Source: Flavobacteriales bacterium (GTDB lineage Bacteria; Bacteroidota; Bacteroidia; Flavobacteriales_F; PHOS-HE28). From it: 64,000 nt of DNA. Shown piece by piece: positions 1 through 64,000 of the stretch; position 1 is the stretch's first letter; each line of letters opens with the position of its first letter. The DNA is taken from NCBI GenBank assembly GCA_023957375.1, contig JAMLHB010000001.1:1776245-1840244 (forward strand). Direction: 5' to 3'. Below the pieces are notes generated by a model, which was given only the letters and a program-made list of their open reading frames with translations, had not been told where the DNA came from and ran no database searches. The position numbers were made by a program, and so were the translations under genes.

Positions 1-331
1 CGCCGAAGCCCCAGGTGCAGGTGTAATTGTCCGCCGGAGTGCTGGTGTTGGTGAACTGCACGGGGGTGCCCACGCATCCCAGGGTGGTGTCCGCCAGAAA
101 GGATGCCGTGGGCGTGGGGTGCACCACCACTAAGTCTTCAAAGAGGCTGTCCGCCGTGCAGCCCAAGGCCGTGGTAACGGTAAGGCGTACATCATAACTG
201 CCGGGGTTGGCGTAGGTGTGGTTCACGGTGCCTGCGCCGCTGGTGGATCCGTCGCCGAGGTCCCACAACAGGGTTCCACTGAGGGCCGGATCGGTGAGGT
301 TGGTGAACACGGTGTTCAGCGGGGCGCAGCC
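1..331. repeat. Perfect 331-bp direct repeat with 2807-3137
   Basis: Bases 1-331 match 2807-3137 without a mismatch (offset 2806). The first difference is at 332/3138, and outside this tract the two paralogous genes diverge clearly. The repeat codes for the first two PKD domains in the same frame in both genes and may extend further left. It indicates recent duplication or gene conversion between neighbouring paralogs. Confidence 0.95.
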
Positions 332-1438
332 GGAAGCGGGCACGGCCTGGGCCAAAGGCACCGGATCTTCCACCACCACTTCCTGCTCCGTGTATGCACA
401 CGATCCGTCCGCTCGGATCACCCGCATGGCGTAGGTGCCTCCGCCCAGGCCCAGTGCTGAGGCATTCAGGATGGAATCGGTCTGGCCCACGATGGCCACA
501 CCGTTCAAATACCACTGGTAGCTGTTGGCGGACGTGTCATACGGGGCTGCGGTGAGCACCAGGTCGTTCGTGCAGGGGTGGCCGGTGCGGGTGATGGTTA
601 CCTCGGCCAAATGAATGGCCATGTTGTCCAACAGGAAATAGGGCCAGGTGGTGTTGTAGCTGATGTAATCCTGCGGGATGGGGCAGGCGGGGCCGAACAA
701 GATGGCCGCCACATCAAACGTCGGCTGAAAGGTGAAGGCGATTTCCTGCCAAGCGTTTACCGGGTGGTAGGTGGTCCGACCAAGCTCCACCCAATTGAGT
801 TCGGTGGGGCAACGATTGGCAGGCAGCGGGTTGCCGAACACAGGGTCGTATTCCACAAAGGGCGAGGACGGGCAGGTGTCGATCCCGTACATCACGAAGT
901 CGATGGGGCCGAAATCCACCGGCAGGGTGAGGTTCAGGTTCACCGCTGGTTGGGTTGAACTTCTGGTGGCGGCCATGTTGAAGGAGAGCGCATAGGTATC
1001 CCCCGCCACCAACGGCGTAGCCAAGCATTGCACCATGCATTCGTAGTAGCTGTCGTTCCACGACCAATCGGTCATCTGCCCAAAGCCGGCGACCGCATTG
1101 CCATCGGGTATGGGCTGCGGGATGCCGGTAGGCATGAAGCCGCAGGCATAGTAGTCGGATGAGGACGTCACCATGTAGTCCGTCCAACCATTGGCACATT
1201 CCAAAAAGCCCGTGGGCCATGAGGGATTCGTGTTCGGGCAGCACGTATGGTCCTCGAAGGAACCGTTGGTGATCAGGTTCACTGGCGGGGGCAGTAACGT
1301 GCACGGGCACGCGCTGGTGTCGTTGAGGTCGATCAGGCCATTGCCGTCATCATCCAGGCCGTTGTCGCAGATCTCCTGGGCACGAACCATGGAAGCCAAT
1401 AGCAGCAACGCAAGCAGGCCGGAGAGGCGTAGGCGCAT
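1..1438 (-). CDS. Secreted PKD-domain protein, 3' end beyond window (T9SS/CHU_C substrate paralog)
   Basis: The reading frame opens at an ATG at 1436-1438 and stays open to the left edge, so only the first ~479 residues are seen. It starts with a signal peptide (MRLRLSGLLALLLLASMVRA-Q). An acidic DNGLDDDGNGLIDLND motif follows, which resembles Ca-binding loops of secreted Bacteroidota proteins, then a Cys-rich region resembling a carbohydrate-binding module (NGSFEDHTCCP). Next come an Ig-like segment (TRTGHPCTNDLVLTAAPYD) and the first PKD domains (WDLGDGSTSGAG). It is a paralog of the gene at 1623-4229: the same domains occur in the same order, and the two are identical at the nucleotide level over the leftmost 331 bp. 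By analogy it should end in a CHU_C domain outside the window. The likely role is a surface or extracellular adhesin; the ligand is unknown. Confidence 0.85.
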   Translation of the reverse strand, partial: MRLRLSGLLALLLLASMVRAQEICDNGLDDDGNGLIDLNDTSACPCTLLPPPVNLITNGSFEDHTCCPNTNPSWPTGFLECANGWTDYMVTSSSDYYACGFMPTGIPQPIPDGNAVAGFGQMTDWSWNDSYYECMVQCLATPLVAGDTYALSFNMAATRSSTQPAVNLNLTLPVDFGPIDFVMYGIDTCPSSPFVEYDPVFGNPLPANRCPTELNWVELGRTTYHPVNAWQEIAFTFQPTFDVAAILFGPACPIPQDYISYNTTWPYFLLDNMAIHLAEVTITRTGHPCTNDLVLTAAPYDTSANSYQWYLNGVAIVGQTDSILNASALGLGGGTYAMRVIRADGSCAYTEQEVVVEDPVPLAQAVPASGCAPLNTVFTNLTDPALSGTLLWDLGDGSTSGAGTVNHTYANPGSYDVRLTVTTALGCTADSLFEDLVVVHPTPTASFLADTTLGCVGTPVQFTNTSTPADNYTCTWGFG

Positions 1439-1622
1439 GGGGGCGGTGTTCAGCACGCTGCGGCTACTGTTGACCCAATGACGACACCGTAGCACAAGCA
1501 TGAGCATGACGGCCGGTGGCACCAACTGGTTGCATCGGAAGCGGTACCCAGCCAAGTATACCATGGAACGGGTGGCCGCCATGCGGTACTGGGGCGACCG
1601 GTTCGGGATGGTACGAAACACC

Positions 1623-4229
1623 TTACGGCAGCACGGTCACGTGGCCCTTGTACTCGTGCATCAACCGGCTCACCCCGTTGCGCACCTTCAGCTTCCACAC
1701 GTATACACCCGTCACCGGGTCCGAACCCTTCACCTTCCCGTCCCAACCCTCCCCCGGGCGATCCGTGTGGAACACCTCACTGCCCCAGCGGTCAAAGACC
1801 CAAAGGCTGTAGTCCCGCTCCAGCTCGTCGCGCACCACCGGCAGGAACACGTCGTTGTCTCCGTCGCCATTGGGGGTGAAGGCGTTGGGCACATACACGC
1901 TGAACACCCCGTCGATCACAACCTCGCGCACCAGGGTGTCGGTGCAACCGTACTGGTTGGCCACGATCAGTTCCACCGGGTAGGTGCCCGCCCCGTCACC
2001 CGGAAAGGTGCTTTGCGGGTGCTGCATCGCGCTGGTGGGCGGATCGCCCTGCGGAAACTCCCAGTGCCACTGCACCACATCACTGCTGGAGCGGTCCTCG
2101 AAGGTGATCAGCGGGTGGTAGAAGTCTGTTGGCCACGGGGCATGGGTGAAGCCGGCCACCGGTGATGGGCGGACCCGCACCAGGTGGTAGATGGTGGTAT
2201 CCCCTTCGCAACCCGCCGGAGAGGTGACCGTGAGGCTCACCGTGTAGGAGCCCGGGTTGGCGTAGGTGTGCGTCACTTGGCAATCCGTGGATGTTCCTCC
2301 ATCGCCGAAGGCCCATGTGCACCCGCCGATCATGCCCGGGTCGGTGGTATTGTTGAACTGTACTTCCAGGGGTGCGCAGCCGGAATCGGGCTCCACGAAG
2401 AAGGTGACCGTCGGCAGCCCGAAGGCGGTAACGGTGTCGGTGGCCGTGGCGCTGCAGCCCAGGGCATTGGTCATCGTCAGGCTCACGCTGTAGGAACCCG
2501 GCAGGGTGTAAGTGCCATTGGTGTTGAAGGCCGTGTCGGTCTGCCCGTTGCCCAAGTCCCAGAAGGTGGATTGCCCGCCTGCATCGGGGGTGAGGTTGTC
2601 GAAGCGCACGTTCAGGGGCACGCACCCGCTGTCGGGCGCCACGGCGAAGGCCGGTGCTGGCGTGGGCAGAATGGTGATGTACTGGCTGATGGTGTGGTCG
2701 TCCTGGCAGCCGAAGGCGTTGGCCACTTGCAGCATCACGTTGAAGGTGCCGGGGGTCTGGTAGGTGTGGGCGGGGTTGCACTCGCCGTTCTGGATGATCT
2801 GCCCGTCGCCGAAGCCCCAGGTGCAGGTGTAATTGTCCGCCGGAGTGCTGGTGTTGGTGAACTGCACGGGGGTGCCCACGCATCCCAGGGTGGTGTCCGC
2901 CAGAAAGGATGCCGTGGGCGTGGGGTGCACCACCACTAAGTCTTCAAAGAGGCTGTCCGCCGTGCAGCCCAAGGCCGTGGTAACGGTAAGGCGTACATCA
3001 TAACTGCCGGGGTTGGCGTAGGTGTGGTTCACGGTGCCTGCGCCGCTGGTGGATCCGTCGCCGAGGTCCCACAACAGGGTTCCACTGAGGGCCGGATCGG
3101 TGAGGTTGGTGAACACGGTGTTCAGCGGGGCGCAGCCCGAAGCGGGCACGGCCTGGGCCATGGGCACAGGGTATTCCACCACCACTTCCTGCTGGGCCAG
3201 TGTACATGACCCGTCGGGTTTGATCATACGTACACTGTAGGTGCCCTCCCCAAGACCCAGTGCGGAGGCATCGAGTGTTTCGCCGGTTTGGCCCACGATG
3301 GCCACGCCGTTCAAGTACCATTGGTAGGTGCTCAACGGCGGGTCATAAGGGGCGGCGGTGAGCACCAGGTCATTGGTGCACGGGTGGCCTTGGCGGGTGA
3401 TGGTCAGGTCCACGTTCGTCAGGCTCATGTCATCGAAGAAGAAGTAGGGCTCACTGGATCCCCACATGTTGTAGTCCTGCGGGATGGGGCAAGCCGGGCC
3501 GATCATGATGGCGCCTACATTGAAAGGCGGTTGGAACGTGAAGCTCACTTGCTGCCAGCTGTTCGATGGTGTATAGGTTACGGTGCCCAATTGGGTGAGG
3601 CCCAGTTCGGTGGGGCAGTACTGCGCGGGCATGGGTGTTCCCCACACGGGGTCGTACATGGTGTAGGGCAGCGGGGGGCACGTGTCCAACCCGAAAATGG
3701 CAAGCTGCAGCGGCCCGAAATTGATGGGCAAGGTGCCGGTGAACCCGAACTGCATGCGCACCGCTGCCACGTTGAAGCCCAGTTCATAGGTCTGCCCGGC
3801 CAGCATGGGCGTGGCCAAGCACTGCGTCAGGTATTCATACGAGGCTCCGCCGGGCCAGGTGTGCACCACCATGCCCGCCACGGAGTTGCCATCGGGCACG
3901 GGCTGTGGGATCATGGGTGCGAAGTATCCGCACGGGTTGTAATAGTCCGCTGTGGCGGAGATCTGGTAATCGGTCCAATCATTCGCGCAGTCGATGTAAT
4001 TGCCCTGCATTTGACCGGGTTGGCCGGGGCAGCACGTGTGGTCTTCGAAGGATCCGTTGCTGATCAGGTTCGCCGGCGGGGGCAGCAGTGTGCACGGGCA
4101 TGCAACCGTGTCGTTGAGGTCGATCAGGCCATTGCCGTCATCGTCAATGCCATTGTCGCAGACCTCTTGCGCTTGTGCGGCCGAGGCCATGAGCAGGAAG
4201 GCCAACAGCCCCATGCACCAGGGGCGCAT
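1623..4229 (-). CDS. Secreted multi-PKD protein with gliding-motility-type C-terminal domain
   Basis: 868 residues. The start at 4229 gives a good signal peptide (MRPWCMGLLAFLLMASAAQA-Q); an alternative in-frame ATG at 4262 would add 11 residues in front of it. Order of parts: signal peptide (1-20), acidic CDNGIDDDGNGLIDLND motif (~22-40), Cys-rich NGSFEDHTCCP domain (~55-310), Ig-like segment (~315-350) and five PKD domains (~350-775; e.g. WDLGDGSTSG, WAFGDGGTS). It ends in a CHU_C domain (~775-868) with the signature PNAFTPNGDGDNDVF and FDRWGSEVF. That ending marks export by T9SS and attachment to the surface, as in the gliding adhesins of this phylum. It lies 41 bp downstream of the gene at 4271-6100 and is probably co-transcribed with it. 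The specific ligand cannot be read from sequence. Confidence 0.9.
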   Translation of the reverse strand: MRPWCMGLLAFLLMASAAQAQEVCDNGIDDDGNGLIDLNDTVACPCTLLPPPANLISNGSFEDHTCCPGQPGQMQGNYIDCANDWTDYQISATADYYNPCGYFAPMIPQPVPDGNSVAGMVVHTWPGGASYEYLTQCLATPMLAGQTYELGFNVAAVRMQFGFTGTLPINFGPLQLAIFGLDTCPPLPYTMYDPVWGTPMPAQYCPTELGLTQLGTVTYTPSNSWQQVSFTFQPPFNVGAIMIGPACPIPQDYNMWGSSEPYFFFDDMSLTNVDLTITRQGHPCTNDLVLTAAPYDPPLSTYQWYLNGVAIVGQTGETLDASALGLGEGTYSVRMIKPDGSCTLAQQEVVVEYPVPMAQAVPASGCAPLNTVFTNLTDPALSGTLLWDLGDGSTSGAGTVNHTYANPGSYDVRLTVTTALGCTADSLFEDLVVVHPTPTASFLADTTLGCVGTPVQFTNTSTPADNYTCTWGFGDGQIIQNGECNPAHTYQTPGTFNVMLQVANAFGCQDDHTISQYITILPTPAPAFAVAPDSGCVPLNVRFDNLTPDAGGQSTFWDLGNGQTDTAFNTNGTYTLPGSYSVSLTMTNALGCSATATDTVTAFGLPTVTFFVEPDSGCAPLEVQFNNTTDPGMIGGCTWAFGDGGTSTDCQVTHTYANPGSYTVSLTVTSPAGCEGDTTIYHLVRVRPSPVAGFTHAPWPTDFYHPLITFEDRSSSDVVQWHWEFPQGDPPTSAMQHPQSTFPGDGAGTYPVELIVANQYGCTDTLVREVVIDGVFSVYVPNAFTPNGDGDNDVFLPVVRDELERDYSLWVFDRWGSEVFHTDRPGEGWDGKVKGSDPVTGVYVWKLKVRNGVSRLMHEYKGHVTVLP

Positions 4230-4270
4230 GGGGCTGTTCAGCGGGTTGTTGCCTCCTGCCATTTGCACGA

Positions 4271-6100
4271 TCACGGGTTCGCCACCATTACCCGTTGGTG
4301 GTTCACGGTGCCGTCGACCAAGGTAACCCGGACCACGTACAGGCCGTTGGGCAGCTGGTCCACGGGCACGATCACACTGCCTGGCCGGTTGTTGGGCATG
4401 GTTTGCAAAAGACGTCCGCCGGTATCCATCAGTTGCACGGCCGCGATGGGCGAACGTTGCGAACTTACCGTGAACCATCCGGCAGCAGGCGATGGCTGCA
4501 CGCTGATGCCTGCGGATCGCGCTGCAAGGTCGTCGATGCCCACGGCAATGTTCAGGGTTTGACAGGTGGATGCCTGGCCGCAACTTCCGGTGATGGTGAG
4601 GCATACGGTATATGTTCCATTGCCCGCATAGATGTGGTTAGGCGATTGTTCGATGCTGGTGGTACCATCGCCGAAATCCCAGAGGTAGGAGGTTGCGCCG
4701 GTGCTGCCATCGATGAAAAGCCAGCTGTACCCTTCGCCGTGTTGCTGGGTGGTGAAGGCAGCTGTTTCCGCGCAGCAGGGGTTGTACGCACCAACGGCCA
4801 CGCTTTGCTCCCCGATGGGATAAGGGAACGCATCAAAGCCCGATCCGGTAACGCTGTTGAACGGCCTGACCAGAGCCGTGGCGGGCAACCAGGTCAATGG
4901 CAGGTTTACATTATTACAGTCGCTTTCGCCGTTCGCATCCGTGTAGATCACGCTCAGGTCCCAATCCGAGGTAGCTCCGATGGTTTTGGGCCCAATGATG
5001 ATATACCCGCCGTCCGACCGAGGGAAAAAGTTATTCGGCACCTCGCTGTATTGTGAGCCGTGATAGTGGGAGCTGGTGAGGTTCCCGTCGGCATCGAAGG
5101 TGCCCCAAGCCATGTCATAGCTGCCAGCGCCACCAGCGAATTGGTTCGGCTGCAACAGCCAGGATACACCGCCGTTGGCCAAAGGCAGCAGCCGGTGCAC
5201 CTCGATCCCGCCTTCGATGAAGCGCGTCCAAAGATGGTCGCCCGTGGAGGAGATCTTGGTGATGGAACCCGCATCCGAAAGGTTGCCGTAGCCCAAGGAG
5301 CGGCCACCCACATAAATGCTGCCATCCGTTCCTACTGCCACGGTGGAAGGCTGGTCGGGCCTGGCTCCGCTGCTGATGCTGCGGGCCCAGAGTTCATTGC
5401 CCAAGGCATCGGTGCGCACCACGTAGCCGGAGGGGGAAAGAACCACGCCCGGCGGGGTCAGGTTGGTGAGCAGGCTGTCCCCATAGCCCACCAGCACAAA
5501 GCCCCCGTCCGCAGTGGGCCGGGCTTCCTCGGCCCAATCCCATCCGCTGCTACCGTACGTTTTGGACCAGAGCATGGTGCCCGAATCGTCCAGTTTGGCC
5601 ATCAGCATGTCGTACATGCCTCCGCCGCCGTATGCCCTCCCGGCCACCATGAACCCTCCATCAATGCGGTTGATGCCATGGATGGCATTGGAACTACCGC
5701 CCACGTCGATGCGCGTGGATTGGAGCAGGGTGCCATCCTCGGGGTCGATGCGCAGAATGATGCCGTCCCTGGAATTGGTGCCTTGCCCCATCGCATAGCC
5801 GCCTACAACAAGCCCCTCGGGACCCATGGCGATGCTGTTGTTGTACAGGCCCATTTCAACAAAGTAGGGATAGACCTTGGTCCAGGCATGGGTGGCATCG
5901 GCCATGATCTTGGTGACCTGAATGTTCCGGTCCGGGTGCAGTTCAGTGGCCGTGTAAATATTGCCGTCGTTGTCCATGGTGGCAGCCCCTGCCCAAAGAG
6001 CACTCGGCACATCGTATCGCCGCTCAAAGGGCAGATCGGGCGTTTGGGCGTGTGCAAGACCGGAGCACACCAAGAAGATGAAGAGCGTATAGAGTTTCAT
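4271..6100 (-). CDS. T9SS type A secreted protein with propeller-like repeats and one PKD domain
   Basis: 609 residues from the ATG at 6098-6100. That start is immediately followed by a signal peptide (MKLYTLFIFLVCSGLAHAQ); the open frame extends further up without a better start. Residues ~30-440 consist of repeating blades with motifs such as DGGFVLVGYGDS, DGSIYVGGRS and DGGYIIIGP. They resemble the delta-60 or beta-propeller repeats found in cell-surface proteins. A PKD domain follows (~455-535, WDFGDGTTSIEQSPNHIY), then a type A sorting domain (~540-609) with VQPSPAAGWFTV, MDTGGRLL and LPNGLYVVRV. It is expected to be exported across the outer membrane by T9SS. First gene of a probable operon with the two PKD/CHU_C genes downstream. 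Substrate or partner unknown. Confidence 0.88.
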   Translation of the reverse strand: MKLYTLFIFLVCSGLAHAQTPDLPFERRYDVPSALWAGAATMDNDGNIYTATELHPDRNIQVTKIMADATHAWTKVYPYFVEMGLYNNSIAMGPEGLVVGGYAMGQGTNSRDGIILRIDPEDGTLLQSTRIDVGGSSNAIHGINRIDGGFMVAGRAYGGGGMYDMLMAKLDDSGTMLWSKTYGSSGWDWAEEARPTADGGFVLVGYGDSLLTNLTPPGVVLSPSGYVVRTDALGNELWARSISSGARPDQPSTVAVGTDGSIYVGGRSLGYGNLSDAGSITKISSTGDHLWTRFIEGGIEVHRLLPLANGGVSWLLQPNQFAGGAGSYDMAWGTFDADGNLTSSHYHGSQYSEVPNNFFPRSDGGYIIIGPKTIGATSDWDLSVIYTDANGESDCNNVNLPLTWLPATALVRPFNSVTGSGFDAFPYPIGEQSVAVGAYNPCCAETAAFTTQQHGEGYSWLFIDGSTGATSYLWDFGDGTTSIEQSPNHIYAGNGTYTVCLTITGSCGQASTCQTLNIAVGIDDLAARSAGISVQPSPAAGWFTVSSQRSPIAAVQLMDTGGRLLQTMPNNRPGSVIVPVDQLPNGLYVVRVTLVDGTVNHQRVMVANP

Positions 6101-6320
6101 GAAGTTGTTCCAATTTGTGGTTGCACAAAGTTCAGTATTCAGCAGTATGGCAACCGGTCCGTTCATCACTAACCCAACCATCCACCATTGCATGGGAGGT
6201 TGATCGGGGACCGGCGGGCACCAGTTGCATCCGAAGACAGGCGAGCACCGCTGGCAGCGGTCCAGCCGGATGCTTTCCCGAACTGGCAGGTCCGATACCC
6301 TGTGCATACTGCCGGGCCCC

Positions 6321-7103
6321 TCACTCTTGTTCCCGTTCAGCCAGCTGCTGTGCCAGCACTTCCTTATAGCTGCGCCCGCTGAGCAGGTGCTTGCCGTTGC
6401 TCATGGTGAAGGTGAACTCGTTGTTGCCGCTGTAGCGTGTATTGCGCACGTGGGCCATGTTCACGATGTAGCTGCGGTGGATGCGCACGAACCGCCCGGG
6501 GTCCAGTTCGCTTTCCACCATGTTCATGGTCATCCGCAGCAGGTACCGGCGTGCCTTGGTCTCCAGGACGATGTAGTTGCCTTCGGCGCCAAACCAGATC
6601 ACGTCCTTCACCGGCACCCGGTATTCACGCCCCTTTTCCTTGATGAGGAATTCCTCGGTGAAATCCTGTCGGGCCTTCATGTGCCCCTGCACCAGGTCCA
6701 TCAGGCGCCCGGTGAGCCGCTTGGTATCGCGCATTTCAATGTAGTCCTTGGCGCGGGAAAGCGAGAGGTGGAAGCGGTCGTCGTCGAATGGCTTCAGCAG
6801 GTAGTCCACTGCGTTCACGTCAAAGGCCTTCAGTGCATAACGGTCGTGCGCGGTAACGAAGACCATGAACGGCACCTGCCCCGAGGCACTCAGCTGCTGG
6901 GCCACCTCCAACCCGCTGACCCGCGGCATCTGGATGTCCAGGAACATCAGGTCCACGCGGTGCAGCCTAACGGCTTCCAAGGCTTCGGGCCCATTGCGGC
7001 ATTCGGCCACCAGTTCGATCTCCGGGTCGGTGGAAAGAAGCCGCACCAAACGTTCGCGGGCGGCCGGTTCATCATCCACCACAATGGTCCGAATGGTTCT
7101 CAT
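6321..7103 (-). CDS. LytTR-family response regulator
   Basis: 260 residues. The N-terminal receiver domain has the acidic pair at D10-D11, the phospho-acceptor D56 in MFLDIQMP, the switch Thr in FVTAHD and the conserved Lys in YLLKPFDDD. A LytTR DNA-binding domain follows (~155-255; VKDVIWFGAEGNYIVLETKA, RFVRIHRSYIVNMAHV). Its ATG overlaps the stop codon of the upstream histidine kinase by 4 bp (ATGA at 7100-7103), so the two form a translationally coupled cognate pair. On phosphorylation it should bind promoter DNA as a dimer. The target genes are not apparent; the divergent sequence between it and the adhesin operon downstream (6101-6320) shows no clear operator. Confidence 0.95.
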   Translation of the reverse strand: MRTIRTIVVDDEPAARERLVRLLSTDPEIELVAECRNGPEALEAVRLHRVDLMFLDIQMPRVSGLEVAQQLSASGQVPFMVFVTAHDRYALKAFDVNAVDYLLKPFDDDRFHLSLSRAKDYIEMRDTKRLTGRLMDLVQGHMKARQDFTEEFLIKEKGREYRVPVKDVIWFGAEGNYIVLETKARRYLLRMTMNMVESELDPGRFVRIHRSYIVNMAHVRNTRYSGNNEFTFTMSNGKHLLSGRSYKEVLAQQLAEREQE

Positions 7104-8239
7104 GCGGTGGCTTCGCGGGTTTCATACGGAATGGAGATCGCCACGGTGAACCCCTGGCCACTGGAGGAGGTTACCGCCACACGACCCTTGTCGCCGTATA
7201 GCAGGGAGATCCGCTCCTGCACGTTGCGCAGCCCGATCCCCCCCTTGGCAAGTGCGCCTGGCACGTCGGGGCAGCCGCTGCCATTGTCGCCTACGCGCAG
7301 CAACAGGTTGCCATTGCTGCGCTGCGCGTCAATGGCGATGTTCACCTGCCCCTCCGAGCCGTCGAGCCCGTGCTTGATGGAGTTCTCCACCAAGGGCTGA
7401 AGCACCATGCCTGGCACCAGGGCATCGTGGCAGTCACCGGCAATGTCGTAGTGTACCTGCAGCCGGTCCTTGAAGCGGATGGATTCAATGCCCAAGTAGT
7501 CGCCCACGTGGTCCACTTCCCGCAGCAGGTTCACCTTCTCGCGTTGCTCCTCGTCCAAGGTGGAACGCAGCAACTGGCCCAACCTGGAAAGCACCGTCCG
7601 CGCGCTTTTCACGTCCACGTCCATCAACGCGCTCACCGTGTTCAAGGTGTTGAACAGGAAGTGCGGCTGGAGCTGCTTCTTCAGCGAGAGCAGCTGGGTG
7701 GCCTGCAGCTCGTTCTGCAGTTTCAATACGCGGGTGCGCTCCTCGCGGATCTGTTTTTGGGTGTCCACATACATCAGCAGCACCAGCAGCAACCAGTATT
7801 CCATAAAGCGTTGCAACACAGCCGAAGGAATGCTCAGCAGCACATCCCCCAACTGGTCCGGGCTCCACGGGATCCGCCCCACCTGATCCAACAAGGTCAT
7901 GTACAGGACATTGGTCCAGACCTCGTGAAAAGTGCACAACACCAATCCCAGCGCGAAGTGGGCAAAAATGGGCCGCCACACCGGGCGATCCTTCAACGAC
8001 CAACGGTGCGACCAACGGTACACCAAAGGCAGCAGCAGCGCCCAGGTGAAAAAGTTCATGAACGGGATCGGCGCCTGCAGCCACCAATCAAAATTCTTCG
8101 GGTTCATGCCGATCTGCGTGCGGCCGATGAAACTGGTGAACACGTAGAGCGTGGAAAGCATTGCTGCAGCCACGAACACCGTTCCGATGGGCACGGGCGA
8201 ACTGGCGAAATACCTGCGTATGGCCGCGATCACCTTCAT
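7100..8239 (-). CDS. LytS/YehU-type membrane sensor histidine kinase
   Basis: 379 residues from the ATG at 8237-8239 (MKVIAAIRRYF). The open frame is longer, but the upstream part has no kinase features and low-quality composition. About four transmembrane segments occupy residues ~15-150 and are followed by a short coiled linker (LKLQNELQATQLLSLKKQL). The His_kinase domain carries the phosphorylated His193 in QPHFLFNTLN. The ATPase domain shows the N box (LQPLVENSIKHGL), G1 (VGDNGSGCPD) and G2 (GGIGLRNVQERISLLYG). It lacks a large extracellular domain, so the stimulus may be sensed in the membrane. It is translationally coupled to the LytTR regulator at 6321-7103. Confidence 0.95.
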   Translation of the reverse strand: MKVIAAIRRYFASSPVPIGTVFVAAAMLSTLYVFTSFIGRTQIGMNPKNFDWWLQAPIPFMNFFTWALLLPLVYRWSHRWSLKDRPVWRPIFAHFALGLVLCTFHEVWTNVLYMTLLDQVGRIPWSPDQLGDVLLSIPSAVLQRFMEYWLLLVLLMYVDTQKQIREERTRVLKLQNELQATQLLSLKKQLQPHFLFNTLNTVSALMDVDVKSARTVLSRLGQLLRSTLDEEQREKVNLLREVDHVGDYLGIESIRFKDRLQVHYDIAGDCHDALVPGMVLQPLVENSIKHGLDGSEGQVNIAIDAQRSNGNLLLRVGDNGSGCPDVPGALAKGGIGLRNVQERISLLYGDKGRVAVTSSSGQGFTVAISIPYETREATA

Positions 8240-8534
8240 GGCTGCTCCAGTGCGCTCCGGCCTCTGCAATGGCTGCCCTGTGCCAAGGAAAACAGGTTGT
8301 TCAGGTGGAGTTGCACCGCACGAATTTACGCCATGTGCCGCCGTGGCGGCACGGTGCCGCTGTAATGGGGATGGGGAACTCATGACGACCATCCCGGAGG
8401 ATGCCGCCTGTCGGCATCTCCCGGAATGGGCAAAGTACCAGCCCTTCAGCCGCCCGGCCGCCTCCGGAGGGATGGACCGTGCGGAATGGGATGAATCCCT
8501 TGGTGCACCGGCCGAGCCGTGCATGCCGCCGCCG
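8240..8534. other. Intergenic region between folA and the sensor kinase
   Basis: 295 bp without a credible gene. It holds two short perfect hairpins, GATGCCG/CGGCATC at 8400-8418 and GTGCCGCC/GGCGGCAC at 8335-8352. Either could end the thyA-folA transcript, although neither has a T-run. A weak -7-like box for the kinase gene (TAAATTCG, minus strand, 8321 region) differs from TAnnTTTG at one position and lacks a -33 partner. Confidence 0.4.
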
Positions 8535-9035
8535 CTACTTCTGCAGCACCGCGAACGTGAAAGCGTATGGATGACGCTCGTCCGCCTTGTGCTTTTCGCT
8601 CCACACTTCCTTCCAGCCTTCCCCTATCTCCGGGAAAAACGTATCCCCATCAGGCTTGGCATGCACCGTGGTGCGGTAGAAGCGGTCCACCAAGCCTGCA
8701 TCAAATGCCTCCTTGTAGAGCTGCCCGCCGCCGATCAGGAACACTTCCTTCACATCGGCTTTACGCGCCAGTTCCACGGCCTCTTTCAAGGAGTGGCAAA
8801 TGATGGCGCCCGGGGAATCATAGTGTTTGTCATGGGTGACCACGACGTTGGTGCGGCCGGGCAAGGGCCTGAAGCGAGGCGGAATGCTTTCGTAGCTCTT
8901 GCGGCCGCTGATCACGTAGTGGTTCAAGGTGGTCCGCTGGAAGAACTTCATGTCGTCCGGCAAGTTCCAGGGGAGCTTGCCGTCCTTGCCGATCACGCCG
9001 TTTTCGGCAACGGCTGCTATGGCGCTGATGATCAT
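8535..9035 (-). CDS. folA: Dihydrofolate reductase
   Basis: 166 residues, the usual length for bacterial DHFR. It reduces dihydrofolate to tetrahydrofolate with NADPH in the cytoplasm, restoring the cofactor used up by thymidylate synthase. Family signatures are present: N-terminal [14 protein letters not shown], the Trp loop [16 protein letters not shown] with the active-site Asp, the NADPH-binding [12 protein letters not shown] and IIGG-like [12 protein letters not shown]. Its ATG overlaps the thyA stop (ATGA at 9032-9035), so the two are coupled as thyA-folA, a common pairing that matches their biochemical coupling. Confidence 0.97.
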
Positions 9036-9826
9036 ACGGAAACTGCTGCTTTGATGTGTGGATGGGGGTCGTAGCGGAGCAGTTCAAAGTGCTCGTAACG
9101 GAACGCAAAGATGTCCTTCACGCCGGGATCGATCTTCATGGTGGGCAACTGGCGCGGTTCACGAGTGAGCTGCAGCTCGGCCTGTTCGAGGTGGTTCAAG
9201 TACAGGTGCACGTCGCCGAAGCTGTGCACGAACTCGCCCGGCTGCAAACCACAGACCTGGGCCACCATCAGGGTGAGCAAGGCATAGCTGGCGATGTTGA
9301 ACGGCACCCCGAGAAAGGTGTCCGCGCTGCGTTGGTACAGCTGGCAAGAGAGCTTGCCATCCGCCACGAAGAACTGGAAGAGGCAGTGGCACGGCGGCAA
9401 CGCCATGCGGTCCACATCCGCCGGGTTCCAGGCGGTAACGATCAGGCGGCGGCTGTTCGGGTTGGACTTGATCATCTCCACCACCTTGGCGATCTGGTCG
9501 ATGTGCCCTCCGTCCGGCGTGGGCCAACTGCGCCACTGGTGGCCGTAAACCGGCCCGAGGTCGCCTTTTTCGTCGGCCCATTCGTCCCAGATCTTCACCC
9601 CGTTCTCCTGCAGGTACCGGATGTTGGTGTCGCCCTGTAGGAACCAGAGCAGCTCGTGGATGATGCTCTTCACGTGCAGCTTCTTGGTGGTCAGCAGCGG
9701 GAAGCCGTCCGCCAGGTTGAAGCGCATCTGGTAACCGAAGCAGCTGATCGTGCCCGTGCCGGTGCGGTCGCCTTTGCGTACTCCGTTTTTCAGCAGGTGG
9801 CGGAGCAGGTCGTGGTATTGTTGCAT
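9032..9826 (-). CDS. thyA: Thymidylate synthase (ThyA type)
   Basis: 264 residues when started at the ATG 9824-9826 ([15 protein letters not shown]), exactly the length of the E. coli enzyme. The longer open frame upstream is therefore not used. It converts dUMP to dTMP using methylene-tetrahydrofolate and releases dihydrofolate for FolA. Conserved parts: [15 protein letters not shown] (phosphate loop), [23 protein letters not shown], the catalytic Cys ~146 in [12 protein letters not shown], and [21 protein letters not shown] good Bacteroidota-type promoter lies directly upstream, so close to the ATG that the mRNA would have almost no leader. Confidence 0.98.
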
Positions 9827-9833
9827 CGCATGG

Positions 9834-9866
9834 CAAAGGTATCTGTTGCGTAGTGAGGGTGCCAAA
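9834..9866 (-). promoter_or_regulatory. Bacteroidota-type promoter of thyA-folA
   Basis: On the minus strand a TTTG (9863-9866) is followed after 21 nt by TACCTTTG (9834-9841), a full match to TAnnTTTG. Both elements and the spacing fit the known Bacteroidota -33/-7 promoter. The -7 box ends only 7 nt before the thyA ATG, so transcription should start at or within about 3 nt of the start codon. Confidence 0.65.
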
Positions 9867-10050
9867 GTGCAAAGGAGCGAAGGTCCGCAACCCTGTAACC
9901 CGCAACTGAGAAACATAGGCAAAGGAGGTGAAGGAGGGCCGTCCCGCAGGACCCGTTAGGCGCCGGAGTTGTTGGTTGGTGTGACCCTGTGGGGGCGGAG
10001 GTGAATCCGTAAACAGTAACCGACCAACGCATGGGTGTGAACGATAGCAG

Positions 10051-10113
10051 CGAACCGGCAACTCGTCAACTCGCAACCCTGCAACCCCTCAACTCGCTAC
10101 CCCTCAACCCGAA
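10051..10113. repeat. Degenerate CAACTCGCAACCC-type short repeats
   Basis: Several imperfect tandem repeats of a unit like CAACTCG / CAACCC(T/C) lie in the 299-bp gap between thyA and the ClC gene; a related fragment lies near 9893-9910. There is no coding potential. The rest of the gap (9867-10125) holds nothing recognisable. Confidence 0.6.
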
Positions 10114-10125
10114 ACAGAACAAAAG

Positions 10126-11541
10126 TCACCCCGCATCCTCCGCCGCCGTTTTTTGGCGCAAGCCCGGTACCGAAGCGACCAATCGGTCCTTCATGCGCTG
10201 GTAAAAGGGCTTTGCATCGATTGCGTTGGCGACCAGGGAGGCGATCATGGCCGCGTACATCAGTTGCAGGATGGCACTGTGTCGGTCAGTCATTTCCAGA
10301 ATGATGATGGCACTGGTGAACGGCGATCGCGTGATGCCGGTGAGGAAGGCGCACATGCCCCCCAGCACTAAGATGTTCAGCTGGCCGCGGTCCACGCCGA
10401 ACCAATGGCCAAAAAGCCCGCCGATGGCAGCACCCGACGACAGGGCCGGGCCGAAGAGGATGCCGCCCGCGCCGCTGCCCGTGGAGACAATGGACCCGAT
10501 CAGCCGCCCGGCCGCATCGCGCAGCGAAGGCTCGGGGGTTTGGCCGAACAGGTAGTGGTCCATGAGGGCTTCGCCGCTGCCCAAGGCCAGCAGGCCGCAG
10601 CTGTGCACTAACCAGGCGAAGAGCCATGCACAGCACAGCACAAAGAGGCCTTGGGGCACGGTCTTCTTGAACAGGCGCCTCACCTTGTCCAGCAGCAGCA
10701 CGGCCTTGCCGCTGAGCACCCCGGCAGCGCCCGCCACCGCGCTGATGGCCAGCAGGGTGTACATGAAGGAGGGGCCCACGCGTTCCAGTTTCGGGTAGCC
10801 CAGCAGCAGGTAGGGCCCCAGCAGCCACTGCGCCGTCATGCCGCTGATGATCACCGAGCTGAGCACCGCGGTGCGGAACTTGCCGATGTGGCTGCGGGTG
10901 AGCTCCTCCATGGCGAACACGATGCCGCCCAGGGGGGTATTGAATGCGGCACTCAGGCCAGCCGCACCGCCGGTAACCAGCATGATGCGGCGGCTCACCT
11001 TGGGCCAGAAGGGCGGCAACAGCTTGTGCACCACGCGGTACACGCTGCCGGCCACTTGCAGGATGGGCCCCTCGCGCCCGATGGCGCCGCCACCGGCCGC
11101 CAAGGCCAGCGTAGCCCCGATGCGCACCAGGATGATGCGCACGTTGAGGAAGCGCCAGCTGCCATCGTGCTTTTCCTCGTCATCGGCCACCTCCGAAGCG
11201 GCGATCAACTGTGGCACACCGCTGCCCCCGGCCATGGGCGAAAAGCGGCGCACCAACCACCAGGCCAACAGGAAGGTGGCCGGGGCGGTGACGAAGATCC
11301 AGGAAGGATGCGCCGTGATCAGCTCCCGGTTGCGCTCGCCGGTCCATACAAACAGCTTGGTGAAGCCCACCGCCACCAAGGCCGTGGTGACGGCCGCCAC
11401 CTGGTAGGGCAGGGCCAGCAGCCACAGGTCGCGCACTTGGGCACCCACCCCAGAGCCGCGGACCCGGCGCAGCAGGCGGCCCGCCACCGCGCGCAGGCGC
11501 CGCCACGGGCCGCCCCTTCCCTTCCGGTGTGCATGTTCCAC
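10126..11541 (-). CDS. ClC-family chloride channel / H+-Cl- exchanger
   Basis: 471 residues, starting at a GTG (complement of 11539-11541). The core ClC selectivity motifs are present in order: GGSGVPQL (GSGIP motif), GREGPILQ with the gating Glu at about residue 154 (GKEGP motif), the PLGGIVFAMEEL helix with the paired Glu, and GGILFGPALSSGA (GxFxP region). Retention of both the gating Glu and the internal Glu pair fits a proton-coupled exchanger rather than a simple channel; this is inference. There are ten or more membrane segments and a basic N-terminus, and no C-terminal CBS domains are seen. It is probably expressed alone; the neighbouring nucleoside transporter is separated by an inverted-repeat element. 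Confidence 0.93.
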   Translation of the reverse strand: MEHAHRKGRGGPWRRLRAVAGRLLRRVRGSGVGAQVRDLWLLALPYQVAAVTTALVAVGFTKLFVWTGERNRELITAHPSWIFVTAPATFLLAWWLVRRFSPMAGGSGVPQLIAASEVADDEEKHDGSWRFLNVRIILVRIGATLALAAGGGAIGREGPILQVAGSVYRVVHKLLPPFWPKVSRRIMLVTGGAAGLSAAFNTPLGGIVFAMEELTRSHIGKFRTAVLSSVIISGMTAQWLLGPYLLLGYPKLERVGPSFMYTLLAISAVAGAAGVLSGKAVLLLDKVRRLFKKTVPQGLFVLCCAWLFAWLVHSCGLLALGSGEALMDHYLFGQTPEPSLRDAAGRLIGSIVSTGSGAGGILFGPALSSGAAIGGLFGHWFGVDRGQLNILVLGGMCAFLTGITRSPFTSAIIILEMTDRHSAILQLMYAAMIASLVANAIDAKPFYQRMKDRLVASVPGLRQKTAAEDAG

Positions 11542-11643
11542 GCCGCAAGGTTAGCGCGGTGCGGGTGCCGGTTCCACCGGGGGATCAGGTGTTCTTCAAC
11601 ATCCCATTGCGGATGCGCTCCCCATTCCCGCTCCAACAGCTTT

Positions 11644-11806
11644 ATACCCTTTCACAATAAGGCCCCATCCGATCTACTTGCTCTTTTTCCGCATGGCTTC
11701 CCCGATGAGGTCATTCCGTAGACACCGCTACGCAACGCCCTCCTCGTATCGCCCTGCGAAAAAATAGCTGCGCATCTTTGGACAGCCCCTTATTGCGAAA
11801 GGGTAT
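11644..11806. repeat. 163-bp element with 19-bp inverted terminal repeats (MITE-like)
   Basis: ATACCCTTTCACAATAAGG at 11644-11662 is the inverted complement of 11788-11806 with one mismatch out of 19. The 125 bp in between have no gene. The right repeat ends exactly on the first base of the nupC stop codon. No clear target-site duplication is seen. This layout fits a miniature inverted-repeat element, or less likely a very large terminator structure. Confidence 0.5.
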
Positions 11807-13068
11807 TACATCAAGATCCCCGCGATGGTGGCGCTCATGTAGCTGGCCAAGGTGCCGCACAGCAAGGCCTTCAGGCCCAAGCGCGCCAGGTCGCCGCGCC
11901 GCTCAGGGGCCAGCTCGCCAATGCCGCCGATCTGCATGCCCACGCTGCTGAAGTTGGCAAAGCCGCAAATGGCGATGGACACGATCATCAGCCCCTTGTC
12001 CGTGGTGATGGGCAGCGAATGGTTGGTGAGGTTCATGAAGGCCACGAACTCGTTGATGGTGAGCTTTTGGCCGAGCAGGGTGGCCACGTTGGCCACATCG
12101 GCGGCGGGCACGCCCATGGCCCAGGCCATCGGGTAGAAGAGCTTGCCGAAGATCCAGTCCAACGACAGGTTGAGGTCCGCGCTGAACAGGTGGCCGATCT
12201 TGATCAGCCCGTAATCCACCAGCGCGATCAAGGCGATGAAGCCGATGAGCATGGCGATCACGTTCATGGCGATGCGGAAGCCGTCTCCCGCGCCATGGCT
12301 GATGGCGTCCACGGCATTGATGTAGGGGCTCTTGACCTCCAGCTTCACGTTGCCCATGGTTTGGCTCTCCTCGGTCTCCGGCCACACGATCTTGCTGATC
12401 ACCAGCGCGCCCGGCGCGGCCATCAGGCTGGCGGCGATCAGCTTGGGGGCCAGGTCCATGCCGGCCTGTGCGCCCATGGCCACGTACACCACTAGGATGC
12501 TGCCCGCGATGCAGGCCAAGCTGCCGCTCATGCTGGCCAGCAGCTCGCTCTTGGTCATGCCTGCCAAGTAGGGGCGGATCATCACCTGGGCCTCCACCTG
12601 CCCCACGAAGGCACTGGCCGCATTGCTCAAGGCTTCAGCGCCGCTTACGCGCATTACCCAGTTCATCGCCTTGGCGATCACCGACACGATGTGCTGCATG
12701 ATGCCCACGTGGTAGAGAATGGCCACGATGATGCACACCAGGATGATGGTGGCCGTGATGTTGAAGGCGAAGACAAAGCCGCCCTGCGTGTAGTTGGCGA
12801 TGGTGTTGTCCGGCTGCACGCTGGCGATGCCGCCGTAGACGAAGGCGGCGCCCTGCCGCGCAAACTGCTCGATCTTCTGCATGCCGTGGCCCATGCCCTG
12901 GAAGAAGCGCGTCACCGGCGGGATCTTCAGCACCAGCACGGCGATGAGCAGTTGGAGGCCCAGTCCGCTGAGCACGGTGCGGTAGTTGATCCGCTTGCGG
13001 TTGTTGCTCGCTAAAAAGGCGATGCCCAAAATGAGGGCCATGCCGAGGAGACCTTGGAATCGATCCAT
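11806..13068 (-). CDS. NupC-type concentrative nucleoside transporter (CNT family)
   Basis: 420 residues with about 8-10 membrane segments, the usual CNT length. It should import nucleosides across the inner membrane with a cation gradient. Family features: N-terminal MDRFQGLLGMALILGIAFLA, the gate-like region GQVEAQVMIRPYLAGMTKSE, the core TxxxNEFVAFxNL motif (KLTINEFVAFMNL) and ICGFANFSSVGMQIGGIGEL near the C-terminus. The stop codon touches the inverted-repeat element downstream. Proximity to thyA/folA could reflect nucleotide salvage, but there is no operon link. Confidence 0.95.
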   Translation of the reverse strand: MDRFQGLLGMALILGIAFLASNNRKRINYRTVLSGLGLQLLIAVLVLKIPPVTRFFQGMGHGMQKIEQFARQGAAFVYGGIASVQPDNTIANYTQGGFVFAFNITATIILVCIIVAILYHVGIMQHIVSVIAKAMNWVMRVSGAEALSNAASAFVGQVEAQVMIRPYLAGMTKSELLASMSGSLACIAGSILVVYVAMGAQAGMDLAPKLIAASLMAAPGALVISKIVWPETEESQTMGNVKLEVKSPYINAVDAISHGAGDGFRIAMNVIAMLIGFIALIALVDYGLIKIGHLFSADLNLSLDWIFGKLFYPMAWAMGVPAADVANVATLLGQKLTINEFVAFMNLTNHSLPITTDKGLMIVSIAICGFANFSSVGMQIGGIGELAPERRGDLARLGLKALLCGTLASYMSATIAGILM

Positions 13069-13257
13069 GCAGGTGGTGGATGGGCGGTCAATGTAGGGGG
13101 AAATCCAGTTTCCGAAAATGGGCAGCGGGCAGCAGCAGGTGGCAATGGGGGCCGTTCACAGTTCACCAGCGGCTGGTCACCGGTGTCCGTCACGGGGGAA
13201 TCGTTTGTAGGGTGCAGTTCGTGGGGCGCAGTTCTCAGGGGCGCAGGGCATGGCATG

Positions 13258-14340
13258 CTAAGCCCGGTTCCGTTCCGCATGCGCCAACGGCTTGATCACA
13301 TTGCGGCGCACCCAGCGCGGCAGGAGGATGGCCCCAATGAGGATGTACGGATAGTAGCTCACTAAGCGCCACAGCAGAGCGATGGCGGGCGCTAGGCCGG
13401 GGGCCACGTACATGCCTAAGAAGTCGTTGAAAATGAACTCCGCCAGGCCGCTGCCGCCGGGCGTGGGACTCAGCAGCACGATGATGCCCATCACCACCTG
13501 CTTGGCATACACCACCAGGTCGCTGAACTCGATCCCGTGGGGGAAGGCGTGCAGGATGCAATTCACGATGCTGTACCGTGCGCTCCAACTGATGAAGGTG
13601 GTGAGCAGGGCCGGCCACCAATAGCTCCAGCCGCGGTGTTTCAGGCCCTTGGCCGCCACGATGAGCTGGTCGCCCGTGGTCACTGCCCAGCGGCGCCAGC
13701 GGCGCAACACCGGTGCCGACAGGAAGCCCACTAAGGCGCGCTTCACGAACACGGGGTTCACGAACAGCGCGTAGGCCACGAAGAGCTTGTAGGCCAAGAT
13801 GATGAAGTACACCGTCCAGAAGGCCACGAAGAGGCTCTTGCCCAGGAAGGTGCCGGTGAATTCGGTGCCTTCGAACAGGGCGGAATGGCCCACCAGGAAG
13901 TACACTAACGGGGCCATCACCGCCAGGAAGATGCCGTCCAGGAAGGAGGTGAAGGTGATCACGGTGATGCTGGCGCCCGTGTCGATGCCTTCGCGGCTGA
14001 GGAACCAGATGGCGAAGAAGAAGCCGCCGCCGATCATGCCGGGGGCCAGCGCACTGGCGAACTCCCAAAGCATGATCACCACGAAAGCCCGTGTCCAGTT
14101 CAGCTGCTTGTCCGTGAGGTGGCGGATGCGCAACATGTACATCCAGTCGCGCACCACCAAGCTGCCCAAGGCCAACAGCATCCAGAACGTGGTGGTGCCG
14201 GTCCAGCGGATGGTGTGCAGCGCACTCAGGTCGGCCGTGCGCCAGATCAGCAACGCCGTAATGCCTAGGCCGATCACCACGGGCATCAGCATCTTGGTGA
14301 GACTGAAGCGCTTCAGCAGGGCGGCCTCATCGTTCACCAT
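13258..14340 (-). CDS. UPF0104 / lysylphosphatidylglycerol synthetase-type transmembrane protein
   Basis: 360 residues with about eight hydrophobic helices. It resembles the flippase-like membrane domain shared by MprF/AglD relatives. Typical parts are WEFASALAPGMIGGGFFFAIWFLSR-like and LLSPTPGGSGLAEFIF, the latter close to the conserved PTPGGxGxxE signature. No catalytic aminoacyl-transferase domain is present, so it is a membrane-only member whose lipid substrate is unknown. It stands alone: 189 bp before nupC and 75 bp after the bifunctional nuclease gene. Confidence 0.85.
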   Translation of the reverse strand: MVNDEAALLKRFSLTKMLMPVVIGLGITALLIWRTADLSALHTIRWTGTTTFWMLLALGSLVVRDWMYMLRIRHLTDKQLNWTRAFVVIMLWEFASALAPGMIGGGFFFAIWFLSREGIDTGASITVITFTSFLDGIFLAVMAPLVYFLVGHSALFEGTEFTGTFLGKSLFVAFWTVYFIILAYKLFVAYALFVNPVFVKRALVGFLSAPVLRRWRRWAVTTGDQLIVAAKGLKHRGWSYWWPALLTTFISWSARYSIVNCILHAFPHGIEFSDLVVYAKQVVMGIIVLLSPTPGGSGLAEFIFNDFLGMYVAPGLAPAIALLWRLVSYYPYILIGAILLPRWVRRNVIKPLAHAERNRA

Positions 14341-14415
14341 GGCCTGGCAAGGGTGCTGATCGGAAGGGAGGTGCCTGGGTTCATCAGCTGGTCATACTAG
14401 GCCCGGTGCCCGGCA

Positions 14416-15003
14416 CTAATTGGTGCCCTCGCGCCGCTTCAGCTCGTCGCGCAACTTGCTCGCACCTTCATAGTCCTCGGATTCCAGCGCTTCCTTCAGC
14501 AACTGGTGCAGCTGCTCCGGACTGGCATTGCGGATGTCCGCCTTTTGTTCCGTTTCCTCATGCTGGGCTGCGGCGGAGCTTTCCTCTTCGCCTTCCTCCA
14601 TCTTCAGGCCGGCAGCCGCCAGAATGAACTCATAGGTGTGGATCGGACAGCCGAACCGCAACGCTAGCGCAATGGCATCGCTGCTGCGCGCATCCACCTC
14701 CACGGCCCGGCCTTCCTGCTCCAGCAGCAGCTTCGCATGGAAAATGCCCTCCACCAGATCGTTGATCACCACCTCCTTGATGGTGATGCCCAACGCGTCG
14801 CAGAAGTTCTTGAACAGGTCGTGCGTCAAGGGGCGCGCCGGGCGGATGTTCTCCACTTGGATGGCGATGGCCTGGGCCTCCACCCCGCCGATGATGATCG
14901 GCAGCCGGCGGTCGCCATGGAGTTCCGAGAGAATGAGCGCATAGGCCCCGGCATGGGTATGGCTGTACGTGATGCGGAGGAACTTCAGCTCAACCTTTTC
15001 CAT
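14416..15003 (-). CDS. Bifunctional nuclease family protein (DUF151) with C-terminal UVR motif
   Basis: 195 residues from the ATG at 15001-15003 (MEKVELKFLRITYS). The open frame runs on into the repeat array at 15.1-15.8 kb, but that part is repeat translation and is excluded. The DUF151 domain occupies ~5-135 with LPIIIGGVEAQAIAIQVE and VDARSSDAIALALRFGCPI. It is followed by an acidic linker and a UvrB/C-type helical hairpin (~160-190, LLKEALESEDYEGASKLRDE). Related proteins have been described as RNase/DNase; activity here is inferred from family only. Confidence 0.92.
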   Translation of the reverse strand: MEKVELKFLRITYSHTHAGAYALILSELHGDRRLPIIIGGVEAQAIAIQVENIRPARPLTHDLFKNFCDALGITIKEVVINDLVEGIFHAKLLLEQEGRAVEVDARSSDAIALALRFGCPIHTYEFILAAAGLKMEEGEEESSAAAQHEETEQKADIRNASPEQLHQLLKEALESEDYEGASKLRDELKRREGTN

Positions 15004-15084
15004 GGCATTTAGCGGGGCGGTGAAGGTAAGGGGGAAGCTGTTGCGCGCCAATGCAAGCTTGAAAAGATGCCCCCAACCATGCGG

Positions 15085-16160
15085 GCAGGCGCGGTGGCCC
15101 CGCGAAATGGGATATCCGTTTCGCGAGGGCCTGTGCACCCAACAGGCCCGAAGCGATCTTGTTCTGCTCCTGCGGGCGGAAGCGAGGAAGTATGCGGGGG
15201 CTTCGCCGAGGAGATCGCTTCGCGGCCAAATGCGCCGCTCGCGAAATGGGATGGTGGGGCGGCCCGCAAAATGAGATGCCGTTTCGCGAGGGCCTGTGCA
15301 CCAAACAGGTCCCGAAGCGATCTTGTCTTGCTCCTGCGGGCGGAAGCGAAGAAGTACGCGGGAGCTTCGCCGATGAGATCGCTTCGCGGCCAAATGCGCC
15401 GCTCGCGAAAGGGTATGTCCGTTTCGCGAGGGCCTGTGCACCCAACAGGCCCGAAGCGATCTTGTTTTGCTCCTGCGGGCGGAAGCGAAGAAGTACGCGG
15501 GAGCTTCGCCGATGAGATCGCTTCGCGGCCAAATGCGCCGCTCGCGAAAGGGTATGTCCGTTTCGCGAGGGCCTGTGCACCAAACAGGTCCCGAAGCGAT
15601 CTTGTCTTGCTCCTGCGGGCGGAAGCGAAGAAGTACGCGGGAGCTTCGCCGATGAGATCGCTTCGCGGCCAAATGCGACGTCCCTCGAAATGAGATGCCG
15701 TTTCGCGAGGGCCTGTGCACCCAACAGGCCCGAAGCAATCTTGTTCTGCTCCTGCGGACGGAAGAGGGGAAGTACGCGGGGCTTCGCCGATGAGATCGCT
15801 TCGCGGCCAAATGCGCCGCTCGCGAAATGGGATGGTGGGGCGGCCCGCGAAATGGGATACCCGTTTCGCGAGGGCTTGTGCACCCAACAAGCCCGAAGCG
15901 ATCTTGCTTTCACTCCTGCGGGCGGAAGCGAAGAAGTACGCGGGGCTTCGCTGAGGAGATCGCTTCGCGGCCAAATGCGCCGCTCGCGAAAGGGGATGGT
16001 GGGAGATCGCAAAATGAGATGCCGTTTCGCGAGGGCTTGTGCACCCAACAAGCCCGAAGCGATCTTGTTTTGCTCCTGCGGGCGGCAGCGAGGAAGTACG
16101 CGGGGCTTCGCCGAGGAGATCGCTTCGCGGCCAAATGCGCCGCTCGCGAAAGGGGATGGT
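15085..16160. repeat. Seven tandem copies of a structured ~130-bp repeat (family R2)
   Basis: Units begin with GTTTCGCGAG at 15118, 15281, 15421, 15560, 15700, 15863 and 16024 and end with CTCGCGAAA; they are joined by variable spacers of ~10-35 bp. Each unit can fold as an outer stem (TTTCGCGAG/CTCGCGAAA), an inner hairpin (GGGCCTGT-GCACCCA-ACAGGCCC) and a second long stem (GAAGCGATCT/AGATCGCTTC) around a GC-rich core. Copies 6 and 7 carry GGGCTTGT/ACAAGCCC, a paired C:G to T:A change that keeps the hairpin. All six frames through the array are incidental open frames. Related copies recur at 61.9-63.2 kb. Confidence 0.92.
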
Positions 16161-16164
16161 GGTT

Positions 16165-16204
16165 GGTTCGCGCAGGGTTCACTGAGTGTGACCCTGCGCG
16201 AACC
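16165..16204. repeat. 40-bp palindromic element, copy 1
   Basis: A 14-bp perfect inverted repeat (GGTTCGCGCAGGGT and its complement) with a 12-nt loop. It follows directly after the R2 array. Two relatives lie at 21432-21471 and 62076-62115. Confidence 0.85.
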
Positions 16205-16571
16205 AAGATTCCCCGAGCGAAGCGATTCCTGCACACGCCCGTGGCATCGCACCCCCATTCCCTGATCGAACTCCTATCCAGCTCATTTCCACCGCATGCC
16301 ATGCTCATTAGCTCAGCCAGTCGATCCAGATCCGGATTTGATACAGACCACTGAACAGTTCGGCAAACGCGTAACATTCCTTGCATTTGTCGGAACTTTC
16401 ACTACGTTGCGAGCCCAAACCCTGACTACGCCGATCCCCCTGAGCGAACCCCGACTACCCCACCAACGAGGCGCCTAACGCCTTCCCTTCTTCTATCCGA
16501 CTGGCGCAAGCCATACCAACGTACCCGGGCACGGACGCCCGTTAGGAAAACTCACACTTACCCAAACACCC
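16205..16571. other. Upstream region of the GEVED protein gene
   Basis: 367 bp with no credible gene. It presumably holds the promoter for the gene at 16572. The only candidate -7 box is TGCATTTG at 16382-16389, one base off TAnnTTTG and without a matching -33, so no promoter is called. A 7-bp inverted pair CCTAACG/CGTTAGG spans roughly 16475-16550. Confidence 0.4.
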
Positions 16572-19500
16572 ATGATGAATTCAGACACTCCAAAACAACG
16601 AATGCGCTGGTGGGCCGCCGCAACACTGGCAGTATGCCTGTGGGCCGGCCCCCCGAGCGCCCAAGCCCAATCCGTAGTGATCGGCGGTGATGCCCAGAAC
16701 ACCAACGGCACCACGCAAGGCCCCATCAATGATTGGTATGCTTACCAGCGGTACCAAGTAGTGTACTTGGCCAGCGAATTGTCCGCTGCAGGCATGCCAA
16801 GCGGTGCCTCCATCACCGCCTTGGGCTTCTCCATCAGCGAGGACAATGGCCCGGCATTCCCGGGCTACACCATCGGCCTGGCCCATACCTCGGCCACCAA
16901 CAGCGCCGCGCACAATTCCGCCACGCTCACCACGGTGTTCGGCCCGGCTTCGTACAATGCCGCGGTTACTGCGGCCGGAGTGCATGACATGATCACGTTC
17001 TCCACCCCCTTTGCCTGGGACGGCGCGAGCAACATCCTGGTGGACATCTGCACCGGTACCACGGCAATGCCCTACGCAAGCCCGTACGGTGGTGTACGTG
17101 CCTCCAACATGACGAACGGCTCGCGTTATGCGCAATCGGACGGCAGCGCCCAGTGCAGCGTGAACACCGCCTCCTCCACTAACCTGCGCCCGCAGATCCG
17201 CTTGAACTACACCGGCGGTACGCCCTGCGCGGGCACCCCTGCACCCGGCAACACCACCGGCCCTGCTATGGTGAGCGCCGGTGCCAACTTCTTGTTGGGG
17301 CTGCAAAATGCCACGCCTGGTGCTGGCGTTAGCTACCAATGGTATGCCAGCACCACCTCCGCCACGGGTCCGTGGACCGCTGTAGGTCCCAACTTGAGCG
17401 TTTACAACACATCCGCCTCCGCGGACAGCTGGTACTACTGCGAGGTGACCTGCTCGGCAGGGCCCGGCACGGGGGCCAGCAGCGTGTTGTTCGTTGAAGT
17501 ACTGCCGACCTACGCAGTACCTCTAACGGGAAATAACAGCGTAGTCTGTGGAACGGACCTGATCCTTACCGACAATGGCGGCTCCGGAGGCAATTATGGC
17601 ACCAATGCCAATGGCTACACCGTGCTGGAAGCAGGGACGGGTGGCATCATCAGCATCACGGGTCCTTATGCCACGGAAAGCGGCTGGGACTATGTCCGCC
17701 TATATGACGGCGCAGGCACCGGTGGTGTCCAGCTTCAGAGCGTATCCGGCAATGGGTCCCTGAACTACACGGGCACCGCAGGGCAAACCCTCACGATCCA
17801 ATTAACTTCGGACGGGTCGAACAATTTCGCGGGCTTTGAATTCATCGTGTCGTACAGTGGCCAATGCTATCCAACCTGCACATCCACTCCGAACCCGGGC
17901 AACACCACCGGCCCGGCCTTGGCATGTGCGGCCACGTCGTTCGTGCTCGGCATTGACAACCCGTCCACCGATGCGGGCATCAGCTACCAGTGGGAGCTCT
18001 CTTCCGACGGGCAAACCTGGAGCAATGCCCCGGGAGCCAGCACGAATGCCACCTACAGCACCTCCCAGAGCAACACCACCTGGTACCGCGTGCAAATGAC
18101 CTGCGCCGGCCATGGCATCGCCGCCAGCACCCCCTTGGAAGTGGGCATGAACCTGCCTACCGCATGTTACTGCACCCCCACCGGGGCCGCGAACAACTCC
18201 GATGAGATCCGCAACTTCACCTTGGCCAACATCAACAACAACTCCGCGGCAAGCGAAGGCACCAACGGCTATATGGACTATACCGGATCGGTGGCCGCTG
18301 CGCAATTGCTCGCGGGCACCAGCTACACTGCCTCGCTCACCAGCGGGGCCGGAAGCGGCAGCCATGAAGCGGCTCTTTGGATCGACTACAACGATGATGG
18401 CGTGTTTGACGCTGCCGAACTGGTGGCCACTATCGCCTCCATCAGCCAAAATTCCACGGAGGACTTCACGCCCTTCGTGCCCGCGCCGGCCCATGCCGGA
18501 ATACACCGTGCACGTGTTCAATACATCTATAACTTCTCTGCCACGCCAGACCCCTGCACGGTGACCACAACATTCGCCGAAACCGAGGATTACCTGGTGG
18601 AAGTCACCGTACCTCCTGCCTGCAGCGGCATCCCGGATGCGGGCACCATTACCGCTTCCCAAGGCCTTGTTTGCCTTGGCATTGCCTTCAACCTGAACGG
18701 CGTTGCCGGCAATGAGCTGGGCCTCACCTACCAGTGGCAAAGCTCCCCCGCAGGGGCCGGCTCCTGGTCCGATATCTCCGGGGCCACTAACTCCTCATAC
18801 ACCGTGTCGGCCGGTATCACCGCCAGTACTGATTACCGCCTGGTGGTCACCTGCACCAACAGCGCTGAAAGCGCCACCTCCAACGTGGCATCCGTGGCAT
18901 TGAAGGCAATCACCGAGTGCTATTGCACCGTGGGAGGAAACAATTCCAGCTACTACATCGATAGCTTCACCACCACGGGCGCCAGCCAAAACATCAGCAA
19001 TACGGGTTCGGGCTATTCCACGGGCGGATACGGCAACTTTGCCGCAACCCACACCGTGAGCCAGAACGCAGGTGCATCCGTAGGCTTCACCGCCACCTAT
19101 GCTGCAAACAACACCTTTGGCCTGAAGGTATGGGTGGACTGGAACCAGGATGGTGACTACAGCGACCCCGGTGAACAGGTATATGCCAGCACGAGCTATG
19201 CTGGAAGCCACACAGGCAGCTTTACCGTGCCACTGACCGCCACTGCGGGCACCACCCGCATGCGGATCGGCAACTCCTATACTCCGAGTTCAGGCCCCTC
19301 CAGCCCCTGCCTGATATCGTTGAGCGGTGAGTATGAGGACTACAGCTTCGAGGTGATTCCGCCGCCAAGCTGCAGCGGCACCCCGGATGCGGGCACCATT
19401 ACCGCTTCCCAAAGCCTTGTTTGCCCTGGCATTGCCTTCAACCTGAACGGCGTTGCCGGCAATGAGCTGGGCCTCACCTACCAGTGGCAAAGCTCTCCCG

Positions 19501-21371
19501 CCGGAGCCGGTGCCTGGTCCGACATCACCGGGGCCACTAACGCCTCATACACCGTGTTGGCCGGCATCACCGCCAGCACCGATTATCGCCTGGTGGTCAC
19601 CTGCACCAACAGCAACGAGAGCACTTTCTCCAACGTGGCTACCGTAACGTTGAAAGCGGTGGCGGACTGCTACTGCACTGCCTCGTCAAATACGGTGGAG
19701 CCGATCTGCAATGTGACCTTCGCAGGCATCAACAACACTTCCGCAACCACGGGGGGTGCGGGCTATGAGGATTTCATGGGCTTGGTCGCCCCTGCCCAGG
19801 TTTCCCAAGGCGGCGCCTACCAGATCTCCGTTTCCGGCAATACTGACGGGGACTTTACAAACTACTTCACCGCCTTCTTCGATTGGGACCGGAACGGCAC
19901 CTATGAAACAGCCGTTCCCATCGGAAGCATAGTGGACGATGAGTGCTCCGTGGTGATCAACGCCACGGTGTCCGTACCGGCGAACGCAGCCACCGGCATC
20001 ACCCGCATGCGCGTGATCAAGAACTTCAACAGCGCACCGGGCGGCCCGTGCGGCAATAACAGCTACGGTCAAGTGGAAGACTACTTGGTGAACGTGAATG
20101 CGTGCACCAAGGTGGAGGTGAACATCACCACCGACGGCAACCCCGGCGACCTGAGCTGGGAGATCACCGATGCCAACAGTGTAGTGATCGCCTCCGGTGC
20201 CCCTGCCGCAGCCAACCAATTGGTGAGCGAAGCGGTATGCATCGGTGAAGCACCGGTGGACGCCTGCTTCGGCTTCCGCATCATGGACAGCTTCGGCGAC
20301 GGCATCACCGGCGGCGGTTGGGAACTGCGCACACCGGACGGCAGGCTGATCCTGCGTGATGAGTTCGCCGACGGCAGCCAAAGCCCCTCCGCCACCCCGC
20401 AGACGCCCAGCTACGGCAGCGGCCACAGCTTCTGCCTGCCCCTGGGCCCCTCGCGCATCATGGCCAACGAGTGCAACGTGTTCACCAACGGCATGTACGA
20501 CAAGGTGTACTGCAGCAAGGTGACCGGTGCCACCCAGTACCAGTTCGAGTTCAGCAACCCCGATGCCGGCTATGTGCGCCGCATCGCACGCCCGCACAAC
20601 TACGTGGTGTTCTACGAGATGGTCTCCAGCCCATTAGTGCCCGGCGTAGTGTACTTCACCCGCGCGCGTACCAATGAGCAAGGCCCCTTGGCCAGCGCAC
20701 ACTGGGGTTCGGGCTGCGACCTCGGCTTGGGCATCGCTCAGGTGGTGCAGTGCACCCAGCTGATCCAGGCACCCGCCTACGGCCACTCCTGCGGCGAGAC
20801 CCGCAGCTTCACCGCGCCGTACAACTACCTCTATGCCAAGCCCGTGACCGGAGCCACCACCTACACCTTCAAGATCACAGGTGACGACGGCAACTACAAC
20901 AGCGGCATCGAGTTCGTGCGCAACACGTACATCCTCGCACTGGGCTGGGGTACTGGCGAGGCACCGGCCTTGACGGACCAAACCACCTACCAGGTGCAGG
21001 TGCGGGTAACGGTGAACGGCATCGAGGGCGCCTACTGCGGCAACGTGTGCAACGTCACCATCGACAACAACCCGAACTTGGGGATTCGCCTGGCGCAGAC
21101 CGAAGGGCAGCCTGAGTTCAACCTCTGGCCGAACCCCAACAACGGGCAGCACCTCAACGTGGCCCTGAGCGGCTTGAACAGCGAAATCACCACCGCCGAC
21201 GTGCGCCTGATGGACCTCACCGGCCGCGTGGCCTTGGGCACCCAACTGAACGTGGTGGACGGTGCCATCAACAGCGTGATCGAACTGGGCAATGCCGCCA
21301 ACGGCACCTACCTGCTGCAGGTCATCGCCGGTGGCAAGACCTATACGAAGCGCGTGGTGGTGAGCAAGTAG
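16572..21371 (+). CDS. Giant T9SS type A secreted protein with CUB-like and three GEVED domains
   Basis: 1599 residues. The start is ATG-ATG at 16572/16575, followed by a signal peptide (about 1-33, ending PPSAQAQS). After an N-terminal domain (~35-215) it alternates Ig-like segments (SYQWYASTTSA; TYQWQSSPAGAG twice) with a CUB-like domain (~333-433; SGWDYVRLYDGAG). It also has three GEVED domains at ~540-680, ~787-930 and ~1037-1177, each with the diagnostic acidic ending (e.g. FAETEDYLVEV, SGEYEDYSFEV, YGQVEDYLVNV) and a WIDYNDDGVFD-like loop. The C-terminus (~1515-1599) is a type A sorting domain: LWPNPNNGQHLNV, LMDLTGRVALG, NGTYLLQV and a basic end. The two SPAGAG-type segments near 18610-18900 and 19370-19660 are recent internal duplicates. 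It is monocistronic and ends at a terminator; probably a large surface or matrix protein. Confidence 0.92.
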   Translation: MMNSDTPKQRMRWWAAATLAVCLWAGPPSAQAQSVVIGGDAQNTNGTTQGPINDWYAYQRYQVVYLASELSAAGMPSGASITALGFSISEDNGPAFPGYTIGLAHTSATNSAAHNSATLTTVFGPASYNAAVTAAGVHDMITFSTPFAWDGASNILVDICTGTTAMPYASPYGGVRASNMTNGSRYAQSDGSAQCSVNTASSTNLRPQIRLNYTGGTPCAGTPAPGNTTGPAMVSAGANFLLGLQNATPGAGVSYQWYASTTSATGPWTAVGPNLSVYNTSASADSWYYCEVTCSAGPGTGASSVLFVEVLPTYAVPLTGNNSVVCGTDLILTDNGGSGGNYGTNANGYTVLEAGTGGIISITGPYATESGWDYVRLYDGAGTGGVQLQSVSGNGSLNYTGTAGQTLTIQLTSDGSNNFAGFEFIVSYSGQCYPTCTSTPNPGNTTGPALACAATSFVLGIDNPSTDAGISYQWELSSDGQTWSNAPGASTNATYSTSQSNTTWYRVQMTCAGHGIAASTPLEVGMNLPTACYCTPTGAANNSDEIRNFTLANINNNSAASEGTNGYMDYTGSVAAAQLLAGTSYTASLTSGAGSGSHEAALWIDYNDDGVFDAAELVATIASISQNSTEDFTPFVPAPAHAGIHRARVQYIYNFSATPDPCTVTTTFAETEDYLVEVTVPPACSGIPDAGTITASQGLVCLGIAFNLNGVAGNELGLTYQWQSSPAGAGSWSDISGATNSSYTVSAGITASTDYRLVVTCTNSAESATSNVASVALKAITECYCTVGGNNSSYYIDSFTTTGASQNISNTGSGYSTGGYGNFAATHTVSQNAGASVGFTATYAANNTFGLKVWVDWNQDGDYSDPGEQVYASTSYAGSHTGSFTVPLTATAGTTRMRIGNSYTPSSGPSSPCLISLSGEYEDYSFEVIPPPSCSGTPDAGTITASQSLVCPGIAFNLNGVAGNELGLTYQWQSSPAGAGAWSDITGATNASYTVLAGITASTDYRLVVTCTNSNESTFSNVATVTLKAVADCYCTASSNTVEPICNVTFAGINNTSATTGGAGYEDFMGLVAPAQVSQGGAYQISVSGNTDGDFTNYFTAFFDWDRNGTYETAVPIGSIVDDECSVVINATVSVPANAATGITRMRVIKNFNSAPGGPCGNNSYGQVEDYLVNVNACTKVEVNITTDGNPGDLSWEITDANSVVIASGAPAAANQLVSEAVCIGEAPVDACFGFRIMDSFGDGITGGGWELRTPDGRLILRDEFADGSQSPSATPQTPSYGSGHSFCLPLGPSRIMANECNVFTNGMYDKVYCSKVTGATQYQFEFSNPDAGYVRRIARPHNYVVFYEMVSSPLVPGVVYFTRARTNEQGPLASAHWGSGCDLGLGIAQVVQCTQLIQAPAYGHSCGETRSFTAPYNYLYAKPVTGATTYTFKITGDDGNYNSGIEFVRNTYILALGWGTGEAPALTDQTTYQVQVRVTVNGIEGAYCGNVCNVTIDNNPNLGIRLAQTEGQPEFNLWPNPNNGQHLNVALSGLNSEITTADVRLMDLTGRVALGTQLNVVDGAINSVIELGNAANGTYLLQVIAGGKTYTKRVVVSK

Positions 21372-21395
21372 CCATCCTGCTTTCCAATGTCGAAG

Positions 21396-21421
21396 GGCCG
21401 CTCCGCAAGGGGCGGCCTTTT
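21396..21421 (+). terminator. Rho-independent terminator after the GEVED gene
   Basis: The stem GGCCGCTCC (21396-21404) pairs with GGGGCGGCC (21409-21417) across a GCAA tetraloop, with one G-T pair, followed by TTTT. It begins 24 bp after the stop codon. Confidence 0.85.
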
Positions 21422-21431
21422 GTGCGTTGGT

Positions 21432-21471
21432 GGTTCTCGCAGGGTCCACTTCGTGTGACCCTGCGAGAACC
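21432..21471. repeat. 40-bp palindromic element, copy 2, at the break point of the IS110 relic
   Basis: A 15-bp perfect inverted repeat (GGTTCTCGCAGGGTC and its complement) around a 10-nt loop. It differs from copies 1 and 3 by a matched change in both arms (CGCG to CTCG on the left, CGCG to CGAG on the right), so pairing is kept. It sits exactly where transposase similarity ends. Confidence 0.88.
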
Positions 21472-21474
21472 CAA

Positions 21475-21916
21475 GTTTTGCCCCGTCGGCCACCAACCGG
21501 TCCCGGAACGCCAACAGCTGCTTGAGCTCCAGCATGGCCACAGTGGTGGAACTTGCCTTGCGCTGCTTGTCCCGGTGGCGCATGGCAAAGTCGGCGATGC
21601 GCACCGCATCGATGCGGTCGTTCTTTCCCCGCACCATGCCCATGCTTTGCCGGATGTCCATGGGGTGTGCCGCCCACGCAGGCACCCCGCCCTCCACCAA
21701 TATGGCCAGGAGCGTGTTGGAGTAATGCCCGGTGGGTTCAAAGCAGGCCAGGCAGGCGCTCCTGTCCATGCCAGCCTCACGTCCCCATCGCCCCAAAAGC
21801 AAGTTGATCCCCTTGCCCGTGTTGGGCACTTCGGCCTGGTCCACCACGTGGCCACGGCCATCAAGCAAGGCGAAGTCCAGCTTGGCCTTGCTCACGTCAA
21901 TCCCCATGTAATGCAT
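21475..21916 (-). pseudogene. IS110-family transposase, N-terminal fragment
   Basis: About 147 residues of the RuvC-like DEDD domain are readable from the ATG at 21914-21916. They include GIDVSKAKLDFALLD (first Asp), CFEPTGHYSNTLLA (Glu) and GKNDRIDAVRIADFAMRH (last two Asp). After RDRLVADGAKL the similarity stops: the frame runs through the 40-bp palindrome and the neighbouring terminator to a stop at 21341, which is chance sequence. The C-terminal Transposase_20 domain with the catalytic Ser is absent, so the element cannot move by itself. It is a remnant, not a working insertion sequence. Confidence 0.88.
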
Positions 21917-22330
21917 TGTTGCTTAGTTTTGGGTTCTACATGTGGTCCCCGGGGGACTGTGCATGGGTCTGCTGCTCGATGACTCTAATAGGCCGCTAGC
22001 CTGATATTCTATCCGAGCCTTGGACCCGAGTGGACGACAGGTACTCATAAGGCCCTTAGGTCATTAACCTTTCCGGCCCGTTAGATCACATGCCGTCCTG
22101 CTCAGCTCTCTCCGGGGATCCTTTCCTTCGCTAAGATGATTTCGCCTTAGCGAAGACAAGGGTAGAGTCCGGCCCGCCGAATGCACCTCTTCAAGCGTAG
22201 TTCACAGACGGGCCGGAGACCCTACCAGCACACTCACTCGGGTTCGCGGAGGCGGCGATCTGGCACGAAAGGAAAAGCGCCTCACAAGGAATGGATGCGT
22301 CCATCAGGTGGAAAATCCACTAACTTGCAC
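21917..22330 (-). other. Structured non-coding DNA upstream of the IS110 relic (possible bridge-RNA remnant)
   Basis: 414 bp with no gene. It holds a 10-bp perfect hairpin (CTTCGCTAAG at 22126-22135 with CTTAGCGAAG at 22146-22155). A two-part stem follows: GGTAG 22161-22165 with CTACC 22222-22226, and TCCGGCCCG 22168-22176 with CGGGCCGGA 22209-22217, separated by an internal loop. In IS110-group elements the guide (bridge) RNA is encoded in the end upstream of the transposase, which is where this lies. Identity as a bridge RNA is inference from position and structure only. Confidence 0.4.
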
Positions 22331-22644
22331 CCTGCATGAAGCAAGGCCTTGGAATGCCAAGGGCACCCCTCCAGAGCGACTGGAAGGGTGCCGACTCGGA
22401 CGTTCACTGGTCAATCAGGAGTTCAGTAATCCTCTCAGCCCCACTCTCCAATAGCGCGTTGAGCCACTTTGCCTCCATGCCAGTGTCATTCAATCCGTTC
22501 AGCACTCAGGAGGTCGGCTCTCCATGCCACGCGGGCCACTCTCAAAGCCTCGCGGACATCCGTCCCCCATTCGTTCCTACTGGGCGAATGGACCCCCACC
22601 GAAGTGGAAATCGGGCGCAACTTATAGTGGCCCAAAGGCACCGT
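22331..22644. other. Gene-poor region before the NarL-type regulator
   Basis: An open frame of 104 codons (22336-22650, plus) exists, but it resembles no family I recognise and has unusual composition for this genome. It may be decayed sequence from the old insertion. No promoter with a full TAnnTTTG box is seen. Confidence 0.4.
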
Positions 22645-22664
22645 TTGTAGAATTTTTGCTACAC
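22645..22664. promoter_or_regulatory. Palindromic operator candidate, site 1
   Basis: TTGTAGAATTTTTGCTACAC, with half-sites TTGTAG / CTACA(C), lies 21 bp before the regulator's start codon. The reverse complement of 31621-31640 matches it at 18 of 20 positions. An AT-rich palindrome in a GC-rich genome, repeated in front of two genes of the same locus, suggests a protein-binding site. The adjacent NarL-type regulator is the obvious candidate to bind it (inference). Confidence 0.5.
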
Positions 22665-22685
22665 GTCTCCCAAACGCCTCAACAA

Positions 22686-23333
22686 ATGGCCTTGAACCTC
22701 AGTTTCCTTCTCGCCGACGACCACGTGATCGTGCGCCGGGGATTGCGCAACCTGCTGTACGACCAATTCCATGCAGGGAACGTGGATGAAGTAGCCACCT
22801 GCCGGGAATTGCTGGACAGCTTGGCGCGCAAGGAGCCTTCCCTGCTCGTGCTGGACCTGCAGTTGACCGACGGCAGCAGCTTGGACCACTTGGAGCGCAT
22901 CAGCCAAGCACACCCGGCCATGCGCACCTTGGTGTATACCATGCGCTCGGAAACGGTGTACGCCCAGCGCGTCATGGCTTTGGGGGCCGCAGGGTTTCTG
23001 AGCAAGGAATCTTCCGAGGAGGAGGTGACCCGCGCGATCAGGCATGTGCTTCAAGGGCGCCCCTACATCAGCGGCACAACAGAAGACCACCTGCAGGAAA
23101 AGGCCAAGGACGCCGAGGCAAAAACGAACCCCTTCGCCTTGCTGTCCGACCGGGAGATGAGCGTGATGGACAATATGCTGGCTGGCTTTGGTGTGAAGGA
23201 CATCTCTCTGCGCCTGCACCTGCAGCCCACCACCGTGGCCACCTACAAGGCGAGGATCTTCGACAAGTTGGGCGTGGCCAACCTGCTCGACCTGCAACGC
23301 TTGGCACAGGCCCACCGGCACTATATGGAATGA
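22686..23333 (+). CDS. NarL/FixJ-type response regulator
   Basis: 215 residues from the ATG at 22686 (MALNLSFLLADDHVIVRRGL). The frame extends upstream, but only this start places the receiver at the N-terminus. Receiver: acidic pair D11-D12, phospho-acceptor D57 in LLVLDLQLTDG, and the conserved Lys in GFLSKESSEEE. A LuxR-type HTH follows (~150-212; LSDREMSVMDNMLAGFGVKDIS, TTVATYKARIFDKLGV). The stop overlaps the ATG of the sensor kinase (ATGA at 23330-23333), so the pair is translationally coupled. It heads the 30-kb surface-protein block and likely controls part of it, possibly through the palindromes at 22645 and 31621. Confidence 0.95.
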   Translation: MALNLSFLLADDHVIVRRGLRNLLYDQFHAGNVDEVATCRELLDSLARKEPSLLVLDLQLTDGSSLDHLERISQAHPAMRTLVYTMRSETVYAQRVMALGAAGFLSKESSEEEVTRAIRHVLQGRPYISGTTEDHLQEKAKDAEAKTNPFALLSDREMSVMDNMLAGFGVKDISLRLHLQPTTVATYKARIFDKLGVANLLDLQRLAQAHRHYME

Positions 23334-26300
23334 ACCGCCACCCGCGCTTCCGCCGCTGGCCATGGGCCATTGCGCTGGCGTTGCTGGCCGCAACGCAGGC
23401 CGCAGGGCAGGAGACGTGGACGCGCGAGCAGTACACCTCGGAAAATGGCCTGTTGCAGAACCGCGTTCATGCGATCGACCGCGACCAGTGGGGCAGCCTG
23501 CTGATCGGCACGGAAGGGGGCTTAGTCCGCTTTGACGGACAGGGCTTCCGGCAGATCGGCATTCCTTCCCCGGAGGGCATGCGCCCCAGCCGCGTGCTGG
23601 AGATCATCGCCGTGCCCGACAATGCCTTCGTGATACGCGATGCCGGAAGCCGACAGTACTTGTACAAAGACCACCTGCTTACCCCCCTCACCGCAGATGC
23701 CCCCGCCCGAAAGCCGCTGGCGCGCTTCGGGGGGCGCGGCGTGTCGATCAGTACCGTGCTGCGTGCCATGGACCCCGATTCCACGGTCGACAACAAGGCG
23801 GCTTGGCCGTACAGCGTGCGCATGATCCCCTTGGAGGGGGACCGCTGGTGCCTGCGCACCGAGATGGAAGTGCTGGTATATGGGGAGGCAAAGCTCTTGT
23901 ACCGCTTCCCCATCCCCAAAGGCAAGTGGTCCCATCTGTTCATGCTGGGCGGCATGCTGATCTCCCTGGATGCTGAAGGCCACCCCTACCATGTGGATTG
24001 GCGCACCCGGGAATCCACCCGCCTGCATGCGTCGGGCTTTCCGCGCGCAGAGATCAAGGATGGCCAGCTGTCCTGGCGCGTGCAGTGGGAAGGCAGCAAC
24101 CACCTGGTCAGCCTGGTAGCGGGCGAAAACTTGTATGGCCTTCGCCTTTCCGAGGACGGTACCAGCCTCATTGCGGAACGTTTCAACCTGGACCTGCCAA
24201 CCGATTGCAAGATCGGTGCGATGGTGTGGACCACCGAAGGGCAGGTTTTGGCGGTGGGCACCGACACCAAGGGCCTGTACTTGTACCGCAGGAACAGCAT
24301 GCGGACCCTATTGTGCGACCTGCCCGGAGACGGCGTGAACAATGCCTATTTTGCCCAGGCTCCTTTCGGGCGGAACGGGGTGATCACCAGCTCCCGCAGC
24401 GTGCCGCGCACCTTTACCCAAGCTGGCTGTGAAGAAAAGGGGCCGATAAAGCGAGGCTTCGATGATGCCGCCATCGTGTTGGACGGCGAGCAGCGGTATT
24501 GGTATGGAAGAGGTGATTCGCTCTTCACCTTCGACCTGGCCACCAATGAGGAGCGGTTGGTACAAGCAGGCGTGCGGCCGCTGTGCTTCTGGGAGGACGG
24601 GGCCGCCATGATCATCGGGGCGTCCAAAGGGATCTATCGCTGGGAACACGGGCACTTGGCCATGACCAACCCGATGAACGACAAGGACCTGTCCCAGCGG
24701 CCCACCGCCCTGTGCATCACCCCGAAAGGCGAGCTTTGGGTAGCCACCTGCTCGGGTGTTTACCACGCCTTGGCCACCGGAGGCTGGAAGCCGGTGCCGG
24801 GACTGGCCGGTGTTTGCGCGAGAACCTTGGCCTTGGTGGGCCCGGATATTTTTGTGGGCACCTACGGCAGCGGCGCCTTCCTGTTCAGGAATGACCATCT
24901 TTTCCGCTTGCCCATGGACCTTGACGGGTTCCTCAGCCACGTGCACGCCTTTATGCCCGATAGTGCGGGCTTCCTGTGGATGAGCACCAACCAGGGGCTC
25001 TTCAGGGTGCGAAACAAAGACCTGGCCCAGTGGAGCAACGACACGACGCAAAGCCTGTACTACGCCTATTACGGGCGGCGCACCGGTATCCGCAATTCGG
25101 AATTCAACGGCGGGTGCAGCCCCTCCTATCTACGCACAGCCAGTGGTTGGGCTTCCTTCCCCAGCATGGACGGCCTGGTGTGGTTCCGGCCTGACGACGT
25201 GCCCGATGCCTACCCTGCCGAACCGATCCTGTTGGAAGGCCTAACGGTGGACGGCAAGCGCATGGACCTGCCAGGTCTGCACCTCCTGGATTGGAACCAC
25301 CGGGAAGTGGTCGCCTCCTTTTCCATGGCCTATTGGGGCACGCGCGAAAATGCACGGCTCGAATACGCGATCGAAGGGGTGCAGGGCGGCAAGTGGACCT
25401 TGATGCGCCCCGACCAGCAGGAATTGCACCTTGCCTCGCTGCCCACCGGCGCCACCACCCTGCGGATCCGCAAGCTGGGCGCTGCGTTCCGAGGGGAGGG
25501 CAATGCCCTTGAGATCCGCTTCTTCACGCCGGTGCCCTTCTTCCGCACCTCTTGGTTCATCGCGCTGTGCGTGGCGGTGGGGGCCTTGATGCTTTGGGCC
25601 CTGTTGCGGTTGAACGCCGCACGCCTGCGGCGTAAAAACCTGCAACTCGAAAAAATGGTGCGCCTGCGCACCGGTGAACTTACCGAGGCCAATAACGTGC
25701 TCAGGCGCTCCCTGGAGATGAAGGAAATGCTCGTCTCGATCATCTCCCATGACATTGTCACCCCGTTGCGCTTTATCGCCCGGGTGGCCAACGGGGCGGC
25801 CCACGGACGCAAGATGCAGGAACCTGGCCGCCTGCACGACACCCTGGAAGACCTGGCCCGTTCCTCGGAAAAGCTGCATGCCAATGCGCAGGACCTGCTG
25901 CAATGGATCAAACGCCAGGATGGCCGCATTGAACTGCGCACAAAAACCTTGGCCTTGCATCCCTTCGTAGCCGAAGTGTTGGGCATGGAGCGCGAGCGTG
26001 CCACGGATAAAGGCCTGCAACTGAGAAATGAAGTTCCCCTGGACGACGTGATCGCCACGGACCGCAACGTGCTTTCCATCGTGCTCCACAACTTGGTGGC
26101 CAACGCGGTGAGCCACACCTCCAAAGGATACGTGGTGATCCGCGGAAAAACGGTGGGCAACAGCTACACCATTGAGGTGGCCGATTCCGGCAATGGCATG
26201 CCGGAAGCCGCCCTGAAGCACGTGATGCGCATACAGGGAAAGGGGGCCACCGGCGCCATGAACGAAGAGGGCGAGCGCGACGTGCAGGGCTTGGGCCTGC

Positions 26301-26464
26301 TGATCGTGGCCGATCTGTTGCAACTGCTCCAAGGCTCATTTTCCGTGGCCACCCAGCCGGGTGCGGGCACCACCTTCACCATTCTCCTGCCCGCAGCCCC
26401 ATTGACACAGCCCGTGACAAGGGCAACGACCGACCCGCTTCCAGCGGCAATAGGCCGCGCATAG
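23330..26464 (+). CDS. Sensor histidine kinase with periplasmic two-component-regulator propeller
   Basis: 1044 residues. A signal peptide (~1-25, LALLAATQAAGQ) is followed by a large periplasmic part built of Reg_prop-type propeller repeats (~30-620; GLLQNRVHAIDRDQWGSLLIGTEGGLVRFDGQGF, FLWMSTNQGLFRV). A Y_Y_Y-like domain (~640-735) precedes one membrane helix (~741-760). The cytoplasmic part is a HisKA domain with His807 in SIISHDIVTPLRFI and an ATPase domain (N box VLHNLVANAVSHT, G1 VADSGNGMP, G2 GLGLLIVADLLQLL). It has no receiver or HTH of its own, unlike the hybrid one-protein systems common in Bacteroidota. Its partner is the regulator it overlaps at 22686-23333. The ligand is unknown; in characterised relatives the propeller senses glycans or other surface signals. 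Confidence 0.94.
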   Translation: MNRHPRFRRWPWAIALALLAATQAAGQETWTREQYTSENGLLQNRVHAIDRDQWGSLLIGTEGGLVRFDGQGFRQIGIPSPEGMRPSRVLEIIAVPDNAFVIRDAGSRQYLYKDHLLTPLTADAPARKPLARFGGRGVSISTVLRAMDPDSTVDNKAAWPYSVRMIPLEGDRWCLRTEMEVLVYGEAKLLYRFPIPKGKWSHLFMLGGMLISLDAEGHPYHVDWRTRESTRLHASGFPRAEIKDGQLSWRVQWEGSNHLVSLVAGENLYGLRLSEDGTSLIAERFNLDLPTDCKIGAMVWTTEGQVLAVGTDTKGLYLYRRNSMRTLLCDLPGDGVNNAYFAQAPFGRNGVITSSRSVPRTFTQAGCEEKGPIKRGFDDAAIVLDGEQRYWYGRGDSLFTFDLATNEERLVQAGVRPLCFWEDGAAMIIGASKGIYRWEHGHLAMTNPMNDKDLSQRPTALCITPKGELWVATCSGVYHALATGGWKPVPGLAGVCARTLALVGPDIFVGTYGSGAFLFRNDHLFRLPMDLDGFLSHVHAFMPDSAGFLWMSTNQGLFRVRNKDLAQWSNDTTQSLYYAYYGRRTGIRNSEFNGGCSPSYLRTASGWASFPSMDGLVWFRPDDVPDAYPAEPILLEGLTVDGKRMDLPGLHLLDWNHREVVASFSMAYWGTRENARLEYAIEGVQGGKWTLMRPDQQELHLASLPTGATTLRIRKLGAAFRGEGNALEIRFFTPVPFFRTSWFIALCVAVGALMLWALLRLNAARLRRKNLQLEKMVRLRTGELTEANNVLRRSLEMKEMLVSIISHDIVTPLRFIARVANGAAHGRKMQEPGRLHDTLEDLARSSEKLHANAQDLLQWIKRQDGRIELRTKTLALHPFVAEVLGMERERATDKGLQLRNEVPLDDVIATDRNVLSIVLHNLVANAVSHTSKGYVVIRGKTVGNSYTIEVADSGNGMPEAALKHVMRIQGKGATGAMNEEGERDVQGLGLLIVADLLQLLQGSFSVATQPGAGTTFTILLPAAPLTQPVTRATTDPLPAAIGRA

Positions 26465-26628
26465 CCCATCACACAGAGAGCGACACCTCCTGAACAACCA
26501 CCACGAACGTGACCACAGCACTGAACCACTTGCCAACGGCCACCGCCGGAACCGGCACCGCTCCCGAAACCATGAACGACTCGTCGTGGCCGCGAAAGGC
26601 TATCTTGAATGACCGGCCCTATTCCCGC

Positions 26629-28497
26629 ATGCAGCGCTTGAAAAAACTGTCCACCCTGCTTCTGGCCATCGCACTGCCGTCGCTGTTGGCAGCCCAGGAG
26701 ATCTGCAACAACGGCATCGATGATGACAACGACGGGTTGATCGACCTGAACGACCCGGATTGCCCATGCAGCACCTTGATCGCCCCGGAGAACCTGCCCA
26801 GCTACATCCGCAACCACTCCTTCGAGGAAAGGTTGTGTTGCCCGTATAGTTTTGTTTCCATCATCTCTCCGCCCTGGCTGGATTGCGCCACCGGCTGGCA
26901 CCAGGCGACCAACGCCACGTCGGACTACTTCAACATGTGCGGCTACGCCCCGGTGGGATTCAATCTTCCACCACCTGACGGGGATGGCGCGGTGGGCTTC
27001 TTTGCCTTCCCGGGCTACTTCGAATACGTGGGCACCTGCCTGACCTATCCGGCGCCGGCCAATCCCTTGCTGGCGGGCACCACCTATACCCTTTCCCTGT
27101 GGATCTCCACGGCCATCGTCAACGACTACCATACACAAACCCGTGCGCAAGGCGAATACACCGCGCCGTTCACCGACGCGCTTCCGCTGGCCATCTTCGG
27201 CTATGCCAATGCCTGCGTACCCTTCCCCATCAGCACCATCGACTGCATCGGCTACCTGCCCGGCTGGAGCGAATTGGGCCGGGTGGAGGTGCAGCCGGCC
27301 TGGGACTGGACGCGCGTATCCATCACCTTCACGCCCACCCAGGACATCCACTCGATCCTGATCGGCGGTGCATGCGACACCCCGGCCTCCATGGGCGGGG
27401 GCACGGTCACCAATCCCAACACCGGTGAAACCTACTTGGGCACACCCTACTTCGTGGTGGATGACCTGCTGCTGACCATCGCACAGGACCAGGTGCTACA
27501 GCCGGTGGCCACCTCCGGAAGCCTTTGCGCCGCAGATGCCTTGGCTGTTGGCACGCCGCCGCCCGGGGCTCACAACTACCAGTGGTACGTAGACGGCGTG
27601 GCCATCCCCGGCCAAACCGGGCAGAACCTGAACATCTCGGCTAACAACTTCGGGGGTGGTGTGTACGCCATGGCGAGCACCTTCAATGGACAGTGCCTGA
27701 TGGGCAGTGCCTATTTGCCACCACCGCTATTGCCGGTGCCCTTCCCGTCCATCGAGCCTGCGGAAGGCTGCGCACCGCTCACGGTGCAATTCGCGGACAC
27801 TGCGGGAGCAGGCATCCTGCCGCTGCTTTGGGAACTGGGCAATGGCATTTCCAGCACCGACTCGGCCTTCTCCCACATCTACACGCAACCCGGCACGTAC
27901 GATGTGGCACTGACGGTGCGCAACAGTGCCGGGTGCACTGCGGACACGTTGATGGTGGACGCCATCATCGTACATCCTGGGATCAGTGGCAGCATCACGG
28001 CCTCGCCCAACCCCGTGAACGCGGATGACCCGCAGGTGACGCTTTCGGGGTCCGGCTCGGGCAACATCGCCTCCTGGTGGTGGGACCTGGGCGACGTGCC
28101 GCCGCACACCTCATCAAGCCAAGCATTGGACCTCACCTTCCCCAGTGATACGGGCGACTACCCCGTGATGCTGGTGGTGACCTCGGCCAACGGCTGCACC
28201 GATACCGTGCGCTCGGTGGTCACCGTGATCAAGCCCGGGATCATCGAAATGCCCAACGTGTTCAGCCCCAACAGCGACGGCTACAACGACAACTTCACCC
28301 CATTGGACATCCAGCACCAGTACGTCACCGGCATGTTGCAGATCTTCAACCGCTGGGGTCAGGCGATCTTCACCACCCGCAACCTCACCCAAGGGTGGAA
28401 CGGCAAGGATGCACCGGACGGCACCTATTTTTATGTGGTCACACCTGACCAGCCGGGAACCGAAAAACTCTCCGGCTACGTCACCTTGGTAAGATGA
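26629..28497 (+). CDS. Adhesin cassette 1, gene A: secreted PKD protein with CHU_C terminus
   Basis: 622 residues from the ATG at 26629, which is followed directly by a signal peptide (MQRLKKLSTLLLAIALPSLL-AAQ); the frame's upstream 40 codons look non-coding. It opens with the acidic CNNGIDDDNDGLIDLNDPDC motif. A Cys-rich domain (~45-300, NHSFEERLCCPYSFV), an Ig-like segment (~310-385, NYQWYVDGVAIPGQTGQ), two PKD domains (~385-540) and a CHU_C domain (~545-622; PNVFSPNSDGYNDNF, FNRWGQAIF) follow. The end marks T9SS export. The stop overlaps the start of gene B (ATGA at 28494-28497). It is strongly similar to the gene at 31805-33664, and related in design to the genes at 1-1438 and 1623-4229. 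No ligand can be assigned. Confidence 0.9.
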   Translation: MQRLKKLSTLLLAIALPSLLAAQEICNNGIDDDNDGLIDLNDPDCPCSTLIAPENLPSYIRNHSFEERLCCPYSFVSIISPPWLDCATGWHQATNATSDYFNMCGYAPVGFNLPPPDGDGAVGFFAFPGYFEYVGTCLTYPAPANPLLAGTTYTLSLWISTAIVNDYHTQTRAQGEYTAPFTDALPLAIFGYANACVPFPISTIDCIGYLPGWSELGRVEVQPAWDWTRVSITFTPTQDIHSILIGGACDTPASMGGGTVTNPNTGETYLGTPYFVVDDLLLTIAQDQVLQPVATSGSLCAADALAVGTPPPGAHNYQWYVDGVAIPGQTGQNLNISANNFGGGVYAMASTFNGQCLMGSAYLPPPLLPVPFPSIEPAEGCAPLTVQFADTAGAGILPLLWELGNGISSTDSAFSHIYTQPGTYDVALTVRNSAGCTADTLMVDAIIVHPGISGSITASPNPVNADDPQVTLSGSGSGNIASWWWDLGDVPPHTSSSQALDLTFPSDTGDYPVMLVVTSANGCTDTVRSVVTVIKPGIIEMPNVFSPNSDGYNDNFTPLDIQHQYVTGMLQIFNRWGQAIFTTRNLTQGWNGKDAPDGTYFYVVTPDQPGTEKLSGYVTLVR

Positions 28498-31400
28498 GCA
28501 TGTTCCGGCACCAACGCATTGTCCTGCCCGTGGCCATTTTTGGCTTGCTGGTCGGCCCGGCCCGTGCGCAATTGGTCATCAACCAGACGCTAACACCCAC
28601 CGCACTGGTGCAGAACCACCTGATGGGGTCCGGTGTATTTGCCACCAATGTCACCTTCAATGGGAGCCCTGGAAATATGATGCCACCGCCATCAGGATCC
28701 ACTACCTTGGGTGAGATCGGCCGGTTCAACGGGTCCAATACCTGCTTGGGCCTGAATGCAGGGGTGTTCCTGTGCACGGGCAAGGCCTCCTACATTCTGC
28801 CTGGGCCGAATGACCAGCTGGAGCAATACACCGGAGGGCTGGGCGGTGCCGGATTTTATACGAGCCCGGACCTTGACCTGAGCCACCTCAGCGCATGGCC
28901 CCTATGGCAAGTTTCCGGCGGCAACAACATCGGCAACAAAAGCGTGCTGGAGTTTGATTTCGTGCCCTCCAGCGACATGGTCAGCCTGCGCTACGTGTTC
29001 AGCTCGGAGGAGTATGAGCGCTGGGCGTGCAGCCAGTACAACGACGTGTTCGGCTTCTTTATCAGCGGGCCAGGCATCCCCACCAACATCAACGGGCCGT
29101 ATTCGAACAATTCCATGAACCTGGCTTTTGTGCCGGGCACGCTTTCCCGAGTGTCCATCAATACCGTGAACAGCGGATTGATGGATGCAAGCAATGCAAA
29201 TGGGCCATGGACAGACCCATTTGCGCCCTGTTTCGCGGCAGACTCCAACTGGCAGGCCAACTCCATCTATTACCGCTACAACGGGGGGCAATGGACCTTC
29301 CCCGGGGCAGGTTGGGGCCCCCAGTTGGAAGCGCCTTACAATACGGATCCGTACTACATCCAACACAACGGCATGACCGTGGTGCTCACCGCCAGCGCGG
29401 CGGTGGAGTGCGGCCAGATGTACCACATCAAGCTGGGCGTGGGCAACGTGTCCGACAATCTCTATTGCTCCGCAGTTTGGCTGGAAAAAAACTCCTTCAC
29501 CAGCAGCGACCGCTTCAAGCTCACCGTGGACCCCGCGGTGAACGTGGAGTACAACCCCACCGACACCACCCTGATCGAATACGACTGCGACAGCGTTCGC
29601 CTGCGCTTCCACCGCTTGGGCGGATTCTACCTGGACGAGTGGCTGCAGATCGCCGTGGAGGGAACCGCCACCAACGGCGTGGACGTGGTGCCCTTCTTGA
29701 TCGACAGCGTTCACTTCAACCAGCTCGATTCCTTCGCCATCGTCCCCATCAAAGTGCCCGTGGACGCCGACGGACCCGAAAACCTGATCATCAAGATCAT
29801 CACCTGCAACGGCGCACGCATCCTCACCTACGAATTCCCCATCGACCAACGACCACCGCTGGAGGTGATCCTGCAGGACACTGCCCTCACCTGCCCGGCC
29901 ACGGTAACCCTCACGCCCACCGTGACCGGCGGCGGTGACAACCCGGCCGAGTACACCTACCTCTGGAACACCGGGGAGACCACCCCCAGCATCACCCACT
30001 TCGTGGACCAAACCACCCAGTTCTGGGTGCAGGTGAAGGACTGCTGGAGCCAGGCCGTTACCGACAGCGCTTGGGTGACCCTGCCCGACTACCTGCCCCT
30101 GGAGATCACCCTTACCCCGGACACCGCCATCCCCTGCTTGGGCAACGCCGACCTGATCGCCAGTGCACAGCACGGAGCGGGCGGATATACCTACCAGTGG
30201 GCTTTGAACGGACAGGTGATCGGCACGGACTCCCTGCTCAACGTGCCGCCGGCCATTCCCCCGGTGTACTACACGGCCACCGCTACCGACCTCTGCGGTA
30301 CGCAAGTGAGCGATTCGGTGCTCGTCTCCTATGCACCGCCCGTGCCACTGGTGCTGGACTTGACACCGGACACCGCCATCGCCTGCTTAGGCAATGCCGA
30401 CCTGGTCGCACAGGTGACCGGAGGCGGTGGGCTGATCTCCTACACTTGGACCCACAACGGCGGCGTGGTGGGAACGGACAGCATCCTCAACGTGCCCGCA
30501 GCAGACCATGAGGTGTACACGGTAAACGTAAGCGACCAGTGCGGGCAATCCGCGCAGGGGCAGGTGACCGTCACCACCGGGCCCACGCCTCCCTTGGTGA
30601 TCGGCGCCGTGGGCGATACGGTGATGTGCGCTGGCATGCCCATGGTGCTCAGCGTGATCTCGGTTGCAGGCGGCGGAGGCGCCTACAGCTACGCCTGGAG
30701 CCCCAACGGTACAGGCCCCGGCGACGGGCCCGACCTGCACGTGCAGGTGGATGACGACACCTTCTTCACCGTCACCGTTACCGACCAGTGCGGAAACACC
30801 GCCGACACCACCCTGTTGGCCATGGTGCAGGACTTCGATCCCCTGCAGCTCACCGTGCCCGGCGACACCACCGTGTGCCCCGGGCAAATGGTGCCCCTGT
30901 GGGTGCAGATCGAGGGCGGCGCGGGCGGCTACCAGGTGGATTGGCCGGGATTGGGCACCGGCACCAACCTCAACTGGACCGCCAACCAGAGCGGGCGCAA
31001 CATCACCGTGCTGGTCACCGATGCCTGCGGAAACACCGCAACGGCCGCCGTGGACGTCTCCACCTTCCCCGCTGCGGTGGCCATGAATGCACAGGAGCTC
31101 GCCGAGGGCACCTGGAACTTCATCGGCACCACCGACCCGCCCACGGGCAACGAGGTGGCCTGGGACTTCGGCGACGGATCCACCGCCACCGGCGCCCTCA
31201 ACGTCAACCACACCTACACCGACTACGACGCCCACTGGGTGCTGCTCACCATCACCACCACCGACGGATGTACCGCCGCCGATAGTGTACAAACGCGCCC
31301 GCCGGCGGCCACCATCTTCTTTCCCAACTCCTTCACCCCCGACGGCGACGGCTTCAACGAAACCTTCGGGGGCGTGGGCAAGCTGGTGGATCAATATGAA

Positions 31401-31580
31401 CTGATCGTCTTCGACCGCTGGGGAAGCATCGCCTTCGAAAGCCACAACATCAACCAACAGTGGGATGGCCGCATCCAGGGCGAGGAGGCCCCCATCGGCG
31501 TGTACCCCTACCGGTACCGCGTAAGCGGCCTCAAAATGCCCCTACACCAAGGCTTCGGCCATGTGACATTGGTGAGGTAG
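28494..31580 (+). CDS. Adhesin cassette 1, gene B: choice-of-anchor L protein with CHU_C terminus
   Basis: 1028 residues. Signal peptide to about residue 26 (LLVGPARAQ). A choice-of-anchor L domain follows (~27-330) with its hallmark LEFDFVPSSDMVSLRYVFSSEEYERW, FGFFISGPG and VSINTVN. Next is a conserved domain (~335-460, LTVDPAVNVEYNPTDTTLIEYD). Four PKD/Ig-like repeats (~465-855) and one canonical PKD (~860-935, WDFGDGSTATG) follow. The CHU_C end (~940-1028) has PNSFTPDGDGFNETF and FDRWGSIAF. It is expected to be exported by T9SS and held at the surface. It is translationally coupled to gene A, so both are probably made in a fixed ratio. The last 2.1 kb is almost identical to the paralog at 33661-36738. 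Confidence 0.9.
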   Translation: MSMFRHQRIVLPVAIFGLLVGPARAQLVINQTLTPTALVQNHLMGSGVFATNVTFNGSPGNMMPPPSGSTTLGEIGRFNGSNTCLGLNAGVFLCTGKASYILPGPNDQLEQYTGGLGGAGFYTSPDLDLSHLSAWPLWQVSGGNNIGNKSVLEFDFVPSSDMVSLRYVFSSEEYERWACSQYNDVFGFFISGPGIPTNINGPYSNNSMNLAFVPGTLSRVSINTVNSGLMDASNANGPWTDPFAPCFAADSNWQANSIYYRYNGGQWTFPGAGWGPQLEAPYNTDPYYIQHNGMTVVLTASAAVECGQMYHIKLGVGNVSDNLYCSAVWLEKNSFTSSDRFKLTVDPAVNVEYNPTDTTLIEYDCDSVRLRFHRLGGFYLDEWLQIAVEGTATNGVDVVPFLIDSVHFNQLDSFAIVPIKVPVDADGPENLIIKIITCNGARILTYEFPIDQRPPLEVILQDTALTCPATVTLTPTVTGGGDNPAEYTYLWNTGETTPSITHFVDQTTQFWVQVKDCWSQAVTDSAWVTLPDYLPLEITLTPDTAIPCLGNADLIASAQHGAGGYTYQWALNGQVIGTDSLLNVPPAIPPVYYTATATDLCGTQVSDSVLVSYAPPVPLVLDLTPDTAIACLGNADLVAQVTGGGGLISYTWTHNGGVVGTDSILNVPAADHEVYTVNVSDQCGQSAQGQVTVTTGPTPPLVIGAVGDTVMCAGMPMVLSVISVAGGGGAYSYAWSPNGTGPGDGPDLHVQVDDDTFFTVTVTDQCGNTADTTLLAMVQDFDPLQLTVPGDTTVCPGQMVPLWVQIEGGAGGYQVDWPGLGTGTNLNWTANQSGRNITVLVTDACGNTATAAVDVSTFPAAVAMNAQELAEGTWNFIGTTDPPTGNEVAWDFGDGSTATGALNVNHTYTDYDAHWVLLTITTTDGCTAADSVQTRPPAATIFFPNSFTPDGDGFNETFGGVGKLVDQYELIVFDRWGSIAFESHNINQQWDGRIQGEEAPIGVYPYRYRVSGLKMPLHQGFGHVTLVR
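29481..31580 (+). repeat. 2.1-kb near-identical direct repeat with 34639-36738
   Basis: The 3' two thirds of the two choice-of-anchor L genes align without a gap at an offset of 5158 bp. About 520 bp (roughly 29925-30443 against 35083-35601) appear to be free of mismatches. The 5' thirds are clearly more diverged, so the identity is not explained by age alone; gene conversion is likely. Confidence 0.9.
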
Positions 31581-31620
31581 GCAGGCAACGCAGCGGGTGA
31601 CCATTCCGTCTTCTGTTCGC

Positions 31621-31640
31621 TTGTAGCAATAATTCTACAA
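31621..31640. promoter_or_regulatory. Palindromic operator candidate, site 2
   Basis: TTGTAGCAATAATTCTACAA, with perfect TTGTAG/CTACAA half-sites, lies 165 bp before the second cassette in the 224-bp gap 31581-31804. Its reverse complement matches the site at 22645-22664 at 18 of 20 bases. The gap otherwise shows only a small CCGCT/AGCGG hairpin near 31658 and no clear -7 box. Confidence 0.5.
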
Positions 31641-31804
31641 ACCATGTCGAACATTCCGCTTTAGCGGCTACCTTGCACCGCGAAAGTTTCCGCCTCCCCA
31701 CGCTCCATGGCCCCACTCTCCACGCTGCCATGCTTGTTCCACCATGCCGCCAGGCACGTGAGGCCCCAAAGGCCCTCAAGCAGCAGGCTTTCATCATTTC
31801 CGAA

Positions 31805-33664
31805 ATGTTGAAGCCCCTGTTCCTGGCAGCCCTCTTCTTCCCAGCCGTGCTTTACGCACAGGTGGAGATCTGCAACAACGGCATCGACGACGACAACGAC
31901 GGGCTGATCGACCTGAACGACCCGGACTGCCCGTGCAGCACCTTGATCGCACCGGAGAACCTGCCGAGCTACATCCGCAACCACTCCTTCGAGGAGCGCA
32001 ACTGTTGCCCATACGGTTTCGTCTCCCCGCCGTTCACTCCGCCCTGGTTGGATTGCGCCACCGGCTGGCACCAGGCCACGGCCTCCACCAGCGACTACCT
32101 GAACATGTGCGGCTATGCCCCGGTGGGCATGCCCATGCCACCCCCGGACGGTGATGGCGCCATCGGCTTCTATGGAATGACCGACTATAAGGAGTACGTG
32201 GGCACTTGTCTCACCTACCCTTTGCCGTCCAATCCCTTGCTGGCGGGAACCACCTACACGCTTTCCCTGTGGATCGCCGCAGCCTCCACGGACGGCCAAC
32301 ACACCCAAACCCTTGAGCAGGGACAGGCCATTGGCATGCTCTACCCGGACCAGCTTCCGCTGGCCATTTTCGGCTTGGCCAACGAATGTGTGGTCTTCCC
32401 CGTGAATGTGTCCAGTTCGCGCGATTGCATCGGTGATATGCCGGGCTGGAACGAGTTGGCGCGCGTTTACGTGCAGCCTTCCTGGGACTGGGTGCGCGTG
32501 TCCATGACCTTCACTCCCACGCAGGACATCCACAGCATTATGATCGGTGCCGCCTGCGACATTCCTGCTTCCTTCGTAAGCCGTCTCTTTACGGACAGCC
32601 AAGGAACCACGACCTCCTTGATGCCTTATTTTTTGGCCGATGACCTGATGCTCACCATCGCGCAGGACCAAGTGCTGAGCCCAACTTCCGTGAATGGCAA
32701 CCTCTGCGCGGAGGATGTGGTGGCCACCGCCTTGCCACCCGATGGAGCCAGCAACTACCAATGGTACTTGGACGGCGTGGCACTGCCCGGCCAAACCGGC
32801 ACCACCCTGAACGTTTCAGGAGGCAACTATGGCCCCGGCCTGTACACCCTGGCCAGCACCTTCAACGCCCAATGCCTGATGGGTTCCGCCCCCGTGGCAC
32901 CCGGTGCCATACCCACTGCCCTGCCCAGCCTTGCACCTGCCGATGGCTGCGCCCCGCTGGTGGTGCACTTTGCCGATACCACCGGCGGCGGCACGCAGAC
33001 CGTGCAGTGGGTGTTGAGCGATGGCAGCACCACCTCCGACAGCAGCTTCACCTACACGTACAATGTCCCGGGCACCTACGAGGTGACGCTCACCGTGGTC
33101 AACAGCGTAGGCTGCACCAACGACTCCACCGTCACCATCACGGTGAACCCGGGCGTTTCCGGCTCCATCACCGTCGCCCCCAACCCGGTGAACGTGCAAG
33201 ACCCCACGGTCATGCTGTCCGGCTCCGGCTCCGGCAACATCACCTCTTGGTGGTGGGACTTGGGCGAAGTGCCGCCCGATTCCTCATCGAGCCAAACCCT
33301 GAACCTCACCCTCCCCAGCGTACCCGGCCAATACCCGGTGACCTTGGTGGTGACCTCGGACAATGGCTGCACGGACACTGTGCATGCCATGATCACGGTG
33401 TACGAACCGGGGAGGATCGACCTGCCCAACGTGATCAGCCCCAACAGCGACGGCGTCAACGACAACTTCATTCCGATGGACTACATAGGCGCACCCGGCC
33501 GCATGGACATCTACAACCGCTGGGGCCAGCTGATCTTCACCACGCGGGCACTGGCCACCGGCTGGAATGGAAAGGATGCCCCCGACGGAACCTATTTTTA
33601 CATCGTGACCCCGGATGATCCCGAGGTGACCGTACTGACCGGTTACGTAACCTTGGTGCGATGA
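31805..33664 (+). CDS. Adhesin cassette 2, gene A: secreted PKD protein with CHU_C terminus
   Basis: 619 residues from the ATG at 31805 (MLKPLFLAALFFPAVLYAQ, a complete signal peptide); the frame is open 44 codons further up without signal-like sequence. Same plan as cassette 1 gene A: CNNGIDDDNDGLIDLNDPDC motif, Cys-rich NHSFEERNCCPYGF domain, Ig-like NYQWYLDGVALPGQTG, and two PKD domains. The CHU_C end has PNVISPNSDGVNDNF and YNRWGQLIF. The stop overlaps the ATG of gene B (ATGA at 33661-33664). The middle, which would contact a ligand, differs most from the cassette 1 protein; the N-terminal ~60 and the C-terminal parts are highly conserved. Confidence 0.9.
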   Translation: MLKPLFLAALFFPAVLYAQVEICNNGIDDDNDGLIDLNDPDCPCSTLIAPENLPSYIRNHSFEERNCCPYGFVSPPFTPPWLDCATGWHQATASTSDYLNMCGYAPVGMPMPPPDGDGAIGFYGMTDYKEYVGTCLTYPLPSNPLLAGTTYTLSLWIAAASTDGQHTQTLEQGQAIGMLYPDQLPLAIFGLANECVVFPVNVSSSRDCIGDMPGWNELARVYVQPSWDWVRVSMTFTPTQDIHSIMIGAACDIPASFVSRLFTDSQGTTTSLMPYFLADDLMLTIAQDQVLSPTSVNGNLCAEDVVATALPPDGASNYQWYLDGVALPGQTGTTLNVSGGNYGPGLYTLASTFNAQCLMGSAPVAPGAIPTALPSLAPADGCAPLVVHFADTTGGGTQTVQWVLSDGSTTSDSSFTYTYNVPGTYEVTLTVVNSVGCTNDSTVTITVNPGVSGSITVAPNPVNVQDPTVMLSGSGSGNITSWWWDLGEVPPDSSSSQTLNLTLPSVPGQYPVTLVVTSDNGCTDTVHAMITVYEPGRIDLPNVISPNSDGVNDNFIPMDYIGAPGRMDIYNRWGQLIFTTRALATGWNGKDAPDGTYFYIVTPDDPEVTVLTGYVTLVR

Positions 33665-36600
33665 AGCCCACCATGCCACATAGCAAGCTTCGCCACGCCC
33701 TGTTGGGCATGGCGCTGTGCGCCTTGTTGCCCTTGCAGGCCCAGTTAGTCATCAACCAATCGCTAGCACCGACCACCTTGGTGCAGAACCACCTGATGGG
33801 GCCCAGTGTATTTGCCACCAATGTCACCTACAACGGTGTGTCAGGGAATGTACCCGTACAGCCAAGTGGATCCGTGATCGGCGAGATCGCCCGGTTCAAT
33901 GGAACCAACACGGTGCTGGGCATGAACGGAGTGGTGCTGTGCACCGGCAGCGCCACCTATATGCTGGACGGGCCCAATAACTATTTAATGCCGGCGGTGG
34001 GCGGAATAGGCGGTGGCGGATTCTGGACCAGCCCGGACATTGACCTGAGCCACCTGACCGCATGGCCCCTTTGGCAGGTGACCGGCGGCGGCAACATCGG
34101 CAACAAAAGCGTGCTGGAGTTTGATTTTGTGCCCACCAGTGACATGATCAGTCTGCGCTACGTGTTCAGCTCCGAGGAATATGAACGCTGGGTGTGCAGC
34201 CAGTACAACGACCCCTTCGGCTTCTTCATCAGCGGGCCGGGCATCAATGGCCCGTACAGCAACAATGCGATGAACATCGCCTACATCCCGGGCTCCATGT
34301 CCGTGGTGTCCATCAACACGGTGAATAACGGCCTGATGAACGCGGGGAGCGCCAATGGACCCATGCTGGCCCCCTTCATGTACTGCTTCCAGGCAGACCC
34401 CAACTGGCAAGCCAATTCAGCCTACTACCGGTACAACGGCGGCCAGTGGTTCGTACCGCAGCCTCCGGGCGCCTCGCCACAATTGGAGGCCCCCTACAAC
34501 ACCGACCCCTACTACATCCAGCACAACGGGCTCACCGTCACCCTGACCGCCAGCGCCGCCGTGCAGTGCGGCCAGATGTACCACATCAAACTGGCGGTGG
34601 GCAACGCAGCCGACAATAAATTCGGTTCCGCCGTTTGGCTGGAAAAAAACTCCTTCACCAGCAGCGACCGCTTCAAGCTCACCGTGGACCCCGCGGTGAA
34701 CGTGGAGTACAACCCCACAGACACCACCCTGATCGAGTACGACTGCGACAGCGTTCGCCTGCGCTTCCACCGCTTGGGCGGATTCTACTTGGACGAGTGG
34801 CTGCAGATCGCCGTGGAGGGAACCGCCACCAACGGCGTGGACGTGGTGCCCACCATCATCGACAGCGTGCACTTCAACCAGCTCGATTCCTTCGCCATCG
34901 TCCCCTTCAAGGTGCCCGTGGATGCCGACGGACCCGAGAACCTGATCATCAAGATCATCACCTGCAACGGCGCGAAAGTGCAGACCTACGAATTCCCCAT
35001 CGACCAGCGACCACCCCTGGAAGTGGACCTGCAGGACACCGCGCTGACCTGCCCGGCCACGGTGACCCTCACCCCCACCGTGACCGGCGGCGGTGACAAC
35101 CCGGCCGAGTACACCTACCTCTGGAACACCGGGGAGACCACCCCCAGCATCACCCACTTCGTGGACCAAACCACCCAGTTCTGGGTGCAGGTGAAGGACT
35201 GCTGGAGCCAGGCCGTTACCGACAGCGCTTGGGTGACCCTGCCCGACTACCTGCCCCTGGAGATCACCCTTACCCCGGACACCGCCATCCCCTGCTTGGG
35301 CAACGCCGACCTGATCGCCAGTGCACAGCACGGAGCGGGCGGATATACCTACCAGTGGGCTTTGAACGGACAGGTGATCGGCACGGACTCCCTGCTCAAC
35401 GTGCCGCCGGCCATTCCCCCGGTGTACTACACGGCCACCGCTACCGACCTCTGCGGTACGCAAGTGAGCGATTCGGTGCTCGTCTCCTATGCACCGCCCG
35501 TGCCACTGGTGCTGGACTTGACACCGGACACCGCCATCGCCTGCTTAGGCAATGCCGACCTGGTCGCACAGGTGACCGGAGGCGGTGGGCTGATCTCCTA
35601 CTCCTGGACCCACAACGGCGGCGTGGTGGGAACGGACAGCATCCTCAACGTGCCCGCAGCAGACCATGAGGTGTACACGGTGAACGTAAGCGACCAGTGC
35701 GGGCAATCCGCGCAGGGGCAGGTAACCGTCACCACCGGGCCCACGCCTCCCTTGGTGATCGGCGCCGTGGGCGATACGGTGATGTGCGCAGGCATGCCCA
35801 TGGTGCTCAGCGTGATCTCGGTTTCAGGCGGCGGAGGCGCCTACAGCTACGCCTGGAGCCCCAACGGTACAGGCCCCGGCGACGGGCCCGACCTGCACGT
35901 GCAGGTGGATGACGACACCTTCTTCACCGTCACCGTTACCGACCAGTGCGGCAACACCACCGACACCACCCTGTTGGCCATGGTGCAGGACTTCGCCCCC
36001 CTGCAGGTCACCGTGCCCGGCGACACCACCGTGTGCCCCGGGCAAATGGTGCCCCTGTGGGTGCAGATCGAGGGCGGCGCGGGCGGCTACCAGGTGGATT
36101 GGCCGGGATTGGGTACCGGCACCAACCTCAACTGGACCGCCAACCAGGGCGGGCGCAACATCACCGTGCTGGTCTCCGATGCCTGCGGAAACACCGCAAC
36201 CGCCGCCGTGGATGTCTCCACCTTCCCCGCCGCAGTGGCCATCAATGCACAGGAACTCGCCGAGGGCGTGTGGAACTTCATCGGCACCACCGACCCGCCC
36301 ACGGGCAACGAGGTGGCCTGGGACTTCGGCGACGGATCCATCGCCACGGGCGCCCTTGCCGTGAGCCACACCTACACCGACTACGACGCCCACTGGGTGC
36401 TGCTCACCATCACCACCACCGACGGATGTACCGCCGCCGACAGTGTACAAACGCGCCCGCCGGCGGCCACCATCTTCTTCCCCAACTCCTTCACCCCCGA
36501 CGGCGACGGCTTCAACGAAACCTTCGGCGGGGTGGGCAAGCTGGTGGATCAATATGAACTGATCATCTTCGACCGCTGGGGAACCATCGCCTTCGAAAGC

Positions 36601-36738
36601 CACAACATCAACCAGCAGTGGGATGGCCGCATCAAGGGCGAGGAGGCCCCCATCGGCGTGTACCCCTACCGGTACCGCGTGAGCGGCCTCAAAATGCCCC
36701 TACACCAAGGCTTCGGCCATGTGACATTGATCCGATGA
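33661..36738 (+). CDS. Adhesin cassette 2, gene B: choice-of-anchor L protein with CHU_C terminus
   Basis: 1025 residues. Signal peptide (~1-28, LCALLPLQAQ), choice-of-anchor L domain (~29-325; LEFDFVPTSDMISLRYVFSS, FGFFISGPGINGP, VSINTVN), conserved middle domain, PKD/Ig-like repeats, and the CHU_C end (PNSFTPDGDGFNETF, FDRWGTIAF, GHVTLIR). From about residue 325 on it is nearly identical to the cassette 1 protein; before that it is a diverged homolog. The stop overlaps the start of the protease gene (ATGA at 36735-36738), so the adhesin pair and the protease are translated in a coupled chain. Confidence 0.9.
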   Translation: MKPTMPHSKLRHALLGMALCALLPLQAQLVINQSLAPTTLVQNHLMGPSVFATNVTYNGVSGNVPVQPSGSVIGEIARFNGTNTVLGMNGVVLCTGSATYMLDGPNNYLMPAVGGIGGGGFWTSPDIDLSHLTAWPLWQVTGGGNIGNKSVLEFDFVPTSDMISLRYVFSSEEYERWVCSQYNDPFGFFISGPGINGPYSNNAMNIAYIPGSMSVVSINTVNNGLMNAGSANGPMLAPFMYCFQADPNWQANSAYYRYNGGQWFVPQPPGASPQLEAPYNTDPYYIQHNGLTVTLTASAAVQCGQMYHIKLAVGNAADNKFGSAVWLEKNSFTSSDRFKLTVDPAVNVEYNPTDTTLIEYDCDSVRLRFHRLGGFYLDEWLQIAVEGTATNGVDVVPTIIDSVHFNQLDSFAIVPFKVPVDADGPENLIIKIITCNGAKVQTYEFPIDQRPPLEVDLQDTALTCPATVTLTPTVTGGGDNPAEYTYLWNTGETTPSITHFVDQTTQFWVQVKDCWSQAVTDSAWVTLPDYLPLEITLTPDTAIPCLGNADLIASAQHGAGGYTYQWALNGQVIGTDSLLNVPPAIPPVYYTATATDLCGTQVSDSVLVSYAPPVPLVLDLTPDTAIACLGNADLVAQVTGGGGLISYSWTHNGGVVGTDSILNVPAADHEVYTVNVSDQCGQSAQGQVTVTTGPTPPLVIGAVGDTVMCAGMPMVLSVISVSGGGGAYSYAWSPNGTGPGDGPDLHVQVDDDTFFTVTVTDQCGNTTDTTLLAMVQDFAPLQVTVPGDTTVCPGQMVPLWVQIEGGAGGYQVDWPGLGTGTNLNWTANQGGRNITVLVSDACGNTATAAVDVSTFPAAVAINAQELAEGVWNFIGTTDPPTGNEVAWDFGDGSIATGALAVSHTYTDYDAHWVLLTITTTDGCTAADSVQTRPPAATIFFPNSFTPDGDGFNETFGGVGKLVDQYELIIFDRWGTIAFESHNINQQWDGRIKGEEAPIGVYPYRYRVSGLKMPLHQGFGHVTLIR

Positions 36739-38378
36739 GCGTGGTCCAATTCCCTGCTTTGTTGCGGATCCGGTCAACTGCGCTCGCCGCTTTGTTGTGT
36801 GCGGCCGTATCGGCCCAAACGCCTTATGTGCAAGCTCCGCATTTCGATGCCCAGGCGGTGGCGCAGGACGATGAACAGCGGGCACTCGCAGGCGACCTGC
36901 CGTTGTACGGCCGGCTGATGCCCATCGATGCGACACCCGCTACCTCTGGCAGCTGGGCGGAGGAGGGACGCGATCGCGTTTGGCGCGTGGGCATCACTTC
37001 TCCCGGGGCGTTGGCCGTGGAGTGCTTTCTGGACCAAGCCGTACTCCCTCCGGGCGCATCGTTCCAAATGATCTCACCCTCCGGGCGCCCCATTGGCGAC
37101 CGTGTACATCCGGACCTCGCTGCGGACGTGCATGAATTCTCCACCGCCTTGGTGCCCGGCGATTCGCTGATCTTGGAATACCGCGAGCCCGTGGATGTCG
37201 ACTTCCAAGGCACCTTCCGGATCGCACAGATAGGCCATGCCTACCGTGATGTGGAATTTGATGCCTCGCGCGAGGGAACCTGCCATGTGAACGTGGCGTG
37301 CCATCCGGAATCGGACGGTTGGGAAGGCCCGATCCGTGCCACCGTGCGCATCAGCGTGGTGGTTTCGCAAGGCACCGGCTGGTGCTCCGGCACCTTGGTG
37401 AACAATGTGCGGCAAGATTGCGCGCCGTACATCCTCAGCGCGTGGCACTGTGGCCGCACCTCCACCACTGCGCAGTTCAACCAGTACAAGTTCTACTTCA
37501 ACTTCCAGTATGCCACCTGCACCGGCGGCAGTTACAGCACGGCCCAGTATGTCACGGGTTCGCAGTTGAAGGCATACAGCGACGATTATGCGCCGGAATA
37601 CCAAGGTCTTGGCGGTTCCGACTTCATGCTGCTGCGCACCAACGCCACCATCCCGTCCTCCTTCCAGCCCTACTGGGCCGGTTGGGATGCCACGAACATC
37701 AGTTCGGTGACGGCCGACGGCGTGTGCATCCACCACCCCACCGGTGCACCCAAGCGCATCAGCAGTTACGCCCAAACGCTGGTCACCGGCCACCCCATGG
37801 CCTCTTCCGGCCTGATGAGCCACTACAAGGTGGTGTGGGCGCAAACCGAACATGGCTGGGGCATCACTGAAGTAGGCTCCAGCGGGTCCGGCCTCTTCAA
37901 GCAGATCAGTGGTACCGGCCCCGTGCTCATCGGCACCAACACGGGCAGCAGTTCCGGCATGAGCTGCTCCAACCACAGCGGCTATGCCTACTTCGGCAAG
38001 ATGAGCTACCACTGGACGAACAACCCCAATGCGGCCAACATCAAGCTGAAGCCTTGGCTGGACCCTGACAATACCGGCACGCTGGTGCTGGCGGGAAGCG
38101 ACCAGCCTTGTGCGGCCGCTTCCGCCATTGGGGAAACTGCTTTGCGGGGTCAAACGCTGCTGTACCCCAATCCGGCAACCGATCGGGTTTTCCTCAGCGG
38201 CATGGGCCCCGTGCACTACCAGATCACGGACCTTGCCGGGCACATCCTGCGCAGGGGCAAGGCCAATGAGGAACCGGCCGGCATTGACCTGGCAGGTCTT
38301 GCTTGCGGCCTGTACATCCTGACAGCCATCACGGATCAAGGCGTGATGGCCCGGCAACCCTTCACCATTGCACCTTAA
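36735..38378 (+). CDS. Trypsin-like (lysyl-endopeptidase-type) secreted serine protease, T9SS type A
   Basis: 547 residues from the ATG at 36735, inside the longer open frame, with a signal peptide ending at LLCAAVSAQ (~28). A propeptide-like N-terminal domain (~30-190) leads to a chymotrypsin-fold domain (~195-455). Its triad is visible: His238 in LSAWHCGRT, Asp296 in GSDFMLLRTN and Ser383 in GSSGSGLF. Paired Cys (e.g. GWCSGTLV, QDCAPYILSAWHC, MSCSNHSG) suggest disulfides, as in Achromobacter-type lysyl endopeptidases. A type A sorting domain closes it (~475-547; LYPNPATDRVFL, ITDLAGHILRRG, LACGLYIL). Specificity for Lys is inference from the overall family. Its coupled translation after the adhesins suggests it may process surface proteins or released targets. 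Confidence 0.92.
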   Translation: MSVVQFPALLRIRSTALAALLCAAVSAQTPYVQAPHFDAQAVAQDDEQRALAGDLPLYGRLMPIDATPATSGSWAEEGRDRVWRVGITSPGALAVECFLDQAVLPPGASFQMISPSGRPIGDRVHPDLAADVHEFSTALVPGDSLILEYREPVDVDFQGTFRIAQIGHAYRDVEFDASREGTCHVNVACHPESDGWEGPIRATVRISVVVSQGTGWCSGTLVNNVRQDCAPYILSAWHCGRTSTTAQFNQYKFYFNFQYATCTGGSYSTAQYVTGSQLKAYSDDYAPEYQGLGGSDFMLLRTNATIPSSFQPYWAGWDATNISSVTADGVCIHHPTGAPKRISSYAQTLVTGHPMASSGLMSHYKVVWAQTEHGWGITEVGSSGSGLFKQISGTGPVLIGTNTGSSSGMSCSNHSGYAYFGKMSYHWTNNPNAANIKLKPWLDPDNTGTLVLAGSDQPCAAASAIGETALRGQTLLYPNPATDRVFLSGMGPVHYQITDLAGHILRRGKANEEPAGIDLAGLACGLYILTAITDQGVMARQPFTIAP

Positions 38379-38403
38379 GCACCAAGAACACCATTCCCCG
38401 CTC

Positions 38404-41157
38404 ATGACGATCGTCTCCCGCAACGCCTTCCTGTTCCGCCACCTTGCACTTCCGGCACTGTTTGCTTCAGGCATGGCCTTGGCCCAGGTGAGCTTGTACG
38501 ACTTCACGCAAAGCACCGAAACCTATACCGAGATCACCGCTGCCGACGGGGGATACGTTTTAGGAGCGCCCGGGCCGGCGGGACAGGTCGCCGCGGCTCC
38601 GCGCGCCTATCTGGACCCGCTCTTCCCAGGCGGCATTGCACAAAACAACCTGGCCTACTTCACGGACTACTCCGGCACCTTGCGTTCGGGCTTCCCCATC
38701 GGCTTCGACTTCACCTTCAACGGCGATGTCTTCGACCGCATCGGCATTTCGGAGGTGGGTTGGATCAGCTTCGGCAAATCCTCCGACGGGAATGAAGCCG
38801 TATGGTGCTACGCCAACAAGGACGGCTCGGCCATGATGCATGGCGACCCCTTTGTGCAATCGGCCTTCACCCCTCCGGGGCCGGTGCCCAACTACAAGCG
38901 CAACCGCGTGGCCGGCTTCGGCAACTCGGGCCTGCGCATGCAAAACTGGTCCAACACAGCCCCTCCCGGCCCCATTGGCGAACTGCGCATGGCCACCATC
39001 GGCACGGCCCCCAACCGGGTATGCGTGATCCAATGGAAGGATTTCGGCCTCAAGGGTGATTATGCCACCAGCTGGAACAAGATCAACTTCCAGATCCGCC
39101 TCAATGAAAACGGCAACACCGTGGACGTGCGCTTCGGCCCCATGGAGTGGGACCACCTGCTGAGCCGCCAGGTGGATACGCAGATCGGCCTGAGCGGACG
39201 CACCAACGAGGATTTCAACGGCCGGGTCACGGTGTATGAGCAACCCGCCTTCTTATATGATTGGAACACCACTGCTGCGGCACTGAGCACGGATACCACC
39301 TATTTCGTGTACTGCCACATGGCCACACCGGCCGTGGGCCAACCCAACAATTCGGGCATCCTTCCGCCCGTTGGCTTGAACTGGCGCTGGACGGCCGCTG
39401 TATGCCCACCACCAGCGTGGCCCTATGCCATTGACGACATTTCCTTCGACTATGCGCATGCCACTTGGGACGCCACCCCCGCTGGGGAATACGAATACTT
39501 CCTCACGAACACCACTTTCGTAGGCGGGCCGGAGGTATCCTCCGGAACCACCAGCGACCCCGAGGCCAGCTTCTTCGGCCTGGAGCCGTTGACGGACTAT
39601 TACCTCTTTGTGCGCAGCCTGTGCAACGGGGTACCTGGCGATTGGTCCGTCCCCACCCACTTCCGCACCATCGGCGGGGGGGTGATCAACTGCGACGGCA
39701 CGGCCACCTACGTGAACTACTGCACCCACCAGTACGACGCGATCGACTGGCAGTATGCCTCCGCCGACGGCTCCCAACTGCGCTTGGAGTTCCTCGGCGG
39801 GTTCCTTAGCAGCAACACGGCCGACAAAATGGAGATCTGGATCGACGGCACCCCGGACAGCGGGCCCGCCACCTATACCCTGACCAACGGCGATCCCACC
39901 GGCCTGCAGTACTTGGCCAACAGCAGCATCTGGATCCGGATCACCACCGACGTGGGAAGCTGCGAAAGCCAGAACTGGTTCCTGCCCTTCGAATGGCGCA
40001 TCGGCTGCAAGAACTGCACGGACCCGCTGGCGAGCTTCAGCCTGGGCGAGGTGGATTGCGACAACCAGCAGTATTACGTGGACGTGAACATCTTCTCCAT
40101 GGGCAGTTCCGCCACGCTCTCCTTGGAGAACAACCTCGGACTGCCCGCCACGGTAGTGTCAACCACGGGCATTCACCAGGCCGGCCCCTTCCCGGCAGGT
40201 CAAGGTGTGATCGTGACCGCACAAAACCCCGATAACGAAATGTGCTACGCGGCAAGCATCCAATTAGTGGCGCCCCCATGCGCGACACAGGATTGCGGGC
40301 CTACCACCTACACCCATTGTTACGACAACGACGAACATTCCCTGTGGGCCTACCAGGGTGAAGGCAATCAGAACATCGGCATCCGCTTCCTGGGCGGCAC
40401 CATGGCCCCCAGCGACATCCTTCAGTTCTACCGCAGCCAGAACCCCGATGACGACCCCAACCCGGTGGTCGCAGGCAGCCTCTTCAACAGCCTGTTCACC
40501 TCCGGGGCCATTGCCGGGGAGAACAGCCTGGTGATGGAACTGATCTCCAACAGCTCTTGGAGCTGCGCCACGCCCGACCCCGTGCAGGGCAGCACACAGC
40601 CTTGGACCTACGTGGTGGCCTGCTGGGACGGTTGCACACAGCCCAAGGCCACCTTTGCTGACAGCTGCCTCACCAGCACCTCCTACATGGTGAAGGTGAA
40701 CGTGACCGACCTGGGCAGCACCGGCAGTGTGACCATCACCAACACCAGCGGCGCCGCGCCGGTAACGGCCACCGCCACGGGCACCTACTTGGTGGGACCC
40801 TTCCAGGCCACCGTGCCCGTAACGGTCAACGTGGAGGGCGCCAGCATCCTGTGCACATGGACATCCAACCAGCGCAATCCCGACTGCACCGGCGTGGGCA
40901 TCGATGAGGCGGCCACCAGCCAATTGGGCATCTGGCCGAACCCCTCCAACGGCAGCTTCCGACTGCAACTCCCCGAGAACACGAACGGTATCACGGACGT
41001 CCAGGTCACCGACCTCACCGGGCGCACCGTCGCCTCCACACAGGTGGCCGTCAGGCAGGCCGAACTGCACTTGCAGCAACTACCCGCAGGCATGTACCTG
41101 CTCAACGCCACCAACAACGGAGTGCGCTACACCTCCGTGATCAGCATCCAGCACTAA
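38404..41157 (+). CDS. CUB/Fn3-like T9SS surface protein, array paralog 1
   Basis: 917 residues from the ATG at 38404 (signal peptide to LFASGMALAQ). Shared plan of the array: N-terminal beta-rich domain (~28-310) with PIGFDFTFNGDVFDRIGISEVGWISFGKSS-like and NRVCVIQWKDFG; an Fn3-like domain (~345-425, GEYEYFLTNTTF, VRSLCNG); a CUB-like domain (~430-540) ending GCKNCTDPL. A Cys-rich beta module, a second CUB-like domain and a second module follow. The type A sorting domain (~835-917) has IWPNPSNGSFRLQL, VTDLTGRTVAS and LPAGMYLLNA. The gene lies 25 bp after the protease gene. No enzymatic motif is seen; probably a surface-binding protein. Confidence 0.88.
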   Translation: MTIVSRNAFLFRHLALPALFASGMALAQVSLYDFTQSTETYTEITAADGGYVLGAPGPAGQVAAAPRAYLDPLFPGGIAQNNLAYFTDYSGTLRSGFPIGFDFTFNGDVFDRIGISEVGWISFGKSSDGNEAVWCYANKDGSAMMHGDPFVQSAFTPPGPVPNYKRNRVAGFGNSGLRMQNWSNTAPPGPIGELRMATIGTAPNRVCVIQWKDFGLKGDYATSWNKINFQIRLNENGNTVDVRFGPMEWDHLLSRQVDTQIGLSGRTNEDFNGRVTVYEQPAFLYDWNTTAAALSTDTTYFVYCHMATPAVGQPNNSGILPPVGLNWRWTAAVCPPPAWPYAIDDISFDYAHATWDATPAGEYEYFLTNTTFVGGPEVSSGTTSDPEASFFGLEPLTDYYLFVRSLCNGVPGDWSVPTHFRTIGGGVINCDGTATYVNYCTHQYDAIDWQYASADGSQLRLEFLGGFLSSNTADKMEIWIDGTPDSGPATYTLTNGDPTGLQYLANSSIWIRITTDVGSCESQNWFLPFEWRIGCKNCTDPLASFSLGEVDCDNQQYYVDVNIFSMGSSATLSLENNLGLPATVVSTTGIHQAGPFPAGQGVIVTAQNPDNEMCYAASIQLVAPPCATQDCGPTTYTHCYDNDEHSLWAYQGEGNQNIGIRFLGGTMAPSDILQFYRSQNPDDDPNPVVAGSLFNSLFTSGAIAGENSLVMELISNSSWSCATPDPVQGSTQPWTYVVACWDGCTQPKATFADSCLTSTSYMVKVNVTDLGSTGSVTITNTSGAAPVTATATGTYLVGPFQATVPVTVNVEGASILCTWTSNQRNPDCTGVGIDEAATSQLGIWPNPSNGSFRLQLPENTNGITDVQVTDLTGRTVASTQVAVRQAELHLQQLPAGMYLLNATNNGVRYTSVISIQH

Positions 41158-41211
41158 GCCATTCAGAAAACCACCTTGGCCGGGATCTCCCTTCCGGCCC
41201 ACTCGTGAAAA

Positions 41212-43908
41212 ATGAACAAGCTCTTCCACACAGCGACACTGCTATTCCTGCCGGTCTTGGCCAGCGCCCAGGTGAGCACCTATGAGTTCTCCGAATCCGT
41301 AGGCACCTATACGCCGATCACGGCCGCCGACGGCGGGGTGGCGCTGGGCGTGCCCACGTATTGGCCACACGTGAACAACAACCGCGCGTGGGTGAACAAT
41401 CCCTTCAATGACCCGGACGGCCAAGTGACGCAAAGCGGCTACTTGAATCCGGCCAACGGCCCCGGATATCCCATCGGTTTCGACTTTGAGTTCAACGGCG
41501 ACGTGTTCGACGTCATCGGCATTTCCAACGGCGGTTGGATCAGCTTCGGCAAATCCAGTGATGGCCTGCAGGCCGTATGGGTGTACAACTGGAACGGCAC
41601 CCCGGCGGGCGATCCGTTCAGGCAATGGGCCGCAGAAAATGCCGAACCGGGTCCCAACCCCACCTACCGCCGCAACCGGGTGGCCGGCTTCGGCAACAGC
41701 GGCCTGCAGCAGGTGGACTGGTCTTCCTTGGCGCCTCCCGGCCAAGTGTCCAAGTTGCGCATGGCCACCATTGGCACCGCCCCCAACCGGGTGTGCGTGG
41801 TGCAATGGGAGGACTATGGCTTGCGCGGCGATATAACCGTGGCCATGAACAAAATCAACTTCCAGATCCGCCTCAACGAAGCAGACAATTCGGTGGAAGT
41901 GGTCTTCGGTCCCCAGAATTGGGTTTCATCGTTGGGCCGCTACAAAAGGACTCAATGCGGCCTGAGCGGACGCAGCAATCTGGATTTCAACGGACGCATG
42001 ACCGTGTATGAACAACCGGCCTTCCTCTACGATTGGAACGCTACCGTAGCAGCGGACACCAACGCGGCCATTTGCCAGTTCGAACCTCCGCAGATCGGGC
42101 AACCGAACAACTCGGGCGTGCCCCCCGTGCTGGGCCTGACCTGGCGCTGGGACCCGCCCGTGTGCCCGCCGCCCGCATGGCCTTTCAACATGGACCAGAT
42201 CACCTTCGATGCCGCCCGCATCAATTGGCAACCGTCAAGCGCTGGGGAATATGAGTATTTCGTCTCCACCGAAAACAGCACTTCCGGGCCTGAAGTATCC
42301 AGCGGGACCACGACAGATACCGAAGCCAGTCTGTTCGGGCTCGATCCTTCCACCGTTTATTACGTTTTCGTGCGCAGCATCTGCGGAGGCGAACCCGGCG
42401 TCTGGTCAATGTCCGTATCATTCACCACCCTTGGTGGCGGCGTGGTGGTGTGCGATGGCGGGGTGGTGACCGAGGACTACTGCTCTTATCAGTTCAGCAC
42501 GAAGGAATGGCTCTATGTATCCGCCGATGGCTCTCCGCTGAAGCTGGAATTCGAAGGAGGTTTCCTGCAAGGCCTGGGCGGTGAATCATTCAAGCTTTGG
42601 GACGGGACCGCCCCCATAGGAAACGGCACATCCTTTTCGGGCGACCTCACCGGGAACTTCTTCAATGCGGTCAACGGGGCCATCTTCATCCGCTTGGTGA
42701 CCGTAGCCGGGGCCTGCCACGCGCAGGACTGGTACCTGCCGCTGCAATGGCGCATCGGCTGCAAGAACTGCACGGACCCGCTGGTGAATTACACCTTGGG
42801 AGACGTGGACTGCGACAACCAGGAGTTCTATGTGGACGTGAACGTCTTCAACTTGGGTTCTTCCGCCACACTGGAACTGGAAAACGATGCCGGCGTGGCC
42901 AGCACTACCGTGAGCACCACGGGCGTGCACGCCGTGGGGCCGTTCCCCGCCGGCAACCCCGTGGTGATCCGCGCGCAAAACCCGGACAATGCCATGTGCT
43001 ATTCGTTGGCCGCGCCTTTGGTGAACGAACCCTGTGCCATCGTGGGCTGCGACCTTGCCACCTATGAGCAATGCTCCGCTCCCAACGACGTGCGCCATTG
43101 GCTGGTACAGGGTGACGGCGCCCCCATCTCCGTGCGTTTCCTGCCTGGTTACTCGGGCTGGGACGCTACCGTGAAGGTGTACGATGGCGGTGATGAAATG
43201 GCCCCGTCCACCACGGTATCCAACAACGGCTACCTGGACAACCAAGTGGTCACCAGCACCAACCCCGCCAACCAGCTGCTGATCTATTATGCCGCCTCCA
43301 CATACCCGGACTATGCCTGCTCCGATGGCAATACCCTTCCGATGAAATTCATCACCGAGTGCGTGGATGCCTGCACCCCGCCCGCCGCCACCTTCACCGC
43401 CAACTGCATCTCCACCACGCAATTCGAAGTACTGGTGAACATCACCTCAATGGGTTCAGCGGCCACCCTTTCCATCACCAACGACCAGGGTGCGACAACC
43501 ATCACCGCAAGTGATACGGGGACTTACACGGCGGGGCCTTTCCCCTCCTTGGCCACGGTACAGCTGGAGGTGGAAGGCGCCAACACCATCTGCACGCTCA
43601 CCCGGCCGGGCCTGGTAAGGGATTGCAGCACCTGGACCGAGCCCGACGGCATCAGCGAACTGGCCAGCTCACCGCTCCGCCTCTTCCCCAACCCCTCCAA
43701 TGGCACGGTGCGGGTGGAATTGCCGGGCGCGGGGAAGGAACCGCTGCACCTGCGCGTGCTCGACCTCACCGGCCGCGTGGTGGCCCAGCAGCTGATCGAC
43801 GCACAAGGAACCACCCTGCATCTGGAGCAACTGCCCAGCGGATTGTATACCGTTGCGGCGTACGGAACCTCCGTCCGCTTTACGGCCCCACTGAGCATTC
43901 AACACTAA
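41212..43908 (+). CDS. CUB/Fn3-like T9SS surface protein, array paralog 2
   Basis: 898 residues; signal peptide MNKLFHTATLLFLPVLASAQ. Same domain order as the other array members: N-terminal domain with PIGFDFEFNGDVFDVIGIS, Fn3-like GEYEYFVSTENSTSGPEVSS, CUB-like region ending GCKNCTDPLVNYTLGDVDC, second CUB-like region, and type A sorting domain (LFPNPSNGTVRVELPG, VLDLTGRVVAQQ, LPSGLYTVAA). From the GCKNCTDP motif (~42760) to the sorting domain (~43790) it is nearly identical in DNA to the paralog at 47117-49801, while the N-terminal halves are clearly different. It lies 54 bp after paralog 1, with a small GGCCGG/CCGGCC hairpin between them. Confidence 0.88.
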   Translation: MNKLFHTATLLFLPVLASAQVSTYEFSESVGTYTPITAADGGVALGVPTYWPHVNNNRAWVNNPFNDPDGQVTQSGYLNPANGPGYPIGFDFEFNGDVFDVIGISNGGWISFGKSSDGLQAVWVYNWNGTPAGDPFRQWAAENAEPGPNPTYRRNRVAGFGNSGLQQVDWSSLAPPGQVSKLRMATIGTAPNRVCVVQWEDYGLRGDITVAMNKINFQIRLNEADNSVEVVFGPQNWVSSLGRYKRTQCGLSGRSNLDFNGRMTVYEQPAFLYDWNATVAADTNAAICQFEPPQIGQPNNSGVPPVLGLTWRWDPPVCPPPAWPFNMDQITFDAARINWQPSSAGEYEYFVSTENSTSGPEVSSGTTTDTEASLFGLDPSTVYYVFVRSICGGEPGVWSMSVSFTTLGGGVVVCDGGVVTEDYCSYQFSTKEWLYVSADGSPLKLEFEGGFLQGLGGESFKLWDGTAPIGNGTSFSGDLTGNFFNAVNGAIFIRLVTVAGACHAQDWYLPLQWRIGCKNCTDPLVNYTLGDVDCDNQEFYVDVNVFNLGSSATLELENDAGVASTTVSTTGVHAVGPFPAGNPVVIRAQNPDNAMCYSLAAPLVNEPCAIVGCDLATYEQCSAPNDVRHWLVQGDGAPISVRFLPGYSGWDATVKVYDGGDEMAPSTTVSNNGYLDNQVVTSTNPANQLLIYYAASTYPDYACSDGNTLPMKFITECVDACTPPAATFTANCISTTQFEVLVNITSMGSAATLSITNDQGATTITASDTGTYTAGPFPSLATVQLEVEGANTICTLTRPGLVRDCSTWTEPDGISELASSPLRLFPNPSNGTVRVELPGAGKEPLHLRVLDLTGRVVAQQLIDAQGTTLHLEQLPSGLYTVAAYGTSVRFTAPLSIQH

Positions 43909-43990
43909 CTTCGGCCCGGCCGGTGCGCAACTCTCCCTGTGCATCGGCCCGGTTCCCGCCAAGGAAAAACCGAGACACCGCACTCTCCCC

Positions 43991-44392
43991 ATGAACGCCA
44001 AGGCCATCGCCACGGGCACTTACCTCGCGGAACCCTTCCAGGCCACTGTGCCCGTTACGGTCAACGAGGAAGGGGCCAGCATCCTGTGCACCTGGACCTC
44101 CGCACAGCGCAACCCCAACTGCACCGGCGTGGGCATCGATGAAGCGGCCGCCAGCCAATTGGGTATCTGGCCGAACCCCTCCAACGGCAGCTTCCGACTG
44201 CAACTCCCCGAAAACACGAGCGGCACTACGGACATCCTGGTCACCGACCTCACTGGGCGCACCGTCGCCTCCACACAGGTGGCCGCCAGGCAGGCCGATC
44301 TGCACTTGCAGCAACTGCCCGCAGGTATGTACCTGCTCAACGCCACCAACAACGGAGTGCGCTACACCTCCGTGATCAGCATCCAGCACTAA
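43991..44392 (+). pseudogene. Broken array paralog: orphan type A sorting domain
   Basis: 133 codons whose residues from about position 6 on match the last ~130 residues of array paralog 1 (40762-41157), including IWPNPSNGSFRLQL, DLTGRTVAS and the identical end SVISIQH. There is no signal peptide, so it cannot reach the T9SS. The spacer in front (43909-43990) resembles the spacers before intact array genes, ending in CACTCTCCCC-ATG. This suggests an internal deletion removed nearly the whole gene body of a former sixth copy. Translation is possible, but a function in secretion is not. Confidence 0.75.
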
Positions 44393-44412
44393 CGAATAAA
44401 CGAACCGGATCC

Positions 44413-47088
44413 ATGAACCACCCTCTCCCTGCCCGCCTCAACTTGCGCCGACCAGCCGCCGCATTGGCTTTGCTCGCCGCCCCTGCCCTGCTGTGGGCCC
44501 AGGTAAGCCTGTACGAATACTCGGAATCCGTGCAGCCATACACCGAGGTTACGGCGAGCGAGGCCGCCTACTCGCTGGGTGTGCCTACGTTCTTCCCGCC
44601 CCTCCACAATATGCGGGCATGGGTGAACAACGCCTTCTTCGGTGCTGATGGCCAGATCACCAATGGGGGGTACCTCAGTGGCGTTTATGGCCCGGGCTAT
44701 CCCATCGGGTTCGACTTCACGTACAACGGCGACGTCTTCGACGTGATCGGCGTGTCCGATGTCGGTTGGATCAGCTTGGGGAAATCGAGCGACGGCGCGC
44801 AGGCCGTGTGGTGCTATGCCGGGGACCATCCGCACGCAGCTCCCTTCGTGCAGTACATCGGAGGCCCCGATGTGCCATACAAGCGCAACCGCATTGCTGG
44901 TTTCGCAAGCAGCCAGCTCCGCATGCAGGACCAAAGTCCGCTGGATCCTCCCGGACCGGTCTCCTCCCTGCGCTTGGCCACCCTGGGAACCGCCCCGAAC
45001 CGCGTGTTCGTGGTGCAGTACAAGGATTTCCGTGCGAGCTACTCCTCCAGTACCACACTGATCAACTTCCAGATCCGATTGAACGAAGCGGACAACAGCG
45101 TGGAGGTGCGTTATGGTCCAATGGTATTCGGTTACCAGTCCGGTGGTGGCACTCAAGTGGGCCTGGGCGGCAGGCTTCCGGAGGACTTCAACTCGCGCAT
45201 GACCAACTACGTGCAGCCTGCTTTCCTCTACGACTGGAATGCCACCATCGCCGGTGTGCTGAACTCGGATGCTTGCATGGCCACCGAGGAAGACCCCTTC
45301 CACAGCAACGGTAGCGGCGTGGTGCCGGTGCCGGGCCGCACTTTCAAGTGGACCCCCGATGCCTGCCCTCCACCCGCATGGCCGGCGTCCATCGGCGACC
45401 TCAGTTTCGATTATGCCCGCCCCTTCTGGAACCCCACGGCAGCCGGCGAGTATGAGTATTATGTTTCCACGGAGAACAACATCACCGGCCCGGAGGTCAC
45501 CTCCGGCACCACTACCGACCCCGAAGCCAACCTCTTCGGCTTGGAGCCGGCCACGGACTACTTCTTCTTCGTGCGCAGCATCTGCGGCGGCACCCCTGGT
45601 GCCTGGTCGCTGGGCACACCGTTCCACACCATGGGCGGCGGCATCGTGGAATGCAACGGCGGCGTGGTGGAAGAAACCTACTGCTCCCACCAGAACGACA
45701 CCATCCGCTGGCTCTATGCCTCTGCTGACGGTTCCCCATTGCGCATTGAAATGCTCGACGGCTATGTGGCCACCAACAGCCTGAAGGTTTGGGACGGTGG
45801 CGCACCCGTTGGCAACGCAAACCTGAGCATCAGCGGGAACATCAACGGCAATGCGCTCAACGCCCTCTCGGGCCAGATCTTCATCCAGCTGGTCACGGAC
45901 AACGGCAGCTGCGAATCGCAAGACTGGTACCTGCCCGTGCATTGGCGCGTGGGCTGCAAGAACTGCACGGACCCCCTGGTAAACTTTGCCATGGGCGAGG
46001 TGAACTGCGACCAAGAGGAATATTTCGTTGATGTGAACGTGTTCTCCATGGGTTCCTCCACCACCCTGGAGATCCAAAACAACCTGGGTCTGCCCTCAAC
46101 CACGGTCAGCACCGCCACCGTGCATCAGGTAGGTCCTTTTCCGGCAGGTGAATCCGTAACGTTGACCGCCCAAAACCCGGACAACATGATGTGCTACGTG
46201 CTGAGCAGCCCCTTGGTGAACGAGCCGTGCGCCATAGTAAGCTGTGCACCCACTTGGTACGAGCGCTGCGCGCAGCCCAACGAAATCAAGGAATGGCTAC
46301 TGCAAGGTGATGGGCAGGCGATCAGCGTGCGCTTCCCGCCCCAGGGCATCGGGTTTGACGCGGATGTGATCGTGTATGATGGCGGCGATGAGATGGCCCC
46401 CTCCACCACGGTGACCAACTTCGGTACGCTCAACAACCAGGTGGTTACCAGCACCAACCCGCAAAACCAATTGCTGGTGCGCTACGTTGCCAGCACCTAT
46501 CCCGAATACGCCTGCTCCCAAGGCAACGCCCAGCCGTTCAAGTTCGTGGCTGCCTGCGCCGACGGTTGCACCCAGCCTCAGGCCACCTTTGCCGCGGCAC
46601 CCTGCACGGAGCCCACCACCTTCAGCGTGGACGTGAACGTCACCAACGCCGGCTCCGGCACGGTGATGATCACCAATGATGCAGGCGTGGCCGCTACTCC
46701 CGTGACCGGCGCGGGCAGCTATTCGGCAGGCCCTTTCCCATCGGGCAGCACCGTGCGCCTTGAGCTGCAAGGGGCCAATGTGATCTGCACCTGGACCGTC
46801 AACCCGCTCACCAAGGATTGCTCCAACATGGGCCTTGCGGAAGTGGACGGCAGCAGCATGAGCATCTTCCCCAACCCCTCCAACGGCGACTTCCAACTGG
46901 AACTGCCCCAGGGCGCCAACAGCACCGAGGTGCACGTCCTGGACCTCACCGGGCGCACCGTGGCACAGCAAAAGGTGAACGGCCGTTCCGCAAAGTTGCA
47001 ATTGGGGCACCTCCCCAACGGGTTGTACACCGTAGTGGCACAAGGCCATACCGTTCGATACACCGGCAAGATCAGCATCCAGCATTAA
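44413..47088 (+). CDS. CUB/Fn3-like T9SS surface protein, array paralog 3
   Basis: 891 residues; signal peptide ends LLAAPALLWAQ. N-terminal domain with PIGFDFTYNGDVFDVIGVSD and VGWISLGKSSDGAQAVWCY. An Fn3-like domain follows (GEYEYYVSTENNITGPEV), then a CUB-like domain (YCSHQNDTIRWLYASADGS) to GCKNCTDPLVNFAMGEV, a second CUB-like domain (VIVYDGGDEMAPSTTV) and the sorting domain (IFPNPSNGDFQLELP, VLDLTGRTVAQQ, LPNGLYTVVA). Its N-terminal half and the last ~35 residues are the closest relatives of the gene that follows it, but the C-terminal modules in between are not. It starts 20 bp after the broken copy. Confidence 0.88.
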   Translation: MNHPLPARLNLRRPAAALALLAAPALLWAQVSLYEYSESVQPYTEVTASEAAYSLGVPTFFPPLHNMRAWVNNAFFGADGQITNGGYLSGVYGPGYPIGFDFTYNGDVFDVIGVSDVGWISLGKSSDGAQAVWCYAGDHPHAAPFVQYIGGPDVPYKRNRIAGFASSQLRMQDQSPLDPPGPVSSLRLATLGTAPNRVFVVQYKDFRASYSSSTTLINFQIRLNEADNSVEVRYGPMVFGYQSGGGTQVGLGGRLPEDFNSRMTNYVQPAFLYDWNATIAGVLNSDACMATEEDPFHSNGSGVVPVPGRTFKWTPDACPPPAWPASIGDLSFDYARPFWNPTAAGEYEYYVSTENNITGPEVTSGTTTDPEANLFGLEPATDYFFFVRSICGGTPGAWSLGTPFHTMGGGIVECNGGVVEETYCSHQNDTIRWLYASADGSPLRIEMLDGYVATNSLKVWDGGAPVGNANLSISGNINGNALNALSGQIFIQLVTDNGSCESQDWYLPVHWRVGCKNCTDPLVNFAMGEVNCDQEEYFVDVNVFSMGSSTTLEIQNNLGLPSTTVSTATVHQVGPFPAGESVTLTAQNPDNMMCYVLSSPLVNEPCAIVSCAPTWYERCAQPNEIKEWLLQGDGQAISVRFPPQGIGFDADVIVYDGGDEMAPSTTVTNFGTLNNQVVTSTNPQNQLLVRYVASTYPEYACSQGNAQPFKFVAACADGCTQPQATFAAAPCTEPTTFSVDVNVTNAGSGTVMITNDAGVAATPVTGAGSYSAGPFPSGSTVRLELQGANVICTWTVNPLTKDCSNMGLAEVDGSSMSIFPNPSNGDFQLELPQGANSTEVHVLDLTGRTVAQQKVNGRSAKLQLGHLPNGLYTVVAQGHTVRYTGKISIQH

Positions 47089-47116
47089 CACGACCGCATC
47101 GTACCACTGAACGATC

Positions 47117-49801
47117 ATGAAGCCACTTGTGCAAACATCCTTGCGGAACGCCTTGGCCACCCTGGCCTTGGCATCAGCCGTCAACGTAACATGGGCCCAA
47201 GTCAGCCTGTACCAGTATTCGGAAGCGGTACAACCATACACGGAGGTGACCGCCGCCGAAGCGAGCTACTCGCTGGGCAACCCCACTTTTTGGCCACCAC
47301 TTTACAACATGCGTGCATGGGTGAACAATTCCTTCTTCGGCACAGACGGCCAGGTCACAGGTGGCGGATACCTCAGTGGCGTCTACGGCCCGGGCTATCC
47401 CATCGGGTTCGACTTCACGTACAACGGTGACGTCTTCGACGTGATCGGCGTGTCCGATGTCGGTTGGATCAGCTTGGGGAAATCCAGCGACGGCGCACAG
47501 GCCGTGTGGTGCTATGCCTCCGACCACTCACACGGTTGGCCCTTCGTGCAGTACATCGGCGGACCCGATGTGCCATACAAGCGCAACCGCATCGCCGGCT
47601 ATTCAACCAGCAGGCTGCAAATGCAGAACCTGAGTTCATTGGACCCGCCCGGACCGGTCTCCTCCCTGCGGTTGGTCACGCTCGGCACCGCACCCAACCG
47701 CGTGTTCGTGGTGCAATTCAAGGATTTCCGCACCGGCACCGACATCTCCACCACCCTTGTCAACTTTCAGATCCGCCTCAATGAGGCCGACAATTCCGTG
47801 GAGGTGCGCTATGGCCAAATGGTGTTCGGCTTCCAATCCGGTGCCAGCGTTCAAGTGGGCCTTGGCGGCAGGCTGCCGGAGGACTTCAACTCGCGCATGA
47901 CCACCTTTGAACAGCCCGCATTCCTCTATGACTGGAATACCACCATTGCCGGCGCGCTGAACACCGACTACTGCAATGCCACCGAGGAACTGTTCGGGCA
48001 TCCCAACGGGTCCGGCATTCCCCCGGAGCCGGGCCGCACCTTCAAGTGGACGCCCGATGCCTGCCCTCCGCCTGCATGGCCCTTGGCCATCGGCGACCTG
48101 AGCTTCGATTATGCACGCCCCTTCTGGGGAGCAACCGCAGCGGGCGAATACGAGTATTTCGTCTCCACGGAAAACAGCATCACCGGCCCGGAGGTTGCCT
48201 CCGGCACCACCACCGACCCCGAGGCAAACCTCTTCGGTCTGGAACCGGCCACCAACTACTATGTCTTCGTGCGCAGCATCTGTGGCGGCGTTCCCGGCGC
48301 TTGGTCGTTGAGCACGCACTTCCTCACCATGGGAGGCGGTGTGGTGGAGTGCAATGGCGGCGTGGTGGAGGAAACCTACTGCTCCCACCAGAACGACACC
48401 ATCCGTTGGCTCTATTCTTCCGCGGACGGTTCGGTTCTACGCATCGAAATGCTCGACGGCCTCGTGGGCAACAGCAGCCTGAAGGTGTGGGACGGCGGTG
48501 CGCCGGACGGGGCTTCCAACCTGACCATCGGGGGGAACATCGCCGGCTACGAGCTCAACGCCCTTTCCGGCCAGCTCTTCATTCAATTGGTCACGGACAA
48601 CGGCAGTTGCGAAACACAGGACTGGTACCTGCCCGTGCATTGGCGCGTGGGCTGCAAGAATTGCACGGACCCGCTGGTGAATTACACCTTGGGAGACGTG
48701 GACTGCGACAACCAGGAGTTCCATGTGGACGTGGACGTCTTCAACTTGGGGTCTTCCGCCACACTGGACCTGGAGAACAATGCCGGCCTGGCCAGCACTA
48801 CCGTGAGCACCACGGGCGTGCACGCCGTGGGGCCGTTCCCCGCCGGCACCCCCGTGGTGATCCGCGCGCAAAACCCGGACAATGCCATGTGCTATTCGTT
48901 GGCCGCGCCTTTGGTGAACGAACCCTGTGCCATCGTGGGCTGCGACCTTGCCACCTATGAGCAATGCTCCGCTCCCAATGACGTGCGCCATTGGTTGGTA
49001 CAGGGCGACGGCGCCCCCATCTCCGTGCGTTTCCTGCCGGGTTATTCGGGCTGGGACGCTACCGTGAAGGTGTACGATGGCAGTGATGAAATGGCCCCGT
49101 CCACCACGGTATCCAACAGCGGCTATCTGGACAACCAAGTGGTCACCAGCACCAACCCCGCCAACCAGCTGCTGATCTATTATGCCGCCTCCACTTACCC
49201 GGACTATGCCTGCTCCGAAGGCAATACCCTTCCGATGAAATTCATCACCGAGTGCGTGGATGCCTGCACCCCGCCGGCCGCCACCTTCACCGCCAACTGC
49301 ATCTCCACCACGCAGTTCGAAGTACTGGTGAACATCACCTCAATGGGTTCAGCGGCCACCCTTTCCATCACCAACGACCAGGGTGCGACAACCATCACCG
49401 CAAGTGATACGGGGACTTACACGGCGGGGCCTTTCCCCTCCTTGGCCACGGTACAGCTGGAGGTGGAAGGCGCCAACACCATCTGCACGCTCACCCGACC
49501 GGGCCTCGTAAGGGATTGTAGCACCTGGACCGAGCCCGACGGCATCAGCGAACTGGCCAACTCACCGCTCCGCCTCTTCCCCAATCCCTCCAATGGCACG
49601 GTGCGGGTGGAGTTGCCGGGCACGGGAAAGGAACCGTTGCAACTGCGCGTGCTCGACCTCACCGGCCGCGTGGTGGCCCAGCAGAGGGTGAACGACCGTT
49701 CCGCAAGGTTGCAATTGGAATACCTGCCTAACGGGTTGTACACCGTAGTGGCACAAGGCCATACCATTCGATACACCGGCAAGATCAGCATCCAACATTG
49801 A
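47117..49801 (+). CDS. CUB/Fn3-like T9SS surface protein, array paralog 4 (mosaic)
   Basis: 894 residues; signal peptide MKPLVQTSLRNALATLALAS to VTWAQ. The gene is a visible mosaic. From the start to about 48655 (GCKNCTDPL) it follows array paralog 3. From about 48655 to 49685 it is nearly identical to paralog 2, including runs of well over 150 identical bases such as 49321-49493 against 43428-43600. The final ~35 codons (RVNDRSARLQLEYLPNGLYT onward) return to the paralog 3 type. The domain order is unchanged, so the product should be functional. It is 28 bp after paralog 3. Confidence 0.9.
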   Translation: MKPLVQTSLRNALATLALASAVNVTWAQVSLYQYSEAVQPYTEVTAAEASYSLGNPTFWPPLYNMRAWVNNSFFGTDGQVTGGGYLSGVYGPGYPIGFDFTYNGDVFDVIGVSDVGWISLGKSSDGAQAVWCYASDHSHGWPFVQYIGGPDVPYKRNRIAGYSTSRLQMQNLSSLDPPGPVSSLRLVTLGTAPNRVFVVQFKDFRTGTDISTTLVNFQIRLNEADNSVEVRYGQMVFGFQSGASVQVGLGGRLPEDFNSRMTTFEQPAFLYDWNTTIAGALNTDYCNATEELFGHPNGSGIPPEPGRTFKWTPDACPPPAWPLAIGDLSFDYARPFWGATAAGEYEYFVSTENSITGPEVASGTTTDPEANLFGLEPATNYYVFVRSICGGVPGAWSLSTHFLTMGGGVVECNGGVVEETYCSHQNDTIRWLYSSADGSVLRIEMLDGLVGNSSLKVWDGGAPDGASNLTIGGNIAGYELNALSGQLFIQLVTDNGSCETQDWYLPVHWRVGCKNCTDPLVNYTLGDVDCDNQEFHVDVDVFNLGSSATLDLENNAGLASTTVSTTGVHAVGPFPAGTPVVIRAQNPDNAMCYSLAAPLVNEPCAIVGCDLATYEQCSAPNDVRHWLVQGDGAPISVRFLPGYSGWDATVKVYDGSDEMAPSTTVSNSGYLDNQVVTSTNPANQLLIYYAASTYPDYACSEGNTLPMKFITECVDACTPPAATFTANCISTTQFEVLVNITSMGSAATLSITNDQGATTITASDTGTYTAGPFPSLATVQLEVEGANTICTLTRPGLVRDCSTWTEPDGISELANSPLRLFPNPSNGTVRVELPGTGKEPLQLRVLDLTGRVVAQQRVNDRSARLQLEYLPNGLYTVVAQGHTIRYTGKISIQH

Positions 49802-49816
49802 ACTGCCCCGGGCGCG

Positions 49817-49849
49817 GGGCCCGCAGGAATTTCTCCTTCCTGCGGGCCC
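49817..49849 (+). terminator. Strong intergenic hairpin within the array
   Basis: GGGCCCGCAGGAA (49817-49829) and TTCCTGCGGGCCC (49837-49849) form a perfect 13-bp stem with a 7-nt loop in the 80-bp gap between array paralogs 4 and 5. No T-run follows, so it may slow or partly stop transcription, or protect the upstream mRNA. Confidence 0.5.
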
Positions 49850-49881
49850 ATCACCGGGATCGGCAGACCATCACTCCCCAC

Positions 49882-52494
49882 ATGACAACTCTCCAACGTC
49901 TTGCCCCCGTACTTTTCTGTACACTGGTTGGTGCAAGCGCGCACGCACAGGTTTCAAGCTACACGTTCTCCTCTTCGGTGGGCACGTGGCAGCCCCTGAA
50001 CGGCGGTGGCCAGTTATTGGGCATGCCAGGCATGCCGCCGGCGTTCAACTTTTACGATGACAACTCGTTTGTGACCGAGGGAACCAGCATCCTATTGGGT
50101 GAATCCTCCACGGGCAACGGCTGGCCCATCGGCTTCACATTCAACTACAACGGACAGCCTTACGACCGTGTCGGGTTGAGCATCGAGGGATGGCTGGCCT
50201 TCGGCAGTTCCGCCAACGGTGCCAGTGCCGTGTACGTGCCGTATGGAAGCACGGCCTATACGCCCCTCAGCTCAGCACTGCCTGCCGGAGCGGATCCTTT
50301 GAAACGCAACCGCATTGCGGGCTTCTCCATGGACCTCGCCGCCCAAGGAAGCGGCGGTCAATTATGGCCGATCCAGCTAAAGACCATCGGCACGGCTCCC
50401 AACCGCTCCTTCATCGCGGAATGGAACGTGGTGCGTTCCGGAGGAAGCCAATCCTTGAGCTTCCAGATCTGGCTGAACGAGGGTGGCGGCAACCCCGCCC
50501 AGCAAACCGTGCAGGTGATCTACGGCACCATGGTGCAAAGCGCCCTGATGAACGGCCAAGTGGGCTTGGGCGGCACCACTCCCGACGACTTCAACAACCG
50601 CGCGGTAACCGCAAGCCCGTATGATTGGCAACAAAGCGGGGTGGGAACGACCAATGCTGCAACGTGCAGGTTGCCGGGTTCGGCCACCTATCTGCCGCAG
50701 GGCCTCACCTTCACTTGGACGCCGGCCGGATGCCTGGTTAGCGGGATCAGCCTCACCAGCATGTCCGCCGCCCAAGGCACCCTATCCGGCACGCTATCCT
50801 GGAACCCGGTGCAAGGCGCCACCGGCTATGACTATGTGATCACCGCCGGCGGGCCCGACGACCCGGCCATCCTCAGCGGCAACGGGCTTACCGATACTTC
50901 CGCCGCACTGGCCGGGCTGCCCTTGGGCCAGAACCTCTTCGTCTATGTGCGCGCCGATTGCGGCCAAGGCATGCAAAGCTGGGGCGCAGGCCTTCCCTTC
51001 TCCACGGAAGGGTACGTGGAAGTGGTTTGCGGGGAACCCGCCGCCGCCCATACCTATTGCTACGGCAACCTGGACGACAAGACTTGGCATTACTCCAACA
51101 CCACGGGCGACCCATTGCGCCTGATGATCCAGGCCGGATCGATCTACAGCGGCGACGTGTTGCGCATCTACGACGGTCCCACGACGCAGTCCCCGCTGTT
51201 GTTCTCTTCGACCAGCGGCACCATTGCCGGGCAAATGGTTACCTCCACCGGCGGGCAGCTCACCATGCGGCTTATCTCGGACGACATCGGCTCCTGCGCC
51301 TCGCAGGATTTCATTCCGCCCATGGAGTGGATCGTAGGCTGCCTGGACTGCGACCCGGTGCTGGCCAACTTCAACGTCGCCACCGACTGTGCCAGCCAGC
51401 AGTTCAGCGTGGGCGTGCAGATCTTCAGCCTGGGCACCGCCACCAGCGTGGTGATCGGCAGTGATGCCGACGGCAACACCATCACCGCCAGTGCTCCGGG
51501 CAGCTACACCATCGGGCCCTTCCCGGTGGGCGACCCCGTGGTGGTCAGCGCGACCAACCCGCAGAACGCCTTCTGCAGCGCGGTGTCGCTCCCCTTGCTG
51601 AACGACCCGTGCCCGGTAATGAGCTGCGGCCCTGATGAATACACCTACTGCTACACCAACCATGATGCAAGCCTATACGCCTACCAGTCACCGGCCACAG
51701 AGCGCATCGGCATCCGGTTCACCGCCGGCACACTGGCAAGCGGCGACGTGATCCGCATCTACGACGGGCTTGACCCCTTTATGAGCGCACCGCTCTTTTC
51801 AGGCAACAACGGCGGCAACCTCAACGGATTGATGCGGGCCACCAGTGCCGGCAACCCGGAGCATGCGCTGCTGCTGGAAGTGGAATCCGACGGTTCGGGC
51901 TCCTGCGCCACCGGCCAAGCGGCAACCTGGCATTACGTGGTGGCCTGCTACGACGGTTGCACCCCGCCCGAAGCCACTTTTACCACCGTGCCGGACTGCG
52001 ACCAGGGCTCGTTCAGCGTGTCGGTGAACGTGACCAGCATGGGCTCGGCCGCCACGTTGAACATTGTTAACGACGCCGGCGGTGCTTCCACCACGGCTTC
52101 AGCACCTGGCACATACTTGGCAGGGCCATTCCCCGTTGGGCAACCAGTGGTGGTGGAAGTGCAGGGGACCAGCGTGCTTTGCTCAGTAAATTCCGATGTG
52201 CTCACTGAACTCTGCAACGTGGGCGTGAATGAAACAGGGAAGGAAGATCAATTGCATATCTTCCCGAACCCCGGTGATGGTACGTTCCAACTGGCGATCC
52301 CAAAGGGGTTTGGGGGGCTTGTCCGGATGGACGTACTGGATGTCACCGGACGTTCGGTGGCGTGGCGGATGCTCCGGGAACAAAGCGGCCTAGGGGTAGA
52401 CTGCGACCTGGGGTATCTGCCCGCCGGAAGATATACGCTCGTGCTGGACAATGGCCGGAAGGTGCTTCGCGCGCCGATCTCCATCGTGCATTGA
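49882..52494 (+). CDS. CUB/Fn3-like T9SS surface protein, array paralog 5 (divergent)
   Basis: 870 residues from the ATG at 49882 (MTTLQRLAPVLFCTLVGASA-HAQ). It is the most diverged member: the N-terminal domain keeps PIGFTFNYNGQPYDRVGLSIEGWLAFGSS and the Fn3-like unit is GYDYVITAGGPDD. Two CUB-like domains each show RIYDG (VLRIYDGPTTQSPLLF and VIRIYDGLDPF). The two Cys-rich modules (e.g. SMGSAATLNIVNDAGGAST) and the type A sorting domain (IFPNPGDGTFQLAIP, VLDVTGRSVAW, LPAGRYTLVL) are as in the others. It is the last gene of the plus-strand block and is followed by a good terminator. Confidence 0.88.
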   Translation: MTTLQRLAPVLFCTLVGASAHAQVSSYTFSSSVGTWQPLNGGGQLLGMPGMPPAFNFYDDNSFVTEGTSILLGESSTGNGWPIGFTFNYNGQPYDRVGLSIEGWLAFGSSANGASAVYVPYGSTAYTPLSSALPAGADPLKRNRIAGFSMDLAAQGSGGQLWPIQLKTIGTAPNRSFIAEWNVVRSGGSQSLSFQIWLNEGGGNPAQQTVQVIYGTMVQSALMNGQVGLGGTTPDDFNNRAVTASPYDWQQSGVGTTNAATCRLPGSATYLPQGLTFTWTPAGCLVSGISLTSMSAAQGTLSGTLSWNPVQGATGYDYVITAGGPDDPAILSGNGLTDTSAALAGLPLGQNLFVYVRADCGQGMQSWGAGLPFSTEGYVEVVCGEPAAAHTYCYGNLDDKTWHYSNTTGDPLRLMIQAGSIYSGDVLRIYDGPTTQSPLLFSSTSGTIAGQMVTSTGGQLTMRLISDDIGSCASQDFIPPMEWIVGCLDCDPVLANFNVATDCASQQFSVGVQIFSLGTATSVVIGSDADGNTITASAPGSYTIGPFPVGDPVVVSATNPQNAFCSAVSLPLLNDPCPVMSCGPDEYTYCYTNHDASLYAYQSPATERIGIRFTAGTLASGDVIRIYDGLDPFMSAPLFSGNNGGNLNGLMRATSAGNPEHALLLEVESDGSGSCATGQAATWHYVVACYDGCTPPEATFTTVPDCDQGSFSVSVNVTSMGSAATLNIVNDAGGASTTASAPGTYLAGPFPVGQPVVVEVQGTSVLCSVNSDVLTELCNVGVNETGKEDQLHIFPNPGDGTFQLAIPKGFGGLVRMDVLDVTGRSVAWRMLREQSGLGVDCDLGYLPAGRYTLVLDNGRKVLRAPISIVH

Positions 52495-52514
52495 ACGCAT
52501 AGGCGATTTGCCCT

Positions 52515-52547
52515 GGGGGGCCTTCCCGTTCGGGTCGGCCCCCCTTT
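52515..52547 (+). terminator. Terminator closing the 30-kb surface-protein block
   Basis: GGGGGGCC (52515-52522) pairs perfectly with GGCCCCCC (52537-52544), with a partly self-pairing loop (CCCG..CGGG), followed by TTT. It starts 20 bp after the last stop codon. Confidence 0.85.
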
Positions 52548-52583
52548 GCATGGCCCGGTATCGCCCCGGCGAACGGCCAACTT

Positions 52584-52673
52584 GAAACTCGCGCAAGGCC
52601 TCCGCTTCGGGACCCTGCGCAACTCCTCGAAACTCGCGCATGGCCTCCGCCTCGGGCCCCTGCGCAACCCCGC
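52584..52673. repeat. Two tandem 45-bp imperfect repeats
   Basis: Units starting GAAACTCGCGCA at 52584 and 52629 are about 90% identical (GGCCTCCGC, CGGG, CCCTGCGCAAC). They lie in the 354-bp convergent gap 52495-52848, which has no gene. The rest of the gap, 52674-52848, shows nothing recognisable. Confidence 0.7.
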
Positions 52674-52848
52674 TGCCCGCTATTGCAGCACCCTTCCCCG
52701 GGGTTTTGTGGACCATATCAAGGACTTGAATGGTAACGGCGCCCAACGCGCAAACCAGGGGGCCGCATGGTCGTACGCAGTGGGTCCTGCACGGATCGTC
52801 CCTGCACCAACCATGGCGCGCGGCAACGGCCCACGCAAGCGCTTGCGA

Positions 52849-54489
52849 TCAACGGAGCAGCATCACCGTGCCGTGCATGGTGTTCACATCACCAGTGCCA
52901 TGCTCCGCCGTGTACTCGAGCACCCAGAAATACACGCCATCAGGCACCTTGCTCCCACCGGGACCGCGGCCATCCCAGCCCAAGGTGGGCCGTGTGGTGC
53001 GGTACACCTCCTGGCCCCAACGGTTGAAGATGGTGAACGAGAGCGAAGCAATGCCGTGCACCACCACCGGTTGGAACAGGTCATTGGTTCCGTCGCCGTT
53101 CGGCGTGAAGACGTTGGGCAGCTCGATCACGCCTTCAACGCACTCCACCACCAAGATGCGTACTGAATCCGTTGCCGTGCATCCCTGATAGCTGAGGCTC
53201 AGTGTGTAGGTGCCAGTGGTGTCTATTGCGCGGGGAGAACCCGCGGCCCCATCACTCCACGCAATAACGCCGCCGGGCGGCGGAACCAGGCCCACCATGA
53301 TCGAATCACCCGTGCACAATTCCCGATCATTGCCCAGGCCAAGTTGCGGCATGTTCACCATGCCCACCACCACGGTGTCGGGTGCATAAGTACAATCCGG
53401 GTGGCTCCACTGCACGATGTAGGTGCCCGCCGCAGTGACCGTGAACCCGGGTTGCGCGCTGCCGTCCTGCCACAGGTAAGTGGCCCCTTCGCGGAAGGCG
53501 TTCAGCAGCAACGTGTCGCCGGGGCACAGCACCGTGTCCGGCCCAAGAAGATCCGCAGTATCGAAGCACGGGACACTGGAGTAGGCAAACACCGCCAGGT
53601 TGACGATGTTGTCCTGTGCCCATGGGTTGACCGCGGGCACGTGGTGGTAGGAGACCTGGAGGTTCTGCGTGCCGTACGGGACCAAGGTGGACAACTCCGA
53701 AAGCACATCGGCTCCTTGGATGGCGATGTCCGCGTTATCGTCGCCAAGGCCTTCGAAGATGCCGTTGGCATAGTGGAACGTGGCGCATGCCCCGTACCGG
53801 TTCCCCGCGCCGGCATTGAAGTCGCGTCCGTAGAACCGGCCCAGCTCCACCCCATTGAGCAGCACCGCTTCATAATCGCTCCAGGCATCGCGTGCATAGG
53901 CGCCCATGGTGCCGAAGGCAATGGGCTGGCCCGTATCCATGGCGTGCGAGGTGTGCAGCGTGTAGTTCTCCTCCAATTGCGAATCCTGGCCGAGGTGGAA
54001 AACGTCCACGGTGATCGGCCCCATGCCGGGCAGCTCATACTCGGTAAAGAGCATGAACTCCCTGAAGTTGGTGTAGCCCACCTGCGTCAAGTCCACCTGG
54101 TGGTAGGGCAAAGTGGGATCCAGTACGTCGGTGAGGTCAAGGGTGTGCAGCACCACGCTGCCATAGAGGCTTTGGAATACCGGCCCTGCCGTGGATGCAT
54201 TGAAGGTGACGGGGATGGTTCCAAAGGGAAACGAGACACTGTCGTCCGCGGTAGTGCCGATGGCCACGGCGTAGAGTTTGGCACTGCGCACGGTGGCCCC
54301 GGGCGGAAGGTCCATGTAGATCACCCCGATGCCCGAAGGCACGGGGCCGATCGAAAAGGAGCCGGTGACCAGGCCGCCATTGAAGGTGTCGGTCCAGATC
54401 ATTTGCTGGGCGTTGGCGGCCAGCGAGCCGGTCATTGCCACCGCCAAACATACGCGCGGGAAGGCCCGGAAGAGCACGTGCAACATCAT
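52849..54489 (-). CDS. Secreted protein with Ig-like repeats and CHU_C terminus
   Basis: 546 residues, start ATG-ATG (54489 or 54486), signal peptide to GSLAANAQ (~28). The N-terminal domain (~30-315) is beta-rich (TDTFNGGLVTGSFSIG, AKLYAVAIGTTADDSVSF, VSYHHVPAVNPWAQDNIVNLAVF) and is not one I recognise. Two short Ig-like units follow (~320-455; LCPGDTLLLNA, YLWQDGSAQPGFTVTAAGTY, ELCTGDSIMV), then a CHU_C domain (~460-546; LPNVFTPNGDGTNDLF, FNRWGQEVYRTTRP). It is exported by T9SS and probably surface-attached. It converges with the plus-strand block and has its own candidate promoter. Confidence 0.88.
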   Translation of the reverse strand: MMLHVLFRAFPRVCLAVAMTGSLAANAQQMIWTDTFNGGLVTGSFSIGPVPSGIGVIYMDLPPGATVRSAKLYAVAIGTTADDSVSFPFGTIPVTFNASTAGPVFQSLYGSVVLHTLDLTDVLDPTLPYHQVDLTQVGYTNFREFMLFTEYELPGMGPITVDVFHLGQDSQLEENYTLHTSHAMDTGQPIAFGTMGAYARDAWSDYEAVLLNGVELGRFYGRDFNAGAGNRYGACATFHYANGIFEGLGDDNADIAIQGADVLSELSTLVPYGTQNLQVSYHHVPAVNPWAQDNIVNLAVFAYSSVPCFDTADLLGPDTVLCPGDTLLLNAFREGATYLWQDGSAQPGFTVTAAGTYIVQWSHPDCTYAPDTVVVGMVNMPQLGLGNDRELCTGDSIMVGLVPPPGGVIAWSDGAAGSPRAIDTTGTYTLSLSYQGCTATDSVRILVVECVEGVIELPNVFTPNGDGTNDLFQPVVVHGIASLSFTIFNRWGQEVYRTTRPTLGWDGRGPGGSKVPDGVYFWVLEYTAEHGTGDVNTMHGTVMLLR

Positions 54490-54780
54490 CTACAGGTCCG
54501 CCTTGGAGAGCAAGGCAGGTCCGCCAAACATACCGGAATTTGGCCAGGTACCATGGTATCAATCTCGGATCTGATGAGACGGCCGGAAAGGAACACACCA
54601 CCCGTGGCAAAGACGAGGAAGCGAAGGAGTGGGGAAGTGGACGGCTTCGTTTCTTCTACACGTCCCCTCCTCTTCACCAACACAAGCCTATTTCCTGATC
54701 GTGTGTTCAGACCTTCACCAATAATCCCGCTTGGTGACGCTGCCCTTGACATGGCATGCTCTTCCCTGCGCCCAACGCCT
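54490..54780. other. Gap between the CHU_C gene and the long T9SS gene
   Basis: 291 bp without a gene. It holds the candidate promoter of the gene at 52849-54489 and the 3' flank of the gene at 54781-58005. No clear terminator hairpin is seen. Confidence 0.4.
54525..54532 (-). promoter_or_regulatory. Candidate -7 box for the CHU_C gene at 52849-54489
   Basis: TATGTTTG on the minus strand fully matches TAnnTTTG and lies 36 bp before the start codon. A -33 TTG at the usual spacing is missing (the nearest is 27 nt away), so this is tentative. Confidence 0.4.
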
Positions 54781-57700
54781 TTATTCCTTCACAAAACGCG
54801 CCGCACCCACCGGGGCACCCGCCAAATCCAATTGGATCGCATAGCTGCCCGGAGCCAATGTGCGCGTATCCAGCTCCAGTGTGTTTTGGCCGCGGCCTGC
54901 GGCTGCATGCCGTTCCATTACCACGCGCCCCAAGGCATCCATCACCCGCATGGCCACTTGGCCTTCCACCGGTAGGGACACCGCGATATTCAGCGATTCC
55001 TTGGCGGGATTTGGCCATGCCACCATCCTGGTGCCGTCCCCATCGAACTGCACGGCCACGCGGTTGCTCAGGTCCGTGCTGCCATCGAGGTCCACCAAGC
55101 GCAGGCGGTAGTAGTTCACTCCGTGCACCGGGTTTTCATCGGTGAAGCGGTAATCGATGCGGAATTGGCTGTTGCCCGCAGCGGCCACCCGGCCAATGGC
55201 TTGGAAGTCATGCCCGTCGGTGCTGCGCTCTACGATGAAGTGACTGCTGTTCCTTTCGGTGGCCGTGGCCCAGGTGAGCTCCACGGCGCTGCCTTGCCTG
55301 CGCCCCGCCAGAAAGAGCAGTTCCACGGGTAGCAGCAAAGGCTGGCACGAGATGACGGCCGGGTCGTTCACCCCGACGGCATTCTGGTACAGCGTCCAAT
55401 CGAAGGCATAGTTGATCCTTCCGGTGTCCAACGGGGTGGTCATCGCGATCAGGTAGCCATTGCCCGCCACCACGTCCAAGGGTTTCAACCAACCGAAGCC
55501 CCCATGGCCCTCCATTTCATTGGACATGCCCAAGGCCAAGCCGGTGCTGGCTTGAGCGCGGGCGCTGCTGCAGCGGATGGGCGCGGTTTTCGGCGGGCAG
55601 AGCTCGTCGCCGTTCAAGCTGTCGGGCATGGTGCCTTGGAAGTTCAGCGCACCCAAGTCCCAGATGGCAAAATCAAAGTCGGTGTGCCGGGTGGGTATCG
55701 GGCTCACCCTGTAGCCATCGATCAGGAAGGCCACCGTGCCGTTCTGGTCGGGGTGGAACACAATCCACTGGATGCCGGAGCGCTCCCCGTCCAAGCAGCC
55801 CAAGTTGGGCCCGGCCAGGTCGTACATGTCGCCGATCTGCGGGCGATAGGTGGTACCGAGGTAATCCTGCGCAGCGCTGCTATAGTTTCTCCTGGGCACC
55901 CTGCGGTTGTCCATCTGGAAGGACAGGTGGGTATCGGACGGTGGCGGGCTTCCACTGTTGAGGCAAAGCGTGCGCATGCCCCAGCAGTCCGTTGGCGGAT
56001 GCGGCCGGGGACTGCAGGCGTTGTTCAGGGTGTAGGTATCATTCGGCCCACTGGACGGACCGGCCACGGCATAGCCGCCATCGCCCCAGAACAGGGTGTC
56101 CGAGCTGCCGGCCTGCCAAACGGCCCAGAACAAGTACCCCAGCACATTGATCCCGTTGATGGGGGTGTGGTAAGCCAGTTCGAAGTTTGCGCTGGACCCG
56201 CTGGGCACTGCGACCAAGAAGAGCTCGGAGGGGTCGCCTCCGCTGGTGAGGTAGGTGGTTGCAGGCGCCGGCGGAAGGGTCACGTTCATGCCCGTCTTAC
56301 CCGTGTTGGCCTTGGCATAGAGATCCACCAAGTACCAGCAGCTGCCCGCAGGCGGTGGCGGGCTGGTGATGCACAGGGTGAAGTTGCCCTGCGGGCCGCT
56401 GTTCTTGCTCCACACCCGCACATAGTACACCTGCCCGGGCACCAATGCGCCCCGCGCGATGCGCGCATCCTGTCCGGGCCCCTGCCGGTCATCGCAATCC
56501 ATGGGGTATAGTGCGCGCCTGCATCCTTGGCCCACTTCGGCCGCGTCGGCATTGGTGGTGTACAGCGCGATGCCCGGTGCGGTGGCCGGAGCCGCGCCCG
56601 GGCCCGCATCGATCACCACAAAGCCGCTGGGGGGCGCCACGAACTTGTACCACACGCTGCCCAGGCTGTTATTGAAATCGCCGCAGATGGGATACTGCGA
56701 CCCCGGGAATTGGCAGGACATATAGGTACTGCCCGTTACCGCATTGGAGCAGGCGCTGCCCCAGGCATTGGTTCCAACCGTAACCAGGGGTGCACTACAG
56801 GGGTCGCAATTCGGTGGCGGGGTGCCGGTACCGGTACTCACCATCCATTCCAGCCGCATTTGTCCAAAGCGCCTGATCTTCAAGCCTACCGCCGCTTCCT
56901 TCAATGCGTAGACCCGCAGGTACAACGTGGCACCCGCCGGCAGGCATTTGATGTCCAAGTATCCGCTCGCGGCGCTCCCCGGGGAAAGAACGCTGGTGGT
57001 GCTGCCCACTTCCAGGAAGGTGCCGTAATCGGAGCAATCACTGGCTAAGTATGCGCTCACGCCCATGGAGCCCGTTACAGTGGTTGTAGAACTGGTTCCA
57101 CCGATCATGTTGTTTGTTGCCGTGGAATTGGAAGGCTTGATGCGCACATTGCCACTGGCCGGCACGGTGAGCTTCACCCACAGGTCGCCCCCATTTTTCT
57201 CCGGTGTAGTGGGCAAGAACCCGGGTTCATCGCAGGTAAAGACATAATTAATGATCGATCCCGTAGTGGTGAAACTACCGACCGGGGCTATCGTACGCGC
57301 GCTGCACGGGGTTTCATCGGCCCCGCGGTCAGGCAGGGTGGATCGGCGCTGGCCCATGACGGCGATGCTGAAGCCGGAGTTTGACACGCCGGTCCTGTCC
57401 CAGATCCGGAGGTAGAGCTTGTTGCCCGCCGTGATGCAGGAGGCCTCCACGGAAGGCAGATTGTTGCTGGTGGTATAACCACCCCGAAGTGAGCAATCCA
57501 TCAGGCGGAAAGGGCCGCCGGCATTGGGCGCCTCATACACGGCCATGCCACCCATGGTCATGGCCGGGGTGCCATCACCGAACAGCGTGAAACGGTAGGC
57601 TGCATCGGCAAAGGCGGGGTCTAAGCGGAACCAGATGTCCTTGGGCTGTGTCGGAATGGCGATCAACTGCTCGGTTTGGCAGGGCGGGTAGGCCAAGCTG

Positions 57701-58005
57701 GCCGTTTGCGGCGTAGTGGAGCTTACCAAACCCATGTGGAAGGATGCTGCATTGCAGGCAACCCAGGTAGCTCCGCATGTCGCCGGTTCGCCAGGCGTGA
57801 GCGGATAGCTCACGTTTGCGGTGAGGGAAGTAGTGGCATCGCTGGGGTCTTCGCTCCATTGTGCTTTGGCAGGCAGGGCCGCGAAAGTCTGCACCAGCAA
57901 AATCGCAAAGGTGCCCCACGCCATTGGCCGTATGCCCGGCCCGCCATGAGGTGAAGGTGCGTGACGCAACCTACGCGGAATGCAACCGGTGTTGGAGAGT
58001 GGCAT
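54781..58005 (-). CDS. Long T9SS type A secreted protein, paralog A
   Basis: 1074 residues from the ATG at 58003-58005 (MPLSNTG). A shorter start at 57924 would also give a signal peptide (MAWGTFAILLVQTFAALPAKAQ). I prefer 58005 because the paralog at 58209-61394 shares the leader and the first codons (ATG-CCACTCTCCA type) at the same distance from a matching promoter box. After a SEDPSDATTSLTANV motif come several beta-sandwich units with LYLRIWDRTGVSN, LYLRVYAL and YYVRVWSKN signatures, reminiscent of PPC-like domains. A C-terminal Fn3-like unit (~915-990, LTWATATERNSSHFIVERSTDG) and a type A sorting domain (~995-1074; VAWPNPAKESLNI, VMDALGRVV) follow. Function unknown beyond export. Confidence 0.87.
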   Translation of the reverse strand: MPLSNTGCIPRRLRHAPSPHGGPGIRPMAWGTFAILLVQTFAALPAKAQWSEDPSDATTSLTANVSYPLTPGEPATCGATWVACNAASFHMGLVSSTTPQTASLAYPPCQTEQLIAIPTQPKDIWFRLDPAFADAAYRFTLFGDGTPAMTMGGMAVYEAPNAGGPFRLMDCSLRGGYTTSNNLPSVEASCITAGNKLYLRIWDRTGVSNSGFSIAVMGQRRSTLPDRGADETPCSARTIAPVGSFTTTGSIINYVFTCDEPGFLPTTPEKNGGDLWVKLTVPASGNVRIKPSNSTATNNMIGGTSSTTTVTGSMGVSAYLASDCSDYGTFLEVGSTTSVLSPGSAASGYLDIKCLPAGATLYLRVYALKEAAVGLKIRRFGQMRLEWMVSTGTGTPPPNCDPCSAPLVTVGTNAWGSACSNAVTGSTYMSCQFPGSQYPICGDFNNSLGSVWYKFVAPPSGFVVIDAGPGAAPATAPGIALYTTNADAAEVGQGCRRALYPMDCDDRQGPGQDARIARGALVPGQVYYVRVWSKNSGPQGNFTLCITSPPPPAGSCWYLVDLYAKANTGKTGMNVTLPPAPATTYLTSGGDPSELFLVAVPSGSSANFELAYHTPINGINVLGYLFWAVWQAGSSDTLFWGDGGYAVAGPSSGPNDTYTLNNACSPRPHPPTDCWGMRTLCLNSGSPPPSDTHLSFQMDNRRVPRRNYSSAAQDYLGTTYRPQIGDMYDLAGPNLGCLDGERSGIQWIVFHPDQNGTVAFLIDGYRVSPIPTRHTDFDFAIWDLGALNFQGTMPDSLNGDELCPPKTAPIRCSSARAQASTGLALGMSNEMEGHGGFGWLKPLDVVAGNGYLIAMTTPLDTGRINYAFDWTLYQNAVGVNDPAVISCQPLLLPVELLFLAGRRQGSAVELTWATATERNSSHFIVERSTDGHDFQAIGRVAAAGNSQFRIDYRFTDENPVHGVNYYRLRLVDLDGSTDLSNRVAVQFDGDGTRMVAWPNPAKESLNIAVSLPVEGQVAMRVMDALGRVVMERHAAAGRGQNTLELDTRTLAPGSYAIQLDLAGAPVGAARFVKE

Positions 58006-58057
58006 AATGAATCATTCAGTGGGAGAGAACACTGTTGATGCCGGGAGAGACCAAAGG

Positions 58058-58065
58058 CAAATGTA
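58058..58065 (-). promoter_or_regulatory. -7 promoter box of long T9SS paralog A
   Basis: TACATTTG (minus strand) is a full TAnnTTTG match 53 bp before the start codon; a TTG lies 22 nt further upstream. The leader up to the ATG contains CAGTGTTCTCTCCCACTGAA, which is also present in the same place in paralog B. Confidence 0.6.
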
Positions 58066-58208
58066 GTCCATGGCCCGGTCGGTTCTGCAAAGGACGCAAG
58101 ATCGCCCGTGCACGTTGGCTGGGCGCATGGTGTGCCTTCCGTCACCGCCGGGTAACGCTAAAAAAATGCCCTTGGCAATAGCGGCCTTGCGAGACGACTG
58201 CTCCAGGT

Positions 58209-61200
58209 CTACGGCCTGCCTTTCACGAAGCGGGCGGTACCAAGTACTTCGCCGGAGCTTCCGAGAATGCGCACCATGTACGCGCCAGGCACCAACGTGG
58301 CGGTGCCCACATCCATGGAAGCCTGGCCTGCAGCGACCACCGTGTGCTGCTGTTGCACCACGCGGCCCACGGCATCAAGCACCTGCACGGTAACTGCGGC
58401 CTGCCCTTGCAGGTCCATGCCGATGTGCAGCAGCTCCTGCACCGGGTTGGGCCAGGCCACCACGCCGTTGCCTTCACCGGCAAATTCCACAGCGACCACG
58501 TTGCTCAGGTCCGTGCTTCCATCGAGGTCCACCAAGCGCAAGCGGTAGTAGTTCACCCCGTGCACCGGTGCGGGATCGGTGAAGCCGTAGTCGATGCGGT
58601 ACTGGCTGCTGCCCGCTGCGGCCACCCGGCCGATCGGCACGAAATCCAAGTTGTTCGTGCTGCGCTCCACCACAAAGTGGCTGCTGTTCTTTTCGGTGGC
58701 CGTGGCCCAAGTGAGGTCCACCGCGTTGCCGTTGGGCAAGCCCGCCAGGAAGAGCAGCTCCACGGGCAGCACCAGCGGAGTGCAGGAAACCAAGCTGGGG
58801 TCGGTGACGCCCAAGGCGTTCTCGTACAGCGTCCACGAGCCGAAGTAGGTGAATGTTTTGTTCGCGGGGATGCCGATGGGCATCAGGGCGATCAGGTAGC
58901 CATGGCCGGCCACCACCGGCAAGGGTGCCAGGAAGCCGTATCCTCCATTGCCCTCGTAGGTTTCCGGCCGCCCGGCCAGCAGCCCGGTATAGCCGGTGGT
59001 GCGGGCACTGCTGCAGCGGATGGGTGCCGTTTGGGGCGGGCACACCAGGTCCGCATGGATGCTGTCCGGGCCGGGGTCGTACACCAAGCTGCCCAGGTCC
59101 CAGATGGCGAAGTCCAAGTCTTGCGGCACCCCGGCCAGAAAGGCTTGGAACATCAGCGACACCGTGCCGTTCGCATCGGGCCGCACCACCAACCAGTTGA
59201 TGGCACTGCTCTCCGGTTGCAGGCAGCCCATGTTCGCACCAGCCAGGTCGAAGGCGTACCCCAGACCTTGGCTGTACGTGTATCCTTGGTAGGGCACACT
59301 GCCCACTCCTTCCATGTTGTGGTCATTTATCGGGGAACCCACGCGCACCAGGCTATTCCATATATAGGTGGGCGCGGGGCCGGTGCCGCCCTGGTCCAGG
59401 CAAATGGTTTTCATGCCGGCGCAATCGGTGATGGGCTTGGTGACGGGAACGTTGCACGCCGAGGCTATGTGGAAATTGTGACTGCTGGGCGGCTGGGGGC
59501 CGTACACGGCAAAGCCGCCATCGTTCCACCAAACCGGCTCAAACGAACCGGCTTGCCACACCGAATAGAAATACATGCCCGATGAGCTGCCCGAATATGA
59601 GAAGGAGAAGTCCACCGAACTGCCCACGGGCAGCTCCACCACAAAGGCTCCCGATGCATCACCCGTGTACGCGGTGGCCGGCCCCCCGTTGATGGAGACG
59701 CTCATCGACAGGTTGGCGCTGCTGTTGACTTCCCGCCAGAGGTCGATCATGTAAAGGCAATTGCCTGCGGAGGGCTTGGGTTCCACCACTTGGATGGAAA
59801 AGGTACCATCGGTGGAGGTACCCCAGGTGCGCACATAATACGTTTGGCCGGGCACTAGGCCCCACTTGATGATGCGCGCACCGTTGCCCGGCCCTTGGCG
59901 GTCGTCGCAGGCCACTAAGGCCAAGTTGTCACTGCAGTCGGCACCGTTGCTGGTGTACAGGGCGATGGCCGGGTTCACCGGCACGGGCGCCGCACCCTGC
60001 ACATCGATCTGCACCATGCCGCTGGGCGGAGCGGTGAACTTGTGCCATACGCTGGATTTCGACGGGCTGAACCCGCCGCAATACGGATCGGGGATGCCGG
60101 GCGGGTTGCAGCCGTTCTGGGTGCTGCCCGCCATGGCCGGGGCATCCACCACCACATCCACCGCCCCGCAGGGCGAGGCATTGGCCGCGATCGCCGCAGG
60201 GGTCCAGCCCGGGTAAGGCAAGGGGCCTTCCATCCACTCGAAGCGCACTTGGCCGAAGCGCTTGATCTTGGTTGCATCCATGCTGGTACTGAGCGAATAG
60301 AACCGGATGTACAGCCAGGCCCCGCCCGGCAGGCAGCGGATGTTCATGTTGGCATTGGCTGCCGTTCCCGTGCCCGGGATCACCCAACTGTTCAACGACC
60401 CCACCTCCGAAAATGTGGAAGGGTCCGCCGGGTCACTGGCCAAGTAGGCGCTCATGCCCAAGCTGCCCACCATGGGGTTTAACGATCCAATTTGGCTACT
60501 GGGCGTAGTCCCGTACGACCCCCGGATCATCACCTGGCCTGTGATGGGCACCAAGATCTTCAGCCACAGGTCTCCTCCTACCTGCGGTTGGCTCGCCGGC
60601 AGGAAGCCCGGCTCTTGGGCCGCCCACACATAGTTCACTACCTGCCGCGAGCCGGGGGTGCTTGCGGAGGTAAAGCTGGCCACCGGCATGATCTGGCGCG
60701 CCGAGGCCGCAGTTTCATCGGCACCCCGGTCGGGCATGGTGGACACGCGCTGCCCCGCGATGCAGAGGGTGAAGTTGGAATTGGCCGTGGGGGTGTAATC
60801 CCACACCCGCACATACACCTTGCCTCCGGTAAGCCCGGTGGCCTCGGCAGTGCCCAAGGTGCCTGGAGCGGTGTATCCCCCACCGGTGGAGCAGGAGAGC
60901 AGGCGGAACGGACCTGCCGCTGAGGTGGCCTCGTACAGGGCAATCCCCCCCTTGCCCATAGCAGGGGCCGCACCCGGCAACAAGCTCACCCGGTATACCG
61001 CATCGGCATAAGGTGGATCAATGCGGAACCAAATGTCCTTGGGAGGCACCGGGGTTCCGGACGGGTTCGGTGCCACCGCACAAGGAGGATAGGGTACGGT
61101 GCCTTCCGCCGTGGTGGTGGACACACTAGCCATGCTGAACGGCCCATTGGAAGTGCCCCCAGTGCAGGCCGTGGGCAACGCCGGCGACACCGTGCCAGTG

Positions 61201-61394
61201 ACGTTGGCGTTCAATGCAGTGGTGGCATCGCTGGGGTCTTCGCTGCCTTGGGCATGGGCCGGTGCCGCGAAGAGCGCCAGCAAAATGGCCACCGCCATGC
61301 CTTTGAGCACGGCGTGAGAACGGGCATGTGCGCGCTTGCGCAACCGGTACGTGCGCGCAAGAAATCGTTGATCGCGTAGGGTGGAGAGTGCCAT
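58209..61394 (-). CDS. Long T9SS type A secreted protein, paralog B
   Basis: 1061 residues from the ATG at 61392-61394 (MALSTLRDQ), chosen because leader, promoter distance and first codons match paralog A. The signal peptide core is MAVAILLALFAAPAHAQ at ~33-49, giving an unusually long N-region. The body carries SEDPSDATTALNANV, a domain with PKDIWFRIDPPYADAVYRVSL, and YVRVWDYTPTANSNFTL, LYIRFYSLS and YYVRTWGTS units. A C-terminal Fn3-like unit (LTWATATEKNSSHFVVERSTNN) and a type A sorting domain (VAWPNPVQELLHI, VLDAVGRVVQQQ) close it. The two paralogs are in tandem, 203 bp apart, each with its own promoter. The middle sections are divergent while the C-terminal ~150 residues are strongly conserved. 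Confidence 0.87.
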   Translation of the reverse strand: MALSTLRDQRFLARTYRLRKRAHARSHAVLKGMAVAILLALFAAPAHAQGSEDPSDATTALNANVTGTVSPALPTACTGGTSNGPFSMASVSTTTAEGTVPYPPCAVAPNPSGTPVPPKDIWFRIDPPYADAVYRVSLLPGAAPAMGKGGIALYEATSAAGPFRLLSCSTGGGYTAPGTLGTAEATGLTGGKVYVRVWDYTPTANSNFTLCIAGQRVSTMPDRGADETAASARQIMPVASFTSASTPGSRQVVNYVWAAQEPGFLPASQPQVGGDLWLKILVPITGQVMIRGSYGTTPSSQIGSLNPMVGSLGMSAYLASDPADPSTFSEVGSLNSWVIPGTGTAANANMNIRCLPGGAWLYIRFYSLSTSMDATKIKRFGQVRFEWMEGPLPYPGWTPAAIAANASPCGAVDVVVDAPAMAGSTQNGCNPPGIPDPYCGGFSPSKSSVWHKFTAPPSGMVQIDVQGAAPVPVNPAIALYTSNGADCSDNLALVACDDRQGPGNGARIIKWGLVPGQTYYVRTWGTSTDGTFSIQVVEPKPSAGNCLYMIDLWREVNSSANLSMSVSINGGPATAYTGDASGAFVVELPVGSSVDFSFSYSGSSSGMYFYSVWQAGSFEPVWWNDGGFAVYGPQPPSSHNFHIASACNVPVTKPITDCAGMKTICLDQGGTGPAPTYIWNSLVRVGSPINDHNMEGVGSVPYQGYTYSQGLGYAFDLAGANMGCLQPESSAINWLVVRPDANGTVSLMFQAFLAGVPQDLDFAIWDLGSLVYDPGPDSIHADLVCPPQTAPIRCSSARTTGYTGLLAGRPETYEGNGGYGFLAPLPVVAGHGYLIALMPIGIPANKTFTYFGSWTLYENALGVTDPSLVSCTPLVLPVELLFLAGLPNGNAVDLTWATATEKNSSHFVVERSTNNLDFVPIGRVAAAGSSQYRIDYGFTDPAPVHGVNYYRLRLVDLDGSTDLSNVVAVEFAGEGNGVVAWPNPVQELLHIGMDLQGQAAVTVQVLDAVGRVVQQQHTVVAAGQASMDVGTATLVPGAYMVRILGSSGEVLGTARFVKGRP

Positions 61395-61447
61395 GAAAAG
61401 AAGTTCAGTGGGAGAGAACACTGACGATGCCGGAGAGCAATCGAAGT

Positions 61448-61455
61448 CAAAAGTA
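61448..61455 (-). promoter_or_regulatory. -7 promoter box of long T9SS paralog B
   Basis: TACTTTTG (minus strand) matches TAnnTTTG and lies 54 bp before the start codon, against 53 bp for paralog A. No -33 TTG is seen at the standard spacing. The leader again contains CAGTGTTCTCTCCCACTGAA. Confidence 0.6.
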
Positions 61456-61533
61456 AGTCACACCAAGGCCATTCCCGCACCTTCCCGGTGGCCACGTCCA
61501 ATTCATCGGCGGATGGGCCATTCGCCCTGATGA

Positions 61534-61809
61534 GCGACGGCCACGCAATGACGGGTTGGGTAAAACCCCACCACGTCGTCACTGCGAGGAGGCTTTGCGA
61601 CGAAGCAGTCCAGGCAAGGGGCGCCCTGATGGATTGCTTCGCCCGAGGCGGCCTCGCAATGACGGGTTGGATAAAACCCACCACGTCGTCACTGCGAGCC
61701 GGCTTTGCGGCGCGGCAGTCCAGGCACGATCGCCCTGATGGATTGCTTCGGCCGCGACGGCCTCGCAATGACGGGTTGGATAAAACCCACCACGTCGTCA
61801 CTGCGAGGA
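61534..61809. repeat. 109-bp tandem repeat array (family R1), first block
   Basis: One partial and three full junctions of a unit containing CCACGTCGTCACTGCGAG, GCAGTCCAGGCA, CCTGATGGATTGCTTCG and CCTCGCAATGACGGGTTGG. Starts are at 61571, 61681 and 61790. The sequence resembles the dispersed CGTCATTGCGAGG-type repeats known from many bacterial genomes. No gene; open frames here are incidental. Confidence 0.9.
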
Positions 61810-62050
61810 GGCTTTGCGACCCCGGCCTTGCGCCGGGGAGCAGTCCATGGCGAGGGTGTCCTGATGGATCGCTTCCCGGCACAAGGCCGGGACCCGAGGC
61901 GGCCCGTGAAAGGGGGTGTCCATTTCGCGAGGGGCTGTGCACCCAACAGGCCCGAAGCGATCTCGTCCTGCTCCTGCGGGCGGAAGCGAGGAAGTACGCA
62001 GGGGCTTCGCCGAGGAGATTGCTTCGCGGCCAAATGCGCCGCTCGCGAAA
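61809..62050. repeat. Composite repeat: R1 variant fused to a full R2 structured unit
   Basis: The R1 variant starts AGGCTTTGCGACCCCGGCC and has its own palindrome (CCCCGGCC..GGCCGGG type). It runs into an R2 unit at 61923-62050 (TTTCGCGAG to CTCGCGAAA), which has the same stems as the units at 15.1-16.2 kb. Here the second stem contains GAGATTGCTTC, a G-T wobble that keeps pairing. Confidence 0.88.
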
Positions 62051-62075
62051 TGGGGAAATGGGGGAGATTGCGGGT

Positions 62076-62115
62076 GGTTCGCGCAGGGTCCACTTCGTGT
62101 GACCCTGCGCGAACC
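62076..62115. repeat. 40-bp palindromic element, copy 3
   Basis: 15-bp perfect arms (GGTTCGCGCAGGGTC and complement), 10-nt loop CACTTCGTGT. It lies between an R2 unit and the second R1 block. Confidence 0.88.
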
Positions 62116-62582
62116 CCAAAACCCCACCACGTCGTCACTGCGAGGAGGCTTTGCGACGAAGCAGTCCAGGCAAGGGGCGCCCTGATGGATTGCTTCGCCC
62201 GAGGCGGCCTCGCAATGACGGGTTGGATAAAACCCACCACGTCGTCACTGCGAGCCGGCTTTGCGGCGCGGCAGTCCAGGCACGATCGCCCTGATGGATT
62301 GCTTCGGCCGCGACGGCCTCGCAATGACGGGTTGGATAAAACCCACCACGTCGTCACTGCGAGCCGGCTTTGCGGCGCGGCAGTCCAGGCACGATCGCCC
62401 TGATGGATTGCTTCGGCCGCGACGGCCTCGCAATGACGGGTTGGATAAAACCCACCACGTCGTCACTGCGAGCCGGCTTTGCGGCGCGGCAGTCCAGGCA
62501 CGATCGCCCTGATGGATTGCTTCGGCCGCGACGGCCTCGCAATGACGGGTTGGATAAAACCCACCACGTCGTCACTGCGAGG
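62116..62582. repeat. 109-bp tandem repeat array (family R1), second block
   Basis: Five units start (CCACGTCGTC) at 62127, 62237, 62346, 62455 and 62564. The three units from 62237 to 62563 are essentially identical 109-mers, which points to very recent tandem amplification or slippage. Confidence 0.92.
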
Positions 62583-63237
62583 AGGCTTTGCGACCCCGGC
62601 CTTGCGCCGGGGAGCAGTCCATGGCGAGGGTGTCCTGATGGATTGCTTCCCGGCACAAGGCCGGGACCCGAGGCGGCCCGTGAAAGGGGGTGTCCATTTC
62701 GCGAGGGGCTGTGCACCCAACAGGCCCGAAGCGATCTCGTCCTGCTCCTGCGGGCGGAAGCGAGGAAGTACGCTGGGGCTTCGCCGAGGCTTTGCGACCC
62801 CGGCCTTGCGCCGGGGAGCAGTCCATGGCGAGGGTGTCCTGATGGATTGCTTCCCGGCACAAGGCCGGGACCCGAGGCGGCCCGTGAAAGGGGGTGTCCA
62901 TTTCGCGAGGGGCTGTGCACCCAACAGGCCCGAAGCGATCTCGTCCTGCTCCTGCGGGCGGAAGCGAGGAAGTACGCTGGGGGCTTCGCCGAGGAGATCG
63001 CTTCGCGGCCAAATGCGCCGCTCGCGAAATGGGGAAATGGTGAGATCGCTTCGGCCCAGAGCGGCCTCGCGAAATGGATGGCGGGGTGACCCGCGAAAGG
63101 GGGTGTCCATTTCGCGAGGGCCTGTGCGCCCAACAGGCCCGAAGCGATCTCGTCCTGCTCCTGCGGGCGGAAGCGAGGAAGTACGCAGGGGCTTCGCCGA
63201 GGAGATCGCTTCGCGGCCAAATGCGCCGCTCGCGAAA
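62583..63237. repeat. 204-bp tandem duplication and three R2 structured units
   Basis: A composite of R1 variant plus R2 start is duplicated in tandem (62583-62786 and 62787-62990; practically identical, one extra G in the second). R2 units start at 62697 (cut short by the duplication junction), 62901 (complete to 63029) and 63110 (complete to 63237). No gene. The stretch 63238-63339 holds a last R1 fragment (CCTCGCAATGACGGGTTG) and the 3' flank of the next gene. Confidence 0.9.
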
Positions 63238-63339
63238 TGGGGAATTGGTGAGATCGCTTCGGCCGAAACGGCCTCGCAATGACGGGTTGTTGCCACTGCC
63301 ACTGCGTCTCCGCCCCGGAACCCTGCGGCGTCTAAGCGC

Positions 63340-64000
63340 TCAACGCACCACCATGTTCCGCGGACGAGTGGGCCACGCCAGCGGCTTGTATTGCAACAGG
63401 GCCCACAACGCGAGCACGGTGGTGTGCTGGCTGCCGTCCACATCCTGGCCCGGGATCACGCTCCAGCTGCCATTGGGGTTCTGCACGCCCGCCAAGTCCT
63501 GGATGTATTTGTAGGGTGGCACGTAGGCGGAATCGTTGTACTGCAGCATGGCCAAGGCCTCAACCCCTTCATCGCCCCAGCGCGGATCGATCTGGTCCAT
63601 GCGCTCCTTCACTTTTTCCACCAGGCGATATTCCAACAGGGTATCCACGTTGGCACCGAAGCACTGCCGGGCCATGGCCACCGCCCATAACGAATGGGTG
63701 GCCACGTAGGTATCCTCCAGCACGCTCGCATTGATCCGGTCCGTCAACACGGAGGGCTTCTCCAGCTTGTCGTACCACATCCCGGCCAAGGTGATGTTGT
63801 CGAAGCCCTGTCCTTGCATCTTTAGGAAATCGGGCCTGAAGGACAGGGTATCGGTGATGCGGAGGAACTTGTAAAGGGTTCCCCCCGGCTCCTTGCGGAT
63901 CGCTGCCAGTCCCTGTTTTTCCGCGCACAGTTCGGGCAGGCCGAAGCGGTCCTTCAAGTAGGCGTGGATGAGCAAGGCGTCCGGGTCCAAGGGCAGCTCG
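63340..64000 (-). CDS. Unidentified protein, C-terminal part (start beyond window)
   Basis: 220 codons are visible and the frame is open at the right edge; the stop is TGA at 63340-63342. The product is mostly alpha-helical by appearance, without membrane segments. It has regularly spaced motifs such as YVATHSLWAVAMARQCFG, ALAMLQYNDSAYVPPYKYIQ and a QW-like QNPNGSWSVIPG. This pattern recalls alpha/alpha-toroid proteins (terpene-cyclase or prenyltransferase-like repeats), but the similarity is too weak to name a function. It follows the repeat region and reads toward it. Confidence 0.7.
   Translation of the reverse strand, partial: ELPLDPDALLIHAYLKDRFGLPELCAEKQGLAAIRKEPGGTLYKFLRITDTLSFRPDFLKMQGQGFDNITLAGMWYDKLEKPSVLTDRINASVLEDTYVATHSLWAVAMARQCFGANVDTLLEYRLVEKVKERMDQIDPRWGDEGVEALAMLQYNDSAYVPPYKYIQDLAGVQNPNGSWSVIPGQDVDGSQHTTVLALWALLQYKPLAWPTRPRNMVVR

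Follow-up and report, generated by a model that had tools for sequence, protein, structure and literature searches.

The R2 repeat of this Flavobacteriales genome is, with a probability of roughly two in three, a non-autonomous palindromic DNA repeat of the REP/BIME type that arose from CGTC-tagged REPs, is recognised as single-stranded hairpins, was spread in trans and was amplified locally. An earlier note on the window, by which we mean the whole analysed stretch of 64,000 nucleotides, had offered three readings of R2, namely a structured RNA, a REP-like element and a DNA cruciform target. Of these, the REP-like element is the best supported, R2 and the neighbouring repeat R1 being inverted dimers with the architecture of CGTC-tagged REPs. 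In the mechanism that we infer, the form recognised would be a single-stranded hairpin with its tag, stem base and internal loop, which replication or transcription would expose; some enzyme would have spread the copies in trans, and recombination or slippage would then have amplified them into tandem arrays. No insertion into a clean target site and no recent movement of the repeats was found. How CGTC-tagged REPs spread is a question posed by the authors who defined them, and the present set makes this question testable, since its covariation is clear, its dimers strictly combine unlike halves, and one complete genome holds hundreds of copies but no Y1 gene.

Seven R2 units at 15118-16160 and four at 61.9-63.2 kb, all on the + strand, have the nested fold that the earlier note described, and all of their 5' arms were found. 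In the first array, unit 1 (15118-15246) is full, with a 5' half-site, a structured spacer and an inverted 3' half-site, as is unit 3 (15420-15549), which served as the query. Units 2 (15281-15410) and 4 (15559-15682) carry a single bulged base in apical stem A (ACAGG-T-CCC), so this part of the note was correct. Unit 5 (15699-15827) has GCAAT for GCGAT in its core, and units 6 (15862-15991) and 7 (16023-16151) contain the reported change from C:G to T:A, in which both partners were replaced. The second array region comprises units at 61922-62050, 62696-62793, 62900-63029 and 63109-63237. The observation of a shared fold holds, with corrections for some copies: unit 4 has lost its 3' outer arm and its 3' end has decayed to ACGTCCCTCGAAA, and the unit at 62696 is truncated and continues into R1 sequence. 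In three copies near 62 kb, C has also changed to G with no matching change in its partner (GGGGCTGT), which breaks one pair. Across the genome, which comprises 3.83 Mb in 4 contigs, about 32 R2 copies are complete or almost so; they are grouped into about nine clusters, where they form tandem arrays and are nearly identical within a cluster. A third copy with the double change lies outside the window (C1:1760740), and the copy at C1:1760945 has a one-sided T:G intermediate of the same change. At another locus (L095, 12413-13982; G000:C1:1848413-1849982), R2 copies alternate at a spacing of 481 and 477 bp, which is roughly a 958-bp tandem duplication that includes R1 copies.

When both strands are read, each R2 unit resolves into two facing half-sites that form an inverted (head-to-head) dimer, each half laid out as tag - ATYGC - GA - apical hairpin - GAA - GCRAT. 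The first half-site is TTTCGC-GA-GGGCCTGT(GCACCCA)ACAGGCCC-GAA-GCGATCT and the second, on the opposite strand, is TTTCGC-GA-GCGGC(GCATTTG)GCCGC-GAA-GCGATCT. Each half, consisting of 4 bp, an internal loop and 8 bp closed by a 7-nt loop, folds alone; if they pair with each other, the two halves are predicted to give a structure with three arms that meet at a four-way junction. R1 (61.5-62.6 kb in the window, 81 matches in the whole genome) is built on the same plan with ATTGC/GCAAT in place of TCGC/GCGA, and in several of its types the apical stem is 5 bp long and closed by a 3-nt loop. On the + strand, R1 forms arrays at 61534-61820, where CGTC-tagged inverted dimers are found, and at 62119-62592, and a CGTC-tagged 3' half-site of R1 type lies at 63250-63284. 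The half-site pattern has 117 matches in this genome, and its reversed form has none. The tags among half-sites of this genome are CGTCATT (59) and CGTCACT (27) in R1, with the tails AATCCA (58) and AGTCCA (27), and CCATTTC (37), CCGTTTC (17) and CCCTTTC (9), that is C-N-TTTC, in R2, with the tails GATCTT or GATCTC. A third repeat, R3, is a 40-bp hairpin (GGTTCGCGCAGGGTYYACTNNGTGTGACCCTGCGCGAACC, no strand assigned) that borders the first R2 array at 16165-16204 and recurs at 62076-62115; all of its five genomic copies are inside R1/R2 clusters. Some R1 hairpins hold an extra nested hairpin (CCCCGGCCTTGCGCCGGGG; 62590-62660 and 62800-62880), as though a palindrome had been inserted into a palindrome. 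In relatives (L032, L039 and L055), the hairpin GGGCTTGT-GCAYYCA-ACAAGCCC also occurs beside elements that lack the conserved core, as if it could stand alone.

Di Nocera et al. (2013; PMC3733652) defined CGTC-tagged REPs by a CGTC tag, a stem starting with AT and a CCA tail, with no known transposase; they occur in Bacteroidetes as head-to-head dimers, often heterodimers, and include RPE-4 and RPE-6 of Rickettsia and dRS3 of Neisseria. R1 resembles them in its CGTC tag, CCA tail, head-to-head heterodimers, lack of an adjacent transposase and Bacteroidota host, and its stem starts mostly with AT (ATTGC), in some cases with ACTGC. R2 has the core and the dimer plan in common with them. In contrast, its tag is C-N-TTTC instead of CGTC-AT (a CGTC, TGTC or CCTC tag is not present), its stem starts with TTCGC and not AT, and its tail is TCT; furthermore, its hairpin has an internal GA/GAA loop and an 8-bp apical stem closed by a 7-nt loop, the halves are separated by a structured spacer of 62 nt, and the units stand in tandem arrays. 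The published elements seldom cluster except in Neisseria and Wolbachia; they have stems of 8-9 bp and loops of 4-5 nt (PMC3733652), sizes from which the R2 half and several R1 types depart. R2 is thus not filed as a member of the CGTC-tagged REPs, because its tag and tail differ and its hairpin is larger. Half-sites of relatives carry the tags CGTCTTC and CGTCATC, which suggest a bridge between R1 and R2 along which the C would have been lost by degrees in R2. To judge from these sequences, the likeliest assignment of R2 is a derived variant of CGTC-tagged REPs, probably a lineage-specific offshoot in mirror-image pairs. Searching the literature with strings of the core sequence returned only irrelevant primer matches. 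The GTAG REPs, BIMEs and REPINs with RAYT/TnpAREP of E. coli and Pseudomonas are also tagged hairpins in inverted pairs; unlike these, the present repeats have a different tag, flank no RAYT in the genus, and in their richest relative, G069, occur without any Y1 gene. Bacterial MITEs are likewise short and non-coding, with inverted ends and possible folding of the whole element, whereas for R2 a non-exhaustive search revealed neither a parent insertion sequence nor a target duplication.

The earlier note was right that the window contains no RAYT or other Y1 gene. Elsewhere in the genome, where it had proposed to look, there are nine Y1_Tnp matches, and for eight of them the 1.5 kb on either side contain no half-site. 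The same holds for all of 29 further Y1 loci in the genus (37 genus loci in total). Beyond the genus, none of 22 Y1 genes from five copy-rich genomes is bordered by a half-site, the nearest dimer being about 770 bp away. The repeats therefore border none of the 59 Y1 genes examined. The complete, single-contig Bacteroidota genome G069 (L257-L296) has 427 CGTC half-sites and no Y1_Tnp match. In an 800-kb sample of it, 102 half-sites were distributed over 25 of 40 stretches, 92 of them with CGTCAT, and the dimers mostly combine a short (GGAAC) and a long (GGAGGYACGAC) apical part. With so many half-sites and no Y1 match, a resident Y1 enzyme is not needed now, at least in G069, which speaks against the idea that a Y1 transposase of its own moves the repeats there at present. 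On E. coli REPs the enzyme depends on both a tag and a stem irregularity (PMC8266576). In the present repeats, the internal GA/GAA loop is constant and resembles that irregularity, and together with the CGTC tag it may parallel the requirement, a parallel rather than a proof.

The two halves of a dimer agree in the core and differ at the apex. Of the 74 different head-to-head dimers compared, 71 are uniform at all four core positions (C/G type in 36, T/A type in 35), and in none do both halves have the same apical class, so that the dimers are heterodimers like those of the CGTC-tagged REPs. For the 54 distinct combinations, about 14 same-class dimers were expected at random, and the minimum in 2000 shuffles was 5. 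A genome of another family shows a weaker preference, with identical apical parts in 3 of 30 dimers against 8.4 expected. Di Nocera et al. suggested that a difference between the halves protects dimers from the elimination that affects long palindromes (PMC3733652), and our data fit this suggestion. Both core types carry the same apical classes, with founder types recurring; the apical hairpins therefore look exchangeable, like swappable cassettes. One tentative extension, which we regard as rather unlikely, is that R2 is a modular palindrome whose single co-evolving core takes up different apical hairpins by exchange, whose halves are kept unlike and whose copies are spread by an enzyme other than Y1/RAYT. 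If true, it would point to the mover of CGTC-tagged REPs.

The fold of R2 is clearly maintained by selection. The 130-nt unit folds as RNA at -72.2 kcal/mol against -50.9 kcal/mol for shuffled sequences (z -4.9), and as DNA with z -3.7; in both cases no shuffle folded equally well. Within the genome, covariation was weak (three two-sided pairs; covariation term -0.6 of -34.1), because there is too little variation among the copies. The inclusion of relatives made the support for the idea that the fold matters, since pairing is kept while the sequence changes, much stronger, and the further covarying pairs that the earlier note had proposed to seek were found. In 45 distinct half-sites of the genus whose apical part is 23 nt long, counted without regard to shared descent, 97.4% of stem cells are standard pairs, compared with 25-41% in slid controls. 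Two-sided changes occur in 8 of the 12 stem pairs, and the observed score was reached by 0 of 500 shuffles. In the patterns by which the relatives were retrieved, GCGA, GAAGC and, for the most part, TGT/ACA are invariant, and only Y and R are allowed at the core pair. Five pairs (columns 7-11 with 25-29) lie outside these constraints, and each of them has two-sided changes, in 4, 3, 14, 5 and 11 cells.

The 15.1-kb array is flanked by two divergent genes, one for a bifunctional nuclease (PF02577) and one for a protein that has a GEVED domain and a type IX sorting tail. The array is absent upstream of all 29 genus orthologues of the nuclease gene (flanks of up to 1.5 kb, some shorter), where a single half-site-like match was seen at one locus (L221); the position of this array is accessory. 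Where genes were called on both sides of a cluster by a simple ORF caller, six pairs were convergent, nine co-directional and one divergent, a placement of the kind reported for REPs. It would also suit a structured RNA or an mRNA-end element, in which the fold of transcribed units stabilises or attenuates neighbouring transcripts and the pairing is kept for this reason. The strong RNA fold (z -4.9) is consistent with this explanation, and so is a slight excess of G-T over A-C mismatches (10 against 3 in 43 distinct apical stems), as expected if one strand folds. However, this excess is not significant (p about 0.09, a binomial estimate), and single-stranded DNA would give an equal bias. Neither an Rfam match nor a terminator was found in the array, and it has no sigma-70-like promoter, a model from which Bacteroidota promoters differ. 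Moreover, the orthologous loci lack the array, and the orientation of units relative to neighbouring genes varies. The stand-alone RNA of the earlier note is thus not supported, and a stand-alone regulatory RNA is less likely than a spreading DNA repeat; the RNA explanation as a whole appears distinctly unlikely. In the Rfam search no family reached the gathering score, and permissive E-values gave only chance-level matches to eukaryotic, viral and unrelated families. Intrinsic terminators were also rejected as an identity of the units, since no T-run follows them and the only terminator-like site is at 16468, outside the array.

The units could also be relics, without function today, of an old REP family that slippage has amplified; the paired changes would then reflect a few inherited founder types and whole-hairpin exchange, not repeated selection. 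Near-identical copies within clusters, swappable apical hairpins and recurring founder types would all be expected in that case. However, many different stems that are fully paired differ at single pairs, with wobble intermediates; whole-hairpin exchange alone is therefore insufficient, and we consider relics improbable. The cruciform target among the three original readings, taken as a double-stranded cruciform or protein-binding array, for example for a nucleoid protein, gyrase or a partition-like site, is in our estimate improbable. Its perfect and near-perfect palindromes in tandem arrays, the 40-bp R3 hairpin in the same clusters and the DNA fold (z -3.7) are in its favour, whereas presence varies widely, half-sites of the R2 apical type being found in only 9 of 45 genus genomes, and the consistently unlike apical hairpins lower the odds of a perfect long cruciform. 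An integron attC-like array was rejected, as no cassette genes lie between the units.

The core of these repeats extends beyond the genus: its pattern was found in 58 of 247 Bacteroidota genomes and 36 of 122 genera, and the reversed control in none. Matches to the longer apical type came almost only from metagenome genomes of Flavobacteriales/Bacteroidetes. Between the two array regions, the window contains a run of large genes (28494-61421), and those scanned, at 28494, 41212, 47117, 54781 and 58209, encode type IX secretion sorting domains.
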